DNA of 64,000 nt from Murinocardiopsis flavida. Lineage in GTDB: Bacteria; Actinomycetota; Actinomycetes; Streptosporangiales; Streptosporangiaceae. Numbering within the stretch: the stretch's first letter is position 1; every line of letters starts with the position of its first letter. The translations under genes were made by a program, and so were the position numbers. The stretch spans positions 310,001 through 374,000 of the forward strand of contig NZ_PYGA01000003.1 of assembly GCF_003014485.1 (NCBI RefSeq), written 5' to 3'. The notes under the pieces are model-generated. The model had not been told where the DNA came from. It did no database searches and saw nothing but the letters and a program-made list of their open reading frames with translations. This document shows, piece after piece, positions 1-64,000 of the stretch.

Positions 1-235
1 GCGCCGTTCACCGCGCGGCAACGCGGCCCACCGGCGGTTCGGCGCGGCAAACCCGCGTTCGGCGGCGCGGCCGACCGGATGCGGCTGGGTCGTGGTGCCA
101 TAGCCGTTTCGGGCTCGGGGCCCCACTGCGCGGCCATCGGGCAGCGGCGCAGTAGGGGGCGCCCGAACGCCCGTCCGGAACACTCCCCGCGTCAGCGGGG
201 CGACCGGTCGGCCGCGCCGCCGTCGACTCCGCGGG

Positions 236-1009
236 TCAGGCGCGCAGCGCCGCGTTCGGGGCGTGCCCCTCTGCGGGCACCTGCCCGGCGCCGGGCTCCG
301 GTGCGGCGGCGCCCTTGCCGGAGGTGTCGGCGACGAAGCGGTACCCGACGTTGCGCACGGTCCCGATGAGCGACTCGTGCTCGCTGCCGAGCTTGGCGCG
401 CAGCCGCCGCACGTGGACGTCGATCGTGCGCGTGCCGCCGAAGTAGTCGTAGCCCCAGACCTCCTGGAGCAGTTGGGCGCGGGTGAAGACCCGGCCGGGG
501 TGCTGCGCGAGGAACTTCAGCAGTTCGAACTCCTTGAACGTGAGGTCGAGGATGCGGCTGCGCAGCCGGGCGATGTAGGTGGCCTCGTCGATGACGAGGT
601 CGCCGCGCCGGATCTCGTCGGGGTCGTCGGTGCCGGTGTCGGCCTGCCCGACGGCCAGCCGCAGGCGGGCCTCGACCTCGGCGGGCCCGGCCGTCGCCAG
701 CAGGAAGTCGTCGACCTGCCAGTCGCCGGTGAGCGCGGCGACGCCGCCCTCGGTGAGGACGGGGATGAGCGGGCAGTCCAATCCCGTCGTGCTGAGCAGC
801 CGGCAGAAGTTGCGGGCCGCGGCGAGGTCGGATCGGGCGTCGACCAGGACGGCGTCGACGGGGGCCGCGGCCGGGCGCTCACCGCCTGGTGCGAGGAGGG
901 CCCCCACCTCGGCGGGTGCGACCCGCACCGAGTGGAGCAGCAGCCCGAGCGCCGGCAGGACGTGGTCGGACGGCTCGGTCGAGTTGGTGAGTAACAGCAA
1001 ATGGCTCAT
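236..1009 (-). CDS. glnR: GlnR, OmpR-family nitrogen regulator
   Basis: Global regulator of nitrogen assimilation in actinomycetes. The 257 residues form an atypical receiver (residues 1-115, beginning [10 protein letters not shown], with Asp57 near the usual phosphorylation position but without the full acidic pocket) and a C-terminal winged helix (about 130-230) with the recognition segment [16 protein letters not shown]. The start at 1009 is chosen because it matches the family N-terminus and has GGGAAGAG upstream; an open frame runs further upstream without homology. No sensor kinase gene adjoins it, as is usual for this orphan regulator. It is transcribed away from the moaD/glutaredoxin pair. 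Family assignment is by recalled similarity and is strong. Confidence 0.93.
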
Positions 1010-1636
1010 GGGTCTCTTCCCATCGCCCGCGTGACGCGGCTGGTCGAAGGCGCCTTTGCCCCCGGCGAAGAATGATCTTGCGAAATCGCCTCCGAGTGAC
1101 CCCAGGATATCGACCGCCGCCGCCCCCTCACCGGCCACCCTCGGTAATTGATGCCGTTCACGCTGGTCAGGGCCGTAGATACGAGGCATGGTCGGCGCGC
1201 CGCACCACCTGTCCCCGTCGATCCAACGGGGCGGCGCGATTCAACACCCCCCTCAGCCCGGCGCGACGTGGAAGGCTGCCGCTCCGCGCGGAGCGCGAGC
1301 GGCGCGCAATGCCGTTGACTTCGGGGGCGGGATTCGGCCTTGGTGTGGGTTGTGGCCTCGGTTGCATGCCGGGGGCGGATGCCGAGAGCGTCCGTGCCTA
1401 CAGCGGACCTGGGCAAGGATGCTCTCGCCCCCGGATGTCTGCGCCCGCTCCGCAAAGTGCCGCGCCGCGGCAGCCCACCCCCTGTCCGCGATCGCCTGGA
1501 CGCCGGGACGTGGCAGCCCGGCATTCAGGTCATCAGGGGCTTGGGTACGGCCTCGCGCGCGGTGCGGGCGGGCCTGGGGTTAGCGTGGCGTTGGCGGGCC
1601 GACGGCGGCCCGCGCCGATCGAAGGGCGGCCGTGCG
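1010..1636. other. Intergenic region, glnR to moaD-like gene
   Basis: About 630 bases between divergent genes. Open frames run through it on both strands, but their translations are low-complexity Arg/Pro/Gly strings of the kind random high-GC sequence gives, and no family is recognisable. It must hold the promoters of glnR and of the moaD-like gene. I could not identify a convincing GlnR box or promoter, nor any repeat or RNA. Confidence 0.5.
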
Positions 1637-1897
1637 ATGGCGAGTGCCACCATCCGGTACTGGGCCGCGGCGAAAGAGGCCGCGGGAACCGCCGAGGAGA
1701 CCGTTGACGGCGCCACGCTCGCCGAGGCGCTCGACGCCGTCCGCTCCCGGCACGGCGCCAACGGGCGCCTCCTCGACGTGCTGCGGCGGTCGTCGTTCCT
1801 CGTCGACGAGGTCCCGGCGGGGCGCCGACCCCACGGGGAGATCATGCTGGCCGACGGCAGCAGCGTCGAGGTGCTGCCGCCATTCGCGGGGGGATGA
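1637..1897 (+). CDS. MoaD/ThiS-family ubiquitin-like sulfur carrier
   Basis: An 86-residue protein of the beta-grasp sulfur-carrier family. It starts MASATIRYWAAAKEAAG and ends PPFAGG. The C-terminal Gly-Gly is the site that is adenylated and thiocarboxylated in MoaD, ThiS and CysO proteins. No other molybdopterin, thiamin or cysteine synthase gene is adjacent, so which pathway it serves cannot be told. Its stop overlaps the start of the glutaredoxin-like gene (ATGA), indicating translational coupling and suggesting a joint sulfur or redox role. Confidence 0.8.
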   Translation: MASATIRYWAAAKEAAGTAEETVDGATLAEALDAVRSRHGANGRLLDVLRRSSFLVDEVPAGRRPHGEIMLADGSSVEVLPPFAGG

Positions 1898-2271
1898 CGA
1901 CCATGTGGCTGCGGCGCGGCGGACGCGATGGGCAGCGCGGCGAGGACGCGGGGCAGCAGTACGGCGAAGGCGCGGTGCGGAAGCGCGGCGAGGACGCGGG
2001 GCGGGAGCAGGGCTCCGCTGCCGACGGGCCCCGGATCACGATGCTCGGCAAGCCGGGCTGCCACCTGTGTGACGAAGCCCTCCAGGTCATCGCGCGGGTC
2101 GCGGCGGAGTACGGCGCCGAGTACACGGTGCGCGACCTCACCATGGCGGACGACGAGGAGAAGCTGGAGTACTGGGAGAAGATCCCGGTCGTCTTCGTCG
2201 ACGGTGAGGAGCACGCGCACTGGCGCGTCAGCGAGCCGCGGCTCCGGGCCGCCCTGGACGCCTCGCGGTGA
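1894..2271 (+). CDS. Glutaredoxin-like family protein
   Basis: A 125-residue protein whose first 45 residues are a low-complexity charged stretch (Arg, Gly, Glu, Gln) and whose remainder is a thioredoxin fold with the motif KPGCHLCDEA near residues 53-62. The CxxC and the later IPVVFVDG cis-proline strand fit glutaredoxin-like oxidoreductases. Actinobacteria often use such proteins with mycothiol (mycoredoxins), but CHLC is not the classical mycoredoxin CPYC, so the partner thiol is unknown. The ATG at 1894 overlaps the preceding stop. An in-frame ATG at 2041 starts right at the domain, so the extension may not be translated. Confidence 0.8.
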   Translation: MTTMWLRRGGRDGQRGEDAGQQYGEGAVRKRGEDAGREQGSAADGPRITMLGKPGCHLCDEALQVIARVAAEYGAEYTVRDLTMADDEEKLEYWEKIPVVFVDGEEHAHWRVSEPRLRAALDASR

Positions 2272-2315
2272 TGCCCCGCGGCGGCCGGCTGCCGTAGGCA
2301 TCCGGGGGTCCCGAC

Positions 2316-2464
2316 GTGCCCGCGTGTGGAACGGCGGGCCCGGCCTGCCGCCTGGTCCCGGGGTCCTGGTGTGCCGGCGTGTGAAGCGGTGCGGGCCCGG
2401 CCTGCCGCCTGGTCCCGGGGTCCTGGTGTGTCCGCATGTGAAACGGTGTGCGCCCGGCCTGCCA
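2316..2464 (+). repeat. Three imperfect tandem copies of a 53-57 bp unit
   Basis: Units begin at about 2316, 2369 and 2426. Copies 1 and 2 share the same 3' half (CCCGGCCTGCCGCCTGGTCC then CGGGGTCCTG) and a degenerate 5' half containing GTGTGRANCGG. Copy 3 keeps the 5' half and is truncated after CGCCCGGCCTGCC. The array ends 11 bases before the Rex operator. Each copy has a TGTGRA-like half-site resembling half of a Rex box. Confidence 0.7.
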
Positions 2465-2474
2465 TGGCCCCACT

Positions 2475-2503
2475 TTGTGCGCGTGTTCACAAGGGCGTAG
2501 CCT
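2475..2503 (+). promoter_or_regulatory. Rex operator overlapping the rex promoter
   Basis: TTGTGCGCGTGTTCACAA at 2475-2492 matches 15 of 18 positions of the Streptomyces Rex operator (TTGTGAACGCGTTCACAA, recalled) with both outer half-sites intact. TTGTGC (2475-2480) and TAGCCT (2498-2503), 17 bases apart, form a plausible -35/-10 pair, so Rex bound here would block its own promoter. This predicts autoregulation by the NADH/NAD+ ratio and redox control of any haem genes co-transcribed with rex. Confidence 0.75.
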
Positions 2504-2607
2504 GAGGAGGAATTCGTTCCGGGAAGCCCAACGCGGGCCCGTGGGCCCTCCTTTGCGCGGGCGCAGGGCCGGCGCCGAACCGATCACCGATCGGGGCGGC
2601 GTTCGGG

Positions 2608-3369
2608 GTGACCGGCCCCCGCCGACACCCCCAGGTCCAGGAGCCAGCACACGTGACCCGTCGTGAACCCCGCCCTCGCGAGAGGGGGATCCCGGAGGCG
2701 ACCGTCGCGAGGCTCCCGGTCTACCTGCGGGCCCTCCAAGCGCTCAGCGAGAGCGGGACGCCCACCGTGTCGTCGGAGGAGCTGGCCTCGCGCGCGGGGG
2801 TGAACTCGGCGAAACTCCGCAAGGACCTGTCGCACCTGGGGTCGTACGGGACCCGGGGCGTCGGCTACGACGTCGGATACCTCGTCTACCAGATCTCCCG
2901 TGAGCTTGGTCTCACCCAGGACTGGTCGGTGGCGATCGTCGGGGCCGGCAACCTGGGCCGCGCCCTCGCGAACTACGGGGGTTTCGGCACCCGCGGCTTC
3001 CGCATCGCCGCCCTGCTCGACGCCGAGCCGGCGCTGGTCGGCGACCGGGTCGCGGGCCTCTCGGTGGGGCATATCGACACACTCGAAGGTGTTGTGGAGG
3101 CTGAGAACGTCTCCATCGGGGTCATCGCGACCCCGGCGCAGGCGGCGCAGGCGGTGTGCGACCGGTTCGTGGGGGCCGGCGTGACCAGTGTGTTGAACTT
3201 CGCCCCGGTGGTGCTCAATGTGCCTCCGGAGGTCGATGTGCGTAAGGTCGATTTGTCCATCGAGTTGCAGATCCTGGCCTTCCACGAGCAGCGCAAGGCC
3301 GACGGGCGGGAGGGCCCCGAGCGGATCGGGACCCTGGACGCGCCGCCCGGTCCGGCCGGGGGACAGTAG
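2608..3369 (+). CDS. rex: Redox-sensing transcriptional repressor Rex
   Basis: Rex represses genes for alternative respiration and haem synthesis and is released from DNA by NADH. The protein (253 residues, or 238 from the GTG at 2653) has the N-terminal winged helix (ATVARLPVYLRALQAL, then VSSEELASRAGVNSAKLRKD), the linker GSYGTRGVGYDV and a Rossmann domain with GAGNLG near residues 112-117. The C-terminal domain-swap helix (SIELQILAFHEQ) is present. Its position just upstream of hemA and hemC reproduces the actinomycete rex-hemACD arrangement. A matching operator lies about 115 bases upstream. Confidence 0.96.
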   Translation: MTGPRRHPQVQEPAHVTRREPRPRERGIPEATVARLPVYLRALQALSESGTPTVSSEELASRAGVNSAKLRKDLSHLGSYGTRGVGYDVGYLVYQISRELGLTQDWSVAIVGAGNLGRALANYGGFGTRGFRIAALLDAEPALVGDRVAGLSVGHIDTLEGVVEAENVSIGVIATPAQAAQAVCDRFVGAGVTSVLNFAPVVLNVPPEVDVRKVDLSIELQILAFHEQRKADGREGPERIGTLDAPPGPAGGQ

Positions 3370-3374
3370 AAGCA

Positions 3375-3400
3375 GTCGGCGGGCGAGCGGCCCGCCCGAC
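3375..3400 (+). promoter_or_regulatory. Hairpin between rex and hemA
   Basis: GTCGGCGGGC (3375-3384) pairs with GCCCGCCCGAC (3390-3400) with one bulged base and a 5-base loop, 6 bases after the rex stop. It lacks a U-tract. It could be a partial terminator, or an mRNA-stability element separating rex from the hem genes. Confidence 0.45.
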
Positions 3401-3530
3401 GGTGGTCGAGAGAGTCGAGAATGAGGAGCGCGGCCCCTGGCCGCGCGAACGTGCGTAGACCAGGTGCGCGCGGGGCCCGAACGCGCATCGCGGGCCGCCG
3501 CGCCGCGGTGTTTCCTGCTTGGGAGTGCAG

Positions 3531-4985
3531 ATGAGTGTCCTCGCCGTTGGACTGAGCCATCGGAGCTCACCCGTGGCGCTGCTGGAGCGCGTCGCGATGA
3601 GTGGTGAGACCCGGCTCAAAGCCATGTCCGACATGGCCGGCGCGCCTTCGGTCAACGAGGCGCTGATCGTCTCCACCTGCAACAGGGTGGAGGTCTACGC
3701 CGAGGTCTCCTCGTTCCACCCCGGCCTCGCCGCCATCACCGAGATCCTGGCGTGGAACACCGGCGTCTCCCTCGCCGAGCTGACCGGCCACCTCTACGTC
3801 CACTACGACGAGCGCGCCGTGCAGCACCTGTTCTCCGTCGCCTGCGGGCTCGACTCGATGGTCGTCGGCGAGGGGCAGATCCTCGGCCAGGTGCGCAACT
3901 CCATGAAGGACGCCCAGCACGCCGGGTCCATCGGGCGGGTGCTGAACGACCTCGGGCAGCGCGCCCTGCGCGTCGGCAAGCGCGCGCACACCGAGACCCA
4001 CCTCGACCAGGCCGGCGCCGACATGGTGGGCCTCGGCCTCGCCGTCGCGGAGCGCCACCTCGCCGCACGCCCCGCCGGGGCCGCGGGCGCGGTCGTCGCC
4101 GCCGCAGGCTGCCCCGCCGGTGCGATGGCGGCGCCCATGGCGACCGAGGACATCGCGGCCGCGCTGCCCGAACCGCGTGCGCTCACCGGCATGCGCGTCC
4201 TGGTGCTGGGCGCCGGGTCGATGAGCGCGCTGTCGGCCAACACCGTGGCCCGGCAGGGGGCGGGCACCGTGGTCGTCGCCAACCGGACCTTCGAGCGCGC
4301 CGCGCGGCTCGCCGAGTGCCTGACCGAGGCGTACGAACCCATCAGCAGCCGCGCGATCCCCATCGAGCAGGCGGCCGACGTGCTCGCAGAGACCGACCTG
4401 GTCATCTCCTGCACCGGCGCCCAGGACCTGGTGCTCGGCGCCGAGGACGTCGCGGCCGCCGCGGCGCGCCGCGGCGGCCGCCCCCTGGTCCTGCTCGACC
4501 TCGCGCTGCCCCGCGACGTCGACGAGGCCGTGCGCGCCGTCCCCGGCGTGCACCTGGTCGACATCGAGGACCTGCGGCGCGCGGCGGCCGAAGGCGCCGA
4601 CGACACATCCGGGCGCATCGGCGCGCTGTCGGTCGTGCGCGACATCGTCGAGGAGGAGGTCGGCGAGTACCGGACCGTGCGCCGCGTCGAGCAGGTGGCG
4701 CCGACCGTCGTCGCGCTGCGCAGCAAGGCGCAGCGGGTGGTCGACACCGAGCTGACCCGCTTGCACGGGCGGCTGCCCGAACTCGACGACCGCTCCAGGG
4801 ACGAGGTCGGCCGGACGATCCGCAGGGTCGTGGACAAGCTGCTGCACCAGCCCACCGTCCGCGTGAAGGAGCTCGCGGCGGGCCCCGACGGCGGCTCCTA
4901 CGAGGCAGCCCTGCGCGAACTGTTCGACCTCGACCCGCACACCGCCGATGTGGTGCCCCCCGAGGCCGCGAAGGAGCGGAATTGA
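3531..4985 (+). CDS. hemA: Glutamyl-tRNA reductase
   Basis: First committed step of C5-pathway tetrapyrrole synthesis: NADPH-dependent reduction of glutamyl-tRNA(Glu) to glutamate-1-semialdehyde. The 484-residue protein shows the catalytic Cys50 in STCNRVEVY, a specificity helix region (SMVVGEGQILGQV), an NADPH site at GAGSMS (about residue 227) and the C-terminal dimerisation helices. An Ala/Gly-rich insertion of about 40 residues precedes the NADPH domain, as I recall for other actinomycetes. ATG at 3531 is preferred over TTG at 3519 because GGGAG (3521-3525) is well placed. The stop overlaps the hemC start. Confidence 0.96.
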   Translation: MSVLAVGLSHRSSPVALLERVAMSGETRLKAMSDMAGAPSVNEALIVSTCNRVEVYAEVSSFHPGLAAITEILAWNTGVSLAELTGHLYVHYDERAVQHLFSVACGLDSMVVGEGQILGQVRNSMKDAQHAGSIGRVLNDLGQRALRVGKRAHTETHLDQAGADMVGLGLAVAERHLAARPAGAAGAVVAAAGCPAGAMAAPMATEDIAAALPEPRALTGMRVLVLGAGSMSALSANTVARQGAGTVVVANRTFERAARLAECLTEAYEPISSRAIPIEQAADVLAETDLVISCTGAQDLVLGAEDVAAAAARRGGRPLVLLDLALPRDVDEAVRAVPGVHLVDIEDLRRAAAEGADDTSGRIGALSVVRDIVEEEVGEYRTVRRVEQVAPTVVALRSKAQRVVDTELTRLHGRLPELDDRSRDEVGRTIRRVVDKLLHQPTVRVKELAAGPDGGSYEAALRELFDLDPHTADVVPPEAAKERN

Positions 4986-5953
4986 CCTCTGCAACAACGG
5001 CAGCACGGCTCGGCACCCGCCGGAGCACCATGGCGACCACCCAGTCGCAGGTGGTCGCCGACCTGGTCACCGAACGCACCGGGGTGCCCGTCGAACTCGT
5101 GCTCATCACCAGCTTCGGCGACGTCACCAAGGCGCACCTGACCCAGCTCGGCGGCACCGGGGTGTTCGTCAACGCGCTGCGCGACGAGCTGCACGCCGGG
5201 AGCATCGACTTCGCGGTGCACTCCCTCAAGGACCTGCCCACTGCGGCGGCCGAAGGGCTGGCCCTCGCCGCCGTCCCGGCGCGCGACGACCCCCGCGACG
5301 CGCTGTGCGCCCGCGACGGCCTGGCATTCGCCGACCTGCCCGAGGGCGCGACCGTCGGCACGGGTTCCCCGCGCCGGGTCGCCCAGCTCGCGGCGCTGCG
5401 CCCCGATCTCGTCTACGTCCCCATTCGCGGCAACGCGGAGACCCGCCTCGGCAAGGTCGCGGGCGGCGAGCTCGACGCCGTCGTGCTCGCCTACGCCGGC
5501 CTGGCGCGGGTGGGCAGGTCCGCCGACGTCACCGACGTGTTCGGCCCCGACCGGATGCTGCCGGCGCCCGGCCAGGGCGCGCTCGCCGTGGAGTGCGCCG
5601 CCGAGGACGCCGCCGACCGCCTGGGCTACCTCGGCACCGTCGACCACGCCGCCACGCGGGCGGCGGTCACGGCCGAGCGCACGGTGCTCGCGGAGCTCGA
5701 AGCGGGCTGCGCCGCCCCCGTGGGGGCGCTCGCCGAGATCGAGGACGACCTGCTGCGGCTGCGCGCCGCGGTCGTCGCCGTCGACGGCTCCGAGTCCGTG
5801 CGCCGCGAGCGCAGCGTGCGCCTGGAGACCGAGCGGCCCACCGGCGCCGACGAGTCGCGGCTGATGGCGGCCGACCTCGGGCGGGAGCTGGCCCGCGAGA
5901 TGATCGCCGAGGGCGCCGACCGGATCGTGGCCGACGCCGCGGCGCAGAAGTAG
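4982..5953 (+). CDS. hemC: Porphobilinogen deaminase (hydroxymethylbilane synthase)
   Basis: Polymerises four porphobilinogen molecules into hydroxymethylbilane. TTG at 4982, overlapping the hemA stop (TTGA), with AAGGAG at 4971-4976, gives 323 residues and keeps the conserved N-terminal ARLGTRRS. The first in-frame ATG (5030) would delete that substrate-binding motif. Other family motifs are VFVNALRDEL, DFAVHSLKDLPT, GTGSPRR, IRGNAETRLGKV and the dipyrromethane-cofactor cysteine in EAGCAAPVG (about residue 242). The start-stop overlap implies translational coupling to hemA. Confidence 0.95.
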   Translation: MTSATTAARLGTRRSTMATTQSQVVADLVTERTGVPVELVLITSFGDVTKAHLTQLGGTGVFVNALRDELHAGSIDFAVHSLKDLPTAAAEGLALAAVPARDDPRDALCARDGLAFADLPEGATVGTGSPRRVAQLAALRPDLVYVPIRGNAETRLGKVAGGELDAVVLAYAGLARVGRSADVTDVFGPDRMLPAPGQGALAVECAAEDAADRLGYLGTVDHAATRAAVTAERTVLAELEAGCAAPVGALAEIEDDLLRLRAAVVAVDGSESVRRERSVRLETERPTGADESRLMAADLGRELAREMIAEGADRIVADAAAQK

Positions 5954-6071
5954 CCGGTCCGCGCGCTCAGGAGCGCTGACCCGGGAGAAGAGAGGGACCG
6001 CACGAGGCATCGCGGCCCGCCGGACCGGCGGGCCGGCCGCCGACCGGAACCCGAGGAAGAAACGAGGCATC

Positions 6072-7739
6072 TTGAACCCGCAGAGTGAGAATCGCGAGTC
6101 GCGGCCGGGCACCGACGGGCACGTGGCGCTGGTCGGCGCGGGCCCCGGCGACGCGGAGCTGCTGACGCTGCGGGGCGCCGCACTGCTGGCGCGTGCCGAC
6201 GTCGTGCTCACCATCCGCGAGCCGGGCCCCGAACTCGCCAAGCACCGGACCGCGCTGCTCGCGCACTGCCGGCCCGACGTCACGGTCATCGAGCCGGCGG
6301 AGTGCGGCGGCGAGATCGACGCGGTCGTCGTGGGCCACGCACGCGACGGCCTGCGGGTGGTCCGCCTGTACAGCGGCGACCCGATGTTCGGCTGCCGCGG
6401 TGCGCTCCTCGCGGCCGCCTGCCGCGACGCCGGGGTCGAGTACGAGGTCGTCCCGGGCCTGTCGGCGGTGTCCGCAGTGCCCGCGTACGCCGGGATCCCG
6501 CTGATGCCCGAGGGTGTCTCCGAGGTCCGCGTGCTCGACGCCAAGGGCCGCGACGTCGACTGGAGCGTCCACGGCGACACCGACACCACACTGGTCGTCC
6601 TGTTCCCCGACGCCGACGACGCCGACCGCGGGCACGGCGGGCCGGGGTTCGACCAGGTGTGCAAGGCCCTCGTCGCCGCCGGCCGCCCGCAGTCAACCCC
6701 GGTCGCGGTGACCCGCATGGGTGCCACCACCGAGCAGACCACCGTCGTGTCCACCCTCCAGCGCCTCGTCGCCGACCTGAAGTCGGCCGACGCCAAGGGC
6801 CACAACGTGACCACCCCCGCGCTGCTGGTCGTCGGGCCGGGGGTCGCCGAGCAGCGGAAGCTCTCCTGGTACGAGTCGCGCCCCCTTTTCGGCTGGCGGG
6901 TGCTCGTCCCGCGGACCAAGGAGCAGGCGGCGAGCCTGTCCGAGCAGCTGCGCGGCTACGGCGCGGTGCCCGAGGAGGTGCCCACCATCTCGGTCGAGCC
7001 GCCGCGGACACCGCAGCAGATGGAGCGGGCGGTGCGCGGCCTGGTCACCGGCCGCTACCAGTGGGTGGCGTTCACCTCCGTCAACGCGGTCAAGGCCATC
7101 CGCGAGCGGTTCGAGGAGTACGGGCTCGACGCCCGTGCGTTCGCCGGGGTGAAGGTCGCGGCCGTGGGCGAGCAGACCGCCGCGTCGCTGCGCGCGTTCG
7201 GCATCCAGCCCGACCTGCTGCCCGCGGCGGACGACCAGTCCGGCGCCGGGCTGGTGGCGGTCTGGCCGCCCTACGACGCCGAACTCGACCCGATCGAGCG
7301 GGTCCTGCTGCCGCGCGCCGACATCGCCACCGAGACCCTCTCCGAGGGTGTCAGCGCCCTGGGCTGGGAGGTCGACGACGTCACCGCCTACCGGACGGTG
7401 CGCGCCGCGCCGCCGCCCGAGCCCGTCCGCGAGGCCATCAAGGGCGGCGGGTTCGACGCCGTCCTGTTCACGTCGTCCTCGACGGTGCGTAACCTGGTGG
7501 GTATCGCGGGCAAACCGCACAAGACGACCGTCATCGCCGTCATCGGGCCCGAGACCGCCAAGACCGCCGAGGAGTTCGGCCTCCGCGTCGACGTCGTCGC
7601 GCCGAAGACCTCGGTTTCGGCCCTGGCGGCCGCGCTTTCCGAGTACGGTTCTGTCCAACGGGCCGACGCCCTCGCCGAGGGCAAACCGGTCCTGCGGCCG
7701 AGCCAGAAGCGGCGCGGACGCCGCCGCAAGACCGTCTGA
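6072..7739 (+). CDS. Fused uroporphyrinogen-III methyltransferase/synthase
   Basis: A 555-residue fusion. The N-terminal half (to about 255) is a SAM-dependent methyltransferase of the CobA/SUMT type, with VALVGAGPGDAELLTLRGA, the LYSGDPMFGCRG loop and a conserved proline-rich YAGIPLMPEG segment; it directs uroporphyrinogen III to sirohaem and cobalamin. The C-terminal half (from about 270, GWRVLVPRTKEQA) is uroporphyrinogen-III synthase (HemD), with VAFTSVNAVKAI and VLFTSSSTVRNLVG. A basic tail (KRRGRRRKT) ends it. The TTG start at 6072 has ACGAGG 5 bases upstream. The fusion puts the haem/sirohaem branch point in one polypeptide and is common in actinobacteria. Confidence 0.92.
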   Translation: MNPQSENRESRPGTDGHVALVGAGPGDAELLTLRGAALLARADVVLTIREPGPELAKHRTALLAHCRPDVTVIEPAECGGEIDAVVVGHARDGLRVVRLYSGDPMFGCRGALLAAACRDAGVEYEVVPGLSAVSAVPAYAGIPLMPEGVSEVRVLDAKGRDVDWSVHGDTDTTLVVLFPDADDADRGHGGPGFDQVCKALVAAGRPQSTPVAVTRMGATTEQTTVVSTLQRLVADLKSADAKGHNVTTPALLVVGPGVAEQRKLSWYESRPLFGWRVLVPRTKEQAASLSEQLRGYGAVPEEVPTISVEPPRTPQQMERAVRGLVTGRYQWVAFTSVNAVKAIRERFEEYGLDARAFAGVKVAAVGEQTAASLRAFGIQPDLLPAADDQSGAGLVAVWPPYDAELDPIERVLLPRADIATETLSEGVSALGWEVDDVTAYRTVRAAPPPEPVREAIKGGGFDAVLFTSSSTVRNLVGIAGKPHKTTVIAVIGPETAKTAEEFGLRVDVVAPKTSVSALAAALSEYGSVQRADALAEGKPVLRPSQKRRGRRRKTV

Positions 7740-7893
7740 ACCGCACCCGCCGCAGTACGCCGCCGATGCCCTGTCTAGGCTGGTCCGAATACCACTTGGC
7801 GCATTGGTCCGATCCGTCCCCTTCGGAGGGCGGGCGCACAGGGCGGCGGCACCGCTGTACCCGGCGAGGATCCACGACAAGGAGTGATCCACC

Positions 7894-8877
7894 ATGACCG
7901 CCCGTTTCCCCGCGGCACGGCCGCGCAGGCTGCGCGGCACGGCCGCGATGCGCCGGCTGGTCGCCGAGACGCGCGTGCGCCCGGCGGATCTCGTCCTGCC
8001 GCTGTTCGTCAAGGAGGGCATCGACGCACCGGTCCCGGTGGCGTCCATGCCCGGGGTGTTCCAGCACACCAGGGAGAGCCTCCGCAAGGCGGCCCACGAG
8101 GCGGTCGAGGCGGGCGTCGGCGGGCTGATCCTGTTCGGCATCCCCGAAACGAAGGACGCCGCCGGGTCCGCCGCCGACGACCCCGCGGGCATCGTGCAGA
8201 AGGCGCTGCGCGATCTCAGCGGCGAGTTCGGCGACGACATCGTGATCATGGCGGACCTCTGCCTCGACGAGTACACCTCGCATGGGCACTGCGGCCTGCT
8301 GACCCCCACCGGCGCCGTCGACAACGACGCCACCCTCGCGCGCTACGCCTCCATCGCCGTCGCCCAGGCGGCGGCGGGCGTGCAGGTCGTGGCGCCCAGC
8401 GGGATGATGGACGGCCAGGTCGGCGCCATCCGCACCGCGCTCGACGAAGCCGGGTACACCGACGTCGCGATCCTGGCCTACGCCGCGAAGTACTCCTCGG
8501 CGTTCTACGGGCCGTTCCGCGACGCGGCCGAGTGCGCGCCGCAGTTCGGCGACCGGTCGAGCTACCAGCAGGACCCCGCCAACGCCATGGAGGCGCTGCG
8601 CGAGGTCGAACTGGACCTCGCCGAAGGCGCCGACATGGTCATGGTCAAACCGGGGCTCGCCTACCTCGACATCGTCGCCAAGGTCGCCGACTCTGTCCGG
8701 GTACCCGTATCGGCCTACCAGGTCAGCGGCGAGTACGCCATGGTCGAGGCGGCGGCGCAGAACGGGTGGCTCGACCGCGAACGGGTCATCATCGAGACGC
8801 TCACCTCCTACCGGAGAGCGGGCGCGCGCCAGATCCTCACCTACTGGGCGTGTGAGGCCGCGCGAATGCTGCGCTGA
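7894..8877 (+). CDS. hemB: Delta-aminolevulinic acid dehydratase
   Basis: Condenses two 5-aminolevulinate molecules into porphobilinogen. The 327 residues show the Schiff-base lysines in YAAKYSS (about 199) and MVKPGLAYLD (about 252), the aspartate-rich metal loop DLCLDEYTSHGHCG and the C-terminal SYRRAGARQILTYWA. ATG at 7894 follows AAGGAG. A 154-base gap separates it from the cobA-hemD fusion; it contains TAGGCT at 7776-7781, so hemB may have its own promoter as well as read-through from rex-hemACD. Confidence 0.96.
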   Translation: MTARFPAARPRRLRGTAAMRRLVAETRVRPADLVLPLFVKEGIDAPVPVASMPGVFQHTRESLRKAAHEAVEAGVGGLILFGIPETKDAAGSAADDPAGIVQKALRDLSGEFGDDIVIMADLCLDEYTSHGHCGLLTPTGAVDNDATLARYASIAVAQAAAGVQVVAPSGMMDGQVGAIRTALDEAGYTDVAILAYAAKYSSAFYGPFRDAAECAPQFGDRSSYQQDPANAMEALREVELDLAEGADMVMVKPGLAYLDIVAKVADSVRVPVSAYQVSGEYAMVEAAAQNGWLDRERVIIETLTSYRRAGARQILTYWACEAARMLR

Positions 8878-8961
8878 CGGGGAATGCCTCCCCGGGCCTG
8901 GACCGCGGATCGGGGAGAAGCCGACACAGATCCGCGGGACGGGAACGACAAGGGGGTACCA

Positions 8962-9624
8962 ATGGCCGACGTACTCAGCCGGCGCAAACGCCGCCGCCAT
9001 TCCGCCACGGGCATGCTCGACGCCGCCCTCGACTACGCGGCGCTGGGCTGGCCGGTGTGCCGGGGCGTCGAACCGGGCGGCGAGGGCGAGCGCGCGTGCG
9101 CGTGCGACCGCATGGGCTGTCCCGATCCCGCCGCGCACCCGCAGTCGGCGGTATGGGGCCTGGAGGCGACCACCGACCACGAGAAGATCGCCCTGTGGTG
9201 GGCCGCGACCCCCGGCGCGGGGATCATCCTGCCCACCGGCCGGGTGTTCGACGTCTTCGACGTGCCGGCCGGCGCCGGTGTCATGGCGCTGGCCCGCATG
9301 GGCCGCTCCCGGGTCGCCGCCGGGCCGGTGTCGGCGGTGGGCGGCCGCTACCTGTTCTACGTCGCCACCAGGGGCGCCCCCGCCGACGAGGACGAGTGGT
9401 GGTCCTGCCACCTCGACTGCGTCCCCGAGACCAGCATCGAGACCCCCGGCCTGCGCTGGCACTGCCGCAACAGCTACGTCCTCGCCCCGCCCTCCCGACT
9501 CCCCTCGGGCGCCACCGCCACCTGGATCCGCCCGCCCCGCAACGGATCCGCACCGGTCGAGCTGCCCGACCCCATCGTCGCCCTCGACATCCTCGCCGAC
9601 GCCTGCGAAGAATTCGGCCGCTGA
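8962..9624 (+). CDS. Prim-Pol N-terminal domain-like protein
   Basis: A 220-residue protein resembling the N-terminal domain of bifunctional primase/polymerases (family recalled as PF09250). It begins with a basic segment (SRRKRRRHS), then the typical DYAALGWPVCRGVEP and ACACDRMGCPDPAAHP blocks, WWAATPGAGIILPTG and HCRNSYVLAPPSRLPSG. The acidic catalytic motif of active primases is reduced to DVFDV, and no helicase domain follows, so polymerase activity is doubtful. Standalone copies near hemB occur in other actinomycetes as I recall. ATG at 8962 is preferred to the upstream in-frame ATG at 8884 because the family similarity begins here. Confidence 0.7.
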   Translation: MADVLSRRKRRRHSATGMLDAALDYAALGWPVCRGVEPGGEGERACACDRMGCPDPAAHPQSAVWGLEATTDHEKIALWWAATPGAGIILPTGRVFDVFDVPAGAGVMALARMGRSRVAAGPVSAVGGRYLFYVATRGAPADEDEWWSCHLDCVPETSIETPGLRWHCRNSYVLAPPSRLPSGATATWIRPPRNGSAPVELPDPIVALDILADACEEFGR

Positions 9625-9690
9625 CCCGCCCGAAGCCCCGGCCCGTGCGGCGGTTCATCGACAGCGGGTCCACCGCCTCGGTAGCGTCGA

Positions 9691-9894
9691 ATGGTGACGA
9701 CAACGATCCGCTTCCGCCCTACGGCGGAGGACCGGCGGCTCATCAACGCTGCGACGCGTGCGGGCGAACGTCCCGGCGACGTCATCCGCCGCGCCCTGCG
9801 CCTGCTGGAGCGCGAGGCGTGGCTCGAACAGGCCCGCGCCGATTCCGTGCGGCTCCGCGACGAGGACCTTTCCGACGAGCCGGACGCCTGGTGA
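9691..9894 (+). CDS. Orphan ribbon-helix-helix protein
   Basis: A 67-residue protein: TTTIRFRP beta strand, then two helices ([31 protein letters not shown]) typical of CopG/ParD-type ribbon-helix-helix DNA-binding proteins, and an acidic C-terminal tail ([12 protein letters not shown]) of the sort that neutralises a toxin in ParD antitoxins. No toxin gene is beside it: hemL lies beyond rraA, which is on the other strand. TAGCGT at 9682-9687 puts a leaderless start near the GTG at 9694, one codon inside the ATG. It may be a solitary regulator or an antitoxin relic. Confidence 0.6.
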
Positions 9895-9927
9895 TGTCCC
9901 GGCCCGGCTGCCGCCTCCCTCCGACGG

Positions 9928-10407
9928 TCAGAGGGCGGTTTCGCTGAGGACGATGCCGTCGGGGTCGGCGTAGAGCCAGTGGCCGGGGACGAACCGCGCC
10001 CCGCCGATGACCACCGGGGTGTCCACGGACCCCGCGCCCGCCTTCGCCGACTTCCGCGGGTTGCTGCCGAGTGCCCGGATCCCGAGGTCGAGCGTCGCCA
10101 GCGCGCGGGTGTCGCGGACCGCGCCGTTGACGACCACCCCGGCCCACCCGTTGGCGACAGCGGCCTCGGCGATCCGGTCGCCCATCAGCGCCGTGCGCAG
10201 CGAACCGCCGCCGTCGACCACCAGGACGGCGCCGCCGCCCGGGCCGTTCAGCAGCTCCTTCACCAGGCCGTTGTCCTCGCGGCAGGCCACGGTGCGCACC
10301 GGACCGTGGAACGCGGCGCGCGCGCCGAGGTCGCGGAACTGGACCTCGCAGCTCACCAGGGCGTCGCCGTGGTCGTCGATCAGGTCGGCTGTTGCGAACT
10401 CCGGCAC
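9928..10407 (-). CDS. rraA: RraA family protein
   Basis: A 159-residue protein of the RraA fold. Members either inhibit RNase E or act as 4-hydroxy-4-methyl-2-oxoglutarate/oxaloacetate aldolases. Visible motifs are TADLIDDHGD, the glycine-rich VLVVDGGGSLRTALMG and GWAGVVVNGAVRDT, where the Arg-Asp pair marks the active-site region. ATADLIDDHGD at the N-terminus and the short length fit the ribonuclease-regulator branch. The GTG at 10407 starts at the conserved N-terminus (PEFATADL); the frame stays open far upstream on shadow sequence. It diverges from hemL, with about 100 bases between them. Confidence 0.85.
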   Translation of the reverse strand: MPEFATADLIDDHGDALVSCEVQFRDLGARAAFHGPVRTVACREDNGLVKELLNGPGGGAVLVVDGGGSLRTALMGDRIAEAAVANGWAGVVVNGAVRDTRALATLDLGIRALGSNPRKSAKAGAGSVDTPVVIGGARFVPGHWLYADPDGIVLSETAL

Positions 10408-10509
10408 GGGCTGCTCCTCGGTCGGGTGCTGGGCGCGGACCCGCAACGGTAGTCCGGTCCGGCGCGGGGCGGCGGACGGGGGCCCGGGACTGCTGCGACA
10501 CTGGGGCCC

Positions 10510-11802
10510 GTGGGTACTCATCAGATCTCCGCCGAACTCTTCCAGCGCGCCTCCGCCGCGATCCCGGGCGGCGTCAACTCGCCCGTGCGGGCGTTCGGGT
10601 CCGTCGGCGGCACACCGCCGTTCATGACGAAGGGCCGCGGGCCCTACCTCACCGACGCCGACGGCCGCGAGTACGTCGACCTCGTCTGCTCGTGGGGGCC
10701 GCTGATCCTGGGCCACGCGCACCCCGCCGTCGTCGACGCGCTGCACACCGCCGCTGCCGACGGCACCTCCTTCGGCGCGCCCACCCCCGGCGAGGTGGAG
10801 CTGGCCGAGGAGCTGGTGGCGCGGACCGCGGCGGAGAAGGTGCGGCTGGTCAACTCCGGCACCGAGGCCACCATGTCCGCCGTGCGGCTGGCGCGGGGCG
10901 CCACCGGGCGCGCCAAGGTCGTGAAGTTCGCCGGCAACTACCACGGGCACGTCGACGCGCTGCTCGCCGCGGCCGGTTCGGGGGTGGCGACGCTGGCGCT
11001 GCCCGACTCGCCCGGTGTCACCGGCGCGAGCGCGGCCGACACGATCGTGCTGCCCTACAACGACATCGAGGCGGTCGAGGCCGCGTTCGCCGCGTCCGGC
11101 GACGAGATCGCCTGCGTCATCGCCGAGGCGTGCCCGGCGAACATGGGCGTCGTGCCGCCCCGCGACGGGTTCAACGCGCGGCTGAAGGAGATCACGGCGC
11201 GGCACGGGGCGCTGCTGATCCTGGACGAGGTGCTCACCGGGTTCCGGGTGAGCGGGTCCGGCTGGTTCGGGCTCGACGGCGTCGCGGCGGACCTCGTCAC
11301 GTTCGGCAAGGTCATGGGCGGCGGCCTGCCCGCCGCGGCGTTCGGCGGCCGGGCCGACCTGATGGACCGGCTCGCCCCGCTCGGCCCCGTCTACCAGGCG
11401 GGGACCCTGTCCGGTAACCCGTTGGCGACCGCCGCCGGCCTGGCGACGCTGCGCAACGCGACGGCGGAGGTCTACGCGCACATCGACGCCGCGGCCGAGC
11501 GCGTCTCGGCCGCCGTCGGCGACGCGCTGGCGAAGGAGGGGGTCGCCCACCGGATCCAGAAGGGCGGCAGCCTGTTCACGGTGTTCTTCACCGACGCCGC
11601 GGTCACCGACTTCGACGGCGCCCGCGACCAGCACCTCGGCCGGTTCACCGCCTTCTTCCACACGATGCTCGACCAGGGCGTCTACCTGCCGCCCGCGGCG
11701 TTCGAGGCGTGGTTCCTCTCCGCCGCGCACGACGACGCGGCGCTCGACCGCGTGGTCGCGGCGCTGCCGAAGGCCGCGCGGGCGGCGGCCGAGGTCGGCT
11801 GA
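10510..11802 (+). CDS. hemL: Glutamate-1-semialdehyde 2,1-aminomutase
   Basis: PLP enzyme converting glutamate-1-semialdehyde to 5-aminolevulinate, the step between HemA and HemB. The 430-residue protein has [14 protein letters not shown], the PLP phosphate site [27 protein letters not shown] and the Schiff-base lysine in [11 protein letters not shown] (about 267). GTG at 10510 begins at the family N-terminus. It is separated from hemB by three unrelated genes and is presumably expressed on its own. Confidence 0.95.
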
Positions 11803-11813
11803 GTGCTGCTACG

Positions 11814-11849
11814 CGGTCCTATGGCGGACCGTTAACGGACGCTTTAGGA
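11814..11849 (+). promoter_or_regulatory. Promoter and palindrome upstream of lysR-type gene
   Basis: TAGGAT at 11844-11849 sits 7 bases before the ATG at 11857, a leaderless arrangement. Upstream, CGGTCCTATGGCGGACCG (11814-11831) has perfect 6-base arms and lies at the -35 position, suitable for an autoregulatory site. It is also close enough to the hemL stop to act as a weak terminator stem. Confidence 0.5.
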
Positions 11850-11856
11850 TCGGTGC

Positions 11857-12792
11857 ATGCTGGATCTGGATCGGCTGCGCGCGCTCAACGCCGTCTCCGA
11901 GCACGGCTCGGTGAGCGCCGCCGCCGAGACCCTCGGCATCACCACCTCGGCCGTCTCCCAGCAGATCGCCAAGCTGGAGCGCGAGACCCGTTCCCGGCTG
12001 CTCGAACGCGCCGGGCGCGGCGTCCGGCTCACCGACGCCGCCCACCTGCTGGTCCGGCACGCCGAACAGATCCTCGCCCTGGTCACCGAGGCGGAGGCCG
12101 ACCTGGAGGCGCAGCGCGGCTGCGTCGTCGGCGGGCTGAGCATCGGCGCGTTCGCCACGGTCGCGCGCGGGCTCATGCCCTCGGTGCTGCGCACGGTCGC
12201 CGCCCAGCACCCCCAGCTCACGGTCCAGTTGCACGAGTGCGACCCCAAGGTGGCGGTCCCCCTTGTGCAGCGCGGCGACTTCGACCTCGCCGTGGTGCAG
12301 GACTGGGCGAACTCCCCGCTGCCGCTCCCCGAGGGTGTGCAGCGGCAGCACCTGGCCGACGACGCCGCCGAGATCGCGCTGCCCGCCGGCCACCCCATGG
12401 CGGGCCGCGCCGCGCTGGCGCTGCGCGAGCTCGCCGCCGCCCACTGGATCGGCGCGCCGCCCGGCGACATCTGCCACGCCTGGCTCGCCGACACCCTGCG
12501 CCGGGCCGGCATCGAGCCGAAGGTCGCGCACTATGCGAGCGAGTACCCCACCCAGCTCGCCCTCGTCGCCGCCGGGCTGGGCGCCGCGGTGCTGCCGCGG
12601 CTGGGACGCGGGCCGCTGCCGCCCGGTGTGGTGGCGGTCCCGGTGCGGCCCGCCCTGGTCCGGCACATCTACGCGGTGTGGCGCGGCGAGTCGGCGCGCC
12701 GGCCCGCCGTCCAGGCCATGGTCGCGGCACTGCGCGGGGGAGTCGATACCGTAATGGGGGCGCCCGCAGGCCACAGCGGCGCCGTGAGTTGA
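11857..12792 (+). CDS. LysR-family transcriptional regulator
   Basis: A 311-residue protein with an N-terminal winged helix (MLDLDRLRALNAVSEHGSVS, then AAAETLGITTSAVSQQIAKLE) and a periplasmic-binding-protein-like effector domain from about residue 90. No divergent target gene adjoins it, so its regulon and inducer cannot be deduced. The downstream histidine phosphatase is 82 bases away on the same strand. The start is set by the leaderless promoter at 11844. Confidence 0.9.
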   Translation: MLDLDRLRALNAVSEHGSVSAAAETLGITTSAVSQQIAKLERETRSRLLERAGRGVRLTDAAHLLVRHAEQILALVTEAEADLEAQRGCVVGGLSIGAFATVARGLMPSVLRTVAAQHPQLTVQLHECDPKVAVPLVQRGDFDLAVVQDWANSPLPLPEGVQRQHLADDAAEIALPAGHPMAGRAALALRELAAAHWIGAPPGDICHAWLADTLRRAGIEPKVAHYASEYPTQLALVAAGLGAAVLPRLGRGPLPPGVVAVPVRPALVRHIYAVWRGESARRPAVQAMVAALRGGVDTVMGAPAGHSGAVS

Positions 12793-12874
12793 CCGGCCCG
12801 GTGCGCCGGGGCCCTGTACGGCAGGGCCCGCGGCGCGTCCGGTGCGGAGATCGGAAGGGAAGCGGACCCGCACG

Positions 12875-13504
12875 ATGCCCACGACCACTGTCGTCCACTT
12901 GCTGAGACACGGCGAAGTGCACAACCCCGCGGGGATCCTCTACGGGCGGCTCCCCGAATACCACCTCAGCGAGCGCGGCCACAACATGGCGGAGATGTCC
13001 GCCAAGTGGTTCGCCGGGCGCGACATCGCCCACCTGTACTCCTCGCCATTGGAGCGGGCCCGCGAGACCGCCGAGCCGGTGTCGGCGGGGTTCGGGCTGT
13101 CCGTCAGCCTCGACGACCGGCTGATCGAGGCGGGCAACCGGTTCCAGGGCAAGGCGTTCCGGACGCATTCGGTGGCCGACCCCCGCTACTGGGGGCGGCT
13201 CTACGACCCGTTCACGCCGTCCTGGGGCGAACCCTACGGCGCCATCGTCCGGCGGATGGTGGCCGTCATCAAGGAGGTCCGCAAGCAGGCATGGGGGCGC
13301 GAGGCGGTGTGCGTCAGCCACCAGCTCCCCATCTGGATGTCGCGCCGGGCCGCCGAGGGCAAGCGGCTGTGGCACCGGCCCGACCGCCGCCAGTGCAACC
13401 TCGCGAGCGTCACCACGCTGACCTTCGCCGACGAGAAGATCGTCAGCGTCGGCTACAGCGAGCCCGCCAGGGGCCTCTACCCGCACCGGCGCCCCCACCG
13501 GTGA
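12875..13504 (+). CDS. Histidine phosphatase family protein
   Basis: A 209-residue protein of the phosphoglycerate mutase-like superfamily. The catalytic motif LLRHGEVHN lies near residue 10, and LYSSPLERARETA and CVSHQLPIWMSRR carry the other phosphate-binding Arg and second His. Length and the YGRLPEYHLSERG substrate segment differ from true Gpm (a separate gpm gene lies at 44.3 kb), so it is a phosphatase of unknown substrate. In several actinomycetes a similar gene precedes the cytochrome c biogenesis genes; here it is followed by the bS22 gene instead. Confidence 0.85.
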   Translation: MPTTTVVHLLRHGEVHNPAGILYGRLPEYHLSERGHNMAEMSAKWFAGRDIAHLYSSPLERARETAEPVSAGFGLSVSLDDRLIEAGNRFQGKAFRTHSVADPRYWGRLYDPFTPSWGEPYGAIVRRMVAVIKEVRKQAWGREAVCVSHQLPIWMSRRAAEGKRLWHRPDRRQCNLASVTTLTFADEKIVSVGYSEPARGLYPHRRPHR

Positions 13505-13723
13505 CCGCCGGGGGCGCCCGGGGGTCGCGGGCGTCCAGCCGGGCAGGCGAGTAACGGTAGGCTGGATCTCTGGGTGCGGCGTCCCTTGTGGCGCGCTGTG
13601 CGCGCACGGTGCCGTCGGCTACCGCCGGCATCGGCGCCGCCCCGCTCTTTGGCGGTCGGTCCGGGCTTTCACCCCAGGCGCGTGGCCGTCGTGTCTCTTT
13701 TGTACGTGCGAGAAGGTGATCCT

Positions 13724-13822
13724 GTGGGTTCTGTCATCAAGAAGCGGCGCAAGCGCATGGCCAAGAAGAAGCACCGCAAGCTGCTCAAGAAGACCCGTAT
13801 CGCGCGCCGCAACAAGAAGTAG
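13724..13822 (+). CDS. Small ribosomal protein bS22 (AURKAIP1/COX24 family)
   Basis: A 32-residue, extremely basic peptide beginning GSVIKKRRKRMAKKKHRKLL and ending RRNKK. This matches the actinobacterial ribosome-bound peptide first seen in mycobacterial 30S structures and named bS22, related to mitochondrial AURKAIP1/COX24. The GTG start has AGAAGG 7 bases upstream. Longer frames extend upstream but have no similarity. TAGGCT at 13558-13563 may be the promoter, giving a leader of about 150 bases. The epimerase and HAD genes that follow usually accompany it. Confidence 0.92.
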   Translation: MGSVIKKRRKRMAKKKHRKLLKKTRIARRNKK

Positions 13823-13909
13823 GCCCGCCGCTGCGCGGAGCCGCCGACCCACGCGACGCGTAGCCACACCCCCTATGTCGTGCGAACCCGCCTAAGGAGG
13901 CGTGTCGGT

Positions 13910-14923
13910 ATGGGCCGCGTCGTGCTGGTGACCGGTGTCTCCCGCTATCTGGGAGCCCGGGTCGCGACCGCTCTCCACGCGGATCCCGGCGTCGATCGTG
14001 TGATCGGCGTCGACTCCGCCCCGCCCCGGCGCCCGCTGGGGCGGCTGGAGTTCGTCCGCGCGGAGCTGCACGACAGCAGCCTCGACGCCGTCGTGCGCGA
14101 CTCCGGTGCCGACACCGTTCTGCACCTGAGCCTCGCCGCGTCGCCGGCGGGCGCGGGCGGCCGGGCCGCGATGAAGGAGAACAACGTCCTCGGGACGATG
14201 CAGCTCCTCGCCGCCTGCCAGCGCTCGGCCACGGTGCGGCGGCTCGTCGTGCGCTCCACGGCGGCGGTGTACGGCTCGTCGTCGCGCGACCCCGCCCTCC
14301 ACACCGAGGAGTCCGAGGCGCGCGAGGCGCCGAGGTCCGGGTACGCCAAGGACGCCGTCGAGGTCGAGCGCCACACCAGCGGCCTGGCGCGGCGGCGCCC
14401 CGACCTGTCGGTCGCGGTGCTGCGCTTCGCCAGCTTCATGGGCCCCGTTGTGGACACCCCGCTGACCAGGTACTTCGGCTTGAAGATCGTGCCGACCGTC
14501 CTCGGCTACGACCCCAGGATGCAGTTCATCCACGAGGACGACGGCGTCGAGGTCATCCGCCGCATGGCGCTCGGCGACGCCGAGGGCGTGTTCAACGTCG
14601 CCGCGCCGGGTGCCATGCCGCTGTCGCAGTGCCTGCGGCGCGCCGGGCGCCCCGAGATGCCCGTTCCGGCGCGCGGGCTGCGCATGCTCGGCGGGCTGGC
14701 GCGCAGGGCCGTGCTCGACTACTCGCCGGAGCAGCTCCGGCTGCTGTGCTACGGCCGGGTCCTCGACTCCGCCAAGTTGCAGGACGCGCTGGGGTGGCGG
14801 CCCCGCCACAGCTCGGAGGAGGCGTTCGACTCCTTCGTCGCCGAACGCGGGTTCCCGGCCAAGGCCCCCGCCCGGATGGTGGGCCGGGTCACGCACCGGT
14901 TCCGCGCCGCGGCGAGCCGCTGA
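13910..14923 (+). CDS. NAD-dependent epimerase/dehydratase (extended SDR)
   Basis: A 337-residue extended short-chain dehydrogenase/reductase. The N-terminal Rossmann motif is VTGVSRYLGARVA (a variant of GxxGxxG), and the catalytic tyrosine is likely in SGYAKDAVEVE (YxxxK). A strong AAGGAGG (13894-13900) precedes the ATG. The substrate is unknown; sugar-nucleotide epimerases are the commonest relatives. The association bS22, epimerase, HAD phosphatase recurs in actinobacteria, but I know of no demonstrated functional link. The convergent HAD gene ends 18 bases beyond its stop. Confidence 0.87.
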   Translation: MGRVVLVTGVSRYLGARVATALHADPGVDRVIGVDSAPPRRPLGRLEFVRAELHDSSLDAVVRDSGADTVLHLSLAASPAGAGGRAAMKENNVLGTMQLLAACQRSATVRRLVVRSTAAVYGSSSRDPALHTEESEAREAPRSGYAKDAVEVERHTSGLARRRPDLSVAVLRFASFMGPVVDTPLTRYFGLKIVPTVLGYDPRMQFIHEDDGVEVIRRMALGDAEGVFNVAAPGAMPLSQCLRRAGRPEMPVPARGLRMLGGLARRAVLDYSPEQLRLLCYGRVLDSAKLQDALGWRPRHSSEEAFDSFVAERGFPAKAPARMVGRVTHRFRAAASR

Positions 14924-14941
14924 CCCGGGGCGCCCCGCGCC

Positions 14942-15820
14942 TCAGCCGCCGCGCCGCCGCCGCGCGATCCCCACGGCGACCCCGCCGACCAGCGCACCGG
15001 CGACCGCCGCAGGCACCCCCACGCGCAGCGCCCTGCGGTGCCTGCGGAACTCGTGGACCGGCCACCGGCGCGCCACGGCGTGCGCGCGCAGCAGGTCGTC
15101 GGGGTTGACCACGTTGGGGTGGCCCACGGCCGACAGCAGCGGCAGGTCGTTGTGGGAGTCGCTGTAGGCCGTGCAGGCGTCCAGGTCGAGCTTCTCGTGC
15201 GCGGCGAGCGCGCGGACCGCCTCGGCCTTCGCGGGGCCGTGCAGCAGGTCGCCCACGAGGCGGCCGGTGTAGACCCCGTCGACGGACTCGGCCACCGTGC
15301 CGAGGGCCCCGCTGAGCCCGAGCCGCCGCTTGATGATGTCGGCGAGCTCCACCGGTGTGGCGGTCACCAGCCACACCCGCTGCCCGGCGTCGAGGTGGCG
15401 CTGGACGAGGACGCGGGCGCCCTCCCAGATGCGGTCGGCCATCGTGTCGTCGTAGATCTCCTCGCAGAGTTCCACCAGGTCGGCGACCTTGTGCCCGGCG
15501 ACGAACGCCAGCGCGGCCTCGCGGGCGGCGTTGATGTGGCCGGCCTGCTCGCTGCCCGTGACGCGGAAGACGGTCTGCCCCCAGGCGAACCGCGCGAGGT
15601 CGCGGGTGGTGAACAGGTCGCGGGAGGCCAGGCCGCGCGCGAAGTGGTAGATGGACGCGCCGCGCATCAGCGTGTTGTCGACGTCGAAGAACGCCGCGGC
15701 GCCCGCCCCCGCTCCGCGCTCCAGCGGCGCGAGCGCGGCTTCGGCGACCGCGGCGGAGGCCTCTCCGGCGAGGACCGCGCGGCCGTGGTCGCGACGACGG
15801 AGATGACCCCACATGACCAT
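14942..15820 (-). CDS. HAD-IB family hydrolase with C-terminal membrane helix
   Basis: A 292-residue SerB-like haloacid dehalogenase phosphatase. Motif I is FFDVDNTLMRG (the two Asp residues about 45-47), motif II is WLVTATP, motif III uses Lys of GPAKAEAVR, and motif IV is AYSDSHNDLPLL. A C-terminal hydrophobic helix (VPAAVAGALVGGVAVGIA) followed by Arg residues suggests a membrane anchor, as in CicA-type phosphatases. The natural substrate is unknown; phosphoserine or phospholipid-linked phosphates are possible. It diverges from the 7-TM gene at 16043 across a region carrying a 9-base inverted repeat. Confidence 0.88.
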   Translation of the reverse strand: MVMWGHLRRRDHGRAVLAGEASAAVAEAALAPLERGAGAGAAAFFDVDNTLMRGASIYHFARGLASRDLFTTRDLARFAWGQTVFRVTGSEQAGHINAAREAALAFVAGHKVADLVELCEEIYDDTMADRIWEGARVLVQRHLDAGQRVWLVTATPVELADIIKRRLGLSGALGTVAESVDGVYTGRLVGDLLHGPAKAEAVRALAAHEKLDLDACTAYSDSHNDLPLLSAVGHPNVVNPDDLLRAHAVARRWPVHEFRRHRRALRVGVPAAVAGALVGGVAVGIARRRRGG

Positions 15821-15855
15821 GAGCCTAAGGCCCAGCGGCCCCGCGCCGAGCGCGT

Positions 15856-15893
15856 CGTGTGAGTACCGCGGCGCTCGTGAGGTAACTCACACG
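15856..15893. promoter_or_regulatory. Perfect 9-base inverted repeat in divergent promoter region
   Basis: CGTGTGAGT (15856-15864) and ACTCACACG (15885-15893) are exact reverse complements with 20 bases between them. The inner part has a further GTGAG-GTAA-CTCAC palindrome (15877-15890), so three GTGAG half-sites are packed together. It lies 36 bases upstream of the HAD start and 150 upstream of the membrane protein, as expected for an operator serving one or both. Confidence 0.55.
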
Positions 15894-16042
15894 CCGCAGG
15901 TGCGCAACGGCCGAACGCAGCGATATCACGCGCTTACGACAGGGTGAAGGGTGCCGCGCGGCGTCCTCCGCCGGCCCGGATTCGCGCCCCTAATGGGGGG
16001 AGTGTGCACGGCGGGGGTGCGGAGTGCAGCATCATTAGCGGG

Positions 16043-17218
16043 ATGGTCGAGGTAGGACTGGCATTCGTCTGCGCGTTGGTGGCCTGGAGCGCCACCGCGG
16101 CGCTTACTGCACGCTGCTACCGGAGCCCGCAGCTGTCCATGTGGGCCTGGGTGGCATCGGTGGTGGGCGTCACCGTCGCGCTGAGCGCGGCGTTCCCCGG
16201 TGCGCTCCTCGGCTTCTCCGCCGCGACCTTCCGCATCTTCCAGATCGGGGTGGCGCTGCTCGGCCCGGTGCTGATCGCGTGGGGCGCGGTGGAGTACGCG
16301 GTCCGCTCCGCGCGCGCCCGGTTCGGCACCCGCCTGGTCGTCACCACGCTGACGATCGTGCCGCTGGTGGTGTTCTCCCTCGACCGGCTCCGCGGCAGCT
16401 TCACGAGCGGCTACCCGGCGTTCGGCGACCACTACGACATCCTGCCCCGGTTCGGCGCCGGGCTCGTGCACGCCTTCGTCGCCATCGCGCTCGCCGCGTG
16501 TGCCATCGTGGTGGCCCGGCGCATGCGCGACGCCCCGCGCACGTCGCGGCACGAGCTCATGGTCCTCGGCCTGGTCGCCGCTGCGGCGCTGCTGGAGATC
16601 CTGGTCGCCCGCTTCGGCATGGGCGTCCTCGGCCAGATCGCCGTCGTCGGGGCGCTCGGCTGCATGTGGGCCGCGTTCATGCAGGCGACGAACCCGCCGC
16701 AGGAGCGCCGGTCCCGCCGGTCCGGCGGGCGCCGCGCACGCGGCGGCCACGGCGCCGACCCCGAGACCGACTTCGACGAACCGGACGACGAGGAGGACGA
16801 CGTGCGACGCAAGCGCCGCAGGGCCGCCGAGTACGACGACTACGACGCCTACGACGAAGCGCCCGCGCCCGGTGGCGGCGCCGCCCGGATGAGCAGCGTC
16901 ATCACCATCTACACGCTCTCCGAGGGCCGCGCCGACCTGTTCGACGAGTGCGCCGACGACATCGTGCGCGAGGTCGGGCGCTACGAGCCCGACACCCTGC
17001 TCTTCGCCTGCCACACGGTGCCCAGCGCGCCCTCGCAGCGCATCGTCTACGCCATCTACCGCGACGAACTCGCCTACAACGAGCACCAGCAGCAGCCGCA
17101 CGTGCTGGAGTTCGGCCGCAGGAGCGCGCCCGCCGTCGCGGCGACGAACGTGATCGAGCTGGCGGTGTCGGGCGCCGCGGCGACCGAGACGCTGGCCGGC
17201 ATGCTGCTGCCGCGCTGA
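16043..17218 (+). CDS. Seven-TM protein fused to an ABM-fold domain
   Basis: A 391-residue protein. Seven hydrophobic segments lie roughly at residues 1-23, 33-58, 66-90, 100-118, 135-158, 172-192 and 196-218. A highly charged linker (RRSRRSGGRRARGG, then a run of Asp/Glu and Asp-Tyr repeats) follows to about residue 280. The C-terminal 100 residues (SSVITIYTLSEGRADLFDEC, CHTVPSAPSQRIVYAIYRDE) look like the dimeric alpha/beta fold of antibiotic-biosynthesis-monooxygenase/quinol-monooxygenase proteins. Function is unknown; a membrane protein handling a quinone-like substrate is one possibility. The start is where membrane segment 1 begins; the longer frame has no similarity. Confidence 0.65.
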   Translation: MVEVGLAFVCALVAWSATAALTARCYRSPQLSMWAWVASVVGVTVALSAAFPGALLGFSAATFRIFQIGVALLGPVLIAWGAVEYAVRSARARFGTRLVVTTLTIVPLVVFSLDRLRGSFTSGYPAFGDHYDILPRFGAGLVHAFVAIALAACAIVVARRMRDAPRTSRHELMVLGLVAAAALLEILVARFGMGVLGQIAVVGALGCMWAAFMQATNPPQERRSRRSGGRRARGGHGADPETDFDEPDDEEDDVRRKRRRAAEYDDYDAYDEAPAPGGGAARMSSVITIYTLSEGRADLFDECADDIVREVGRYEPDTLLFACHTVPSAPSQRIVYAIYRDELAYNEHQQQPHVLEFGRRSAPAVAATNVIELAVSGAAATETLAGMLLPR

Positions 17219-17302
17219 CCGACGACCCGGCGGGTCCTGCCGCGCTGTGCGGACGTTTCCTCAAAGTTGGCTGGGAAGAGTCGGCGGAAAAACGGCGGAA
17301 GT

Positions 17303-17328
17303 GGAACTTTCCAGTACGCTTCCTAGTT
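17303..17328 (+). promoter_or_regulatory. Possible ECF sigma factor promoter
   Basis: GGAAC (17303-17307) and GTT (17326-17328) separated by 18 bases fit the SigE/SigR-type consensus (GGAAC/T then GTT) of actinomycetes. It would drive the DUF2993 and thioredoxin genes, start codon 108 bases downstream. The -35 element lies inside the palindrome TGGAACTTTCCA. This is pattern matching only. Confidence 0.4.
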
Positions 17329-17436
17329 GTTCGCCCGGCTCGGAGGTTCGCACCGCGGCCGAAGCCACCCAACTCACGGCTCTGACCACCGCTCGGAGTC
17401 CTCAGTGGTGCCCAACAGGAGTGTGCTGCAAGCCCG

Positions 17437-18126
17437 ATGCGTAAGTTCATCGTCTTCCTGATCCTGCTGCTGCTGGTCGTCGTGGCCGCCGACCGGCTCC
17501 TGCTCTACGCGGCCCAGAGCGAGGTCGCGAAGCAGGTCGACGCGCAGTACCAGACCGCGTCCGAGCCCGAGGTCGTCATCGGCGGCTTCCCGTTCCTGAC
17601 CCAGGCGTTCTCGGGCGAGTACTCCGAGATCCAGGTCGTCACGGGCGCCCTCACCGTCCAGGACATCCAGTTGGAGCGCATCGACGCCACGGCGCGCGGC
17701 GTCAAGGCGCCACTCGGCGACCTGCTCACCGAGCCCAAGGCCACCGCGAGCACCCTCGACGCCAAGGTCATGCTGCCCTACAGCGAATTGCAGAAGCGCA
17801 TGCCCGAGGGCATCGTCATCGAGACGGAGAACGGCACCCCGCGCATCTCCGGCGACCTCGCGGTGCTGGGGTACAGCGTCCCCATCGAGGGCGAGCTCAA
17901 GGTCTCGGTCGACGGCGACACCGTCACGGTCACACCGGGCAAGCTCAAGGTCGACGGCGGGCAGATCGGCGCGGAGCAGGCCCAGGAGCGCCTCAAGTTC
18001 TCGTTCCCGCTCGGCGAGCTGCCCTTCGACTTGCAGGTCAAGGACATCGAGGCGCTGCCCAACGGCGTCCAGCTCTCCGGCACCGCCAAGGACGTCCCGC
18101 TCATCGGGGCCGGACCGCAGGGGTAG
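17437..18126 (+). CDS. DUF2993 (LmeA-like) exported protein
   Basis: A 229-residue protein with an N-terminal membrane anchor or signal (FIVFLILLLLVVVAADRLLL) and a DUF2993 domain: SEPEVVIGGFPFLTQAFSGE, DIQLERIDATARGVKAPLGD and VDGGQIGA. The mycobacterial member LmeA acts in lipomannan elongation; others bind lipids in a tubular fold. Here the target is unknown, but a cell-envelope lipid or glycolipid role is likely. It is followed 6 bases later by the thioredoxin-like gene, so the two are probably one operon. Confidence 0.85.
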   Translation: MRKFIVFLILLLLVVVAADRLLLYAAQSEVAKQVDAQYQTASEPEVVIGGFPFLTQAFSGEYSEIQVVTGALTVQDIQLERIDATARGVKAPLGDLLTEPKATASTLDAKVMLPYSELQKRMPEGIVIETENGTPRISGDLAVLGYSVPIEGELKVSVDGDTVTVTPGKLKVDGGQIGAEQAQERLKFSFPLGELPFDLQVKDIEALPNGVQLSGTAKDVPLIGAGPQG

Positions 18127-18132
18127 CCGACC

Positions 18133-18594
18133 GTGCTCGACGGCGCTGCGATCAGCGGGGGCGCGGGGGCGGCCGTCCTCGCGGCGACCCTGGTCGCCGC
18201 GACGGCCGCCGGTCTGCTGTGGCGGCGGGCGAACGGCCGGTTCCGGCGGGCCGCGGGGAGCGCCGCCGACGAAGGGGAGGAGGCGGCGATGCCGACCGGT
18301 ACCGATCTCGGCGCCCCGCTGGGCGAACGGGCCACCCTGGTGCAGTTCTCCTCGGCGTTCTGCCAGCCGTGCCGCGCGACCCGGCGGGTCCTCGCCGAGG
18401 TCGCGGCGATGGTCGACGGGGTCGCCCACATCGAGGTCGACGCCGAGGCGCGGCTCGACCTCGTCCGCGCCCTCGACATCATGCGCACGCCCACCGTCCT
18501 CGTCCTCGACTCCGCCGGCCGCATCCGCACCCGTGCGTCGGGCCAACCCCGCAGGGCCGACGTGATCGCGGCGATCGGCGCCGCCGTCGACTGA
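18133..18594 (+). CDS. Membrane-anchored thioredoxin-family protein
   Basis: A 153-residue protein with an N-terminal transmembrane helix (SGGAGAAVLAATLVAATAAG), a basic stretch, and a thioredoxin fold with the redox motif FCQPCRAT near residues 76-83 and the cis-proline strand IMRTPTVLVLD. CQPC rather than CGPC is common in envelope thioredoxins. It sits between DUF2993 and the sulfur operon; in other actinomycetes thioredoxin, DUF4395, sulfurtransferase and DUF1416 are contiguous, suggesting joint thiol/sulfane sulfur handling. GTG start at 18133. Confidence 0.85.
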   Translation: MLDGAAISGGAGAAVLAATLVAATAAGLLWRRANGRFRRAAGSAADEGEEAAMPTGTDLGAPLGERATLVQFSSAFCQPCRATRRVLAEVAAMVDGVAHIEVDAEARLDLVRALDIMRTPTVLVLDSAGRIRTRASGQPRRADVIAAIGAAVD

Positions 18595-18645
18595 TCCGCT
18601 CGGCCCGCAGGCCGCGGGCCCGGGCGAATGTGAGTCTGCACACCC

Positions 18646-18674
18646 GTGACATCCGGTCGCCGACCTCGTACCAT
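18646..18674 (+). promoter_or_regulatory. Promoter of the sulfur leader peptide
   Basis: GTGACA (18646-18651), a 17-base spacer and TACCAT (18669-18674) form a good housekeeping-type promoter. The GTG of the leader peptide follows 7 bases after the -10, so the transcript would start on the start codon and be leaderless. Confidence 0.65.
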
Positions 18675-18681
18675 CGGACAC

Positions 18682-18771
18682 GTGACCCACCCGACAGAAG
18701 AGCTGCTGACGAAGCGACGCGCGGTCGATCTGCTCCGCGTCGCCAGCGCCATCTGTCACGTTTCCCGATAG
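18682..18771 (+). CDS. Putative regulatory leader peptide (uORF)
   Basis: A 29-codon ORF starting GTG and ending TAG, with the core LLTKRRAVDLLRVASAICHV. This resembles the short actinobacterial leader peptides found upstream of sulfur-metabolism genes, typically with an R-R/H-x-D-L-x-R-V-x-S-A-x-C pattern. The cysteine near the end (codon 25) would let ribosome stalling sense Cys-tRNA and control the downstream genes. It starts leaderless from the promoter at 18646. DUF4395 begins 103 bases after its stop, and the intervening RNA could hold the attenuator. It is too short for ordinary gene calling. Confidence 0.75.
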   Translation: MTHPTEELLTKRRAVDLLRVASAICHVSR

Positions 18772-18874
18772 GCCAGACCGCCGGGTCGCCGTCGACCCCC
18801 GCCGGACGCCTTTCCGCCGCACGCGCGCGGCCGTCCCCGATTCCGCACAACGGACTCGTCGCTGGGAAACCCAC

Positions 18875-19303
18875 ATGCAGGTCGATCCCCGCGGGCAGCG
18901 CTTCGCCGCAGCCCTCACCTCCGCCGTACTCGCCGCCGTACTGATCACGGGTAGCGCATGGCTGCTCGCCGCGCAGGCCGCGGTGTTCCTCGTCGGGGCG
19001 GTGGCCGGTGTCCGCTACTCGCCCTACGGCCTCCTGTACGCCCGGCTGCTGCGCCCCCGCCTGGGGCCGCCGCCGGAGTCCGAGGCGCCGGGGCCGCCGC
19101 GGTTCGCGCAGGCGGTCGGCGCGGCGTTCAGCGTCGCGGGCCTCGTCGGCCTCCTCGCGGGCGTCCCGGTGCTGGGCCCCGCAGCGGTCGCCGCCGCGCT
19201 CTTCGCCGCCTTCCTGAACGCCGCGTTCGGGCTGTGCCTGGGCTGCGAGGTGTACCTGCTCCTCCGGCGCGCGCTCCCGGGCGACCGCGCCGCGGCCGCC
19301 TGA
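18875..19303 (+). CDS. DUF4395 membrane protein
   Basis: A 142-residue integral membrane protein with about four hydrophobic segments and the motif FGLCLGCEVYLLL near the C-terminus, a CxGCE cysteine pair typical of DUF4395. It begins MQVDPRGQRFAAALT, also family-typical. The cysteine pair suggests thiol redox chemistry or sulfur transfer at the membrane. It is the first gene after the leader peptide and is followed 65 bases later by the sulfurtransferase. No transported species has been shown for the family to my knowledge. Confidence 0.85.
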   Translation: MQVDPRGQRFAAALTSAVLAAVLITGSAWLLAAQAAVFLVGAVAGVRYSPYGLLYARLLRPRLGPPPESEAPGPPRFAQAVGAAFSVAGLVGLLAGVPVLGPAAVAAALFAAFLNAAFGLCLGCEVYLLLRRALPGDRAAAA

Positions 19304-19368
19304 ACCGGCCCCCCATACCCGTCCATCGAACAACCCCTGCGAAGCAGAACGAATCAAGGAGGTTCCCC

Positions 19369-20208
19369 ATGAGCCGCTCCGACGTCCTCGTGGACGCCGA
19401 CTGGGTGGAGGCTCACCTGGACGATGCGAATGTGGTTCTCGTCGAGGTCGACGAGGACACCTCGGCATACGACAAGGGCCACATCCGCAACGCCGTCAAG
19501 ATCGACTGGAAGAAGGACCTCCAGGACCCCGTCCGCCGCGACTTCATCGACCGGACCGGATTCGAGGCGCTGCTCTCCGAGCGCGGCATCGCCAACGGCG
19601 ACACCGTCGTCCTCTACGGCGGCAACAACAACTGGTTCGCCGCCTACGCCTACTGGTACTTCAAGCTGTACGGGCACGAGAGCGTCAAGCTCCTCGACGG
19701 CGGCAGGAAGAAGTGGGAACTCGACTCCCGCGCGCTGGTCGAGGAGGTCCCGCAGCGCCCGGCGACCCAGTACACCGCCAAGGAGCAGGACACCTCGATC
19801 CGGGCGTTCCGCGACGAGGTGGTGGCCGCCATCGGCACCAAGGACCTGGTCGACGTCCGCTCGCCCGACGAGTTCACCGGCAAGCTCCTCGCGCCGGCGC
19901 ACCTGCCGCAGGAGACCTCGCAGCGCCCCGGGCACATCCCGACCGCGCGCAACATCCCGTGGTCCAAGACCGCCAACGAGGACGGCACGTTCAAGTCCGA
20001 CGAGGAGCTGCGCGGACTCTACAGCGAGGCAGGCGTCGACCTCGACAAGGACATCATCGCCTACTGCCGCATCGGCGAGCGCTCCTCGCACTCCTGGTTC
20101 GCGCTGCGCGAGCTGATCGGCGTCCCGAACGTGAAGAACTACGACGGCTCGTGGACCGAGTACGGCTCGCTCATCGGCGTCCCGGTGGAGCTCGGGGAGG
20201 GCGCATGA
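19369..20208 (+). CDS. Thiosulfate sulfurtransferase (rhodanese)
   Basis: A 279-residue tandem-rhodanese protein. The N-terminal domain is inactive (no catalytic Cys), while the C-terminal domain carries the catalytic cysteine at about residue 233 in IAYCRIGERSSHSWF. The loop CRIGERS is typical of thiosulfate:cyanide sulfurtransferases and the actinobacterial CysA/SseC group, which transfer sulfane sulfur. A strong AAGGAGG (19356-19362) precedes the ATG. The stop overlaps the DUF1416 start (ATGA). Confidence 0.92.
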   Translation: MSRSDVLVDADWVEAHLDDANVVLVEVDEDTSAYDKGHIRNAVKIDWKKDLQDPVRRDFIDRTGFEALLSERGIANGDTVVLYGGNNNWFAAYAYWYFKLYGHESVKLLDGGRKKWELDSRALVEEVPQRPATQYTAKEQDTSIRAFRDEVVAAIGTKDLVDVRSPDEFTGKLLAPAHLPQETSQRPGHIPTARNIPWSKTANEDGTFKSDEELRGLYSEAGVDLDKDIIAYCRIGERSSHSWFALRELIGVPNVKNYDGSWTEYGSLIGVPVELGEGA

Positions 20209-20513
20209 GCACGGGAGCGGGCTGCGGAGCGCCGGTCGGCGGGGTCGCCCTCGCCGACGCCGACGGCGACCAGGCGGTCATCCAGGGCGTGGTCACCCGC
20301 GACGGCGAGCCGCTGAGCGGAGCCTACGCCCGACTGCTGAACGACTCCGGCGACTTCGTCGGCGAGGTCGCCACCGGCGCGGAGGGCACGTTCCGCTTCT
20401 TCGCCGCCGACGGCGACTGGACCGTGCGGGTCCTCGCGTCCAAGGGCTTCACCGGCGAGTACGCGGTGCGGGCGCAGACCGGCGCGATCGCCGAGCTGGC
20501 CGTGCTGGCCTGA
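20205..20513 (+). CDS. DUF1416 protein
   Basis: A 102-residue protein with the family N-terminus GAGCGAPVGG and a carboxypeptidase-regulatory-like beta sandwich (IQGVVTRDGEPLSGAYARLL, FRFFAADGDWTVRVL). DUF1416 (SseC-like) almost always follows a thiosulfate sulfurtransferase, and the ATGA overlap here indicates coupled translation. It probably assists the sulfurtransferase, but its biochemical role is not established. A strong terminator follows 16 bases after the stop. Confidence 0.9.
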   Translation: MSTGAGCGAPVGGVALADADGDQAVIQGVVTRDGEPLSGAYARLLNDSGDFVGEVATGAEGTFRFFAADGDWTVRVLASKGFTGEYAVRAQTGAIAELAVLA

Positions 20514-20529
20514 CCCCGGACGCCGGGAT

Positions 20530-20569
20530 GCGGCGCCGGTACCGGGAGGGGGTCCGGTACCGGCGCCGC
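20530..20569 (+). terminator. Terminator hairpin after the sulfur operon
   Basis: A perfect 16-base stem (left arm 20530-20545, right arm 20554-20569) with an 8-base loop GAGGGGGT. No U-tract follows, as is usual for high-GC actinomycete terminators. Just after it the motif GCGCCGTGC is tandemly repeated. Confidence 0.8.
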
Positions 20570-20688
20570 GCCGTGCGCGCCGTGCGCGCCGTACGGCGGG
20601 CGGCCCGAAACTCCCTTTTCGGCGCGGCGTAGGGTGAACGGGTTCGCCCCGGCCCGTCCGGGGACGCCCGGATCCATGAACGCCCCCA

Positions 20689-21528
20689 ATGACGACTCTG
20701 ATCTTCGGTGCGGTGCTGACCGCCGCGCTGCTGCACGCGGTGTGGAACGCCATCGCGCACGCCATCACCGACCGCCTCGTGGGGTTCGCGCTGATCGGTG
20801 CGGCGCAGGCGGTGTGCGGCGCGGTGCTCGCCGTGTTCGCGGGCCTGCCCGCGGCGGCGGCCTGGCCCTACCTGCTGGTGTCGGGGCTGCTGCACATCCT
20901 CTACCAGGGCTTTTTGATGCTGTCCTTCCGCCTCGGCGACTTCGGGCAGGTCTATCCGCTGGCGCGCGGCATCGCCCCGTGGGCCGTGGCGCTGGGGGCG
21001 GCGGCCTTCCTCGGCGAGTCGCTGTCGCCCATGCAGCTCAGCGGGGTCCTGGTGGTCTGCGCCGGGCTGACCGCGCTGGTCTTCGCCGGGGGGCGGCCCG
21101 GGCGCGCGCAGCTGCCGGCGCTGGCCGCCGCCGTCACCACCGGCCTGATCATCGCGACGTACACCGTGGTCGACGGTTTCGGGGTGCGGTCATCCCATGA
21201 CCCGATCGCGTACACGGCCTGGCTGATGCTGCTGGAAGGCCCGTTCTTCCTCCTCGCCGCGGCCGCCGTGCGGCGGCGCGCGCTGTGGTCCCAGGTCCGC
21301 CCGGTGCTCGCGGTGGGGGTCACCGGCGGGGTGCTGTCGACGCTCGCGTACGGGCTCGTGCTGTGGGCGCAGACCCAGGGCGCGCTCGCCGGGATCGCGG
21401 CGCTGCGCGAGACCAGCGTCGTGTTCGGGGCGGTGATCGGCTGGCTGTTCCTGAACGAGCGGTTCGGCCGGATCAGGGCGGTCTCCGCTGTCGTGGTGAC
21501 GGTGGGGATCGTGCTGCTGAGCCTGTGA
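20689..21528 (+). CDS. EamA/DMT-superfamily transporter
   Basis: A 279-residue protein of ten predicted transmembrane segments made of two EamA repeats, starting MTTLIFGAVLTAALLHAVWNAIAH and ending with the repeat-2 helix FGRIRAVSAVVVTVGIVLLSL. Family members export or import amino acids, nucleobases, drugs or other metabolites; specificity cannot be read from sequence. AVWNAIAH in helix 1 is typical of the actinobacterial subgroup. It stands alone downstream of the sulfur operon terminator. Confidence 0.88.
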   Translation: MTTLIFGAVLTAALLHAVWNAIAHAITDRLVGFALIGAAQAVCGAVLAVFAGLPAAAAWPYLLVSGLLHILYQGFLMLSFRLGDFGQVYPLARGIAPWAVALGAAAFLGESLSPMQLSGVLVVCAGLTALVFAGGRPGRAQLPALAAAVTTGLIIATYTVVDGFGVRSSHDPIAYTAWLMLLEGPFFLLAAAAVRRRALWSQVRPVLAVGVTGGVLSTLAYGLVLWAQTQGALAGIAALRETSVVFGAVIGWLFLNERFGRIRAVSAVVVTVGIVLLSL

Positions 21529-21690
21529 GTCGGGCGCCGTCGGCGGCCGTCGCCACCTGGGGAAATACCGCAAAGTCGTGACAACTCGCCTACCGCCTGA
21601 CAACATGCCCAGGTACCGGATGACGCACGTGAGGGCGGTGCCCGCGGCGCCGCCCCGCCGAGGCGCGCGGGGGTGACAGGAGGAGATGTC

Positions 21691-23634
21691 GTGGCCGACG
21701 CGCGGTCGCAGGGACCGAAGCGCTCCGAGTCGACTCTCATCGGCTGGCGGCACGAGGTGCTGGTGCCCGAGCCCGGGCCGCCGCCGCGGCGCCCCGCACC
21801 GGCCGAGCGCGAAGGCGTCAGCAGCGAGTGGATCGAGACCCAGCGTCGCACCGAGGCCGACACCAACCGCCCGCTGACCATCCTGCTGGGCGCGCTGGGC
21901 GTCCTGGCCGCCGTCTTCCTGCTGCTGTGGCCGCTGCGGATCCTGCCGGGCATCCTCGCTGTGCTGGGCAGCCTGGCGTGCCTGCTGGTCGCCATCCCGG
22001 TGCTGGTCGCGCTGTCGCAGGGCCGCCACGTCGTCCGCGAACGGCTCACGGCCGAGGAGCGCCGGCTCACCGACGCGCGCGCCGAGAAGGACCGCGAGCT
22101 GCGCGAGCTCCAGGAGGAGCACGCCAGGCGGCACAACGAGTGGCAGACCCGCAAGCGCACCTTTGAGGCGCAGCCCCGGTGGTTCGGCCTGGGCGTCCCC
22201 AAGGGCACCGGGCAGGTCGACGTGTTCGGCGGCAGCGACGCCGGCTGGTCGGCCGCCGTCACCTCGATCGGCGGCTCGCTGCTGCGCTCCGGCGGCGACC
22301 TCACCGTGGTCGACCTCTCCGGCCGCGCGGTGGCGGCCGACCTCGTCGCCCTCACCCAGAAGAGCGGCGTCATGCCGCGCATCTGGGTGCTGCCCGTGGA
22401 CCTGCCGCGGATGAACCTCGGCCTCAACCTCGACACCCGGCAGCGGGCCGCGATCCTCGCGCAGGTCATCTCCGCGCTCGACCCCAAGTCCGACCTTGCC
22501 GACGACAACGAGCTGTTCGACCGGCTGCTGCGGATCCTCGGCCCCAAGGCGGGGGTCGCCGAGATCATCGGGGCCCTGCGGGCCCTCGTCTCGGCGTCCG
22601 GCGAGGGCGCGGCGGAGCAGGACGACCCGTCGCTGCTGCTCCTCAGCGCCGACCAGCGGGCGCGGGTGCAGGCCGAGTGCGGGGACGACCGCGCCGTACT
22701 GGAGCGCGCCTGGCGGCTGGAGCAGCGGCTCACCCCGTTCGAGGGCCTCGGCAGCCGCGCAGAGGACGAGCCGTACGCGCAGGTCAAGGTGATCGCCACC
22801 GACCGCAGCGCTGGCGACGTCGCCGGGCGCGCCTACGGCACCTACACCGTGGCCGCGCTCAGCGAGCTGCTGGAGCTGCGCGCGCGGCGCGGCGACCAGC
22901 CCCTGTCGTGGGGGCACACCATCGTCATCTGCGGCGCCGACACCCTGCCCCACTGGCACCTCGAACTCCTGGAGGGCGCGGCGCGCAGGGCCGGGTTCGG
23001 CGTGGTGCTGATGTACCGCCGGATACCGGACGACCGCACCGTCTGGCCGGGTTCGGCCGAGCGCATGCCCGTGCTGATGCGCCAGCCCGACACCGAGTCG
23101 GCGGAGCGTGCGGCGGCCCAGCTCGGCGGGGAGCACGCGCCGCCGGTGCACCGCCTGACCGAGGTCATCGGCGAGGCGCTCAGCGACGCCATCGCCGACA
23201 GCTACGTCGGCGACCCCGCGTCCAGCATCACCATGCCCATCCCCACCCGCTACGTCGCCCGGTCGGTGGCCCCGCTCGACCTCGCCCGCAACCTGCGCGC
23301 GGTCTCCACGTGGGGGCGCGCCACGGCGCAGGCGGCCGAGATCGACGACGCCGCCGACTCCGGCGCCGCCGGCCGGGTCCGCGGGCTCCGCCTCGACGCG
23401 CTCGGGCTCCGCTCCCTCCCGCCGACCGCCATGGTCGTCCTCGACGGCGGCACCGCCGTGGTCGCCGACGCCAACCCCGGCATCCTCACCCTCCCGACGG
23501 CGACCCTGGCGACCGTCGCCGAGAAGCGCGAGGAGGCGCCGGCCGCGCCGCCGGGGCCCGGCCCCGACGACGGCGCGCCCGCGAACATCGGGCCGCCGCC
23601 GGAGCGGCTCGACTGGCGGCGCAGCAGCGCGTGA
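21691..23634 (+). CDS. Membrane protein with degenerate P-loop ATPase-like core
   Basis: A 647-residue protein I do not recognise as a named family. Two transmembrane helices (about 52-73 and 76-101) are followed by a charged coiled coil (about 110-150). The core then looks like a HerA/FtsK-type ATPase with its motifs lost: GGSDAGWSAAV (about 180-190) occupies the place of GxxxxGK[ST], with Trp for the P-loop Lys; LTVVDLSGR resembles the following strand; and TIVICGADTLPHW (about 409-421) replaces a Walker B. A Pro-rich tail ends it. GTG at 21691 follows AGGAGGAG. Context gives no function; a structural partner of a membrane ATPase is one guess. Confidence 0.55.
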   Translation: MADARSQGPKRSESTLIGWRHEVLVPEPGPPPRRPAPAEREGVSSEWIETQRRTEADTNRPLTILLGALGVLAAVFLLLWPLRILPGILAVLGSLACLLVAIPVLVALSQGRHVVRERLTAEERRLTDARAEKDRELRELQEEHARRHNEWQTRKRTFEAQPRWFGLGVPKGTGQVDVFGGSDAGWSAAVTSIGGSLLRSGGDLTVVDLSGRAVAADLVALTQKSGVMPRIWVLPVDLPRMNLGLNLDTRQRAAILAQVISALDPKSDLADDNELFDRLLRILGPKAGVAEIIGALRALVSASGEGAAEQDDPSLLLLSADQRARVQAECGDDRAVLERAWRLEQRLTPFEGLGSRAEDEPYAQVKVIATDRSAGDVAGRAYGTYTVAALSELLELRARRGDQPLSWGHTIVICGADTLPHWHLELLEGAARRAGFGVVLMYRRIPDDRTVWPGSAERMPVLMRQPDTESAERAAAQLGGEHAPPVHRLTEVIGEALSDAIADSYVGDPASSITMPIPTRYVARSVAPLDLARNLRAVSTWGRATAQAAEIDDAADSGAAGRVRGLRLDALGLRSLPPTAMVVLDGGTAVVADANPGILTLPTATLATVAEKREEAPAAPPGPGPDDGAPANIGPPPERLDWRRSSA

Positions 23635-23744
23635 CGGCGTGCGGTGTACCGATACCGGCACAAGGGCAATAGGCTGGGCCACGACCATCCGAGCGGCCCG
23701 CGGCCCCCTGCCGCGGCTTCCGGGTGCGAGTCTGGCGGCACTTC

Positions 23745-23779
23745 TTTTCCGGCAGCACTGTTTTTTCTGGCAGCACTGT
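23745..23779 (+). repeat. Two 17-base direct repeats upstream of murT
   Basis: TTTTCCGGCAGCACTGT (23745-23761) and TTTTCTGGCAGCACTGT (23763-23779) differ at one base and start 18 bases apart. A weaker third copy (TCTGGCGGCACT, 23731-23742) precedes them. They lie 27-61 bases before the murT start, inside its likely leader, and are unusually T-rich for this genome. Confidence 0.6.
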
Positions 23780-23805
23780 CCCAGCGGATTGCGTGTGGAG
23801 AGATC

Positions 23806-25062
23806 ATGAGCGAACTTCCTCTGCGTGCCCAGTTCGCCGCGGCCCTCGGCAAGGGTGCGGCGTCGCTGTCACGCGCCACCGGGCGCGGCGACGGGTCGGT
23901 CATCGGCGGCAAGATCGCGCTCAAGGTCGAGCCCGAGCTGCTCACCAAGCTGGCGCGCGGCAAGCGTCTCGCGCTGGTGAGCGCCACCAACGGCAAGACC
24001 ACCACCACCCGCCTCATCGCCTCGGCGCTGCGCGAGTTCGGCGACATCGCGACCAACGAGCACGGCGCGAACATGCCCACCGGGCACATCACGGCGCTCG
24101 GCGCCAACCCCGAGGCGACCGTGGGCGTGCTGGAGGTCGACGAGAAGTACCTGCCGGGCGTCCTGCGCGACACCCGGCCCGCCGTCGTGGTGCTGATGAA
24201 CCTCAGCCGCGACCAGATGGACCGCGCCTCCGAGATCAACCTGCTCGCGAAGAAGTGGCGCGAAGCGCTCCAGTTGAGCGAGACCCACGTCATCGCCAAC
24301 GCCGACGACCCGCTGGTCGCGTGGGCGGGCCTGGGCGCCCGCAACGCCACCTGGGTGTCGGCCGGGCAGCGCTGGAAGGAGGACTCCTGGTGCTGCCCCG
24401 AGTGCGGCGGGCACCTCAAGCGCGAGCCCGACCCGTACTGGGAGTGCCCCGAGTGCGGGCTCCGCCGCCCCGAGACCGTCTGGGCGGTCGACAACGCCCG
24501 CGACACCGTCACCGGCCCCGGCGGCGCGGCCATGACCCTGGCGCTGAACCTCCCCGGCGACGCCAACCGCGCCAACGCCGCCATCGCCCTGGCCACCGCC
24601 GCGGCGTACGGCATCACCCCCGAGGTCGCGCTGCCGCGGCTGCGCGAGATCACCTCCGTCGCCGGCCGCTACACCTCGGTCCACACGCAGGGCGTCGAGG
24701 TGCGGCTGCTGCTGTCGAAGAACCCGGCCGGCTGGCTGGAGTCCTTCGCCGTCCTCGACCCCGCCCCGGTGCCGGTGATCCTGTCCGTGAACGCCCAGAT
24801 CCCCGACGGCAAGGACACCTCCTGGCTGTGGGACGTCGACTACACCGTGCTGCGCGGCCGCAGGGTGTTCGTCATGGGCGAGCGCCGCACCGACCTCGCG
24901 CTGCGGCTGGAGACCGACGACGTCGCCTTCGAGACCGCCGACCGGGTCGACGCCGTGGTCGCCAAGCTGAAGTCCGAGCGCCCCGACGCCGCCAAGGTCG
25001 ACGTCATCGCCAACTACACCGCCTTCCAGCAGATCCGCACGGCCTACGGCCGCGTGCAGTAG
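23806..25062 (+). CDS. murT: Lipid II isoglutaminyl synthase, MurT subunit
   Basis: Mur-ligase-like subunit that, with GatD, amidates D-glutamate of lipid II to D-isoglutamine in peptidoglycan synthesis. The 418-residue protein has the ATP-binding motif SATNGKTTTTRLIA (about 58-71), the central-domain motif MNLSRDQMDR, a Cys4 zinc ribbon with CCPECGGH and CPECG (about 196-220), and the C-terminal MurT domain. ATG at 23806 with GGAG upstream starts at the conserved N-terminus. TAGGCT at 23670 is a candidate promoter. gatD follows 11 bases later. Confidence 0.94.
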   Translation: MSELPLRAQFAAALGKGAASLSRATGRGDGSVIGGKIALKVEPELLTKLARGKRLALVSATNGKTTTTRLIASALREFGDIATNEHGANMPTGHITALGANPEATVGVLEVDEKYLPGVLRDTRPAVVVLMNLSRDQMDRASEINLLAKKWREALQLSETHVIANADDPLVAWAGLGARNATWVSAGQRWKEDSWCCPECGGHLKREPDPYWECPECGLRRPETVWAVDNARDTVTGPGGAAMTLALNLPGDANRANAAIALATAAAYGITPEVALPRLREITSVAGRYTSVHTQGVEVRLLLSKNPAGWLESFAVLDPAPVPVILSVNAQIPDGKDTSWLWDVDYTVLRGRRVFVMGERRTDLALRLETDDVAFETADRVDAVVAKLKSERPDAAKVDVIANYTAFQQIRTAYGRVQ

Positions 25063-25073
25063 GAGCCACCGTC

Positions 25074-25784
25074 ATGAGCGACACCAGCAGCAGGCTGCGC
25101 ATCGTCTGGATCTACCCCGACCTGCTCAGCACCTATGGCGACCAGGGCAACGTCCTGATCCTGCGGCGCCGCGCCGAGCAGCGGGGCATCCCGACCGAGA
25201 TCGTGCACGTCCACTCCAGCGACTCCGTCCCCGTCGAGGGCGACATCTACCTGCTCGGCGGCGGCGAGGACCGCCCACAGATCCTCGCGGCCGAGCGCCT
25301 CATCGCCGACGGCGGCCTGAAGCGCGCGGCCGCGCGGGGCGCGTGCGTCTTCTCGGTGTGCGCCGGGTACCAGATCATCGGCGAGACCTACGGCGACGAC
25401 GACGACAAGCCGCTGCCGGGCGTCGGCATCATCGACATCCGCAGCGGGCGCGGCGCGACCCGCGCGGTCGGCGAGATCGTCGCCGACGTCGACCCGTCCC
25501 TCGGTGTCGGCCGCATCACCGGCTTCGAGAACCACCAGGGCCGCACCGCCATCGGCGCGCAGGCCACGCCGCTGTCGACCACCGTCAAGGGCATCGGCAA
25601 CGACGACCACACCGAGGGCGCCTACCAGGGGCAGGTCCTCGGCACCTACCTGCACGGCCCGGCGCTGCCGCGCAACCCGGCACTCGCCGACCTGCTGCTG
25701 CGCTGGCGGGTCGGCGAGATCCCGCCGCTGCCGCCGTCCTGGGGCGAGACCCTGCACGAGGAGCGCCTGGCGGCGGCCCTGTAG
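25074..25784 (+). CDS. gatD: Lipid II isoglutaminyl synthase, GatD glutaminase subunit
   Basis: Class-I-like glutamine amidotransferase partner of MurT; it releases ammonia used to amidate lipid II. The 236 residues show the nucleophile in FSVCAGYQIIG (Cys at 96), the oxyanion segment YLLGGGEDRPQ, and the catalytic His in GTYLHGPALPRNP. Start ATG at 25074 after AGGAG. The gene is terminated by a very strong palindrome shared with the convergent MFS gene. Confidence 0.94.
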   Translation: MSDTSSRLRIVWIYPDLLSTYGDQGNVLILRRRAEQRGIPTEIVHVHSSDSVPVEGDIYLLGGGEDRPQILAAERLIADGGLKRAAARGACVFSVCAGYQIIGETYGDDDDKPLPGVGIIDIRSGRGATRAVGEIVADVDPSLGVGRITGFENHQGRTAIGAQATPLSTTVKGIGNDDHTEGAYQGQVLGTYLHGPALPRNPALADLLLRWRVGEIPPLPPSWGETLHEERLAAAL

Positions 25785-25795
25785 GCACCCGCATC

Positions 25796-25844
25796 ACGGC
25801 CGGGGCCGGTGCGCGCCACTGCGGCGCGCACCGGCCCCGGCCGT
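25796..25844. terminator. Bidirectional terminator between gatD and MFS gene
   Basis: A perfect 22-base stem (25796-25817 with 25823-25844) around a 5-base loop ACTGC. It sits 11 bases after the gatD stop and 2 bases beyond the stop of the convergent transporter gene, so it can terminate both. The longest perfect hairpin seen in this window. Confidence 0.88.
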
Positions 25845-25846
25845 TG

Positions 25847-27133
25847 TCAGTCGGCGACGTGCAGCCGGCGCGACAGCGCCACGGCGGTGATGGAGACCGC
25901 GGCGGTGCCCATGAGGTAGACCGCGAGCGGCAGCCACGAGTCGTGGAACGCGCCCATCAGCCAGGTGCCGATGAGCGGCGCCGTGCCGCCGGCCAGCGCC
26001 GCGCCCACCTGGTACCCGAGGGTCACGCCGGTGTAGCGCACCTTGGTGGTGAAGATCTCCGAGCTCAGCGTGCCGAGCGTGGCGGTCACCGGTGGCCAGC
26101 AGACGCCCAGCGCGATGACCGTCGCGCCGAACAGCGCCCAGGTGGTGCCCAGGTTCAGCAGCACGAAGTACGGCACGGCGAACAGGCCGATCAGGACGGC
26201 GCCCGTCTGGTAGACCGGCACCCGGCCGAAGCGGTCGGAGAGCAGGCCCATGAGCGGGATCATGGCCGTCGCGGCGACCGCGCCGACCGTGACGGCGTTG
26301 AGCACCGTGGTGTCGGAGAAGTCGAGGGTGCCCGTCGCGTAGCTGACGACGAACGTCCCGAAGATGTAGAACGGCGCGGTCTCGACGACCTTGGCGCCGA
26401 TCGCGACGAGCACGGAGCGCCAGTGCAGCCGGAAGGTGTCGATGATCGGCAGCTTCGAGACGGTGCCGGACTCCTGCGCCGCGCGGAACGCCGGGGTCTC
26501 GTCGATGCCCGACCGGATCCACAGGCCCACGAGGACCAGGACGATGCTGGCGATGAACGGCACCCGCCAGCCCCAGGTCGTGAACTGGTCGGCGGAGAGC
26601 AGCCCCATGACGGTCAGCGAGAGGCTCGCCAGGAGCATGCCGATGGTGACGCCCATCTGCGGCACGCTGCCGAACAGGCCGCGGCGTTCGCGCGGCGCGT
26701 ACTCGTAGGCGAGCAGCAGCGCCCCGCCCCATTCGCCGCCGATGCCCAGGCCCTGGATCAGCCGCATGAGGATCAGCAGGATGGGCGCCCAGACGCCGAT
26801 CTGGGCGTAGGTGGGCAGCAGCCCGATCAGCACCGTCGCGCCGCCCATCAGCGACAGGGTGATGACGAGCGTCCGCTTGCGCCCGATGCGGTCGCCGATG
26901 TGGGAGAAGATCAGCCCGCCGAACGGGCGCACGAAGAAGGTCAGGGAGAACGACAGGTAGGACAGCATCAGCGACACGACGGGGTCGCTGGCGGGGAAGA
27001 ACAGGGTGTCGAAGACGAGCCCCGCGGCGGTGCCGTAGAGGAAGAAGTCGAACCACTCGATGGCGCTGCCGGTGACACTTGCCGTGATGACGCGCGCCTG
27101 GGGGCGGCGAGAGGTCGGTGCGGCCGCACTCAT
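25847..27133 (-). CDS. MFS transporter, metabolite:H+ symporter type
   Basis: A 428-residue, 12-TM major facilitator. RVITASVTGSAIEWFDFFLYGTAA at the start, the loop HIGDRIGRKRTLV and GLGIGGEWGGALLLAYE are hallmarks of the MHS family, which imports organic acids, betaines or proline-like compounds with protons. ATG at 27133 is preceded by AGGAGG. It is divergent from the GntR gene across an AT-rich spacer, and the flavin oxidases beyond that gene suggest that it imports their substrate. Confidence 0.9.
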   Translation of the reverse strand: MSAAAPTSRRPQARVITASVTGSAIEWFDFFLYGTAAGLVFDTLFFPASDPVVSLMLSYLSFSLTFFVRPFGGLIFSHIGDRIGRKRTLVITLSLMGGATVLIGLLPTYAQIGVWAPILLILMRLIQGLGIGGEWGGALLLAYEYAPRERRGLFGSVPQMGVTIGMLLASLSLTVMGLLSADQFTTWGWRVPFIASIVLVLVGLWIRSGIDETPAFRAAQESGTVSKLPIIDTFRLHWRSVLVAIGAKVVETAPFYIFGTFVVSYATGTLDFSDTTVLNAVTVGAVAATAMIPLMGLLSDRFGRVPVYQTGAVLIGLFAVPYFVLLNLGTTWALFGATVIALGVCWPPVTATLGTLSSEIFTTKVRYTGVTLGYQVGAALAGGTAPLIGTWLMGAFHDSWLPLAVYLMGTAAVSITAVALSRRLHVAD

Positions 27134-27344
27134 GCGGGCCTCCTGTTCGCGGGGGAGGGAGTGGGGGCGGGGCGGCGGGGGTCCGCGGGGCGTGCCGCGA
27201 GGGGGCGGTCCCGCGGTGGTGGCGCCTCCCCGGGCGCGGTCCAGGGGGCGGGTGGCGCCGAGGAGGCGCCGCCACCGCATGTCAGGGCGTTACGGGGACC
27301 GTAGGTGCGCCGGATCGGCCCGGCATAGGACCGGCCGCACAATA

Positions 27345-27421
27345 ATTGGTTGAAATTTTGTTCAGGCGACCAACCGTGTTCATCGGCGCACACTATTGAC
27401 TTATCAAATACTAGATTGGTT
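27345..27421. promoter_or_regulatory. AT-rich divergent operator region with ATTGGTT repeats
   Basis: ATTGGTT occurs at 27345-27351 and 27415-27421, with an inverted GACCAACC at 27368-27375 between them. The last 90 bases before the GntR start are far richer in A/T than the rest of the window. TTGACT at 27396-27401 is a possible -35. Repeats placed like this between a HutC-type regulator and a divergent transporter are a plausible operator set. Confidence 0.5.
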
Positions 27422-27430
27422 AACTCAAAT

Positions 27431-28165
27431 ATGGAGCTCGCACTCTACGACCGCATCCGGAGCGATCTGGAGGCGAAGATCTCCTCGGGGGAATGGCCCC
27501 CCGGCACCCGGGTCCCCACAGAGGCGGAACTGGGCCGCAGCTACGGTGTGAGCCGCGTGACCGTGCAGAGGGCGGTGCAGCAACTCGTCCAGCAGGGACT
27601 CGTGGTCCGCTACCGGCGCAAAGGCTCCTTCGTCGCGCAGGCGGTCCCGGAACGCAACCTGCTCGGTCTCGCCAACCCGCTGAACGCGGGCCCCGAGATC
27701 GAGGGACGGCACATCGTGTCCGACGCGCGGGTGATCCCCGCGCGCGACGCGGCCGCCCGCCTGGCGGCCCCCGGCGTCGACGACGACGCCCCCGTGGTGC
27801 AGCTGCGGCGCACCAAGCTCGACACCGCCGAACACCCCATCGCCACCGAACTCGCCGTGATCCCCTTCGCGCTCGCCCCGCGCCTGCTGGACGAGCCGCT
27901 GGAGGACCTCACGACGATCGCCTACCTCCGGCGGACCGGCGTGCCCGTCCACCGGTCCCGCATGTACGTCGAACCCCGCGTGCTCACCGGCGAGGAAGCC
28001 GATGCCCTGCGGAAACCGCCCGGTACGCCGGTGTTCCACCTCAGGAGGCACCTCTGGCTGACCGACGGGCGCGCGGCGGAGACCTTCGAATCCCTGCTGC
28101 TGCCCGGCGCCAGCCCGTTCTACATCGAGCAGTCACTCTCCGAGGGCGCACACCCCTCGGACTAG
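27431..28165 (+). CDS. GntR/HutC-family regulator with UTRA domain
   Basis: A 244-residue regulator. The winged helix (about 1-70) has ALYDRIRSDLEAKISSGEWPPG, TEAELGRSYGVSRVTVQRAV and YRRKGSFVA; the C-terminal UTRA ligand-binding domain (about 85-235) has LRRTKLDTAEHPIATELAVIP and the final FESLLLPGASPFYIEQSL. ATG at 27431 starts at the family N-terminus; the frame opens upstream in AT-rich DNA without similarity. It likely senses the substrate or product of the oxidase island and controls the divergent MFS gene and the downstream operon. The TTG of the next gene is 19 bases away. Confidence 0.9.
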   Translation: MELALYDRIRSDLEAKISSGEWPPGTRVPTEAELGRSYGVSRVTVQRAVQQLVQQGLVVRYRRKGSFVAQAVPERNLLGLANPLNAGPEIEGRHIVSDARVIPARDAAARLAAPGVDDDAPVVQLRRTKLDTAEHPIATELAVIPFALAPRLLDEPLEDLTTIAYLRRTGVPVHRSRMYVEPRVLTGEEADALRKPPGTPVFHLRRHLWLTDGRAAETFESLLLPGASPFYIEQSLSEGAHPSD

Positions 28166-28183
28166 CAGCGAGGAGATCGGCCC

Positions 28184-29332
28184 TTGCCCACCCAACACCC
28201 GCCCCGCGTGGCGATCGTCGGCGCCGGCACCATCGGCACGATGGCGGCCTGGCGGCTGGCCGCACGCGGTGCGCAGGTCCTCGCCTTCGACCACTTCGCG
28301 CCGGGACACGACCGCGGCGCGGCGGGCGGCGAGTCCCGCATCTTCCGCACCGCCTACATGGAGGGACGCGGCTACATCCCCGCGCTGCGCAGCGCGGCCG
28401 GGCTGTGGCGCCGGCTCGAACAGGAGACCGGCACCTCGCTGCTGCGGATGTGCGGCGCGATGACCATCGGCGCCCCCGACGACCCCGCCATGCGCGAGCT
28501 CCGCGCGGGGGCCGAGGAGCACGGCCTCGACCACGAGGTCCTCGGGCCCGTCGCAGCGGCCGACCGGTATCCGCAGCACCCGCTGCGCACCGGCGAGACC
28601 GCCTTCCTCGACCCGGCGGCCGGGGTGATCCGCCCCGACCTCGCACTGATCGCCGCCGCCCGCCGCGCCGCCGAACTGGGCGCCGCCATCGCCGGGTACA
28701 CGCCCGTCACCCGCATCGAGCCCCGCGGCGGCGGCTGGATGGTCAGCACCGGCGACACGGCCCACGACGTCGACGCCGTGGTGCTCGCCCCCGGCGCGTG
28801 GGGCGCGGCCGAGGGCCCGGCCCACGCGATGCTGGCCGGGTTCGGGCTGGTGGCGCGCCAGATCACGCTGCACTGGTTCCCCGCTCGCGACCCCGGCGCG
28901 CTCACCCCCGAGCACAATCCCGTCGTGATCCGCGTGGGCGACCCCGCGTACTCGTGCTTCCCCGTCATGGACGGGGTCTCGGTCAAGGTCAGCACGCACA
29001 GCGCGCCCCGGCCGGACGTCGGCTCGCCCGACGGCCTCGCGCGCAGCTCGACACCCGAGCTCCTCGCCGCCACCCGCGCCATCGTCCGGGACCACCTGCC
29101 CGCGCTGCACCCCGACCCCGTCCGCATCGCCGCCTACGCCGACGCCTTCACCCCCGACGGCCACGCGGTGCTCGGCGCGCTGCCGGGGTCGCCCGGCCTC
29201 TATGCCGCTGCGGGGTTCTCCGGGCACGGCTTCAAACTCTCGCCGCTGTTCGGCGACGCGCTCGCCGACCTGGTCGTCGACGGCGCCACCCGGCACGACA
29301 TCTCCCGGCTCGACCCCGCGCGCAGGCTCTGA
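28184..29332 (+). CDS. Sarcosine oxidase/N-methyl-tryptophan oxidase-like flavoenzyme
   Basis: A 382-residue DAO-family protein. The FAD-binding motif VAIVGAGTIGTMAAWRLAARG is at about 9-29, followed by GGESRIFRTAY, typical of monomeric sarcosine oxidase (SoxA) and SolA, which oxidatively demethylate N-methyl amino acids to give formaldehyde and hydrogen peroxide. The C-terminal GFSGHGFKLSPLFG is also family-typical. The cysteine that carries covalent FAD in those enzymes (CMYTxTPD) is absent: this protein has YADAFTPD. The TTG start has GAGGAG 8 bases upstream. Likely operon with the GntR and symporter genes. Confidence 0.85.
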   Translation: MPTQHPPRVAIVGAGTIGTMAAWRLAARGAQVLAFDHFAPGHDRGAAGGESRIFRTAYMEGRGYIPALRSAAGLWRRLEQETGTSLLRMCGAMTIGAPDDPAMRELRAGAEEHGLDHEVLGPVAAADRYPQHPLRTGETAFLDPAAGVIRPDLALIAAARRAAELGAAIAGYTPVTRIEPRGGGWMVSTGDTAHDVDAVVLAPGAWGAAEGPAHAMLAGFGLVARQITLHWFPARDPGALTPEHNPVVIRVGDPAYSCFPVMDGVSVKVSTHSAPRPDVGSPDGLARSSTPELLAATRAIVRDHLPALHPDPVRIAAYADAFTPDGHAVLGALPGSPGLYAAAGFSGHGFKLSPLFGDALADLVVDGATRHDISRLDPARRL

Positions 29333-29453
29333 CCGGCGGCCGCGCCACCCCGCTCAAGGCGCGCGGGGGCCGGACCCTGCCCCGCCCCCTCCCCGCTCGC
29401 GCACCCGCCCGCCATGCCGCGCCCCCGGCATGCCCGAAAACCGGGACCAGAAC

Positions 29454-30887
29454 ATGACTGACAACCCCTTAACGCTCACAATGATCATCGGCTCCGCGCT
29501 GGTCGTGCTGGCGGCCGGCGCCGCCATCGCCTTCTACGTGGGCCGCCGCGCCAAGACCTCCGACGACTGGATCGTCGGCGGCCGCAGCCTGCCGCTCCGT
29601 GTCGTCGTCTTCAGCCAGTTCGCCACCGCCTCCGGCGGCGGCGTGCTGGTCGCCCACGTCGGCATCGGCTACGCGTGGGGCTGGTCCGTCATGGCGTACG
29701 AGGTCGCCTGCATGGTGGGCCTGCTGCTGCTCGTCGTGCTCGCCAACTGGCTGCGCGAGCAGAAGTTCGACACGGTGCCGCAGGTCATCAGCCGGCTCTT
29801 CGGCCTGGACAAGCGGGTCGTCGTCATCGCGGCCCTGTGCTCCATCGTGGTGCCGTTCGGCTGGCTGGCGACCCAGTTCGTCGCGTTCGCGCAGCTCTTC
29901 GCGCAGATCACCGGCATCTCGATACCGGTGCTCATCGCGGTGATGGCGGTCGCCTCGCTGCTGTTCGTCCTGCCCGGCGGCCTGCTCTCCGTCGCCTGGT
30001 CGGACTACATCTTCGGCGTCTTCATGCTGATCATCACCCTCTTCATCGTCGGCTACGCGCTGTACATGGTCGGCGGGTGGGGCGGGATCACCGCCTCGGT
30101 CCCCGAACGGCTGTGGTCGCCCGGCTCGGTCACGCTCGTGGGGTGGGAGACGATGGTCCTGTGGGCCTTTGCGATCATCCCTGGCACCCTCACCAACCAG
30201 CTGTACTACCAGCGCGTGTTCGCGACGAAGAACGTCGCCATGGTCCGCAAGAGCCTCGTCATCAGCGCGTTCATGACCCTCATCGCCGGGGTGTACGCCG
30301 GCGTCCTCGGACTGGTCATCCGCGCGATGGGCGCCGACTTCTCCGTTGCGGAGCGCGAGCAGGCCGCCGGCTGGTACATCACCCAGCTCCCGGTGTGGGT
30401 CGCGGCGGTGTTCGCCGCGTTCCTCGTGGCGACCATCGTCTCCACGACCTCCAGCGCGCTGCACTCGGTGGTCACCAACCTGGTGCGCGACCTCTACCAG
30501 CAGGTCCGCGGCGGGGTGCGGCCGGAGCGGGAACTGGTGCGGATGTCCAAGCTCCTCACCGTGGCGGTCACCGCAGCGGCGGCGGTCCTCGCCATCACCT
30601 TCCCCACCGCGCTCGACTGGCTCGTGGCGACCTACGCCTACTCCGCGGCGTCCCTGGCGGTGCCCCTCTTCGTCGGGTTCGCCCTGCGCTCCCGGGTCCG
30701 CCTGACACCGTTGATCGCGCTCGCCGCGATGGGCGGCGGCGTCATCGGGAGCGCGGTGGCCCAGATCGCCGGGACGACCGTGCCCTACGCGGTGTACGGC
30801 ATCGCCGCCTCCCTGGGGTGCATGCTCGCCGCCATCGCCATCGGCAGGATGTCCGGGCGGGGCGGCGCCCCGGTCCCGTCCGCCTGA
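29454..30887 (+). CDS. Sodium:solute symporter (SSS family)
   Basis: A 477-residue protein with about 13 transmembrane segments. YVGRRAKTSDDWIVGGRSLP near the start and the loop following the third helix are typical of SSS (PutP/pantothenate/ActP-like) transporters. An alternative ATG at 29430 would add 8 residues; neither has a strong Shine-Dalgarno. Lying between two flavin-dependent amine/amino-acid oxidases, it most likely imports their substrate with sodium. The specificity cannot be read from sequence. Confidence 0.88.
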   Translation: MTDNPLTLTMIIGSALVVLAAGAAIAFYVGRRAKTSDDWIVGGRSLPLRVVVFSQFATASGGGVLVAHVGIGYAWGWSVMAYEVACMVGLLLLVVLANWLREQKFDTVPQVISRLFGLDKRVVVIAALCSIVVPFGWLATQFVAFAQLFAQITGISIPVLIAVMAVASLLFVLPGGLLSVAWSDYIFGVFMLIITLFIVGYALYMVGGWGGITASVPERLWSPGSVTLVGWETMVLWAFAIIPGTLTNQLYYQRVFATKNVAMVRKSLVISAFMTLIAGVYAGVLGLVIRAMGADFSVAEREQAAGWYITQLPVWVAAVFAAFLVATIVSTTSSALHSVVTNLVRDLYQQVRGGVRPERELVRMSKLLTVAVTAAAAVLAITFPTALDWLVATYAYSAASLAVPLFVGFALRSRVRLTPLIALAAMGGGVIGSAVAQIAGTTVPYAVYGIAASLGCMLAAIAIGRMSGRGGAPVPSA

Positions 30888-30927
30888 CCGCACACCCGCA
30901 ACCGCAACCGAGCGAAAGGGAACGACC

Positions 30928-32106
30928 GTGCACATCGCCGTCATCGGAGCAGGGGCCGTGGGCCTCGCGATCGCACGCGAACTGGTGCGGGAGGGCGCCC
31001 GGGTCACCGTCCTCGAACGGCGGCACCCCGGGGCGGGGACCAGCGCGACCTCGTTCGCGTGGATCAACGCCCACCTCAAGCGCCCGGCGTCCTACCAGGC
31101 GCTGAACCGGGCCGGGCTCCTTGCCCACCACGCGCTGCACAACGACCTGACGGAGGGGCCGCGCTGGTTCGTGCCCACCGGCAACCTCGAATGGGCCGCA
31201 GACCCCGCCCACGCCACGGCGCTCACCGCAGCGGCGGCGGCGGTCGAGGAGCAGGGCGGCACCGTCGAGCGGCTGACCGCCGACCAGGCCCGCGCGCTCG
31301 AACCGGGCGTGCGGATCCCCGCGGGGGTGGAGTCCGCAGTGCTGTTCGCCGACGAGGGCTACGTGCTGCCGGGGGAGTTCCTCGGCCGCCTCCTCACCGA
31401 CGCGATCGCCGGCGGCGCGGAGCTGCGCGCACCCGCCGAGGTGCGCGCCATCGACGCCGGCGCCGACGGGGCCCGGATCACCCTCGCCGACGGCACGGAG
31501 TTGGCCGCCGACGCGGTCGTCACCGCGGTCGGCCGCTGGACCGAGCCGCTGCTCGCGGACGCCGGCGTGCACGTGCCCATGGCCGACCCCGACGCCGCGG
31601 GCGGCGCGACAGTGGGCTACCTCGCCTACACCGCCCCGGCGCCCGTGCGGCTGAACCGCGTCCTCACCACGTCGACGCTGAACGTCCGCCCCGACGGCAA
31701 CGGGCGGCTGGTACTCCAAGGGCTGGACCTCGACCCCGCGGCCGACCCCGGCGCGGCCCAGCAGCCCGGACCCGGTTCACCGGTCGCGCGGACACTGCGC
31801 GACCGCCTCGCCGAGACCGTCGTGGGCGGCGAGTACGCCGAGATCGAGCAGGTGCGCGTGGGACAGCGGGCGCTGCCCGCGGACGGCCTCACCGTGTGCG
31901 GGTTCACCGACGACCGGCGCACCCTCTACACGGTCGCCACGCACAGCGGGATCACACTCGCCCCGGCGCTCGCGCCGATGGTCGCGGCCGAGGTGCTCGG
32001 CGGCAGCCCCGCCGGACTCCTCGCCGACTTCCGGCCCACCCGGTTCACGCCCGGGCGGCGCCCCGGCACGCGGCTGGCGCAGGCGCGGCTGCCGGGCGAG
32101 CAGTGA
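30928..32106 (+). CDS. DAO-family FAD-dependent oxidoreductase
   Basis: A 392-residue flavoprotein of the D-amino-acid oxidase/dehydrogenase fold. The N-terminus HIAVIGAGAVGLAIARELV and GAGTSATSFAWINAHLKRP give the dinucleotide-binding site, and the C-terminal TVATHSGITLAPALAPMVAAE closes the FAD domain. It is most like DadA-type dehydrogenases and glycine oxidase relatives. GTG at 30928 is preceded by AAAGGGAA. It is the second oxidase of the island and may act on the demethylated or D-amino-acid product of the first. It converges with ygfZ, 15 bases apart. Confidence 0.84.
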   Translation: MHIAVIGAGAVGLAIARELVREGARVTVLERRHPGAGTSATSFAWINAHLKRPASYQALNRAGLLAHHALHNDLTEGPRWFVPTGNLEWAADPAHATALTAAAAAVEEQGGTVERLTADQARALEPGVRIPAGVESAVLFADEGYVLPGEFLGRLLTDAIAGGAELRAPAEVRAIDAGADGARITLADGTELAADAVVTAVGRWTEPLLADAGVHVPMADPDAAGGATVGYLAYTAPAPVRLNRVLTTSTLNVRPDGNGRLVLQGLDLDPAADPGAAQQPGPGSPVARTLRDRLAETVVGGEYAEIEQVRVGQRALPADGLTVCGFTDDRRTLYTVATHSGITLAPALAPMVAAEVLGGSPAGLLADFRPTRFTPGRRPGTRLAQARLPGEQ

Positions 32107-32121
32107 CCGCCGCGGTGCGGG

Positions 32122-33165
32122 TCAGCGCGGCCGCCGCCGCATGTCGATCTGCGCGTTGGCGCCGGTGTCGGGGCTGACGACGACCTCCTGCGCGGCGGCG
32201 ATCCCGTTGACCGTGAACTCCGCGTCGACCGGGGTGTTCCGCTTGACCAGGCCGAGCCCGATGGGGCCGAGTTCGTGGTGCCGGGCGGAGGAGCCGGCGA
32301 AGCCCACCGTGCGGCCCCCGGACTCCAGCGCGGCCCCGCGCGCGGGCAGCCGCTCGGCCGTGCCGTCGAGGTGCAGCATGACCAGGCGGCGCGGCGGGCG
32401 GCCCACGTTGTGGATCCGCGCGACGACCTCCTGGCCGGGGTAGCAGCCCTTGTCGAGGTGCACCGCGGGCCCCACCCAGCCCATCTCGTGCGGGATGGCG
32501 CGGGGGTCGGTGTCGAGGCCCAGGCGGGGGCGGTGCGCGGCGATGCGGGCCGCCTCGTAGGCCCACAGCCCCGCCGGGACCACACCGGCGCCGGTGAGGG
32601 TGTCGGCCGCGGCGCCGAGGGAGTCGGCCGGCAGCAGCAGGTCGGTCTCGGCGTTGGCGGCGTCGTCGCGGACGGGTGCGTCGCCGAGGAGGCCGGCCGC
32701 GCGCAGCGCCGCTGTGCCGCTCCCGCGGTCGGGGCCGCTGAGGGTGAGCACCGCGTAGCGCCCGCTCAGGTCGTCGACCTCGACGCGCATCATGAACCGC
32801 ATGGAGTCGAGGAACCGCGCGAGCTCGGCGCCCGTGCCCGGCTCGGTGTGCGCCCACAGCGCGGCGCCGTCGTCGACGATCGACATGTGGTGCTGGACAC
32901 GCCCGTTGGCGTCCATGACCAGCGACTCGGTCACGCCCTCGGCCGGGCTCAGCCCGGTCAGGTGCTGGCTGGTCATGCTGTGCAGCCAGCTCAACCGGTC
33001 GGGGCCGGTGACCCGGACGACGCCGCGGTTGCTCCGGTCGGTCCAGGCGGCGCCGCGCTCCATGGCGCGCCCCTCCTGGGCGGGCGCGCCGTAGTGCGCG
33101 GCGACATCGGAGTCGGGCTCCTCAGCGGCGACCGCGCCGGACAGGGTCAGCAGCGGAGAGTTCAT
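32122..33165 (-). CDS. ygfZ: YgfZ-type folate-binding protein
   Basis: A 347-residue protein homologous to the T-protein (aminomethyltransferase) fold, which in bacteria helps iron-sulfur enzymes and tRNA modification in a folate-dependent manner. The signature KGCYPGQEVVARI is present, preceded by LSWLHSMTSQHLTGL at the N-terminal side. TAGGCT on this strand (33178-33173) lies 7 bases before the ATG, so the mRNA is probably leaderless. Close to fabp/nitrobindin and dtd genes, as in other actinomycetes. The adjacent oxidase island might suggest a folate C1 link, but convergent orientation argues that it is independent. Confidence 0.92.
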   Translation of the reverse strand: MNSPLLTLSGAVAAEEPDSDVAAHYGAPAQEGRAMERGAAWTDRSNRGVVRVTGPDRLSWLHSMTSQHLTGLSPAEGVTESLVMDANGRVQHHMSIVDDGAALWAHTEPGTGAELARFLDSMRFMMRVEVDDLSGRYAVLTLSGPDRGSGTAALRAAGLLGDAPVRDDAANAETDLLLPADSLGAAADTLTGAGVVPAGLWAYEAARIAAHRPRLGLDTDPRAIPHEMGWVGPAVHLDKGCYPGQEVVARIHNVGRPPRRLVMLHLDGTAERLPARGAALESGGRTVGFAGSSARHHELGPIGLGLVKRNTPVDAEFTVNGIAAAQEVVVSPDTGANAQIDMRRRPR

Positions 33166-33252
33166 ACCCCTGAGCCTATGCGGCGCGCCCGCCCGCGCCG
33201 CGGCCGCCCGGGGGGTCCGGCGGGGGGCGGGAAAAGGGCGGCGGAAAAACAT

Positions 33253-33282
33253 TTGCCCCTGCCGTCGCACAGCGCGTAGCGT
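33253..33282 (+). promoter_or_regulatory. Promoter for the 12-codon ORF transcript
   Basis: TTGCCC (33253-33258), an 18-base spacer and TAGCGT (33277-33282) make a plausible housekeeping promoter pointing rightward. Transcription would start near 33289, just ahead of the Shine-Dalgarno at 33296. Confidence 0.5.
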
Positions 33283-33314
33283 CGCAGACAGCAGGAAAGG
33301 AGGTGGTCCGAACA

Positions 33315-33353
33315 GTGATTTCTCATCGGACTTGCGAGGTGTCCGTCCGCTAG
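33315..33353 (+). CDS. 12-codon ORF with near-perfect extended Shine-Dalgarno
   Basis: GTG at 33315 reads ISHRTCEVSVR then TAG. It is preceded at 33296-33309 by AAAGGAGGTGGTCC, complementary to 13 of 14 bases of the 16S rRNA 3' end, far stronger than any other ribosome-binding site here. A promoter is visible at 33253 and a 7-base hairpin (33438-33444 with 33449-33455) lies about 85 bases downstream. No rightward gene follows until 34387, so it would be a free-standing short mRNA. It could be a regulatory peptide, a leader, or an RNA that binds 30S subunits. I do not recognise the peptide. Confidence 0.5.
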   Translation: MISHRTCEVSVR

Positions 33354-33486
33354 GGCGCGATGCTGATTGCGGAGTCGCTCTGGCGAATCCACATCTGGAC
33401 ACCCAGGCCCTCGGGCGACCGGACTTGTCCGCCGGTCCTCCGCCACCCGGCGGAGAGCACGCCCGGGGGTCTGCCCATGCCCGCGG

Positions 33487-34038
33487 CTACTCCGCGTTCT
33501 CCACCCGCTTCTCCACCCGCTTCAACTGGGCCGACATGAACGACTGGAGCTTGTGGCCGTTCGCGGCGAGGTCCCACGCGTAGCCCAGGGTCTCGCGGTT
33601 GTCGCCGAACAGCCCGTAGAGCCGGTGCCCCGCGGTGGCCTCCAACCCGGTCTCCGTGTGCAGCACGGCGTCGGTGGTCAGCTCCACCCGGTTCGCGAAC
33701 ACGTTCCCCAGGTACACCTCGTTGTAGCCCTCGGGGTGCACGAACAGCGCTTCGATGTGCACGGCGGGGACCTCGGGCGACCCGCTGTCGGCGCCGCCCT
33801 CGGGGCGCATGCGCCAGTACCCGGACTCCGAGGCGACGTACTCGCCCAGCGCGCCGTCCTCGGTGAGGCGCCAGACCCTGCTGCGGTAGCTCAGGCAGGG
33901 CCCGACATCGGGCGTGAACTCGACCTCCTGGCCGAACTGGAACTCCGGCACCTCCGGATACCCGGCGACGCCGACCCCTTCCCAGCGGCCGATCAGGAAC
34001 GACAGTTTCTCCAGATCAGGATGAAGCTCAGGCTGCAT
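33487..34038 (-). CDS. FABP-like/nitrobindin family haem protein
   Basis: A 183-residue beta-barrel protein of the THAP4/nitrobindin group. The signature LIGRWEGVGVAGYP (GxWxGxG...YP) is near residue 15, and FMSAQLKRV closes the barrel. Members bind haem and react with nitric oxide or peroxynitrite. TAGTCT on this strand (34052-34047) lies 8 bases before the ATG at 34038, favouring it over the ATG at 34044 that adds two residues. The role in this organism is unknown; nearby ygfZ and dsrE suggest a housekeeping redox neighbourhood. Confidence 0.85.
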   Translation of the reverse strand: MQPELHPDLEKLSFLIGRWEGVGVAGYPEVPEFQFGQEVEFTPDVGPCLSYRSRVWRLTEDGALGEYVASESGYWRMRPEGGADSGSPEVPAVHIEALFVHPEGYNEVYLGNVFANRVELTTDAVLHTETGLEATAGHRLYGLFGDNRETLGYAWDLAANGHKLQSFMSAQLKRVEKRVENAE

Positions 34039-34386
34039 AGTCATCGAGACTAGCCGCGGGCGGGCGGTGCGCCGACCACCGCGCCCGCACCGCCGGGCGC
34101 CGCACGGCACCAGAGCGCCCGCCGGGCATCCGGCGTTATCCATCCGTGATTCACGGGGCGGACGTCCGCGCCCGGTACGACTGGAGCCAGGGCAGCGGAC
34201 CCGCCGGGACACGGCCGGAAGTGCGGCGGATCACCGCGTCCCGCGCCCCTCTTCCGTACTCGACGGCACCCGGTGTCCTGCGAACCTGGTAGAGAGGACG
34301 ACGAACGCCGCCGCCCGGGGGAGAACACCGACACACCCGCGGTCCGATCCGGCGGCAGGGTACGGACGGAAAAGAGGCGGCCTGCG
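34039..34386. other. Intergenic region, nitrobindin to GIDE gene
   Basis: About 350 bases between divergent genes. No credible ORF, repeat or RNA structure was found; reading frames here translate to low-complexity Arg/Pro/Ala strings. It should contain the GIDE promoter, which I could not place. Confidence 0.5.
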
Positions 34387-35148
34387 ATGCTGGCAATCGG
34401 GACGGCCCTCCTACTCGGCGCGGCGCTCCTGCTCGCGGCCGCACTGGTCGCGGGGCGCCGATGGACGCTCCGCAGCCACCTCGCCGAACTCCGGCCGAAG
34501 GCGATCGCCACCCGGGCCGGCCGGCAGGTCAGCCTGTACGGCGAGGTGCTGCCGGGACCCGGCGGCGCCATCGAGTCGCGGCTGGCCGGCGCCCCCTGCG
34601 TGTGGCACGCGCACGAGGTCCTCCGGCACTTCCGGCAGGTGGCGCCCGGACGCGGCGGCGACGGTGAACGGGGCTGCGACTCCATCGCCGACTACGGCTC
34701 CACCGACCTGTTCGCCCTGGCGGGCCCCGGACGAGCCGAGCGCGACCCCGCCCGGCTCCTCCTGGTCGACCCCGAGGACGCCGAGTTCGTCAAGGTCGAC
34801 ATGTGCCTGCAACGGATCGTGGGGCGCCCGCAGCGCGGCGTCGCGGCGCAGGCCGACGACCTGCTGGCGCGGGTCAAGGGCCGCATCTCGGGTGTCTTCC
34901 GCGGCGAGACCATCGAGTTCGAGTACCGCGAGTGGATCATCCGCTCCGGCGAGCGGGTCGTCGTCCACGGCCAGGTCGCGATGCGCGAGGGGCGGCCCGT
35001 CCTCGTCGCGCCGCCCGACGCCCGGCTGCGCATCGAGGTGGGCGGGGCCGCCGAGACCGGCGAGCGCCCGACACCCGCCACCGCGCTGATGCTCGGCGCC
35101 GCCGCCATCGCGTCCGCCGGCTCCGGCGCCACACTGCTGCTCCTCTGA
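34387..35148 (+). CDS. GIDE/MULAN-like membrane protein
   Basis: A 253-residue protein with an N-terminal transmembrane helix (IGTALLLGAALLLAAALVAG), a middle BAM/GIDE domain and a C-terminal hydrophobic helix (ALMLGAAAIASAGSG). The segment EFEYREWIIRSGERVVVHGQV is typical of the domain found in the mitochondrial E3 ligase MUL1 and in bacterial relatives that lack the RING finger, as here. The bacterial function is unknown. The ATG at 34387 begins at the first membrane helix; the frame extends upstream without similarity. Confidence 0.8.
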   Translation: MLAIGTALLLGAALLLAAALVAGRRWTLRSHLAELRPKAIATRAGRQVSLYGEVLPGPGGAIESRLAGAPCVWHAHEVLRHFRQVAPGRGGDGERGCDSIADYGSTDLFALAGPGRAERDPARLLLVDPEDAEFVKVDMCLQRIVGRPQRGVAAQADDLLARVKGRISGVFRGETIEFEYREWIIRSGERVVVHGQVAMREGRPVLVAPPDARLRIEVGGAAETGERPTPATALMLGAAAIASAGSGATLLLL

Positions 35149-35227
35149 CCCCTGCGCCGCTGCCCCCTGCTCCCTGCTCTCTGGTCCCGTGCGGCTCCGA
35201 TCCCGCGCAGCCGCTACGCTGACCCGC

Positions 35228-35590
35228 ATGGATCGGGTACTGGTGATCAAGGCCACAGCGGGCGAGGACTCCCCTGAACGGTGCAACCAGGCGTTCACGG
35301 TCGCCGCGACCGCGGTCGCCAGCGGGGTGCGCGTCTCACTGTGGCTGACCGGCGAGGCCTCATGGCTCGCCGTCCCCGGCCGCGCGGCGGCGTTCACGCT
35401 GCCGCACGCGGCCCCGCTCGACGACCTCCTCGCCGGGGTCCTCGCCGGCGGCACGGTCACCGTGTGCACCCAGTGCGCGGCCCGGCGCGACCTCACCGAG
35501 GACGCCCTGGTCGACGGCGTCCGCATCGCGGGCGCGCCGTCGTTCGTCGAGGAGGTCACCCAGCCCGGAGTGCAGGCGCTCGTCTACTGA
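35228..35590 (+). CDS. DsrE-family protein
   Basis: A 120-residue DsrE/DsrF-like protein: [34 protein letters not shown] and [20 protein letters not shown]. Two cysteines in VCTQCAARR may relay sulfur, as in TusD/DsrE proteins, or may be structural. TACGCT (35215-35220) lies 7 bases before the ATG, a leaderless start. It overlaps the convergent dtd gene by 7 bases at the 3' end. Confidence 0.84.
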
Positions 35591-36036
35591 GCCGCCGCCG
35601 CGGCGCGGTTGTCGACCTCCACGATGACGGTGAACGGACCCTCGTTGGTCAGCTCGACCGCCATCTCGGCGCCGAACACACCGGTGCCGACCGTCGCGCC
35701 GAGCGCGCGCAGCTCCGCCACAACGGCGTCCACCAGCGGCTCTGCGACCGGACCCGGGGCGGCAGCCTGCCACGTGGGACGGCGCCCTTTGCGCGCGTCG
35801 CCGTAGAGGGTGAACTGGCTCACGACGAGCAGCGGCGCGCCGATGTCGGAGCACGACAGCTCGCCGGGCAGCAGGCGCAGCGTCCACAGCTTGCGCGCCA
35901 TGGCCGCAGCCTCGGCGGCGGTGTCGGTGTGGGTGACCCCGACCAGGGCGAGCAGCCCCGGCCCCTCGATGGCGCCGGTGACCTCGCCGGCCACCGTCAC
36001 CGAGGCGCGCGCCACCCGCTGCACGACCGAACGCAT
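35584..36036 (-). CDS. dtd: D-aminoacyl-tRNA deacylase
   Basis: A 150-residue proofreading enzyme that hydrolyses D-amino acids (and glycine) from mischarged tRNA. It shows [19 protein letters not shown] at the start, the catalytic [12 protein letters not shown] motif and the Gly-Pro motif in [19 protein letters not shown] precedes the ATG. Its 3' end overlaps the dsrE stop codon. Confidence 0.95.
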
Positions 36037-36073
36037 CGGCAGGGGCCTCCTTTCCCGTGTGCCGCGGGCCCCG

Positions 36074-37999
36074 CTACTTGAGGGTCTTGAACTGGCGGCT
36101 GTTGGAGATGATGCCGGACAGGGTGAGGCTGAACATCGTGATCGAATCGGCGAAGTCGCTGATCCGCCACTCCTCGGGGCCGTGGTACCAGGGAAGGTCG
36201 TCGCGGTCGAGCTCCTCGGCGCCGGCCCGGGCCAGCGCACGCGCCCAGTGGTCGACGTTGTCGAAGATGATCGCGTAGGGCAGGTACCGCGAGAACAGCT
36301 CGACTCGCCGGCCCTCGTCCACGGGGATGTCCTCTGCCGCGGCGCTGTGCAGGAACCGGCTGAAGCCCAGGGTGTGCGCGTACACGGCGCTGCCCAGCTT
36401 CGTCTTCGCCGGCATGTACTGCGCGCCGACCGTCACCGCCGCCCCCGCGATGATCACCGCGAGGCCGGTGAACGCCGCGTGTGTGAACACCGCGAGCAGC
36501 GCCGTGAGCGCCACCCCGGCGAGCGTGATGGTGATGCCCGTCCCGGTCCACCGGTTGCGTTCGAGGTTGGGGCTGCGCGCGAACCACTTGAGGCGGACCA
36601 TGTCGCGGTACATCTCGTCGCGGACGGCGGCGAGCTCCTCGGTGAACCGCTGCGCCCGCTCGCTGCCCTCGGTGTCGCCGGCGCCGTTGAGCTGCGAGAC
36701 GCGCACGGAGCCGCCGTCGCGGAACAGCGCGGTGAGCAGCAGCCGCTCGTACTCCAGCAGCTCGTCGGGCGGCTCCTCGGTGTCCCCGTCGTCCCTGCCG
36801 CCTTCGGGATCGTCGGGGTCGTCGGCGTCCCCGGTGCCCGTGTCCTCGACGCCTCCGGTGTGCTCTGCGCCCTCGGGACCCTCGGTGTCCCCGCCGCCCC
36901 CGCCGCCCTCGGCTCCCGCGGGCCCGCCCGTGGCGGTCAGCTCCCAGTCGACGGCGCTGAACTGGCGGTGGGACAGCTCCCGGATCTCCAGGTGGCCGCG
37001 CACGGCGAGGTCGACCACCGTCGCGGTGATGTCGACGACGTCGGCCTGCTCGTCGATGAGCGTGCCGATCTGGCCGGGGTGGACGTTGTCGGGCGGGTGG
37101 AAGCGCATACGGCCGCGGCCCGCCCGCCGGAGGGGCGGGGCCTCGCCGTTGGCGGCCTCGGCGCGCAGCGCGCGCTCGTCGCGGCTGCGCACTCGGATCA
37201 GCGCGACGAGCCCGCCGACCAGGACGACCAGCACCAGCCCGAACACGGTCGTCGTCGCAGGGGTGATGGCGAACGCCGAGTTCACCGACCACACCCGGTC
37301 GAGGATCGCCTCGCTGTTCATCGTGCCGGCCGGGTAGCCGACCACGATGCTCAGCTGCTGCCCCGGTTCCAGCCGCGCCTGGGTGAACCGCGCCACCACC
37401 GCCTCGTGCCCGCCCATGTCCGAGGACGTGCAGTAGATGGAGCTGCGGGGGTCGCCGGCGGCGCACGCCAGTGCCACCGGTGGGGCGCCGGCGTCGACCT
37501 GCACGGTGGTCGTCTCGACGGGGGCGCTGTACCCGCCCACCGCCGCCCACTCCAGTTCCTGCCGCTGGCCGACGCGGTCGACCCCGCCGCGCACGTCATA
37601 GCGCAGCGTGACCTGTTCGGCAGGGGCGAACCGCATGGTCAGGGTGTTCCCGGTGGTGTCGACGTCGACTTCGACGGGCTTGCCGTCGCCGTCCTCGGCG
37701 CTGACACCGGACACCGCGTAGCGGCGCTCGTGGTCGGAGTCGTAGGCCGTGCGCACGACGAAGGTGCGGGTGAACTCCTCGGGCGGCTCCCCGCCGAAGA
37801 AGAGCGACTCCTCGGCGCTCATGACGCCGCCGCGGTCGAGGTCGAGGGTGACGTCGTTGGTGACGGCCCCGCCGGAGCCGCCCGAGCCGGCCCCCGAAGG
37901 GCCGTCCTGGGCCGCCGCGAGGGCGGCGGGGCCTGCCACGAGCGCCGCGGCGGCGATGACCGCGCCGGCGGCACGGCGCGCCGATCGAACCGTCCACAT
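36074..37999 (-). CDS. DUF2207 membrane protein
   Basis: A 641-residue predicted membrane protein. It has a signal peptide ([22 protein letters not shown]), an extracellular DUF2207 beta domain to about residue 250, a transmembrane helix ([18 protein letters not shown]), a cytoplasmic region with an Asp/Glu/Gly-rich insert, two more helices, and a conserved C-terminal part ([21 protein letters not shown]). DUF2207 proteins are conserved in actinobacteria and have no established activity. TAGGCT on this strand (38013-38008) is 8 bases from the ATG at 37999, a leaderless start. Confidence 0.88.
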
Positions 38000-38144
38000 G
38001 GCGAATGAGCCTATCTGTTCACTGCGCGCCGAGTACGTCCTGATCACGGATCGGCGGCGGGGAGGAGCGCCGCGCGCCGGCAACCGCCATAATCGAGAGG
38101 TTGGGCCGAATATCGGGCATCGGGAAGCGGGGTGGCAGGCGGGT

Positions 38145-39122
38145 ATGCCGGAGCGGGGACACGGTGCGGTGCGCACGTACGGGCGGCGCGGCGGCCGCCG
38201 GCTCCCGCCGTACGCGCAGAAGCCCCGGCAGCGGCTCGGCCTCGGCGTCATGAGCGTGCTCGTCGTCGGCCTCGGCGCGCTGGGATTCGCGGCGTTCCTC
38301 GGTGTCGCGGCCCTTTTCGACGGCGACAGGGCGCACGCGTCGGGCGCCGACCCGCTGACCCTCCGCCCGCCGCAGGCCGCCGGCACCCCCGACGAAGGCA
38401 CCGGCGAAGGCGGCCCCGACGCGCTCGGCCAGAGCCCGCTGTACTCCGCCGGAGAGCTCGCCGAAGCCGAGTGCCCCGCCCCGAAGCTCGACGCCGAGGA
38501 CTCCGCGTCGATGGAGCGCTACCTGCACCGCATGACCGACTGCCTCGACACCGCGTGGCAGACCGAGTTCGAGCAGCGCGACCTCGCCTACAGCGCGCCC
38601 ACCCGCGTCTACTGGACCAGGTCCGGCAACAGCCCGTGCGGCGAGTACCCCGCCAACGGCTCGGCCGCGTTCTACTGCCCGTCGAACAAGGGCCTCTACC
38701 TCGGCGTCGAGGACATCGTCGCGTCGAGCGACGGTGTGGAGCACCCCGAGGCGTACACCTTCCTCCTCGGCCACGAGTACGGCCACCACGTGCAGTCCGA
38801 GGCGGGCATCCTCGACGGCTTCCGCAAGGCCCGCGGCGACGCGGCCGACGGCGAAGGGCGCGACAACCTGACCCGCCGCAGTGAACTCCAGGCGAACTGC
38901 CTGAGCGGGGCGTTCCTCGGGGCCGCGCGCAAGAGCTTCCCCATCGGCGGCCGCGAGCGGGCGAATATCCTCGAAGACGCCGGGCGCCGCAGCGACCGCG
39001 ACACCACGGGCCGCGAGCACGGCACACCCGGCAACGCCGAACTGTGGACGAAGCACGGAATGGACCGCCGCGACCCCGCGGCGTGCAACACCTGGCAGGC
39101 AGGGGAGGAACTGGTCGAGTGA
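38145..39122 (+). CDS. Neutral zinc metallopeptidase (copy 1)
   Basis: A 325-residue, membrane-anchored metallopeptidase (YpfJ/KPN_02809 family). One transmembrane helix (VMSVLVVGLGALGFAAFLGVA) follows an Arg-rich cytoplasmic N-terminus. The extracellular domain has the zinc motif LLGHEYGHHVQ (about residue 207-217) and the downstream RRSELQANCLSGAFLG with the third ligand Glu. Four cysteines in SPCGEYPANG, AFYCPSNKG and other positions fit disulfides. The second copy at 39209 shares all motifs. Substrate unknown; envelope proteins are likely. Confidence 0.9.
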   Translation: MPERGHGAVRTYGRRGGRRLPPYAQKPRQRLGLGVMSVLVVGLGALGFAAFLGVAALFDGDRAHASGADPLTLRPPQAAGTPDEGTGEGGPDALGQSPLYSAGELAEAECPAPKLDAEDSASMERYLHRMTDCLDTAWQTEFEQRDLAYSAPTRVYWTRSGNSPCGEYPANGSAAFYCPSNKGLYLGVEDIVASSDGVEHPEAYTFLLGHEYGHHVQSEAGILDGFRKARGDAADGEGRDNLTRRSELQANCLSGAFLGAARKSFPIGGRERANILEDAGRRSDRDTTGREHGTPGNAELWTKHGMDRRDPAACNTWQAGEELVE

Positions 39123-39208
39123 TGTCGATCCCGCGCCACGGCCGCATGTCCCCGGTCGGCCGTGCGGCGCCCGGCGTCCGGGCCGGCTGAGGGCGGCAGG
39201 GGGCGCCG

Positions 39209-40222
39209 GTGGCGGCAGGACACGGTGGCGACGGCGGGCGGCGCGAGCGCGCCGCCCGCCGCGACGCGTCCCTGCGGTCCGGACGCGCCGCCCTCCTCAC
39301 CTCGCTCGTGGTCCTCGCCGTGTCGCTGGCGGTCCTCGTGTGGTCGGTGAGCGGCCCGGGCGCCGCGCTCGTGCAGTGGGGCGGCGGCCCGTCCTCGGCG
39401 AAGGCGACGGGCGGGACCGCCTCGCCGGGGTCCTTCGCCGAGGACGGGCACCGGGGCCTGCCCGGCGGCGGCGCGCCGTCGGGCGGGGGAACCGGCAGGC
39501 CAACCGGGGAGGACGCCCTCGTCGACAACCCGCTCTACGCCACCGGGCGGCTCGCCCCGCTCCCGTGCCCGGCGCCCGACCTCGACGTCACGGAGTCCGC
39601 GTCGATGAAGGCGCTGCTCGACACCGTCGCCGACTGCCTGGACCACACCTGGGCGACCCAGTTCGCGCGGGCCGGGATCCCCTACGACCCGCCGCAGCGG
39701 GTGTTCTGGGAGGTGCCGGGGACGAGCCCGTGCCGCGACTACCCGTCGAGCGCGGGAGCGTTCTACTGCCGTGCCAGCAAGAGCATCTACATCGGCACCA
39801 GCGACGTCGTGCGCAAGTGGAACGGGGTCGAGGACCCCGCCGTGTACGCGTCGCTGCTCGCGCACGAGTACTCCCACCACGTGCAGGGCGAATCGGGGCT
39901 GCTCGACTACTACCACGAGCAGCGGCGCAACGAGGCCGACCGCAGCGTGCAGAACTCCTGGACCCGCAAGAGCGAGCTCCAGGCCAACTGCATGGCGGGG
40001 GCGTTCCTCGGAGCGGTCCGGGTCAGCTTCCCGCTCGGCGACGCCGAGCGGGCGAACGTCCTCGACGACGCGGCGGCGACGGCCGACCGCGAGGGCAGCT
40101 CCGACGACGAGCGCACCCACGGCTCGGCCGACAACAGCGTGCGGTGGATGGACCACGGGATCGCGAAGCAGGACCCGGGGGTGTGCAACACCTGGAGCGC
40201 GGCGGACGACCTCGTGCAGTAG
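39209..40222 (+). CDS. Neutral zinc metallopeptidase (copy 2)
   Basis: A 337-residue paralogue of the preceding gene, with a signal-anchor (SLVVLAVSLAVLVWSVSG), a Gly/Pro/Ser-rich stalk, the zinc motif LLAHEYSHHVQGE (about 217-222) and RKSELQANCMAGAFLG. The shared cysteine spacing and closing CNTWSAADDLVQ versus CNTWQAGEELVE show that the two arose by tandem duplication. GTG at 39209 is the first start giving the anchor. The stop is 6 bases from the convergent DUF2516 gene. Confidence 0.9.
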   Translation: MAAGHGGDGGRRERAARRDASLRSGRAALLTSLVVLAVSLAVLVWSVSGPGAALVQWGGGPSSAKATGGTASPGSFAEDGHRGLPGGGAPSGGGTGRPTGEDALVDNPLYATGRLAPLPCPAPDLDVTESASMKALLDTVADCLDHTWATQFARAGIPYDPPQRVFWEVPGTSPCRDYPSSAGAFYCRASKSIYIGTSDVVRKWNGVEDPAVYASLLAHEYSHHVQGESGLLDYYHEQRRNEADRSVQNSWTRKSELQANCMAGAFLGAVRVSFPLGDAERANVLDDAAATADREGSSDDERTHGSADNSVRWMDHGIAKQDPGVCNTWSAADDLVQ

Positions 40223-40228
40223 CGCGGG

Positions 40229-40543
40229 CTACCAGGGGCCGTAGGGGCCTTCGTTGCGGTTGCCGCTGACACCGCGCACAGCGGGGCGGACGTCGAGCAT
40301 GAAGATCAGCGACGCCGCGAGCGACAGCAGGACGAGGAGCGCGAAGGAGCCCATGACGGCGCTCAGCGCCAGGACGGTCCCCACACCCAGCAGGCCCACC
40401 CAGAGGCCCTTGGTCTGCTTGTCCATGAGGGGGAACGCCTGCGACGGCGTGCGGACCGCCTCGACCAGGGCATACAGGTTCACCACGAAGATGACCAGGT
40501 AGATGCCCTTCCAGAGCAGGTCGAAGAACATCAATGCCTCCAT
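40229..40543 (-). CDS. DUF2516 membrane protein
   Basis: A 104-residue protein with three hydrophobic segments (LLWKGIYLVIFVVNLYALVE, LWVGLLGVGTVLAL, FALLVLLSLAASLIFMLDV) and a conserved DVRPAVR near the C-terminus, typical of DUF2516. No function is known for the family. Start ATG at 40543 (MEALMFF) fits the family; a longer frame begins at 40600. Confidence 0.85.
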   Translation of the reverse strand: MEALMFFDLLWKGIYLVIFVVNLYALVEAVRTPSQAFPLMDKQTKGLWVGLLGVGTVLALSAVMGSFALLVLLSLAASLIFMLDVRPAVRGVSGNRNEGPYGPW

Positions 40544-40723
40544 GACACGTACCCTGCCCTCTCGTGCGGCGCCGGCGGCGGGACGCATTCGCCCCGTCAC
40601 CCACCATAAACGCCCGGATCGGCGAAATCGTGCCCGGGCGCGGAGCGGACCGGTACGCGGCGCCCCCGTCCCTGCCTACGGGGCGGACCCGCGCCCCCTA
40701 CCTGCGGGCGGCGCGGCGGACCC

Positions 40724-41668
40724 TCACATGGGGAGGTGCCACAGCCACAGCGTGGTGCACATGAGCACGGCCGCGGAGGAGAGCACGGCGGCGGTCGCGG
40801 CCCACGACAGCTCCGCGGAGGGGTTGAGCAGCCGCGAGACCCGGGCCACGACCTCGGGCTGGTCGTCGCCCTTGACGGCGAGCGCGCCGGCGGGGACCTG
40901 CGCCGACCCCGCCGAGCCGAACCGCATCAGCGCCATGGCCAGCTCCTTCGCCGAGCGCACGCGCCGCGCCTGGTCGTCGGCGCACATCTCGATGAGCAGG
41001 GCGACCGCCTTGTAGGAGGTCGCCACGACACCGACGTTCGGGAACGCCCGTTTCAGCGAGGAGAACGGCAGCAGGACGAGGTCGTGGCGCTGGCGCAGGT
41101 GCGCGTGCTCGTGGGCGAGGACCGCGGCGAGCTCGTGGCGGTCGAGCACGGCGAGCGCGCCCGCGCTGATGACCACCTGCGAGCGGAGCACGCCCGGCAG
41201 GCAGTACGCCGCGGCGGCGGGGTGGTCGAGGACCCGCGCGCCGGGCACCTCGGGGTCGTCGCGGGCGACCAGGGCGAGCAGTTCGCGGTGCCGCCTGCGG
41301 GTGCGCAGCACCTGCACGAACGACACCACCAGGCCCCAGAACAGCACCAGGGTGAGCGCCAAGGCGGCGAAGACCGCGGCGACCTGGGTGGCGCCGAAAG
41401 GAGTGCCGGCGAGTTCGGAGAGGACGAGGTTGTGGGTCGCGGCGTCGGTGACCAGGGCGACGAGCCCGCCGAACACGCCGCGGCCATAGGGGGCGAGGCC
41501 GAACGCCAGCAGCGCGCCGATGGTGGAGACGCCCCAGGCGAGTCCGAGCGCCTGCCAGGCGACGACGGCGACGTAGGGGCCGCGCAGGGGCCATTCGGCA
41601 CGCCTCAGCCGCGCTGCCGCGATAAGACAACCGGAAGCGATTGTGGCGAGCAGTGCGGCACTGACCAT
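40724..41668 (-). CDS. M56-family membrane zinc peptidase
   Basis: A 314-residue membrane protein with about five transmembrane helices and the zinc site LAAVLAHEHAHLRQRHDLV (HExxH). This is the BlaR1/MecR1-type peptidase domain without any C-terminal penicillin-binding sensor; the C-terminal end is a single helix (LSSAAVLMCTTLWLWHL). It lies 4 bases after the BlaI-like repressor stop on the same strand, so they are one operon and the peptidase is expected to inactivate the repressor. The inducing signal is unknown. Confidence 0.9.
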   Translation of the reverse strand: MVSAALLATIASGCLIAAARLRRAEWPLRGPYVAVVAWQALGLAWGVSTIGALLAFGLAPYGRGVFGGLVALVTDAATHNLVLSELAGTPFGATQVAAVFAALALTLVLFWGLVVSFVQVLRTRRRHRELLALVARDDPEVPGARVLDHPAAAAYCLPGVLRSQVVISAGALAVLDRHELAAVLAHEHAHLRQRHDLVLLPFSSLKRAFPNVGVVATSYKAVALLIEMCADDQARRVRSAKELAMALMRFGSAGSAQVPAGALAVKGDDQPEVVARVSRLLNPSAELSWAATAAVLSSAAVLMCTTLWLWHLPM

Positions 41669-41672
41669 ACGG

Positions 41673-42038
41673 CTACGTCCTTGGCTGGTCGTCGTCCTCA
41701 GCGAGGGCGCGGCGAAGCGCCTCGGCTTCGGGCCCGCTCATCGAACGGACGAACGCCGCGAGTGCGGCGTCGCGATCGCCGGTCTGGCCCAGCGCGTCGA
41801 ACATCAGTTCTGATACGTAACCCTCCCGGCTGGCTGCCGGACGGTAGCGCCAAGCGCGGCCCTCGCGGGTCCGGTCGACGACACCCTTCTTGGCGAGTCG
41901 ATCGAGCACGGTCATCACGGTCGTGTGGGCGAGATCGCGATCAGAGAGGGCGCGCCCCACCTCGCGGACCGTCAACGGCTCGTTTCGCTCCCACAGTACA
42001 TCCATTACCGCGCGTTCAAGGTCGCCGAGCCGATTCAT
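41673..42038 (-). CDS. BlaI/MecI-family repressor
   Basis: A 121-residue winged-helix repressor: MNRLGDLERAVMDVLWERNE, TVREVGRALSDRDLAHTTVM and TVLDRLAKKGVVDRTREGRAWRY. In the BlaI/BlaR system such a repressor is cleaved when the M56 partner is activated. TAGACT on this strand (42051-42046) is 7 bases from the ATG, so the mRNA is leaderless. A palindromic operator lies just upstream, predicting autoregulation. No beta-lactamase or PBP gene is next to it. Confidence 0.92.
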   Translation of the reverse strand: MNRLGDLERAVMDVLWERNEPLTVREVGRALSDRDLAHTTVMTVLDRLAKKGVVDRTREGRAWRYRPAASREGYVSELMFDALGQTGDRDAALAAFVRSMSGPEAEALRRALAEDDDQPRT

Positions 42039-42045
42039 GTTGGGA

Positions 42046-42068
42046 AGTCTACTTCTGGTAGTACTACC
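42046..42068 (-). promoter_or_regulatory. BlaI-type operator and leaderless promoter
   Basis: GGTAGTACTACC (42057-42068) is a perfect 12-base palindrome containing the GTAGTA/TACTAC half-sites of BlaI/MecI operators. It ends 5 bases from the -10 hexamer TAGACT (42051-42046, minus strand), and another GTAG half-site overlaps that hexamer. Binding here would block transcription of the repressor/M56 operon. Confidence 0.72.
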
Positions 42069-42105
42069 GCACGTCGCGCCCCCCGAAAAGGCCGCGCCCC
42101 GCCCC

Positions 42106-42192
42106 GGAATCCCCGCCGCGCCGGGGTTCCCGCCACCGCGCCCGGCGCGCCCGGCGCGGCGGGCGCGGTGGCTGCCGGGCGCTCCCGGCAGC
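42106..42192 (+). promoter_or_regulatory. Cluster of strong hairpins upstream of mshA
   Basis: Three stems in a row: 42106-42115 with 42122-42130 (one bulge); 42132-42144 with 42160-42172 (13 perfect pairs, 15-base loop); and 42171-42179 with 42184-42192 (9 perfect pairs, CGCT loop). They lie between the blaI-like promoter and the mshA start, so they may form a structured mshA leader or insulate the divergent units. Confidence 0.55.
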
Positions 42193-42314
42193 CCCGCACC
42201 GCCTCCCTGCGCACAGCAGCCCCGTTGGGGAACACGCGACCGGTCCACCGCTGTTGAGCAATGAGGCGGGGCCGGGTCGATTCCGGCAGGGCCGACAGGA
42301 ACAGGGAGCAGCCG

Positions 42315-43628
42315 GTGCCGGAGACGTCTGTCGCGCGCGATGAGGGACCGGAGACAGCAGGAGGACCGCGCAGGATCGCGATGATCAGCCTGCACACGTC
42401 CCCACTGGAGCAGCCCGGCAGCGGCGACGCCGGCGGCATGAACGTGTACGTCGTCGAGACGGCCCGCCGGCTGGCGGAGCGCGGGGTCGCCGTGGACGTG
42501 TTCACCCGCGCCACCGGCCCGGCCCAGCCTGCGGAGGTGCGGCCCGCCCCCGGTTTCACCGTCCACAACATCGCCGCCGGGCCGTTCGGGACCCTCGACA
42601 AGCACACCCTGACCCGGCACCTGTGCCCCTTCACCTTCGGTGTGCTGCGCACCGAGGCCGGCGCCGACCCCGGCCACTACGACCTCGTCCACGGCCACTA
42701 CTGGCTGTCCGGTCGGGCGGGCCTGGTCGCGGCCCAGCGCTGGGGGGTGCCCATGGTCCAGTCGATGCACACCCTCGCGCGGGTGAAGAACGCGGCGCTG
42801 GCGGCGGGCGACACCCGCGAGCCCGACGTCCGCCTGCGCGGCGAGGACGGCCTGGTGCGCCGCGCCGACCACCTCGTCGCCAACACCGCCGACGAGGCGC
42901 GCCAGCTCGGCAGCCATTACGGCGCCGACCCGTCGCGGGTCAGCACGGTCCCGCCCGGCGTCGACCTCGACGTGTTCCGGCCCGGCCCGCGCGCCGACGC
43001 GCTGCGGCGGGTGGGCCTGCCCCCCGACGCCGTCCTGCTGCTCTTCGTCGGCAGGGTGCAGCGGCTGAAGGCCCCCGACGTGCTGTTGCGCGCCGCAGCG
43101 GCGCTGCTGGAGCGCGACCCCGGCCTGCGCGACCGGCTGGTGGTCGCCGTCGTCGGCGGCCTCTCCGGCGGCGGCACCGGCGAACCGCGCCGCCTCGCCG
43201 ACCTGGCGCGCAGCCTCGGCATCGAGGACAACGTGCGCATGGAGCCGCCCCGCTCGCGCGCCGAACTCGCCCACTACTACCGCGCGGCGGCCGCGACCGT
43301 GGTGCCGTCGCACTCGGAGTCGTTCGGCCTGGTAGCCGTGGAGTCGCAGGCGTGCGCGACACCGGTGGTCGCCGCTCGGGTCGGCGGGCTGCCCACCGCG
43401 GTGCGCGACGGCGTCTCCGGGATCCTCGTGGCCGGACACGACCCCGCCGACTACGCCCGCGCGCTGCACCGGATCCTCGCCGAACCCCGGCTCGGCGCGC
43501 GCATGGGCGCGGCGGGGGTCGCCCACGCCGCCGGACTGAGCTGGGAGGCGACGGTCGACGGCCTGATCGGCGTCTACCGTGGGACCCTGGCCGGCCGCCG
43601 CGCGCTGCCGGTCGCGGCGAACCAATAG
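42315..43628 (+). CDS. mshA: D-inositol-3-phosphate glycosyltransferase
   Basis: First step of mycothiol synthesis: transfer of GlcNAc from UDP-GlcNAc to 1L-myo-inositol-1-phosphate. The 437-residue GT4 enzyme has the N-terminal ISLHTSPLEQPGSGDAGGMN, VHGHYWLSG, VGRVQRLKAPDVLL and the C-terminal nucleotide-sugar site PSHSESFGLVAVESQACATP. GTG at 42315 is chosen for its Shine-Dalgarno GGGAG; an ATG at 42261 lies in frame without one. The order mshA, ybjN-like, gpm is conserved in actinobacteria. Confidence 0.94.
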   Translation: MPETSVARDEGPETAGGPRRIAMISLHTSPLEQPGSGDAGGMNVYVVETARRLAERGVAVDVFTRATGPAQPAEVRPAPGFTVHNIAAGPFGTLDKHTLTRHLCPFTFGVLRTEAGADPGHYDLVHGHYWLSGRAGLVAAQRWGVPMVQSMHTLARVKNAALAAGDTREPDVRLRGEDGLVRRADHLVANTADEARQLGSHYGADPSRVSTVPPGVDLDVFRPGPRADALRRVGLPPDAVLLLFVGRVQRLKAPDVLLRAAAALLERDPGLRDRLVVAVVGGLSGGGTGEPRRLADLARSLGIEDNVRMEPPRSRAELAHYYRAAAATVVPSHSESFGLVAVESQACATPVVAARVGGLPTAVRDGVSGILVAGHDPADYARALHRILAEPRLGARMGAAGVAHAAGLSWEATVDGLIGVYRGTLAGRRALPVAANQ

Positions 43629-43669
43629 GCGGACCAGTAGCAGTCACCCGAACCGGGAGCGTCCACAGC

Positions 43670-44182
43670 ATGACACCGCAGGAACAGGCGGTCGCGGCCG
43701 TCGAGGCCGCGCTCGCCGACGCAGGGCTCGACGCCGAGCGCCCCGACCGCGGGTCGTTCGTCGTGGCCCTGCCGGGCCGCCGCAAGCTGAAGACGCTGGT
43801 GTGGTTGCGGGTCGGCGACCACAGCCTGCTCGTGAAGACGTTCTTCTGCCGCCGCCCCGACGAGAACCACGCCGACTTCTACCGGTGGCTGATGCGCCGC
43901 AACGAGGACATGTTCGGCATGGCGTTCACCGCCGACGACGTCGGGGACGTCTACATCACCGGCCGCCTCCCGCTGTCGGGCATCGTCCCGGCGGAGGTCG
44001 ACCGGCTGCTCGGCTGCGCGCTCAGCTACTCCGACGACAACTTCAACGCCGCACTGGAACGGGGCTTCGCGAGCGCCATCCGCAAGGAGTGGGCGTGGCG
44101 GGTCCGCAACGGCCAGCAGCCCCGCAATCTGGAGGCGTTCCGGTCCCTCGTGGAGGGTGCGGAGGCGGCCGGGCCGGACTGA
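43670..44182 (+). CDS. YbjN domain-containing protein
   Basis: A 170-residue YbjN-like (type III secretion chaperone fold) protein: LDAERPDRGSFVVALPGRRK, VKTFFCRRPDENHADFYRWL and TGRLPLSGIVPAEVDRLLG. Actinobacterial members sit between mshA and gpm as here, but I know of no shown activity. ATG at 43670 is preceded by CGGGAG. It probably shares the mshA transcript, which ends 41 bases upstream. Confidence 0.85.
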   Translation: MTPQEQAVAAVEAALADAGLDAERPDRGSFVVALPGRRKLKTLVWLRVGDHSLLVKTFFCRRPDENHADFYRWLMRRNEDMFGMAFTADDVGDVYITGRLPLSGIVPAEVDRLLGCALSYSDDNFNAALERGFASAIRKEWAWRVRNGQQPRNLEAFRSLVEGAEAAGPD

Positions 44183-44318
44183 CCTGACTGCCCGGACCGC
44201 CCGGACTGGGACGCCGCCCGAGGGTGGCCGCGGCGCCACCGGCCCGGGCGGCGCCCGCCCGCCGCGGCCCCGCGCGGGCAGGGCTCCGCCGCGCGAGGGG
44301 CGCTCGCGGGCGCCCCGC

Positions 44319-44324
44319 TAGGCT
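44319..44324 (+). promoter_or_regulatory. Leaderless -10 element of gpm
   Basis: TAGGCT followed by exactly 7 bases and the gpm ATG at 44332. No Shine-Dalgarno precedes the ATG, consistent with a leaderless mRNA. Confidence 0.6.
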
Positions 44325-44331
44325 GGGGCGC

Positions 44332-45078
44332 ATGGGAACTCTTGTGCTGCTTCGCCATGGCGAAAGCGTGTGGAACGCCGAAGGGCTGTTCACCGGCTGG
44401 GTGGACGTCGACCTCTCCGCGAAGGGCGAGGAGGAGGCCCGCCGCGGCGGCGAACTCCTGGTCGGCGCCGACCTGCGGCCCGACATCGTGCACACCTCGG
44501 TGCTGCGCCGCGCGATCCGCACGGCCGAGATCGCGCTCAACGCCGCCGACCTGCACTGGCTGCCGGTCAAGCGCTCCTGGCGGCTGAACGAGCGGCACTA
44601 CGGTGCGCTCCAGGGCAAGAACAAGGCGCAGACCCGCGAAGAGTACGGCGAAGAGCAGTTCATGACCTGGCGCCGCTCCTTCGACACCCCGCCGCCGCCC
44701 ATCGCCGACGACGACCAGTGGTCGCAGGCCGGCGAGCGCCGCTACGCCGAGCTGCCGCCCGAGCTGATGCCGCGCACCGAGTGCCTCGCCGATGTCGTAG
44801 ACCGGATGCTGCCGTACTGGTACGACTCCGTCGTGCCCGACCTCGCCGCCGGCCGCACCGTGCTGCTCGCCGCGCACGGCAACTCGCTGCGCGCCCTGGT
44901 CAAGCACCTCGACGGCATCGACGACGCCACCATCTCCGGGCTCAACATCCCCACGGGCATCCCGCTCCGGTACGAGCTGAACGACGACTTCACGCCGCGC
45001 AAGAAGGGCGGCGAGTACCTCGACCCCGAGGCGGCGAAGGACGCCATCGAGGCCGTGAAGAACCAGGGCAAGAAGTAA
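44332..45078 (+). CDS. gpmA: 2,3-bisphosphoglycerate-dependent phosphoglycerate mutase
   Basis: Glycolytic interconversion of 3- and 2-phosphoglycerate. The 248-residue protein has the phosphohistidine motif [12 protein letters not shown] (His9), the substrate loop [31 protein letters not shown] and the second catalytic His in [12 protein letters not shown]. The length and the [15 protein letters not shown] ending are those of the cofactor-dependent family. It is leaderless and followed by a strong terminator. Confidence 0.96.
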
Positions 45079-45091
45079 CGGCCCCGCCGTC

Positions 45092-45126
45092 AGCGGCGCC
45101 CCCCGCCGGTGGCGGGGGGCGCCGCT
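45092..45126 (+). terminator. Terminator hairpin after gpmA
   Basis: A perfect 16-base stem (45092-45107 with 45111-45126) with loop GGT, 14 bases beyond the gpmA stop. No U-tract, but the CGTCTTCC downstream is pyrimidine-rich. Confidence 0.82.
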
Positions 45127-45211
45127 CGTCTTCCCCGCGGCACCCCCGCGCGGAGCCGAAGGGTGGGCGTGGGGCGTACCGCTCCTCTTTTTCAGGTCGG
45201 CGGCAGCGGAG

Positions 45212-46120
45212 TTATTCCAGCTCGACCAGTGCGTGGACCGGCAGGTGGTCGGACGGGTGCAGGCCGCCGTGGGTGAACGGGTTGATCGCGGCCTGCCGCA
45301 CCTCGACCCCGCTGTTGGCGAGCAGCCAGTCGATCCGCTCGCCGCCCTCGACCGGCTCCTCGTAGTTGTTGAAGGTGCCGTAGGCGGGGGTCGCCCGCTC
45401 CGCTGCGGTGTCCCAGGTGTCGGAGAGCGCGCCGTCGCCGGTGAGGATGTCGAAGGGCGCGGAGTCCCCGGCCGGGGCGTTGAAGTCGCCGGTCAGCACG
45501 ACGGGCACGTCCTCGCCCATGGCGCCGATGCGCTCGCGCACCAGCTCGGCGCTCTTGCGCCGGGAGTTCTCCGACTGGTGGTCGAAGTGCGTGTTGACGT
45601 GCACGAACTCCGCGCCGGTGCGGCGGTCCTCGAACCGCACCCAGGTCACCATCCGGGTGATCTCGTTGCCCCAGCTCGTGGAGCCGATGACATCGGGGGT
45701 GTCGGACAGCCAGAAGTGGTCGTAGGCGACCGGCGCCACCCGGCCGGTGTCGTAGTAGATCGCGGCGAACTCGTCCTTGCTGCCGCCCTGGCGGCCGAGG
45801 CCGATCCAGTCGTAGCGGTCGGGCAGGTCGGCCTCGATGTCGCGGACCTGGTTGTACAGGCCCTCCTGGATGCCGAGGACGGTCGGCCGCTCCTCGGCGA
45901 GCAGCCGCTTCAGGGCGGGGCGGCGCTCCGTCCAGGTGTTGGCGTCGTCGGGGTTGTCGTAGCGGATGTTGTACGACATGACGTGCATCTGGTCGCCGCG
46001 CGGCGGGCCGATGACGGGGCCGCCGTCGGAGTCGGCCGCCGCGGGCGCACCCGGCAGCAGTGCGGCGGCGAGGACGGCCGCAGCGGCGACGGAAAGGGTC
46101 CGGTGGACGAAGGGGCGCAT
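45212..46120 (-). CDS. Secreted endonuclease/exonuclease/phosphatase family protein
   Basis: A 302-residue EEP-fold protein with a signal peptide (FVHRTLSVAAAAVLAAALLP, cleavage near PAAADS). Metal-binding and catalytic motifs are MSYNIRYDN, GIQEGLYNQ, HVNTHFDHQSENSR, VLTGDFNAP and HPSDHLPVHALVE, as in DNase I-like phosphodiesterases. Exported homologues hydrolyse nucleic acids, phosphoinositides or sphingomyelin; which of these applies cannot be read here. ATG at 46120 begins the signal peptide. Confidence 0.88.
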   Translation of the reverse strand: MRPFVHRTLSVAAAAVLAAALLPGAPAAADSDGGPVIGPPRGDQMHVMSYNIRYDNPDDANTWTERRPALKRLLAEERPTVLGIQEGLYNQVRDIEADLPDRYDWIGLGRQGGSKDEFAAIYYDTGRVAPVAYDHFWLSDTPDVIGSTSWGNEITRMVTWVRFEDRRTGAEFVHVNTHFDHQSENSRRKSAELVRERIGAMGEDVPVVLTGDFNAPAGDSAPFDILTGDGALSDTWDTAAERATPAYGTFNNYEEPVEGGERIDWLLANSGVEVRQAAINPFTHGGLHPSDHLPVHALVELE

Positions 46121-46227
46121 GCGCTCTCCAGGATCGGGGGACGGTGCACGAGGATTATGCGCGGACCGTCCGGCCCGAAGGTGTGCGCAGGGTGCCCTGG
46201 ACGTGAAGCACGATCGACGTCCCCTGG

Positions 46228-47133
46228 TCAGGCGCTCAGGGCGCGCAGCAGGGCCATGGTCCGCCGCTGCTCCTCCGGTGTGCCGAACACGCTGACGGCG
46301 AGTTCGGTCGCCCCCGCCTCCAGATGGCGGCGGAGCGCGCGCTCGACAGCGGCCTCGTCGCCCGCGACGAGCAGGTCGCCGGGTGCCGAGGCGCCTTCGC
46401 GCCGCAGGACCGCGCGGTAGCTCGCCAGCTCCCCGGCGATGGCGAACGCGTCGCCGAACCGGTCCCTGACCCCGTCGGGGTCGCCCGTGACCGCGGCGAA
46501 CACCCCGGCGACGACACGGGGTCCAGGGCGTCCGGCCGCATGGGCGGCCGCGCTCAGCACCGGAACGATGTGCGCGTCGAGGCCGACCGGTCCCGTCCAC
46601 GTCGTGACCGTCCCGTCGGCGAGCTCACCGGCGATCCGCAGCATCACCGGTCCGAGCGCCGCGACGAGCAGCGAGGGCGCCTCTGCGCCCGGGGCCGGGA
46701 CGGGTCCGGCGCTCGCGAGGGTCTCGCCCGCGTATTCGGCGTCCGCGCCGCGCAGCAGCGGGCCGAGGACCGAGAGGTACTCGCGCAGGTGCCGGGCCGG
46801 CCGGTCGAAGGAGATCCCGAACTGCCCTTCGATGATCGGCTGATGGCTCACTCCGACGCCGAGGGTCAGGCGTCCCGGCCCCAGTGCCGCGGCGGCGGTC
46901 AGCGCCTGGCTCGCCAGCGCGCGGGGATGCACGGGGAAGCTCGGCACGATCGCGGTGCCGACGGCGATCCCCGGTGCCTCGCGCCCGGCGACGGCCAGGG
47001 AGGTCAGCGGGTCCCAGGAGTAGTGGTGGCCGGCCCAGACGGCGGAGAGTCCGCCCTCCGCGGCGTCCCGTACCGCGCCGGCGAGGTCGGCGAACGCCAT
47101 GCCCCGCTCGTCCAGCAGCAGCCCGATGCGCAT
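46228..47133 (-). CDS. LLM-class F420-dependent oxidoreductase
   Basis: A 301-residue luciferase-like monooxygenase-fold protein: RIGLLLDERGMAFADL, SAVWAGHHYSWDPLTSLAVA, VGTAIVPSFPVHPRALASQA and LTLGVGVSHQPIIEGQFG. In actinobacteria such proteins mostly use coenzyme F420 rather than FMN. Substrate unknown. GAGGAGG precedes the ATG. It is divergent from a TetR gene, with a clear palindrome 12-46 bases upstream of its start, so the TetR protein probably controls it. Confidence 0.88.
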   Translation of the reverse strand: MRIGLLLDERGMAFADLAGAVRDAAEGGLSAVWAGHHYSWDPLTSLAVAGREAPGIAVGTAIVPSFPVHPRALASQALTAAAALGPGRLTLGVGVSHQPIIEGQFGISFDRPARHLREYLSVLGPLLRGADAEYAGETLASAGPVPAPGAEAPSLLVAALGPVMLRIAGELADGTVTTWTGPVGLDAHIVPVLSAAAHAAGRPGPRVVAGVFAAVTGDPDGVRDRFGDAFAIAGELASYRAVLRREGASAPGDLLVAGDEAAVERALRRHLEAGATELAVSVFGTPEEQRRTMALLRALSA

Positions 47134-47144
47134 GTGTCCTCCTC

Positions 47145-47179
47145 GGATCCAAGCGGAAGAATTTCGTCCGCTTGAATCC
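47145..47179. promoter_or_regulatory. TetR-type palindromic operator
   Basis: CAAGCGGA (47150-47157) and TCCGCTTG (47167-47174) are perfect inverted arms with a 9-base spacer; the symmetry extends as GGATC/GAATCC with one mismatch to 47145-47179. It lies just upstream of the oxidoreductase start and about 110 bases from the divergent TetR start, a textbook position for a TetR autoregulated divergent operator. Confidence 0.72.
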
Positions 47180-47289
47180 GAAAGCTATGCGAGCGGACGG
47201 CGGACGTCCACTCGGCCGGGTCGGCCCCGCACTATCGTGGTGCCGCGGTCGCTCGGGAACCGCGGCGCGCAGAGAGGCGGTGCCTGCCG

Positions 47290-48012
47290 ATGGCGGAGGA
47301 CACCCGGGGCGGGCTGCGTGCCGACGCCCGGCGCAACCGCGACCGCATCGTCGCCTCGGCGCGCGCACTCTTCGCCGAGCACGGCGCGAAGGTCCCCATG
47401 GAGGAGATCGCCCGCTGCGCCGGGGTCGGCGTGGGCACCCTGTACCGCCGCTTCCCCGATCGGGAGAGCCTGCTGCACGCGGTGTCGGCCGATGCAATGC
47501 GGCGGATGCTCGCCACGGCGCGCGCGGCGGCGGAAGAGGAACCTGACGGCTGGCACGCCCTCGTGCGCTACCTGCGCGCCTACGGCGAGCTGCACAACGG
47601 CGCACTGCACGCGTCGGTCGACCCCGAAATGCACGACCGCATCCGGCGGGGGCCCGACGTGACCCGCGACCGGCGCGCGCTGCTCGCCGTGCTGACCGGC
47701 ATCATCGAACGCGCGCACGCCGAAGGCGCGCTGCGCCGCGACGTCGGCCTGGGCGACATCAGCTCGGTCTTCGCCCTGCACCTGCACCTGCCCGCCGGTA
47801 CCGGCGCCGAGGCCGCCCGCGCGGCGCCCCGCAGGCTGGTCGAACTGCTCATCGCCGGGCTCCGCGCCCCGGCGGCGGAACCGCTCCCCGGGCCGCCCAT
47901 GGCAGCGGCGGACCTGGAGCCCGCCGACCCGCCCGCGGCGGCACCGCGGCGCGGCGCTCCGGAGGGGGGCGGCGGCCCCGCGGGTCAGACCGCCGTCAGC
48001 TCGAACTTGTAG
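47290..48012 (+). CDS. TetR/AcrR-family regulator
   Basis: A 240-residue regulator with the N-terminal HTH (ARRNRDRIVASARALFAEHG, VPMEEIARCAGVGVGTLYRRFPDRESLL) and a helical ligand domain. The last 50 residues are a Pro/Ala/Gly-rich tail beyond the usual TetR length. That tail overlaps the 3' end of the convergent regX3 gene by 28 bases, so it may be a recent read-through extension. It likely represses the divergent F420-type oxidoreductase. Confidence 0.9.
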   Translation: MAEDTRGGLRADARRNRDRIVASARALFAEHGAKVPMEEIARCAGVGVGTLYRRFPDRESLLHAVSADAMRRMLATARAAAEEEPDGWHALVRYLRAYGELHNGALHASVDPEMHDRIRRGPDVTRDRRALLAVLTGIIERAHAEGALRRDVGLGDISSVFALHLHLPAGTGAEAARAAPRRLVELLIAGLRAPAAEPLPGPPMAAADLEPADPPAAAPRRGAPEGGGGPAGQTAVSSNL

Positions 48013-48674
48013 CCGAGGCCGCGCACCGTGACGATGAACGCGGGGTTGCCGGGGTCCGACTCGATCTTCGCGCGCAGGCGCTTCACGTGGACGTCGAGGG
48101 TCTTGGTGTCGCCCACGTAGTCGGCGCCCCACACCCTGTCGATGAGCTGCATGCGGGTGAGGACCCGCCCCGCGTTGCGCAGCAGCACCTCCAGCAGCTC
48201 GAACTCCTTCAGCGGAAGCTGGACGCCCTCGCCGCGCACGGTCACCACGTGCCGCTCGACGTCCATGCGCACCGGCCCCGCCTCAAGGGTGGCCGGCACC
48301 ATGGCGTCGTCCTCACCGCGGCGGCGCAGCACCGCGCGGATGCGCGCCACGAGCTCCCGCGAGGAGAACGGCTTGGTGACGTAGTCGTCGGCGCCCAGCT
48401 CCAGGCCGACGACCTTGTCGATCTCGCTGTCCTTCGCCGTCAGCATGATGACGGGGACGTTGGACTTCTGCCGCAGGGTGCGGCAGACCTCGGTTCCCGG
48501 CAGGCCGGGCAGCATCAGGTCGAGGAGCACCAGGTCGGCGCCTGTGCGGTCGAAGGTGTCGAGCGCCTGGTCGCCGGTCGGTGCCACGGCCACCTCGAAG
48601 CCCTCCTTGCGCAGCATGTACGAAAGGGCATCGCTGTAGGATTCCTCGTCCTCAACGACGAGTACACGCGTCAC
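47985..48674 (-). CDS. regX3: Response regulator RegX3
   Basis: OmpR-family regulator of the phosphate-starvation response in actinobacteria. The 229-residue protein has the receiver (VLVVEDEESY, phospho-accepting Asp52 in LVLLDLMLPG, Lys in DYVTKPFS) and a C-terminal winged helix (KEFELLEVLLRNAGRVLTRM, TKTLDVHVKRLRAKI). GTG at 48674 has GGGAGG upstream and overlaps the senX3 stop by 4 bases. Divergent phoU and a PHO-box-like repeat support this assignment. Confidence 0.94.
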   Translation of the reverse strand: MTRVLVVEDEESYSDALSYMLRKEGFEVAVAPTGDQALDTFDRTGADLVLLDLMLPGLPGTEVCRTLRQKSNVPVIMLTAKDSEIDKVVGLELGADDYVTKPFSSRELVARIRAVLRRRGEDDAMVPATLEAGPVRMDVERHVVTVRGEGVQLPLKEFELLEVLLRNAGRVLTRMQLIDRVWGADYVGDTKTLDVHVKRLRAKIESDPGNPAFIVTVRGLGYKFELTAV

Positions 48675-49855
48675 TGTGGTGCCTCCCGGTAGTTGTCCTG
48701 CCCTGGGCTCTGGCGAACCCGGGGCTGCGGGCGGGGCAGCCGCAGTGTGAACGTCGACCCCGACCCTTCCTTGCTCCACACGGTCACGTCTCCACGGTGG
48801 TGTGTCGAGATGTGCTTCACAATGGCCAGGCCGAGTCCGGTACCTCCGGTGGCCCGGCTCCGAGCGGCGTCCACCCGGTAGAACCGCTCGAAGATCCGTT
48901 CGAGGTCCTGCGGCGGGATGCCGATGCCCTGGTCGGCGACGCTCACCTCGGCGGTGGTCTCGGTCACCGCCGCAGTCACCGAGACGCGGGTACGCTCCGG
49001 ACTGTAGGCGACGGCGTTGGCGACCAGGTTGCGCATGGCGGTCACGAGCAGGCCCTCGTCGCCGAGGACGGTCACGCCGGCCGTTCCGCTCGCGACGAGC
49101 TGGATCTCCTTGGCGTCGGCCGCCATGCGCACCGACTCCAGCGCCTCCTCGACGACGTGGGCGAGGTCCACGTCGGCGGGTTCGGCCATGGGCTCGGCGC
49201 CCTGGATCCGCGACAATGTGATGAGGTCCTGGATGACACTGGTCAACCGCGCGGCCTCCTTCTGCATGCGGCCGGTGAACCGCCGCACCGCCTCAGGGTC
49301 GTCGCTGGCATCGGCGATGGTCTCGGCGAGCAGCGAGAGCGCGCCCACGGGGGTCTTCAGCTCGTGGCTGACGTTGGCGACGAAGTCGCGGCGCACCGCC
49401 TCGACCCTGCGCCGCTCGGTCTGGTCCTCGGCGAGGACCAGCACCAGCCCGGTGCCGCCCAGCGGGGCGACCCTGACAGCGAAGGAGGTGACGTCGGGTC
49501 CGAACTTGCGGACGGCGACCTCGATCTCGGTCTCGCGGATCACCCCGTCGCGCCGCACATGGCGGGCCAGCGCGAGGAGTTCCGGGATGACCAGCTCCTC
49601 GCCGCGCACGATCCCGAACGCGCGGGCGGCCGAGCTCGCGCGCAGCACCCGGTCGGCGGAGTCGAGCACCACCGCCGACGACGGCAGGGCCGACAGGACC
49701 TCGGCGATCCCCGATGGGAGTTCTGACTGCTGGACCGGATCGGGGACGCCTTTGTAGCCCGGTCTCGCCTCACTGATACGGAACGCCAGACCGGCCGCGA
49801 CTCCAGTAGCGAGTCCGACGAGGCCGGCGATCGCGGCTAGAAGCTCGGCTTGCAC
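48671..49855 (-). CDS. senX3: Sensor histidine kinase SenX3
   Basis: A 394-residue kinase with one N-terminal transmembrane segment (LLAAIAGLVGLATGVAAGLAF), a PAS-like domain (about 45-145), an H-box FVANVSHELKTPVGAL (His164) and a catalytic ATPase domain with NLVANAVAYSP, VADQGIGIP and TGLGLAIVKH. With RegX3 it senses phosphate supply, negatively modulated by PhoU in mycobacteria. Only one TM segment is visible, so most of the sensor faces the cytoplasm. regX3 overlaps its 3' end. Confidence 0.94.
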   Translation of the reverse strand: MQAELLAAIAGLVGLATGVAAGLAFRISEARPGYKGVPDPVQQSELPSGIAEVLSALPSSAVVLDSADRVLRASSAARAFGIVRGEELVIPELLALARHVRRDGVIRETEIEVAVRKFGPDVTSFAVRVAPLGGTGLVLVLAEDQTERRRVEAVRRDFVANVSHELKTPVGALSLLAETIADASDDPEAVRRFTGRMQKEAARLTSVIQDLITLSRIQGAEPMAEPADVDLAHVVEEALESVRMAADAKEIQLVASGTAGVTVLGDEGLLVTAMRNLVANAVAYSPERTRVSVTAAVTETTAEVSVADQGIGIPPQDLERIFERFYRVDAARSRATGGTGLGLAIVKHISTHHRGDVTVWSKEGSGSTFTLRLPRPQPRVRQSPGQDNYREAPQ

Positions 49856-49903
49856 ATCTCGATCGTAAGCGTCCGGCCCGCGGCTTTACCCGCATGACCA
49901 CGT

Positions 49904-49933
49904 GTTACAACCGAGGTTCCCCGAGAGTTCACC
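49904..49933. promoter_or_regulatory. PHO-box-like direct repeats between senX3 and phoU
   Basis: GTTCCCC (49916-49922) and GTTCACC (49927-49933) start 11 bases apart, and a weaker GTTACAA (49904-49910) precedes them at 12. This fits the 11-base direct-repeat architecture of PHO boxes bound by PhoP in Streptomyces. Its place between the senX3 and phoU starts suggests feedback control of both by the phosphate regulator. Confidence 0.65.
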
Positions 49934-49977
49934 GTTGAGTACGAAATGATTCAGCTAGCACCTGGGACGATTTGACC

Positions 49978-50640
49978 ATGCGCGACACTTACCACGAGGA
50001 CCTCGACGCCCTGGGCGGCCGCCTTGTCGAAATGACCCGGCTCGCCCGGCACGCCATCGCGAGGGCCACCACCGCTCTGCTCGACGCCGACCTCTCCGCC
50101 GCACAGGAGGTCATCTCGGGGGACGAAGCGATCAACCTGCTCGACGACGAGATCGAGCGCAGCGCGTTCGACCTGATGGCGCGCCAGCAGCCGGTGGCGC
50201 AGGACCTCCGCGTCATCATCACGGCCCTGCACATGGGCGGCGACCTGGAGCGCATGGGCGACCACGCCGTCCACCTCGCGAAGGTCGCCCGGCGCCGGCA
50301 CCCCGATTCCGCGATCCCGCCGGAGCTGCGCTCCACCGTCCTGGAGATGGGCCACCAGGCCGAACTGCTGGTCATCAAGGCCGGCGAGGTCATCTCCAAC
50401 CGCGACGCCGACACCGCGCTGGAGCTCGACTCCGACGACGACCGCATGGACAAGCTCCGCCGCAAGCTCCTCAAGCGGATCCTCGACCCGAGCTGGTCGC
50501 ACGGCGTGGAGGCGACCATGGACGTCACCCTCGTCGGCCGGTTCTACGAGCGGTTCGGCGACCACGCGGTGCACGTCGCCGACAACCTGGTGTACATGGT
50601 CACGGGCGAGAAGCCGAAGGACTACGAGCCCGAGGCGTGA
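49978..50640 (+). CDS. phoU: PhoU phosphate signalling protein
   Basis: A 220-residue helical-bundle protein made of two PhoU repeats, each with the metal-binding E/DxxxD signature: DLERMGDHAVHLAKVA and YERFGDHAVHVADNLVY. It links the phosphate transporter and the SenX3 kinase. ATG at 49978 (MRDTYHEDL) is the family start. The Pst transporter genes are not adjacent. A GC-rich hairpin follows the gene. Confidence 0.94.
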   Translation: MRDTYHEDLDALGGRLVEMTRLARHAIARATTALLDADLSAAQEVISGDEAINLLDDEIERSAFDLMARQQPVAQDLRVIITALHMGGDLERMGDHAVHLAKVARRRHPDSAIPPELRSTVLEMGHQAELLVIKAGEVISNRDADTALELDSDDDRMDKLRRKLLKRILDPSWSHGVEATMDVTLVGRFYERFGDHAVHVADNLVYMVTGEKPKDYEPEA

Positions 50641-50671
50641 CCCCGCGAGGCCCGCGGAACAGCGGGTCCAG

Positions 50672-50717
50672 GGCGGGGGCGGCGGCCCTCCGGAGCGGGT
50701 TCCGGGCCGCCCCCGCC
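50672..50717 (+). terminator. Terminator hairpin after phoU
   Basis: GGCGGGGGCGGC (50672-50683) pairs perfectly with GCCGCCCCCGCC (50706-50717) around a 22-base loop that can itself pair partly. It is 31 bases beyond the phoU stop. Confidence 0.6.
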
Positions 50718-50852
50718 GGCTGGCGCATGCACCGGTCCCTGGCTTTGTCAAGGCCCAAAATGCGGGGCTGACCTGCGCGTTCGTAAATCTGGCAGGTACG
50801 GTAAGTCACAGATTCGTGGTACCCTGGGTATAGCGGAAGGGGTACTTGTCAC

Positions 50853-51335
50853 ATGACTTTCAAGGTCGGCGACACCGTTGTCTACCCCCATCATGGGGCT
50901 GCTCGTATTGAAGCGATCGAGACCCGCGCCATCAAAGGTGTGGATCGGTCTTATCTCGTACTGAAGGTCGACAAGGGCGACCTCACGGTGCGCGTGCCCG
51001 CCGAGAACGCCCAGGACGTCGGCGTCCGGGACGTGGTGGGACAAGAAGGCTTGGACCGGGTGTTCGAGGTGTTGCGCGCTCCGCACACCGAGGAGCCCAC
51101 GAACTGGTCGCGGCGCTACAAGGCGAACCTGGAGAAGCTCGCCTCGGGCGACGTCAACAAGGTCGCCGAGGTCGTGCGCGACCTATGGCGGCGCGACAAG
51201 GAACGCGGTCTCTCCGCCGGCGAAAAGCGAATGCTGGCAAAGGCCCGCCAGATTCTGGTGAGTGAACTCGCCCTCGCCGAAAAGACCAATGAGGACAAGG
51301 CCGAAGCACTTCTCGACGAAGTCCTCACCAACTGA
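50853..51335 (+). CDS. carD: CarD-family RNA polymerase-binding regulator
   Basis: A 160-residue essential transcription factor that binds the RNA polymerase beta subunit and stabilises open complexes at promoters. The N-terminal RNAP-interaction domain is [20 protein letters not shown], and the C-terminal helical DNA-binding domain contains [18 protein letters not shown] and [21 protein letters not shown] tryptophan in NWSRR is the one that wedges the -10 upstream edge in mycobacterial CarD. GGAAGGGG precedes the ATG. ispF follows 23 bases later. Confidence 0.95.
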
Positions 51336-51351
51336 AGAACACTGAGAACAT

Positions 51352-51370
51352 CATATTCATGGTGAATATG
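51352..51370 (+). promoter_or_regulatory. Perfect inverted repeat over the ispF start
   Basis: CATATTCA (51352-51359) and TGAATATG (51363-51370) are perfect inverted arms around TGG. The first ATG (51359) begins at the last base of the left arm and the second (51368) lies in the right arm. In the carD-ispF mRNA this hairpin would occlude both starts; as DNA it is a 19-base AT-rich palindrome in GC-rich surroundings. Confidence 0.6.
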
Positions 51371-51847
51371 CCCCGGGTGGGCGTCGGTAGCGACGTCCAC
51401 CCGTTCATGTCCGGCCGCCCCCTTTTCCTCGCCGGGCTGCAATGGCCGGGCGAGGACGGGGTCAGCGGCCACTCCGACGGCGACGTCGCCGCGCACGCCG
51501 CGTGCGACGCCCTCTTCTCCGCCTGCGGGCTGGGCGACCTCGGCGCCCAGTTCGGCACGGCCGACCCCGCCTGGAAGGGCGCCTCCGGTGTCGCGCTGCT
51601 CGCCGAGGCGGCCGCGCGGGTCCGCGCGGCCGGCTTCGCCATCGGCAACGTCGCCGTGCAGATCATCGGCAACCGCCCCGCGTTCGCCCCGCGCCGCGGC
51701 GAGGCCGAGAAGGTGCTCTCCGACGCCGTGGGGGCCCCTGTGTCGCTCTCGGCCACCACGACCGACGGCCTCGGCCTCACCGGCAGGGGCGAGGGGATCG
51801 CCGCCATCGCCACGGCCCTGTGCGTGGCGCGCGACCCCGCCGACTAG
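51359..51847 (+). CDS. ispF: 2-C-methyl-D-erythritol 2,4-cyclodiphosphate synthase
   Basis: Fifth step of the MEP isoprenoid pathway, forming the cyclodiphosphate with CMP release. The 162 residues include [11 protein letters not shown] (metal ligands Asp and His), [16 protein letters not shown] (His ligand) and [16 protein letters not shown]. The start is either ATG 51359 or ATG 51368 (starting MPRVGVGSD, the usual family N-terminus); both sit in an inverted repeat and lack a clear Shine-Dalgarno. ispD, normally between carD and ispF in actinobacteria, is absent from this position. Confidence 0.93.
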
Positions 51848-51860
51848 CCCGCCGGGTGCC

Positions 51861-51878
51861 GTTTCCGTTTCCGTTTCC
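51861..51878 (+). repeat. Short tandem repeat (GTTTCC)3
   Basis: Three exact copies of GTTTCC followed by a partial GTT, in the 55-base gap between ispF and the convergent DUF2637 gene. Confidence 0.7.
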
Positions 51879-51902
51879 GTTGCTGTGGGCCGTGCCGGGC
51901 GC

Positions 51903-53396
51903 TCAGCCCTCGGGCGGGATCGGGCCGCTGCGCACCCGCAGCGACGGCGGGCCCGGCGGCACGCTCGGCGCGGTTCCGCGGCGCGGTTTGAGCACCATCG
52001 GGTGCTTGTGCAACCGCGGGGTGGGTGCGGTCGTGGGCTCGTCAGCGGCCTCGGGCGCCGCGCCGTCGAACGCCGGACCGGTGGGCGCCGCGATCAGCGG
52101 GTGCGCTTCGTCGCTGGTGGGGTCGTCGGCGAGGAGGTCCCCGGCGAAACCGTCGTCCTCGGTGTCGGCGGAGTCGGGCGCCGCGGCGTTCGTGGACGCG
52201 TGCTTGATGGGGTTGCCGGTGGGGGTGCGCTTGGGCAGCACCGGGACATCGGAGGCCGCGGCGAGGGCTGCAGCGTCGTCGTGCGTCGCGCTGTTCACCG
52301 CGGCGGGTGCCGGCGCTTCGTCGGTCGGCTCGGCGGCCGGGGCGGCGGTGTCGGCCGGCTCGCCCCGATCTCCGTGCCGCTCCTCGTCCCGCTCCTCGTC
52401 CCGCTCCCCGTCGTGCTCTTCGGCCGCCTCGACGGGGGCGGCGGTGTCGGCCCCGTCGAGGTCGTCGTCGGTGCGGGCGGCGGGCACGAAGGGTTCCTCG
52501 GACGCCCGGAGCGGTTCGGCGGGTCCGGATCCGGCCGGCTCAGCGTCAAGCGCCGCGGCTTCGGGCGCCGGTGCGTCGCCGTCATCGGACCGTGGCGGCC
52601 CGGCCTCGGCCTCGGCAAGGTCGGCGACCTCGTCGCGGTCGAGCACCCGCACGGTCGCGTCGTCGGAGTCCTCGGGGCCGTCGCTGCGGAACCACGCGTC
52701 GCCGGCCACCTCGGTGCGCGGGACCTCGGCTGAGAGCGGGGTGTCGGCCGCGACCGGTCCCGGAGCGTCGAACCCAGGGACGACGGCCGAGGAGCGGAGC
52801 GGGACGGTATCGGGGGCGCCGCGGGCGTGGCGCGGCTGCTCCACGGGCTCGTCCGCCACGGTGTCGTCGTCGGGGGGGAGTTCGGCGGTGCGCCGCGCCC
52901 GCCGGGGCGCCCGCACCGCCGCACGGGGCCGTGCGCGGCCGTCGCGCAGGTGCACGATGACCCACAGCCAGAGCCGGAACGCCATGAGCAGGGCCGCCCA
53001 GGGGGCGACGGCGGCGAGCACCGGGGCGAAGTCCGCGTACAACTCCCGGTTGAGCAGGTGCAGGGCCGTCGTCGTCGCGGCGATGCCGATGAGGGCGAGG
53101 ACCAGGATGTCGACCCAGACCCGCTGCGACGGCGGCGCCGCGCGGAGCAGATAGGTCGTCCAGAACGCCATGACCAGGAGCAGCGTGAAAATGGCCGGAT
53201 AAAGATGCGCCATTTCCGCGGAGATGTTGCCCTGCCGGGCGACCTGGTACATGCCGTTGTAGGAGACGAAGACGGCGAGCGCCGCGATAACGGTGACACC
53301 GACGCCGCCCAGAATGATGACGGAGATCGGTGAACCCGGAGCGGGCCTCCGGTCGGCGGAGGGGCCGGCGGTCGGCTGGGAGGTTTTTTCGGCCAT
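51903..53396 (-). CDS. DUF2637 membrane protein with long acidic tail
   Basis: A 497-residue protein. The first 160 residues hold four transmembrane helices (PISVIILGGVGVTVIAALAV, YPAIFTLLLVMAFWTTYLLR, WVDILVLALIGIAATTTALH, VLAAVAPWAALLMAF) in a DUF2637-like arrangement, the domain also found in actinomycete plasmid spread (Spd) proteins. The rest is low-complexity, Asp/Glu/Pro/Ala-rich sequence with a DEERDEERH repeat and ends in a short basic segment (HKHPMVLKPRRG). The tail may be disordered and cytoplasmic. Function unknown; no conjugation genes are nearby. Confidence 0.7.
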   Translation of the reverse strand: MAEKTSQPTAGPSADRRPAPGSPISVIILGGVGVTVIAALAVFVSYNGMYQVARQGNISAEMAHLYPAIFTLLLVMAFWTTYLLRAAPPSQRVWVDILVLALIGIAATTTALHLLNRELYADFAPVLAAVAPWAALLMAFRLWLWVIVHLRDGRARPRAAVRAPRRARRTAELPPDDDTVADEPVEQPRHARGAPDTVPLRSSAVVPGFDAPGPVAADTPLSAEVPRTEVAGDAWFRSDGPEDSDDATVRVLDRDEVADLAEAEAGPPRSDDGDAPAPEAAALDAEPAGSGPAEPLRASEEPFVPAARTDDDLDGADTAAPVEAAEEHDGERDEERDEERHGDRGEPADTAAPAAEPTDEAPAPAAVNSATHDDAAALAAASDVPVLPKRTPTGNPIKHASTNAAAPDSADTEDDGFAGDLLADDPTSDEAHPLIAAPTGPAFDGAAPEAADEPTTAPTPRLHKHPMVLKPRRGTAPSVPPGPPSLRVRSGPIPPEG

Positions 53397-53610
53397 CGTG
53401 GGCAGCAGGGTACCCCGGTTTGCGCCGGTAATTCGAGGTCACGCACGAAAACGGCGGGATACCGGCGGGACGTGCGCACCCGGCTGCGGCCGCCGTCGGC
53501 GGAACTGCGCAGGACAGCGGTCCGCGCGGCCGCGGCGGCACGGCGGCGGGCCGGGTCGGGGCGGGCCGCCGTACCGTCCCATGTGGCCGCGTGATAGGCC
53601 GCGGTGCGGC

Positions 53611-53616
53611 TAGGCT
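53611..53616 (+). promoter_or_regulatory. Leaderless -10 element of cysS
   Basis: TAGGCT followed by 7 bases and the GTG at 53624, the same arrangement as gpmA. No Shine-Dalgarno precedes the GTG. Confidence 0.6.
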
Positions 53617-53623
53617 GGGACGC

Positions 53624-55021
53624 GTGAGTCTGCGCTTCTACGACACCCGAGCCCGCGAGGTCCGCGATTTCACCCCCCTGCGCGAGGGGTGCGTCTCGCT
53701 GTACCTGTGCGGCGCCACGGTGCAGGCGCCGCCGCACATCGGGCACATCCGCTCCGGTGTGACATTCGACATCCTGCGGCGGTGGCTCCTCCACAAGGGC
53801 TACGACGTCACGTTCTGCCGCAATGTCACCGACATCGACGACAAGATCATCAACCTCGCGAAGGCCGAGGCCGTCGAGTGGTGGCGCGTCAGCGAGCGCA
53901 ACCAGCGCGCCTTCACCCGCGCCTACGAGATCCTGGGCTGCCTGCCGCCTACCGTCGAGCCGCGCGCCACCGGGCACATCCCGGAGATGATCGAGCTCAT
54001 GCGGCGGCTCATCGACCGCGGGCACGCCTACGCCGCCGACGACGGCTCCGGCGACGTCTACTTCAAGGTCGACTCCTACCCCGCCTACGGCGAGCTCTCC
54101 GGCCAGCGCCCGGACGAAATGCGCGACGCCGACGACGGCGGGGGCCGCGCCAAGCGCGACTCCCGCGACTTCGCGCTGTGGAAGGGCGCCCGCCCCGGCG
54201 AGCCCGACTGGGCCACCCCCTGGGGTCGCGGCCGCCCGGGGTGGCACCTGGAGTGCTCCGCCATGGCCACCAAGTACCTCGGCGGCACCTTCGACATCCA
54301 CGGCGGCGGCCTCGACCTGGTGTTCCCGCACCACGAGAACGAAGAGGCGCAGTCGCGCGCCGCCGGCGACGGGTTCGCCCGCTACTGGCTGCACAACGGC
54401 ATGCTCACCATGGGCGGCGAGAAGATGGGCAAGTCCCTCGGCAACTCGCTGCTCATCCCCGACGTCGTCCAGCGGGTGCGCCCCGTCGAGCTGCGCTACT
54501 ACCTCGGCCAGGTGCAGTACCGCTCCAGCCAAGACTACTCCGAGGAGGCGCTGCACGAGGCCGCGGCCGCGTACCAGCGCATCGAGGGCTTCCTCACCCG
54601 GGCCGGCGAGATCACGGGCCCGGTGGGCACCGCCGACGTCCCCGCCGGCTTCGCGGCGGCCCTCGACGACGACCTCGGCGTCTCCCAGGCTCTCGCGGTG
54701 GTGCACGGCCACGTGCGCGACGGCAACTCCGCCCTCGCCGAAGGGGCGAAGGAGCGGGCCGCCGGTCTCGCGGCCGAGCTGCGCGCCATGCTCGGCGTCC
54801 TCGGGGTCGACCCGCTGTCCGAGCAGTGGTCCGGCGCCGGCGACTCCGGGCTGCGCGGCGTCGTCGACGCCCTCGTGTCCGTCGCCGTCGAGCAGCGCCA
54901 GGCGGCCCGCGCCCGCAAGGACTACGCCACCGCCGACACCATCCGCGACCGGCTCGCCGAGGCGGGCATCGTGGTCGAAGACACCCCCAACGGTCCCCGT
55001 TGGGAACTCAAACACGGCTGA
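53624..55021 (+). CDS. cysS: Cysteinyl-tRNA synthetase
   Basis: Class I synthetase of 465 residues. Motifs: [20 protein letters not shown] (HIGH-type, with the first zinc Cys), [14 protein letters not shown] (second Cys), [13 protein letters not shown] (zinc His and Glu) and the ATP loop [12 protein letters not shown], where KMGKS replaces the usual KMSKS. Full length and the C-terminal tRNA-binding helices ([20 protein letters not shown]) separate it from the related mycothiol ligase MshC, which is shorter. GTG at 53624 is set by the leaderless -10. rlmB follows, the usual partner. Confidence 0.95.
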
Positions 55022-55244
55022 ACCACAACCCGCGCGCGGCCATCATTGAAGCGGTGGCATTGAAGCGGCGGCCCGCGCACCGTCCGCGCCTCTGGGCGCC
55101 GTCCCGCGCCCGGTGCCGGCCACCGACGCCGATCTGCGCCCGTGCCAGCACGGGCCCGAATGCGGCCCAACCTCCCGCGCCGCGGCGCGGGAGGGCCCCG
55201 CGTGTCCGCGCGGGGCGAGCGTTTCCACGGAAGGACGGGCAGCG

Positions 55245-56210
55245 ATGCCGGCGAAGAAGAGCAAGAAGGGCCCGACCAAGGGCAGCGGGGGCAAGGGCCG
55301 GCGCTCGCTCGAAGGCAAGAAGACCACCCTGCCCGCCGAGGAGCGCCACTGGCACGGCCAGAAGCAGCGCCGCGCGGCGCAGGGCACGGACGCCGGGGAC
55401 AGGTCCGGCCCCGGCGCGCCGCGCTCCGGCGGCTCCCGGGGCGGCGGAGCGAAGTCCGAACTGCTCATCGGCCGCAACCCCGTCGTGGAGGCGCTGCGGG
55501 CCGGGATGCCCGCGACCAGGCTGTTCCTCGCCAACAGCATGGAGAACGACGACCGGGTGAACGAGGCCGCCAAGCTGGCCGGTGCGGCGGGCGTCGAGAT
55601 CCTGGAGGTCAACCGGGCCGAACTCGACCGCCGAAGCGAGAGCAACGGCCACCCCGGCGCCGTGCACCAGGGCATCGCCCTCCAGGTGCGGCCGTACCGC
55701 TACTGGGCCGACGGCGACCTGCTCGACGCCGCCCGCTCCGCCGAGGCCCCGGCGCTGATCATCGCCCTCGACGGGGTCACCGACCCGCACAACCTCGGGG
55801 CCGTCGCCCGGTCGGCCGCAGCGTTCGGCTCCCACGGCCTGCTCATCCCGGAGCGCCGCGCCGCGGGGGTCACCACCGCCGCGTGGAAGACCTCGGCCGG
55901 CACCCTCGCGCGGCTGCCGATCGCCCAGGCCACCAACCTCACCCGCACGCTGGAGGCGTACAAGAAGGCCGGCCTGTTCGTCGTCGGGCTGGGCGGCGAG
56001 GGCGACACCCCCCTCGACCGGCTCGACCTCGCCACCGGCCCGCTGGTCCTCGTGGTCGGCTCCGAGGGCAAGGGCCTGTCGCGGCTGGTCAGGGAGACCT
56101 GCGACGCCGTGGCGAGCATCCCGATCACCGGGGCGGAGTCGCTGAACGCGTCGGTCGCCGCGGGCGTCGCGCTCTACGAGGTGGCCCGCCGGAGGTCGTC
56201 CCGGCACTGA
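55245..56210 (+). CDS. rlmB: 23S rRNA (guanosine-2'-O-)-methyltransferase RlmB
   Basis: SPOUT-class (TrmH family) methyltransferase of 321 residues. The first 60 residues are a Lys/Arg/Gly-rich extension ([20 protein letters not shown]); a substrate-binding domain follows ([15 protein letters not shown]), then the knotted SAM-binding domain with [33 protein letters not shown] and [15 protein letters not shown]. It methylates G2251 (E. coli numbering) in the ribosomal P loop. ATG at 55245 has GGAAGGAC upstream. Placed downstream of cysS, as commonly found. Confidence 0.93.
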
Positions 56211-56250
56211 TCGCGAACCGGTAGCATTTCGACGTGGTGCACTGCGCCCG

Positions 56251-56326
56251 GCCGGTGTAGCTCAACAGGCAGAGCAATCGCCTTGTAAGCGATAGGTTAG
56301 GGGTTCAAATCCCCTCACCGGCTCCA
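56251..56326 (+). tRNA. tRNA-Thr (anticodon TGT)
   Basis: Complete cloverleaf: acceptor GCCGGTG/CACCGGC, D arm GCTC/GAGC, anticodon stem ATCGC/GCGAT with loop CTTGTAA (anticodon TGT at 56284-56286), variable loop AGGTT, T arm AGGGG/CCCCT with TTCAAAT, discriminator T and an encoded CCA (56324-56326). TAGCAT at 56222-56227 is a plausible -10. Confidence 0.97.
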
Positions 56327-56363
56327 AGAACCTGTATCACCGCAGGTCAGAGCATAGACAACC

Positions 56364-56395
56364 AACGGCCGCCCGCGACTCAGCGGGCGGCCGTT
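56364..56395 (+). terminator. Terminator hairpin after tRNA-Thr
   Basis: AACGGCCGCCCGC (56364-56376) pairs perfectly with GCGGGCGGCCGTT (56383-56395) around GACTCA. It is 37 bases beyond the tRNA. Confidence 0.8.
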
Positions 56396-56414
56396 GCACA
56401 TTCATTGCACATTC
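56394..56414 (+). repeat. Direct repeat TTGCACATTC x2
   Basis: TTGCACATTC occurs at 56394-56403 and 56405-56414, 1 base apart, overlapping the end of the terminator stem. Such AT-rich short repeats next to a tRNA 3' end are often seen where integrative elements have inserted or excised, but no integrase is present. Confidence 0.5.
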
Positions 56415-56444
56415 GATCGGGCTACACCAATCGCTTGTGCACGG

Positions 56445-56756
56445 TCAGTCCCGGCTGTCCGCGCCGATCCGTCCGCCATGGGTTGCATCAGGTGTGCACG
56501 ACCCTGGCCGAGGAGTTCTTGGGAGCGCGGCAAGGACTGCGGGCGCCACATCCCTGTCGGCGAGCACTGGGCTGCCGTCCGAGTCGTCTCCGATGTGTCG
56601 CAGGCCCGCAGCGGCGGCGGTCGAGAGCGAGGCGCGGTTGCCGGGCCGCATCCGGGCGACCACCGGGGTCCCCGGATCGTGTTCGGCGTGGAGTGCGAGC
56701 ACGTCGGCGAGGTCCGTCCGATCCGGGACGTGCAGGGTGAATCCTTCGGTTCGCAT
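56445..56756 (-). CDS. Hypothetical protein beside tRNA-Thr
   Basis: A 103-residue frame starting MRTEGFTLHVPDRTDLADVL with a good AGAGGGG 8 bases upstream. It keeps the G/C-rich third positions of real genes in most of its length, but I recognise no domain; the Ala/Pro-rich C-terminal half (AVLAALPRTPRPG) weakens the case. It lies alone between the tRNA and the serine hydrolase on the opposite strand. It may be a small accessory gene or a fragment left by an element inserted at the tRNA. Confidence 0.4.
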   Translation of the reverse strand: MRTEGFTLHVPDRTDLADVLALHAEHDPGTPVVARMRPGNRASLSTAAAAGLRHIGDDSDGSPVLADRDVAPAVLAALPRTPRPGSCTPDATHGGRIGADSRD

Positions 56757-56970
56757 GGTCACCCCTCTGTCGCACATCTCGCGGCCGTGCGGAGCCTACC
56801 CCGGGCCGGCGTACGCCGTGTTGCGCCCGGTGAGAGGGGGTTTTTGTTTCGGCCCTCGTTCTTGACCGGATATCGGGCATGTGCGCGGACCGTTCTGGTG
56901 AGTCCCGCGCCGCGGCGGGTATCCGCCTTTCAGCGGGGTTGCCGGGGGGAGACCTGCGAGGAGGGGCGAC

Positions 56971-58005
56971 GTGCGGGACGGTGATTGGATTGCCGACACG
57001 GCCGCGGAGATCCGCGGCGTGCTGAAGGTCATGGTGGACGCCGAGTGGCTGCCGGGCGGGGCCGCGGTCGTCGGTACCGGGAACATGTGGGAGTTCGTGA
57101 CCGTCGGGGAGGTGGGCCCGGAGCCCGGGCCGGGGTCCGGCCCGGCGCAGACCGCGCCGGACGTCCGCTACGACGTCGCGAGCCTGACCAAGGTCATGGC
57201 CACGTGGCCGCTCGTGGGGCGCGCACTTGCCGACGACGTGCTCGACCTCGACACGCCGCTGTCGGAGTACGTGGCCGGCGGGCCGTTTCCCGCAGGGGAG
57301 GTGACGGTGCGCGCGATCCTCACTCACACCTCGCGGCTGAATCCGGTGGCCTGGCTCGACCCCTACGTCGGTACCGACAGGGACCTGCTGGAGTCGATCC
57401 TCTCCGAACCGCTGGACGAACCGGGGTACCGCCCCATCGACCGCGGGTTCATCCTGCTCGGGATGCTGCTGGAGCGGCTGCTCGACGGCCGGCTGGACCG
57501 GCTCGCCGAGGAGACGTGGCGGGCCGCCGGCATGGCCGCGACGTCCTACGGCCCGCTGCCGCGCTCGGCGTCGGTGGCGCCGACGGGGCGCCGCATCGTC
57601 GGCGCGGCGCCCACCTGGGGCGTCGTGCACGACGAGGCAGCGGCGCTGATGGGCGGCGTCGCCGGGCACTGCGGGGTCTTCAGCACGGCGACGGACCTCG
57701 GCGCGTTCGCCCGCGACCTGCTGCGCGCGCACGGCGGCGAGGGCGGGCCGAGCACGTTCGCGCGGTTCCTGCGGCAGAGCTGGCGCCCGCAGGTGGTCGT
57801 CGACGAACGCCGTTCGCGCGGGCTCGCGTGGCTGGTCACGGGCAGTGGCGTGGTCTACCACCACGGGTACACCGGGACGAGTCTCTTTATGCAACCCGAT
57901 GCGGGCCGATACGTGGGCCTCTTGACCAACGCGGTGCATTTCGGCCGCCGCCGCCCCGGCCTCGCCGACCTGCGGGCGGCGGCCCGGGCGGCGTTCGCGA
58001 ACTGA
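56971..58005 (+). CDS. Serine hydrolase (class C beta-lactamase-like)
   Basis: A 344-residue protein of the beta-lactamase/transpeptidase-like fold. The nucleophile motif is DVASLTKVMA (SxxK, about 71-74), then a YxN-like region and the C-terminal HHGYTGTSLFM in place of KTG (HxG), as in class C-related esterases and D-aminopeptidases. No signal peptide is visible, so it acts inside the cell or leaves by another route. GTG at 56971 follows GAGGGG. True beta-lactamase activity cannot be assumed. Confidence 0.85.
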   Translation: MRDGDWIADTAAEIRGVLKVMVDAEWLPGGAAVVGTGNMWEFVTVGEVGPEPGPGSGPAQTAPDVRYDVASLTKVMATWPLVGRALADDVLDLDTPLSEYVAGGPFPAGEVTVRAILTHTSRLNPVAWLDPYVGTDRDLLESILSEPLDEPGYRPIDRGFILLGMLLERLLDGRLDRLAEETWRAAGMAATSYGPLPRSASVAPTGRRIVGAAPTWGVVHDEAAALMGGVAGHCGVFSTATDLGAFARDLLRAHGGEGGPSTFARFLRQSWRPQVVVDERRSRGLAWLVTGSGVVYHHGYTGTSLFMQPDAGRYVGLLTNAVHFGRRRPGLADLRAAARAAFAN

Positions 58006-58034
58006 CGCGCCGCCCCAGGGGGCGCGGGCCCCGG

Positions 58035-59168
58035 TCAGCGCCGCGACGCTGCGCGGCGGCGGCCGCGCCCGCGCCTGCGCGGGGGGTCGCGCTGCTCGGG
58101 CCCGTCGGACCCGTCGGCGCGCGGCGGCAGGTCGTAGGGGTTGCTGGTGGTCCTGCGGAGCAGGAACACGCCGACGGTGGCGAGGATCACGGCGAGCACC
58201 CCGCCCGCCAGCCAGAACGCCCACGCGGGCAGGATGGCGCTGTCCTCGGTCTCATCGGCGAGGTCGGGATCGAACGCCGGGACGTCCTTCGCGGTCGCGC
58301 CGGCGGCGTCGAGCGCACCCGGCGCGCTGAGCATGCCGTTGTCGGCGCCCTTGGTGATGGCCTCGGCCACCTGGGAGGGGCGCAGTTGCGGGTGCGCGGA
58401 GCGGATCAGCGCCGCGGTGCCCGCGGCGAACGCGGCGGCCGCACCGTTGCCGGACGCCGTGCCGTAGCCGCCCCCGGCCTTGGTGGTCTCGACCTGCTCG
58501 CCGGGCGCGGACAGGCCGCCGCCCCCGGCGGCCGCCCCCTGCGCCGCGGAGCGCACGCTCAGCGCGCCCTTCGGCGCGCCCGGCCCGGCGGCCTGCACGA
58601 CGACGACGCCGTTGCGGCGGGCGTAGCCGACGGCCTCGCTCAGCCCGGCGCGGGCACCCTTCGGGACCGGCCCCGCGGTCAGCGCGATGACCTGGGCGCC
58701 GTCGGCCACGGCGGAGCGGACACCGCGCGCCTGCGCGTCCTCCGCGACGCCGCCCGCCTTCGGGTCGTCCGCGTCGGCGGCGACCCGGACCGACAGGATC
58801 CGCGCGTCGGGCGCGACGCCCATGACGCCGCCGGTGTGCTCGCGGCCGTGCCCGCGCGCCGCCACCAGCCCGGCGGTGCGGGTGCCGCGGTCGCCGTACT
58901 CCGGGTCGCCGGGATCGCGGTCCTGGCCGGTGGTGTCGTCGCCGTGGGTGACGGCGTCGGTGAGGTCGGGGTGGTCGTCGCGCACACCGGTGTCGAGCAC
59001 GGCGACGGTGACGCCGGAGCCCTCGCTCTGCCGCCACGCCTCGGCGGCGCCGACCGTGTCGAGGCCCCATTGGTCCATGCGCAGGCCGCCGCCGGTGTCG
59101 GCCGCCGCGGGATGCGCGCTCAGCAGCACGGCCGTCGCCGCAGCGATCGCGGCCCTCCTCGCCCGCAT
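58035..59168 (-). CDS. Mycosin-like subtilase lacking catalytic His and Ser
   Basis: A 377-residue S8-family protein with a signal peptide (RAAIAAATAVLLSAHPAAAD), a subtilisin-like domain and a C-terminal transmembrane helix (PAWAFWLAGGVLAVILATVGVFLL) plus Arg-rich tail, the layout of type VII secretion mycosins. The catalytic Asp59 is kept (VAVLDTGV), but the His of HGT is Arg94 (GDRGTRTAG), the oxyanion Asn is Pro196 (AAGPGAP), and the serine of GTS is Gly242 (SGNGAAAAF). It should not be a protease. No ESX genes lie nearby. GGGAAGGGG precedes the ATG. Confidence 0.8.
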   Translation of the reverse strand: MRARRAAIAAATAVLLSAHPAAADTGGGLRMDQWGLDTVGAAEAWRQSEGSGVTVAVLDTGVRDDHPDLTDAVTHGDDTTGQDRDPGDPEYGDRGTRTAGLVAARGHGREHTGGVMGVAPDARILSVRVAADADDPKAGGVAEDAQARGVRSAVADGAQVIALTAGPVPKGARAGLSEAVGYARRNGVVVVQAAGPGAPKGALSVRSAAQGAAAGGGGLSAPGEQVETTKAGGGYGTASGNGAAAAFAAGTAALIRSAHPQLRPSQVAEAITKGADNGMLSAPGALDAAGATAKDVPAFDPDLADETEDSAILPAWAFWLAGGVLAVILATVGVFLLRRTTSNPYDLPPRADGSDGPEQRDPPRRRGRGRRRAASRR

Positions 59169-59269
59169 GGTGCCGGCCCCTTCCCGTCCGCGTTCCCACC
59201 GGTGTGCCGGCGCCCGTCGCGCCGCGGCGCTGGCCATTGTGCCATCAGGGTGCGGCGCCGGGTCCCGCA

Positions 59270-60097
59270 TCACCGGTCCGGGGCCAGGGTGAGGCCCACC
59301 CGGTCGGCGACGGCGAGGCCCAGCGTGCACGCCGCGCTGCCGCCGTTCTCGGCGACGGCGAGCCGCCCGGCGGAGTCGGTGAGTAGCAGCAGTTCGCCCG
59401 GTCCGGCGTCGCCGAACGTGCGCGCCAGGGGGAGGACCCGCACGGTGCCGTGCGCGTGCAGGGCGAGCGCCGCTGCGCCTGTGGCGCACATCGCGGCGAT
59501 GTCGGTGCCGCGCAGGCTCAACTGGCAGTTGCCGAAGCGGTCGATGGTGTGGACCTCGCCCTCGGCCGTGCCGCGGCCGGTGGTGCGCACCGGATCGGGC
59601 AGCCGCCGCAGGTCCGCCGCCGGCAGGGGCCGCCCGGCGGCGGCGACCGGCAGCCCGGCGGCGATGCGGGCGCCGACCGGGGCGTAGACGTCGCGGCCGT
59701 GGAAGGTCGCCGACACCGGGTGCCGCCACAGGGCCGGCTCGGTGAGTTCGACGGCGGCGTCGCCCCCGCCGAGCGTGTCGGCCGCCCACGCCAGCAGGCC
59801 GTTGTCGGGGCCGACGAGCACGTGCCCGCCCGCCGCCACGGCGACGCTGCGCCGCTCGGTCCCCACACCGGGGTCGACCACCGCGACGTGCACACCGGGG
59901 GGCAGGTCGGCGACCGCCTCGGCGAGGACCGCCGCTCCGCGCCGGATGTCGCCGGGCGGGACGTCGTGGGTGATGTCGATGACGCGCGCACGGGGGGCGT
60001 GGAGGAGCATCTGCCCATGGCACACCGCGACGAAGCCGTCGGCGCGACCATAGTCGGTGAGAAAGGACAGGTAACTGTAACCCGCAAGGTCAGACAT
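59270..60097 (-). CDS. SAM hydrolase (SAM hydroxide adenosyltransferase) family protein
   Basis: A 275-residue DUF62 protein. Family motifs: LSFLTDYGRADGFV (Asp for the adenosyl ribose), IDITHDVPPGDIRRGA, VAVVDPGVGTERRSVAV, LVGPDNGLLAWA and FHGRDVYAPVGARIA. Members split S-adenosyl-methionine to adenosine and methionine; fluorinase and chlorinase are diverged relatives. The typical Asp/Arg/His hydrolase set appears intact. Start ATG at 60097 begins at the conserved N-terminus. The mycosin-like gene follows on the same strand after about 100 bases. Confidence 0.9.
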   Translation of the reverse strand: MSDLAGYSYLSFLTDYGRADGFVAVCHGQMLLHAPRARVIDITHDVPPGDIRRGAAVLAEAVADLPPGVHVAVVDPGVGTERRSVAVAAGGHVLVGPDNGLLAWAADTLGGGDAAVELTEPALWRHPVSATFHGRDVYAPVGARIAAGLPVAAAGRPLPAADLRRLPDPVRTTGRGTAEGEVHTIDRFGNCQLSLRGTDIAAMCATGAAALALHAHGTVRVLPLARTFGDAGPGELLLLTDSAGRLAVAENGGSAACTLGLAVADRVGLTLAPDR

Positions 60098-60170
60098 AGG
60101 GTATCTACTCTTCCGCACGCCCGATGAGTCGCTAGCATAAGTCGCGCCAATCCGGACGAGGAGGCGCACG

Positions 60171-60494
60171 ATGCCGAATGTCGGCCCATTTGATCAAGAA
60201 ATATCCGAATCACCACCATCCGATGCGAGTCCGGCGGAAGACTCCGACCTGGGCGAACGCGACCGCCGCATCCTCATCTTCGAACGCCAGTGGTGGAAGC
60301 TCGAAGGCTCGAAGGAGCAGGCCATCCGCGACGAGTTCGGCTTCTCCGCCACCCGCTACTACCAGCTCCTCAACGGGCTGGTCGAACGCCCCGACGCCCT
60401 GGCGTTCGACCCCCTGACCGTCAAGCGCCTGCGCCGGGTGCGCGCCGACCGCCGCCGCCAGCGCACCGCGCGGTCCCTCGGCATCCAGCTCTAG
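60171..60494 (+). CDS. DUF3263 protein
   Basis: A 107-residue protein with an acidic N-terminus and a DUF3263 domain: LGERDRRILIFERQWWKLEG, KEQAIRDEFGFSATRYYQLL and FDPLTVKRLRRVRADRRRQR. The helical core resembles a helix-turn-helix and the basic end suggests nucleic acid binding. The family often lies upstream of the trehalose genes otsB and otsA, as here, but its function is unknown. GAGGAGG precedes the ATG. Confidence 0.88.
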   Translation: MPNVGPFDQEISESPPSDASPAEDSDLGERDRRILIFERQWWKLEGSKEQAIRDEFGFSATRYYQLLNGLVERPDALAFDPLTVKRLRRVRADRRRQRTARSLGIQL

Positions 60495-60576
60495 CCCCGC
60501 GGTCCGGGTCCGCTCCCCGGCCCCGTCCGGCGGGCCGCGAGTACCCCACGAGCGGCCGCTACGCGACAATGCACGC

Positions 60577-61407
60577 ATGACCTTGCCTTCCCCTCGGACC
60601 ACGGCCGGCGCCGCCGCACTCGCACGGATCGTCGCCGCCCCCTCGTCCGCAGTCCTGGCCTTCGACTTCGACGGCACGCTCGCGCCGGTCGTGCCCGATC
60701 CGCGCGACGCCCGCGCGCACCCCCGCGCCGCGCCCCTGCTGCGCGCCCTGTCCCCGCTGGTGCGGTCGATCGCGGTGGTGACCGGCCGCCCCGCAGAGCG
60801 GGCGGTCGAGTACGGCGGCCTCGACTCCGTGCCGGGCATCGTCGTCCTCGGCCAGTACGGCAGGGAGCGGTGGGAGGGCGGGGTCCTGTCCGCACCCGAC
60901 CCGTCCCCCGGCGTCCAGCAGGCCCGCGACGCGCTCCCGGAGCTGCTGAAGGACCTGGAGGCGCCCGAGGGCATCTGGGTCGAGGACAAGGGCCAGGCGC
61001 TCGCGGTGCACACCCGGCGCACCGCCGACCCCGAGGCGGCACTCGACCTGGTCGGCACCCCGCTCGCCGAGCTCGCCAGCGAGACCGGGCTGCTGGTCGA
61101 GCCCGGGCGGCTGGTCATCGAGCTGCGTCCCGGCGGGGCCGACAAGGGCGTCGCCCTCGCGGGGTTCGTGGCCGAGCAGGGGGCCGAGTCCGTCCTGTAC
61201 ACCGGCGACGACCTCGGCGACGTCGCGGCGTTCGACGCCGTCGAGCGGCTGCGCCTCGGCACGGTCGCCGGGATCACGGTGTGCAGCGGGTCGGCCGAGG
61301 TGCGGGGCCTGGCCGAGCGCGCCGACCTGGTGGTCGACGGCCCCGACGGCGTGGTGGAGCTGCTGGCGGAGCTCGCCGCCGCACTCGACGGCGGGCGCCC
61401 CGGGTAG
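60577..61407 (+). CDS. otsB: Trehalose-6-phosphate phosphatase
   Basis: A 276-residue HAD-superfamily enzyme that removes phosphate from trehalose-6-phosphate. Motif I LAFDFDGTLAPV (Asp30 and Asp32), motif II VVTGRP, the cap segment WVEDKGQALAVHTR, LRPGGADKGVAL and motif IV YTGDDLGDVAAF. GACAAT (60565-60570) lies 6 bases before the ATG, a probable leaderless start. It is convergent with otsA, 25 bases apart. Confidence 0.93.
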   Translation: MTLPSPRTTAGAAALARIVAAPSSAVLAFDFDGTLAPVVPDPRDARAHPRAAPLLRALSPLVRSIAVVTGRPAERAVEYGGLDSVPGIVVLGQYGRERWEGGVLSAPDPSPGVQQARDALPELLKDLEAPEGIWVEDKGQALAVHTRRTADPEAALDLVGTPLAELASETGLLVEPGRLVIELRPGGADKGVALAGFVAEQGAESVLYTGDDLGDVAAFDAVERLRLGTVAGITVCSGSAEVRGLAERADLVVDGPDGVVELLAELAAALDGGRPG

Positions 61408-61432
61408 GCCGCCCGTCCCGGGTAGGGGCGCG

Positions 61433-62878
61433 TCAGCCCAGCGAGCGGAGCTGGTCGGTGAACCACAGCTCCGGCGGGAGTGAGGCGGCGGCCTCGGCCA
61501 TGCGGCCGCAGCGGGCGGCGCGCTCGGCCGGGTCCATCGACAGCGCCCGGTGCAGGGCCTCGGCGGTCTCGGAGACGTCGAAGGGGTTGATCAGGATCGC
61601 GTCGCGCCCCAGGTCGTCGGCCGCCCCGGCCTCGGTCGACAGGACCAGGGCGCAGCCCTCGGCCGAGAGCACCGGGCCCTCCTTGGCGACCAGGTTCATG
61701 CCGTCGCGGATGGGGTTGACCAGCAGCACGTCGGCGAGCTGGTAGGCGGCGAGCGAGCGGGGGTAGTCGTCGTTCACGGCGAGGATCAGCGGCGTCCAGT
61801 CGGCGGTGCCGAACTCCCGGTTGATCTCCTCGGCGAGCGTGCGCACGGACTCGGTGTAGGCGCGGTACTCGGGGACGTCGCCCCTGCTGGGGTAGGCGAA
61901 CGCGAGGTGGGTGACGTTGCCGCGCCATTCGGGGCGGGTCGTGAGCAGTTCCCGGTACGCGGCCAGGCCGCGCACGATGTTCTTGGACAGCTCGGTGCGG
62001 TCGACCCGGACGATGAGGCGGCGGTCGCCCACCGAGGCGCGCAGGCTCTCGCGGCGCTCGGCGACGTCGTCCGCTGCCGCGCGTTCGCGCAGCCCCTCGG
62101 CGTCGGCGCCGAGCCCGTGGACGCCGACCCGGATGATCCGGCCGCCGAACTCCACGGTGCGGCTGTCCCAGTTCACCTCGTTGTGCAGGAACGCCTCGCA
62201 GCAGCGCAGGAACGCGTCGGCCCAGCGGCGGCTGAGGAAGCCCAGGTGGTCGGCGCCGAGCATGCCTTCGAGGAGTTCCCTGCCGATGTCGGACGGCAGC
62301 ATCCGGAAGTACTCGGGCGGCGCCCACGGCGTGTGCGAGAAGTGGGCGATGCGCAGATCGGGGCGGCGGCCGCGGATCATCCGGGGCACCAGCGCGAGGT
62401 GGTAGTCCTGCACGGCGACCCGCGCGCTCTGCGCCGCGCCGGTCATGAGCGCCTCGGTGAACGCGGCGTTGTAGGCGCGGTAGTCGGCCCACTGCGCGCG
62501 GAAGTCGGCGTCGAACACGGGCTTGTTGGGTGTGTCGTAGAGCATGTGGTGGACGAACCACAGCGTGGAGTTGGCGACCCGCGTGTAGGCGTTGTCGAAG
62601 GTCGCGGCGGGGATGTCGAGCATCCGGACGCCGGAGCCGTCGAGCCCGTACCCGGCCTGGTCGAGGCGGCCGTCGGGGGCGGCGGCCGCGGCCTTGCGGT
62701 CGGCGTCCGACAGCGCGGCGCACACCCAGAGGCTGTCGACCGCGCCGGAGTCGGCGACGGCGCTGAGCCCGGAGACGAGCCCGCCCCCGCCGCGCCGGAA
62801 ACCGAGGGAGCCGTCGTCGGCGACCGAGAAGGTCACGGGTCCTCTGTTCGATGCGACGAGGATCTGCGCCTTGTCCAC
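61433..62878 (-). CDS. otsA: Trehalose-6-phosphate synthase
   Basis: GT20-family enzyme of 481 residues making trehalose-6-phosphate from UDP/GDP-glucose and glucose-6-phosphate. Motifs: ILVASNRGPVTF, RRGGGGLVSGLSAV, VQDYHLALVPRMIR, HFSHTPWAPPEYFRMLP, RVDRTELSKNIVRGL, NPIRDGMNLVAKE and LSTEAGAADDLG. It starts at 62878 and runs towards otsB, so the two trehalose genes are not one operon. Confidence 0.95.
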   Translation of the reverse strand: MDKAQILVASNRGPVTFSVADDGSLGFRRGGGGLVSGLSAVADSGAVDSLWVCAALSDADRKAAAAAPDGRLDQAGYGLDGSGVRMLDIPAATFDNAYTRVANSTLWFVHHMLYDTPNKPVFDADFRAQWADYRAYNAAFTEALMTGAAQSARVAVQDYHLALVPRMIRGRRPDLRIAHFSHTPWAPPEYFRMLPSDIGRELLEGMLGADHLGFLSRRWADAFLRCCEAFLHNEVNWDSRTVEFGGRIIRVGVHGLGADAEGLRERAAADDVAERRESLRASVGDRRLIVRVDRTELSKNIVRGLAAYRELLTTRPEWRGNVTHLAFAYPSRGDVPEYRAYTESVRTLAEEINREFGTADWTPLILAVNDDYPRSLAAYQLADVLLVNPIRDGMNLVAKEGPVLSAEGCALVLSTEAGAADDLGRDAILINPFDVSETAEALHRALSMDPAERAARCGRMAEAAASLPPELWFTDQLRSLG

Positions 62879-63170
62879 CTAATCCGCCTCTCACCAGGAT
62901 GCGATCGCGCGCGCAGCGGCGGACCACGGTCCACCGCGCGCTCGGAGTGGGTTTCGCCCCGGAGGACGCGGCGCAAACCCGTTTTGTCCGTTGCGCTGAG
63001 CCGTTTCGCGCGGCTTCGCGGGCGTTCGCCCGCCCGGGGCGCCGATCCGTCCGCCGTGGACGGGCCGGAGTGACCCGTGTCACCCGGGATGGAGAAGCGG
63101 GCGCGCCGTCGGTTACAGTGACCAACGGACCAGGGTGATCGATCACCCCGGCCCCCACAACTTCACATTG
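62879..63170. other. Intergenic region, otsA to thrC leader
   Basis: Divergent spacer. It contains TACAGT (63115-63120), a possible -10 for thrC, inside GGTTACAGTGACC, and the perfect 16-base palindrome GGGTGATCGATCACCC at 63133-63148, whose ATCGATCACC recurs at 63290-63299 within the riboswitch. Otherwise nothing recognisable. Confidence 0.5.
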
Positions 63171-63312
63171 CTCATCCAGAGGGGTGGAGGGACCGGCCCT
63201 GCGAAGCCCCGGCAACCATCTCGGCGTTCGACTCCCGCATTAACAGGAGCGGGGCGGCCGGGACAGGTGCCAACTCCGGCCCGGGATCAAATCGATCACC
63301 GGGGCAGATGAG
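63171..63312 (+). promoter_or_regulatory. SAM-I (S-box) riboswitch
   Basis: Closing stem P1 CTCATC (63171-63176) with GATGAG (63307-63312). Within it are the conserved S-box core: AGAGGGGTGGAGGGACCGG, then GAAGCCCCGGCAACC, and later GGTGCCAACTCCGGCCCGG. The Shine-Dalgarno GGGGAG (63313-63318) abuts P1, and CCTC at 63321-63324 can pair with GAGG at 63310-63313, so SAM binding could govern translation of thrC. The Shine-Dalgarno placement argues for translational rather than terminator control. Confidence 0.88.
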
Positions 63313-63327
63313 GGGAGACACCTCGCA

Positions 63328-64000
63328 ATGGCGCTCACCGCCACCGAACCCGCCGCCTCCACCGGATCCTTCGGCCCCGCAACGGCCCTGTCCTGTCGCG
63401 AGTGCGGGCAGCGCGTCGAGCTCGGCCCGACCTTCGCGTGCGAGTTCTGCTTCGGCCCGCTCGAAGTCGCCTACGACTTCACGCCCGGCGCCGTCACCCG
63501 CGAGTCGATCGCCCGCGGCCCCAAGAACATCTGGCGCTACGCCGGCCTGCTGCCCGTCCCCGCCGACGTCGCCGACCTGCCGAACATGAACCCCGGGCTG
63601 ACCCCGCTGGTGCGGGCCGACCGCCTCGCCGCCGAGCTGGGCCTGCGCTCCCTGCACGTCAAGGACGACTCCGCCAACCCCACCCACTCCTTCAAGGACC
63701 GCGTCGTCGCCATGGCGGTCGAGGCGGCCCGCACCTTCGGCTTCCGCACCCTGTCGTGCTCCTCCACCGGCAACCTCGCCGGGGCCGTTGGCGCCGCCGC
63801 CGCGCGCGCCGGCTTCGAGTCCTGCGTGTTCATCCCGGCCGGGCTGGAGGAGGGCAAGGTCGTCATGGCGGCCGTCTACGGCGGCAAGGTCGTCGCCATC
63901 GACGGCAACTACGACGACGTGAACCGCTTCTGCTCCGAACTCATCGGCGACCCCGCGGGCGAGGACTGGGGCTTCGTCAACGTCAACCTGCGCCCGTACT
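63328..64000 (+). CDS. thrC: Threonine synthase (partial, cut by window end)
   Basis: PLP enzyme forming threonine from O-phosphohomoserine. The visible 224 residues open with a CRECG...CEFCFG zinc-ribbon-like segment, then MNPGLTPLVRADRLA, the PLP lysine in NPTHSFKDRVVAMA and the phosphate-binding CSSTGNLAGAVGAAA, typical of the actinobacterial class. The frame is open at 64000. It is controlled by an S-box riboswitch, so threonine synthesis here responds to SAM, a neighbouring branch of homoserine metabolism. Confidence 0.92.
   Translation, partial: MALTATEPAASTGSFGPATALSCRECGQRVELGPTFACEFCFGPLEVAYDFTPGAVTRESIARGPKNIWRYAGLLPVPADVADLPNMNPGLTPLVRADRLAAELGLRSLHVKDDSANPTHSFKDRVVAMAVEAARTFGFRTLSCSSTGNLAGAVGAAAARAGFESCVFIPAGLEEGKVVMAAVYGGKVVAIDGNYDDVNRFCSELIGDPAGEDWGFVNVNLRPY

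Follow-up and report, generated by a model that had tools for sequence, protein, structure and literature searches.

The leader peptide that precedes the DUF4395-sulfurtransferase-DUF1416 operon of Murinocardiopsis flavida is best read as belonging, in a single-cysteine form, to an already known family of cysteine attenuators with leaderless translation, and comparison of such leaders brings out an unexpected feature: one cysteine of the peptide is encoded almost invariably by UGU, in peptides that use UGC elsewhere. The window, by which is meant the whole stretch of 64,000 nucleotides that was analyzed, had been given a sequence-only reading in which a short cysteine-containing leader was proposed to control a sulfur operon. 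This idea is right in outline but not new, since leaders of this sort were already predicted in 2005 and put forward a second time in 2015.

The cysteine-bearing ORF of 29 codons that had been placed ahead of the DUF4395, sulfurtransferase, and DUF1416 genes is confirmed by its translation (VTHPTEELLTKRRAVDLLRVASAICHVSR*), by the domain matches of the genes that follow, and by the model NF042934 (cis_reg_atten, “putative leader peptide”), which the peptide matches at 39.3 bits against a cut-off of 27 (E = 3.3e-10), its residues 8–25 aligning with positions 2–19 of the 19 in the model. The cysteine proposed as sensor is likewise found at codon 25, as TGT (Table 1). The match GTGACA-17-TACCAT is the sole promoter match in 18595–18900 (shuffled sequences: mean 0.0, S.D. 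0.1), and the GTG at 18682 begins 7 nt past the end of its −10 box, TACCAT; from this spacing, the mRNA would start at the leader GTG and would be translated without a Shine-Dalgarno sequence. The suggestion that the ORF begins at a predicted transcription start fits this spacing and has support from the comparison of leaders, but 18646, from which the element had been drawn, is the −35 box; a second, longer in-frame ORF of 41 codons is possible from a GTG at that position. TANNNT lies 6–8 nt ahead of an in-frame ATG or GTG in 108 of 166 distinct leaders (spacing 7 in 78, 6 in 27, and 8 in 3), as compared with 51 of 2812 control codons with TANNNT at 5–9 nt; the signature is absent in the other 58 leaders, including two of the five in M. 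flavida (L003 and L005).

Table 1. Features of the leader, its promoter, and the genes that follow, in positions of the window
Feature	Position	Strand	Basis or remark
Promoter GTGACA, 17 nt, TACCAT	18646..18674	+	consensus scan; TANNNT spacing across leaders
Leader peptide ORF, 29 codons, putatively leaderless (start GTG 18682, stop TAG 18769-18771)	18682..18771	+	NF042934 match, 39.3 bits
Conserved core L-T-K-R-R-A-V-D-L-L-R-V-A-S-A-I-C, Leu(-16) to candidate sensor Cys	18706..18756	+	leader comparison
Candidate Cys sensor codon UGU, codon 25, sole Cys of the leader	18754..18756	+	UGU here in 160/166 distinct leaders
Candidate anti-RBS GUUUCCC	18760..18766	+	complementarity to RBS; within the leader part that would be covered by a ribosome stalled at UGU
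Spacer, leader stop to DUF4395 start, 103 nt	18772..18874		
DUF4395 RBS GGGAAAC	18864..18870	+	perfect complement of 18760-18766
DUF4395 protein	18875..19303	+	domain search (PF14340, 5.3e-46)
Rhodanese-type sulfurtransferase, two rhodanese stretches	19369..20208	+	domain search (PF00581, 1.4e-35)
DUF1416 protein	20205..20513	+	domain search (PF07210, 4.5e-33); ATGA overlap with sulfurtransferase

A sulfur or cysteine metabolism operon 3′ of the leader is a feature of the polycysteine leaderless attenuators, and the DUF4395, rhodanese, and DUF1416 genes provide it here. The sulfurtransferase may be called CysA2-like from its place in the operon, a name given by analogy, and the DUF1416 protein is presumably SseC-like. 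Two other elements were recognized in the window on the same strand, a SAM riboswitch (RF00162, 73.8 bits, 63169–63314), just past which an ORF (L248) reads by eye as threonine synthase, and a match to the actinobacterial sRNA Ms_IGR-5 (76.4 bits against a gathering threshold of 45, 33288–33478).

The codon usage at the cysteine that closes the conserved core, here called position 0, was compared after the component sets of leaders, which overlap and several of which contain the window, had been pooled and made distinct, giving 166 leaders with L209 left out. Position 0 is UGU in 160 of these, UGC in two (L147 and L177), and otherwise in four, and the conserved cysteine at −7 is UGC in 102 of 109 leaders. 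In the component sets, TGT stands at position 0 in all 55 distinct cores upstream of DUF4395, a table from which L066, L067, and L072 were omitted because their cysteine, also TGT, lies one codon later (L066 and L072 are counted among the four others of the 166); in all 34 leaders ahead of mixed genes; in 28 of 29 phylum-wide loci; in 37 of 38 among 40 further loci, the remaining two having no cysteine there; and in all 29 leaders from the 30 closest DUF4395 loci. For leaders with cysteine runs, an alignment without gaps served to fix position 0. Exceptions include L177, in which the codons are swapped (TGT at −7 and TGC at 0), and L191 and L194, family matches with no cysteine at position 0.

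The bases that follow do not account for the bias, since the pair of codons at −7 and 0 is UGC/UGU in 57 of the 59 cases in which CGN comes next after each. Among leaders with fewer than four cysteines, UGU is found at position 0 in 150 of 151 and at 12 of 140 of their other cysteine codons; the corresponding figures for leaders with at least four are 10 of 11 and 28 of 61, so that the contrast at position 0 is clear only outside cysteine runs. As for background usage, all 26 cysteine codons in 11 M. flavida genes are UGC and none is TGT, and TGT accounts for 22 of 137 cysteine codons in DUF4395 genes and for 44 of 222 in the longest ORFs that lie downstream. Because the leaders were searched for at the protein level, selection among synonymous codons is unaffected by the search. 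Five tRNA-Cys matches were obtained in M. flavida with patterns that admitted the GCA anticodon only; two of them were confirmed by ARAGORN, both with anticodon GCA. With UGU and UGC read by the same anticodon in the tRNA-Cys genes found, differences in isoacceptor charging would not explain the preference for UGU; its cause has to be sought in decoding rate, tRNA modification, or local contacts of the RNA. It may be noted separately that the two tRNA-Cys genes are clearly different (L154, 1469–1542, and L155, 1470–1542, G000:C7), and that a similar pair of anticodon-arm types was seen by eye in 12 of 61 genomes searched, M. flavida included. No statement of the UGU bias was found in the portions of the literature covered by our search, and it may be reported in the 2020 work of Canestrari or be visible in codons shown in figures. 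In the sections of a related article that were available, cysteine codons are described as lowering the G/C skew of six regulatory ORFs of M. tuberculosis (PMC9094748).

Leaders of this type are widespread and are not tied to a single gene. The M. flavida genome (7.38 Mb in 75 contigs) contains five such leaders (E up to 0.01), of which two score above the cut-off; in addition to the one ahead of the DUF4395-rhodanese-DUF1416 operon, leaders precede a nitrite/sulfite reductase gene, which a phosphoadenylyl-sulfate reductase gene adjoins, an FMN reductase gene (best NCBIfam match SsuE, under its cut-off), and a gene for a symporter of the SDF family. A cysteine-type leader (L002/L011) also precedes the gene for the α subunit of a 2-oxoacid:acceptor oxidoreductase of the pyruvate/2-oxoacid:ferredoxin type, which is not a sulfur assimilation gene, and the end of this leader is a nearly perfect complement of the RBS. 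In the host family, matches with E up to 0.01 occur in 147 of 150 genomes, and in 142 a match exceeds the cut-off, as against 0 of 14 controls; across the phylum, at least 25 of 396 genomes have a leader with E no higher than 1e-4, the count being a minimum since at most 22 candidates were scored per genome.

With an HMM trained on 26 cores, part of them from loci later searched, a leader was found ahead of DUF4395 in 63 of 80 actinobacterial loci; the HMM had replaced a regular expression that was too strict: by insisting on VDL or something close to it, the expression recovered few leaders. A match in L075, which would be the 64th, was rejected as off-site. No leader was found in up to 1500 nt upstream of DUF4395 in the other 17 loci, and 16 of these (L057, L062, L075, L077, L079, L081, L084, L086, L087, L088, L098, L102, L107, L110, L115, and L118) bear genus names that we take to belong to the Micromonosporaceae; the Micromonosporaceae loci L065, L085, and L092 do carry a leader, so that a loss would be partial. 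Among the 30 closest DUF4395 loci, one of which is the window itself, a leader is present in 29, L209 among them, L207 being the one without. The genome concerned, G031, has two matches to DUF4395; no leader was found for the copy in L207 (G031:C177), and the other copy (G031:C355, 39085–39510) has a leader match at 38838–38891, about 190 nt upstream.

The leader is probably a cysteine-responsive, ribosome-mediated attenuator that acts chiefly on the initiation of translation. On an mRNA beginning at the leader GTG and translated without a Shine-Dalgarno sequence, a ribosome supplied with ample Cys-tRNA would get past UGU, terminate at the stop codon, and depart, after which GUUUCCC could pair with the GGGAAAC of the DUF4395 RBS, and expression of the operon would stay low. 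When Cys-tRNA is scarce, the ribosome would stop with UGU in its A site and shield GUUUCCC, leaving the RBS free. The halt would probably be prolonged by the nascent peptide L-x-x-R-[RL]-x-V-D-L-x-R together with the wobble-read UGU, so that a single cysteine codon might be enough.

The position of the complementarity in the orthologue set points to such a switch. In scans that were designed after the complementarity had been noticed by eye, and hence were not blind, and that cover 81 loci among which related sequences are not independent, complementarity to the RBS in 16-nt sliding windows reaches its maximum between offsets −2 and +4, counted from where UGU ends (at offset 0, z −0.76 and t −6.2 within loci), and these offsets are the sole ones that clearly beat composition shuffles (t −2.2 to −3.8). 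Under the same conditions, leader ends paired with their own RBS beat swapped pairs (z −3.5, with 3 of 5000 permutations as good), which is covariation. The 81 are the distinct loci among 89, which include 25 of 28 further loci and for which a revised gene-start rule was applied; left out were L198, which is the window itself, and L225 and L226, whose starts are unclear. An earlier and weaker duplex test, which took 24 nt of the leader end and located gene starts by a simpler rule, had found own pairs better than swapped pairs in 40 of 63 loci (p = 0.019) and no significant gain over shuffles (p = 0.13). By eye, the relative L199 has CUUCCC opposite GGGAAG. In M. flavida, the 2-oxoacid oxidoreductase leader has the same geometry at −21.2 kcal/mol, a strength reached in 0 of 274 other windows and in 0.6% of shuffles; the FMN reductase leader also has it, less firmly (0 of 161 windows and 9.0% of shuffles as strong), and the leaders of the sulfite reductase and the symporter have no such complementarity between leader end and RBS.

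For the leader studied here, masking of the downstream RBS is supported by complementarity across the 81 loci, and folding of its own sequence gives no such support. Pairing with its RBS that is at least as good is seen in about 3 of 116 other windows (the best, at offset +26, with −15.3 as against −14.0), and its own pairing is equalled by 5.6% of shuffles. The anti-RBS helix is absent from the modeled minimum energy folds, whose stability is no better than that of shuffles (z −0.82 and −0.30), and folding of the whole leader, unremarkable in this case, was dropped as evidence for the switch. In the opening model, a stalled ribosome does not make the RBS easier to open (stalled 6.7, free 6.2, shuffled leader 7.6). 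In a set of 62 loci, RBS opening exceeded the shuffled-leader null in 34 (p = 0.015) and the stalled state in 42 (p = 5e-5); this accessibility model, modest in the locus set and negative for the window, was also set aside. The comparative evidence favors the leaderless start, the cysteine sensor codon, and the control of a sulfur operon that the sequence-only reading called for, but not the part of it that made the 103-base spacer the switch: the spacer as a whole is probably not the switch, what appears to matter is pairing of the last codons of the leader with the RBS where the spacer ends, and folding of this leader region alone showed nothing unusual.

The conservation of the peptide admits another interpretation, that the leader is an arrest peptide and not a sensor of starvation. 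Nascent L..RR.VDL.R would then bind the exit tunnel and bring the ribosome to a halt, the signal being a sulfur metabolite or the modification state of tRNA-Cys, with UGU as part of the halt site. Arg −13 is present in all 162 leaders with cysteine at position 0, with all six arginine codons in use, so that a residue fixed as such with varied codons contrasts with the nearly fixed codon at position 0; Asp −9 is found in 161, Leu −16 in 159, and Arg −6 in 155 of the same leaders, positions upstream of −17 are little conserved, and in 32 of the 162, the window leader among them, there is a single cysteine from −17 to the stop. It should be noted that these frequencies are biased upward, since the leaders were found by a profile, HMM, or regular expression of the motif, which favors its conserved residues, and that the cysteine runs in leaders of one mycobacterium-like genus are what codon starvation would predict. 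An arrest peptide of this kind is a possible but rather unlikely account.

Attenuation through Rho, of the type known from the E. coli tna operon, appears unlikely. The untranslated, C-rich spacer would load Rho unless a ribosome halted at UGU shielded its start, and the composition of the stop codon and spacer (C 0.45, G 0.29) is compatible with this, as is the finding of 0 terminator-like sites in 18595–18900, by which the leader also differs from a classical transcription attenuator; Rfam covariance models gave no riboswitch or leader match at E up to 1 in 18595–18950. Rho was proposed for the mycobacterial cys leaders in the consulted part of the 2005 study (PMC1262725). However, the intergenic stretch ahead of the sulfurtransferase gene is by eye likewise C-rich, so the bias may be general, and the covariation between leader end and RBS is left unexplained. 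That the peptide functions as a microprotein and regulates nothing in cis is very improbable, since selection at the peptide level would agree with it but similar peptides precede different genes, synonymous UGU is favored at one position, and the N-terminal part is little conserved. Nothing was found in favor of a chance ORF, an idea that can scarcely be maintained in view of the NF042934 match (E = 3.3e-10) and the presence of such leaders before DUF4395 in 63 of 80 loci.

Returning to the attenuator that probably controls translation initiation, we suggest tentatively a more specific model, in which the actinobacterial cysteine sensor is not a run of cysteines but one position, a wobble-read UGU that follows a selected nascent peptide of 16 residues and precedes the anti-RBS. 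Such leaders might take advantage of the slowness of G-U wobble decoding, which sulfur modification of tRNA-Cys perhaps tunes, and combine it with an arrest-type peptide, so that one codon becomes a sharp sensor; the cysteine runs could be an elaboration in mycobacterium-like genomes. The results would extend cysteine attenuation from the studied polycysteine leaders of mycobacteria to leaders with one or two cysteines, and they bear on the question of how the gain of an attenuator is governed by wobble decoding and by the nascent peptide where the same anticodon reads both codons.

Among known systems, polycysteine leaderless short-ORF attenuators are reported to have been demonstrated experimentally in mycobacteria by Canestrari in 2020, with translation from the first base of the mRNA, expression that goes up when cysteine is limiting, and an mRNA structure that is said to hide the downstream RBS except when the ribosome stalls. 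The run of cysteine codons that characterizes them is absent from the window leader, which has one. The window leader agrees with NF042934 in everything that the model tests, a protein profile that holds no codon or RNA information. The Ms5788A family (NF042933, leader_Ms5788A, an equivalog model) comprises a leaderless uORF ahead of a cysA2-type operon, an arrangement that the window leader would share, but it has a cysteine run, and the window leader, with its one cysteine, scores 36.5 bits, below the family cut-off of 45. The LTKRRAVDL core is much alike in genomes with cysteine-run leaders; UGU stands at the aligned position in 8 of 8 leaders of genus g71, and several of its cysteine-run leaders are followed, by eye, by rhodanese- or DUF4395-like genes.

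The prediction of cysteine leader peptides for actinobacterial cys operons dates from 2005 and concerns Mycobacterium, P. acnes, and B. longum, where the portion of the study consulted describes runs of cysteine codons near the stop, with Rho as the proposed effector (PMC1262725); like the window leader, they are short cysteine-containing uORFs ahead of a cys operon and lack a terminator, and they differ from it in those runs. In the sections of the 2015 report by Shell that were available, leaders of M. smegmatis, including a leaderless uORF of the cysA2/Msmeg_5788 operon, are occupied by ribosomes and put forward as attenuators (PMC4633059), and a review, as far as consulted, states that work in 2020 found cysteine leaders to regulate the genes 3′ of them in M. 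smegmatis (PMC9031893). The choice of codon in the control region matters in the classical transcription attenuators of E. coli and Salmonella, for which the theory, in the part of the article seen, rests on several isoacceptors (PMC1183508). The window leader resembles these in that codon choice appears to matter, but differs in that they have a terminator and it has none, and in that their several isoacceptors stand against tRNA-Cys genes that, as found here, both carry the anticodon GCA.
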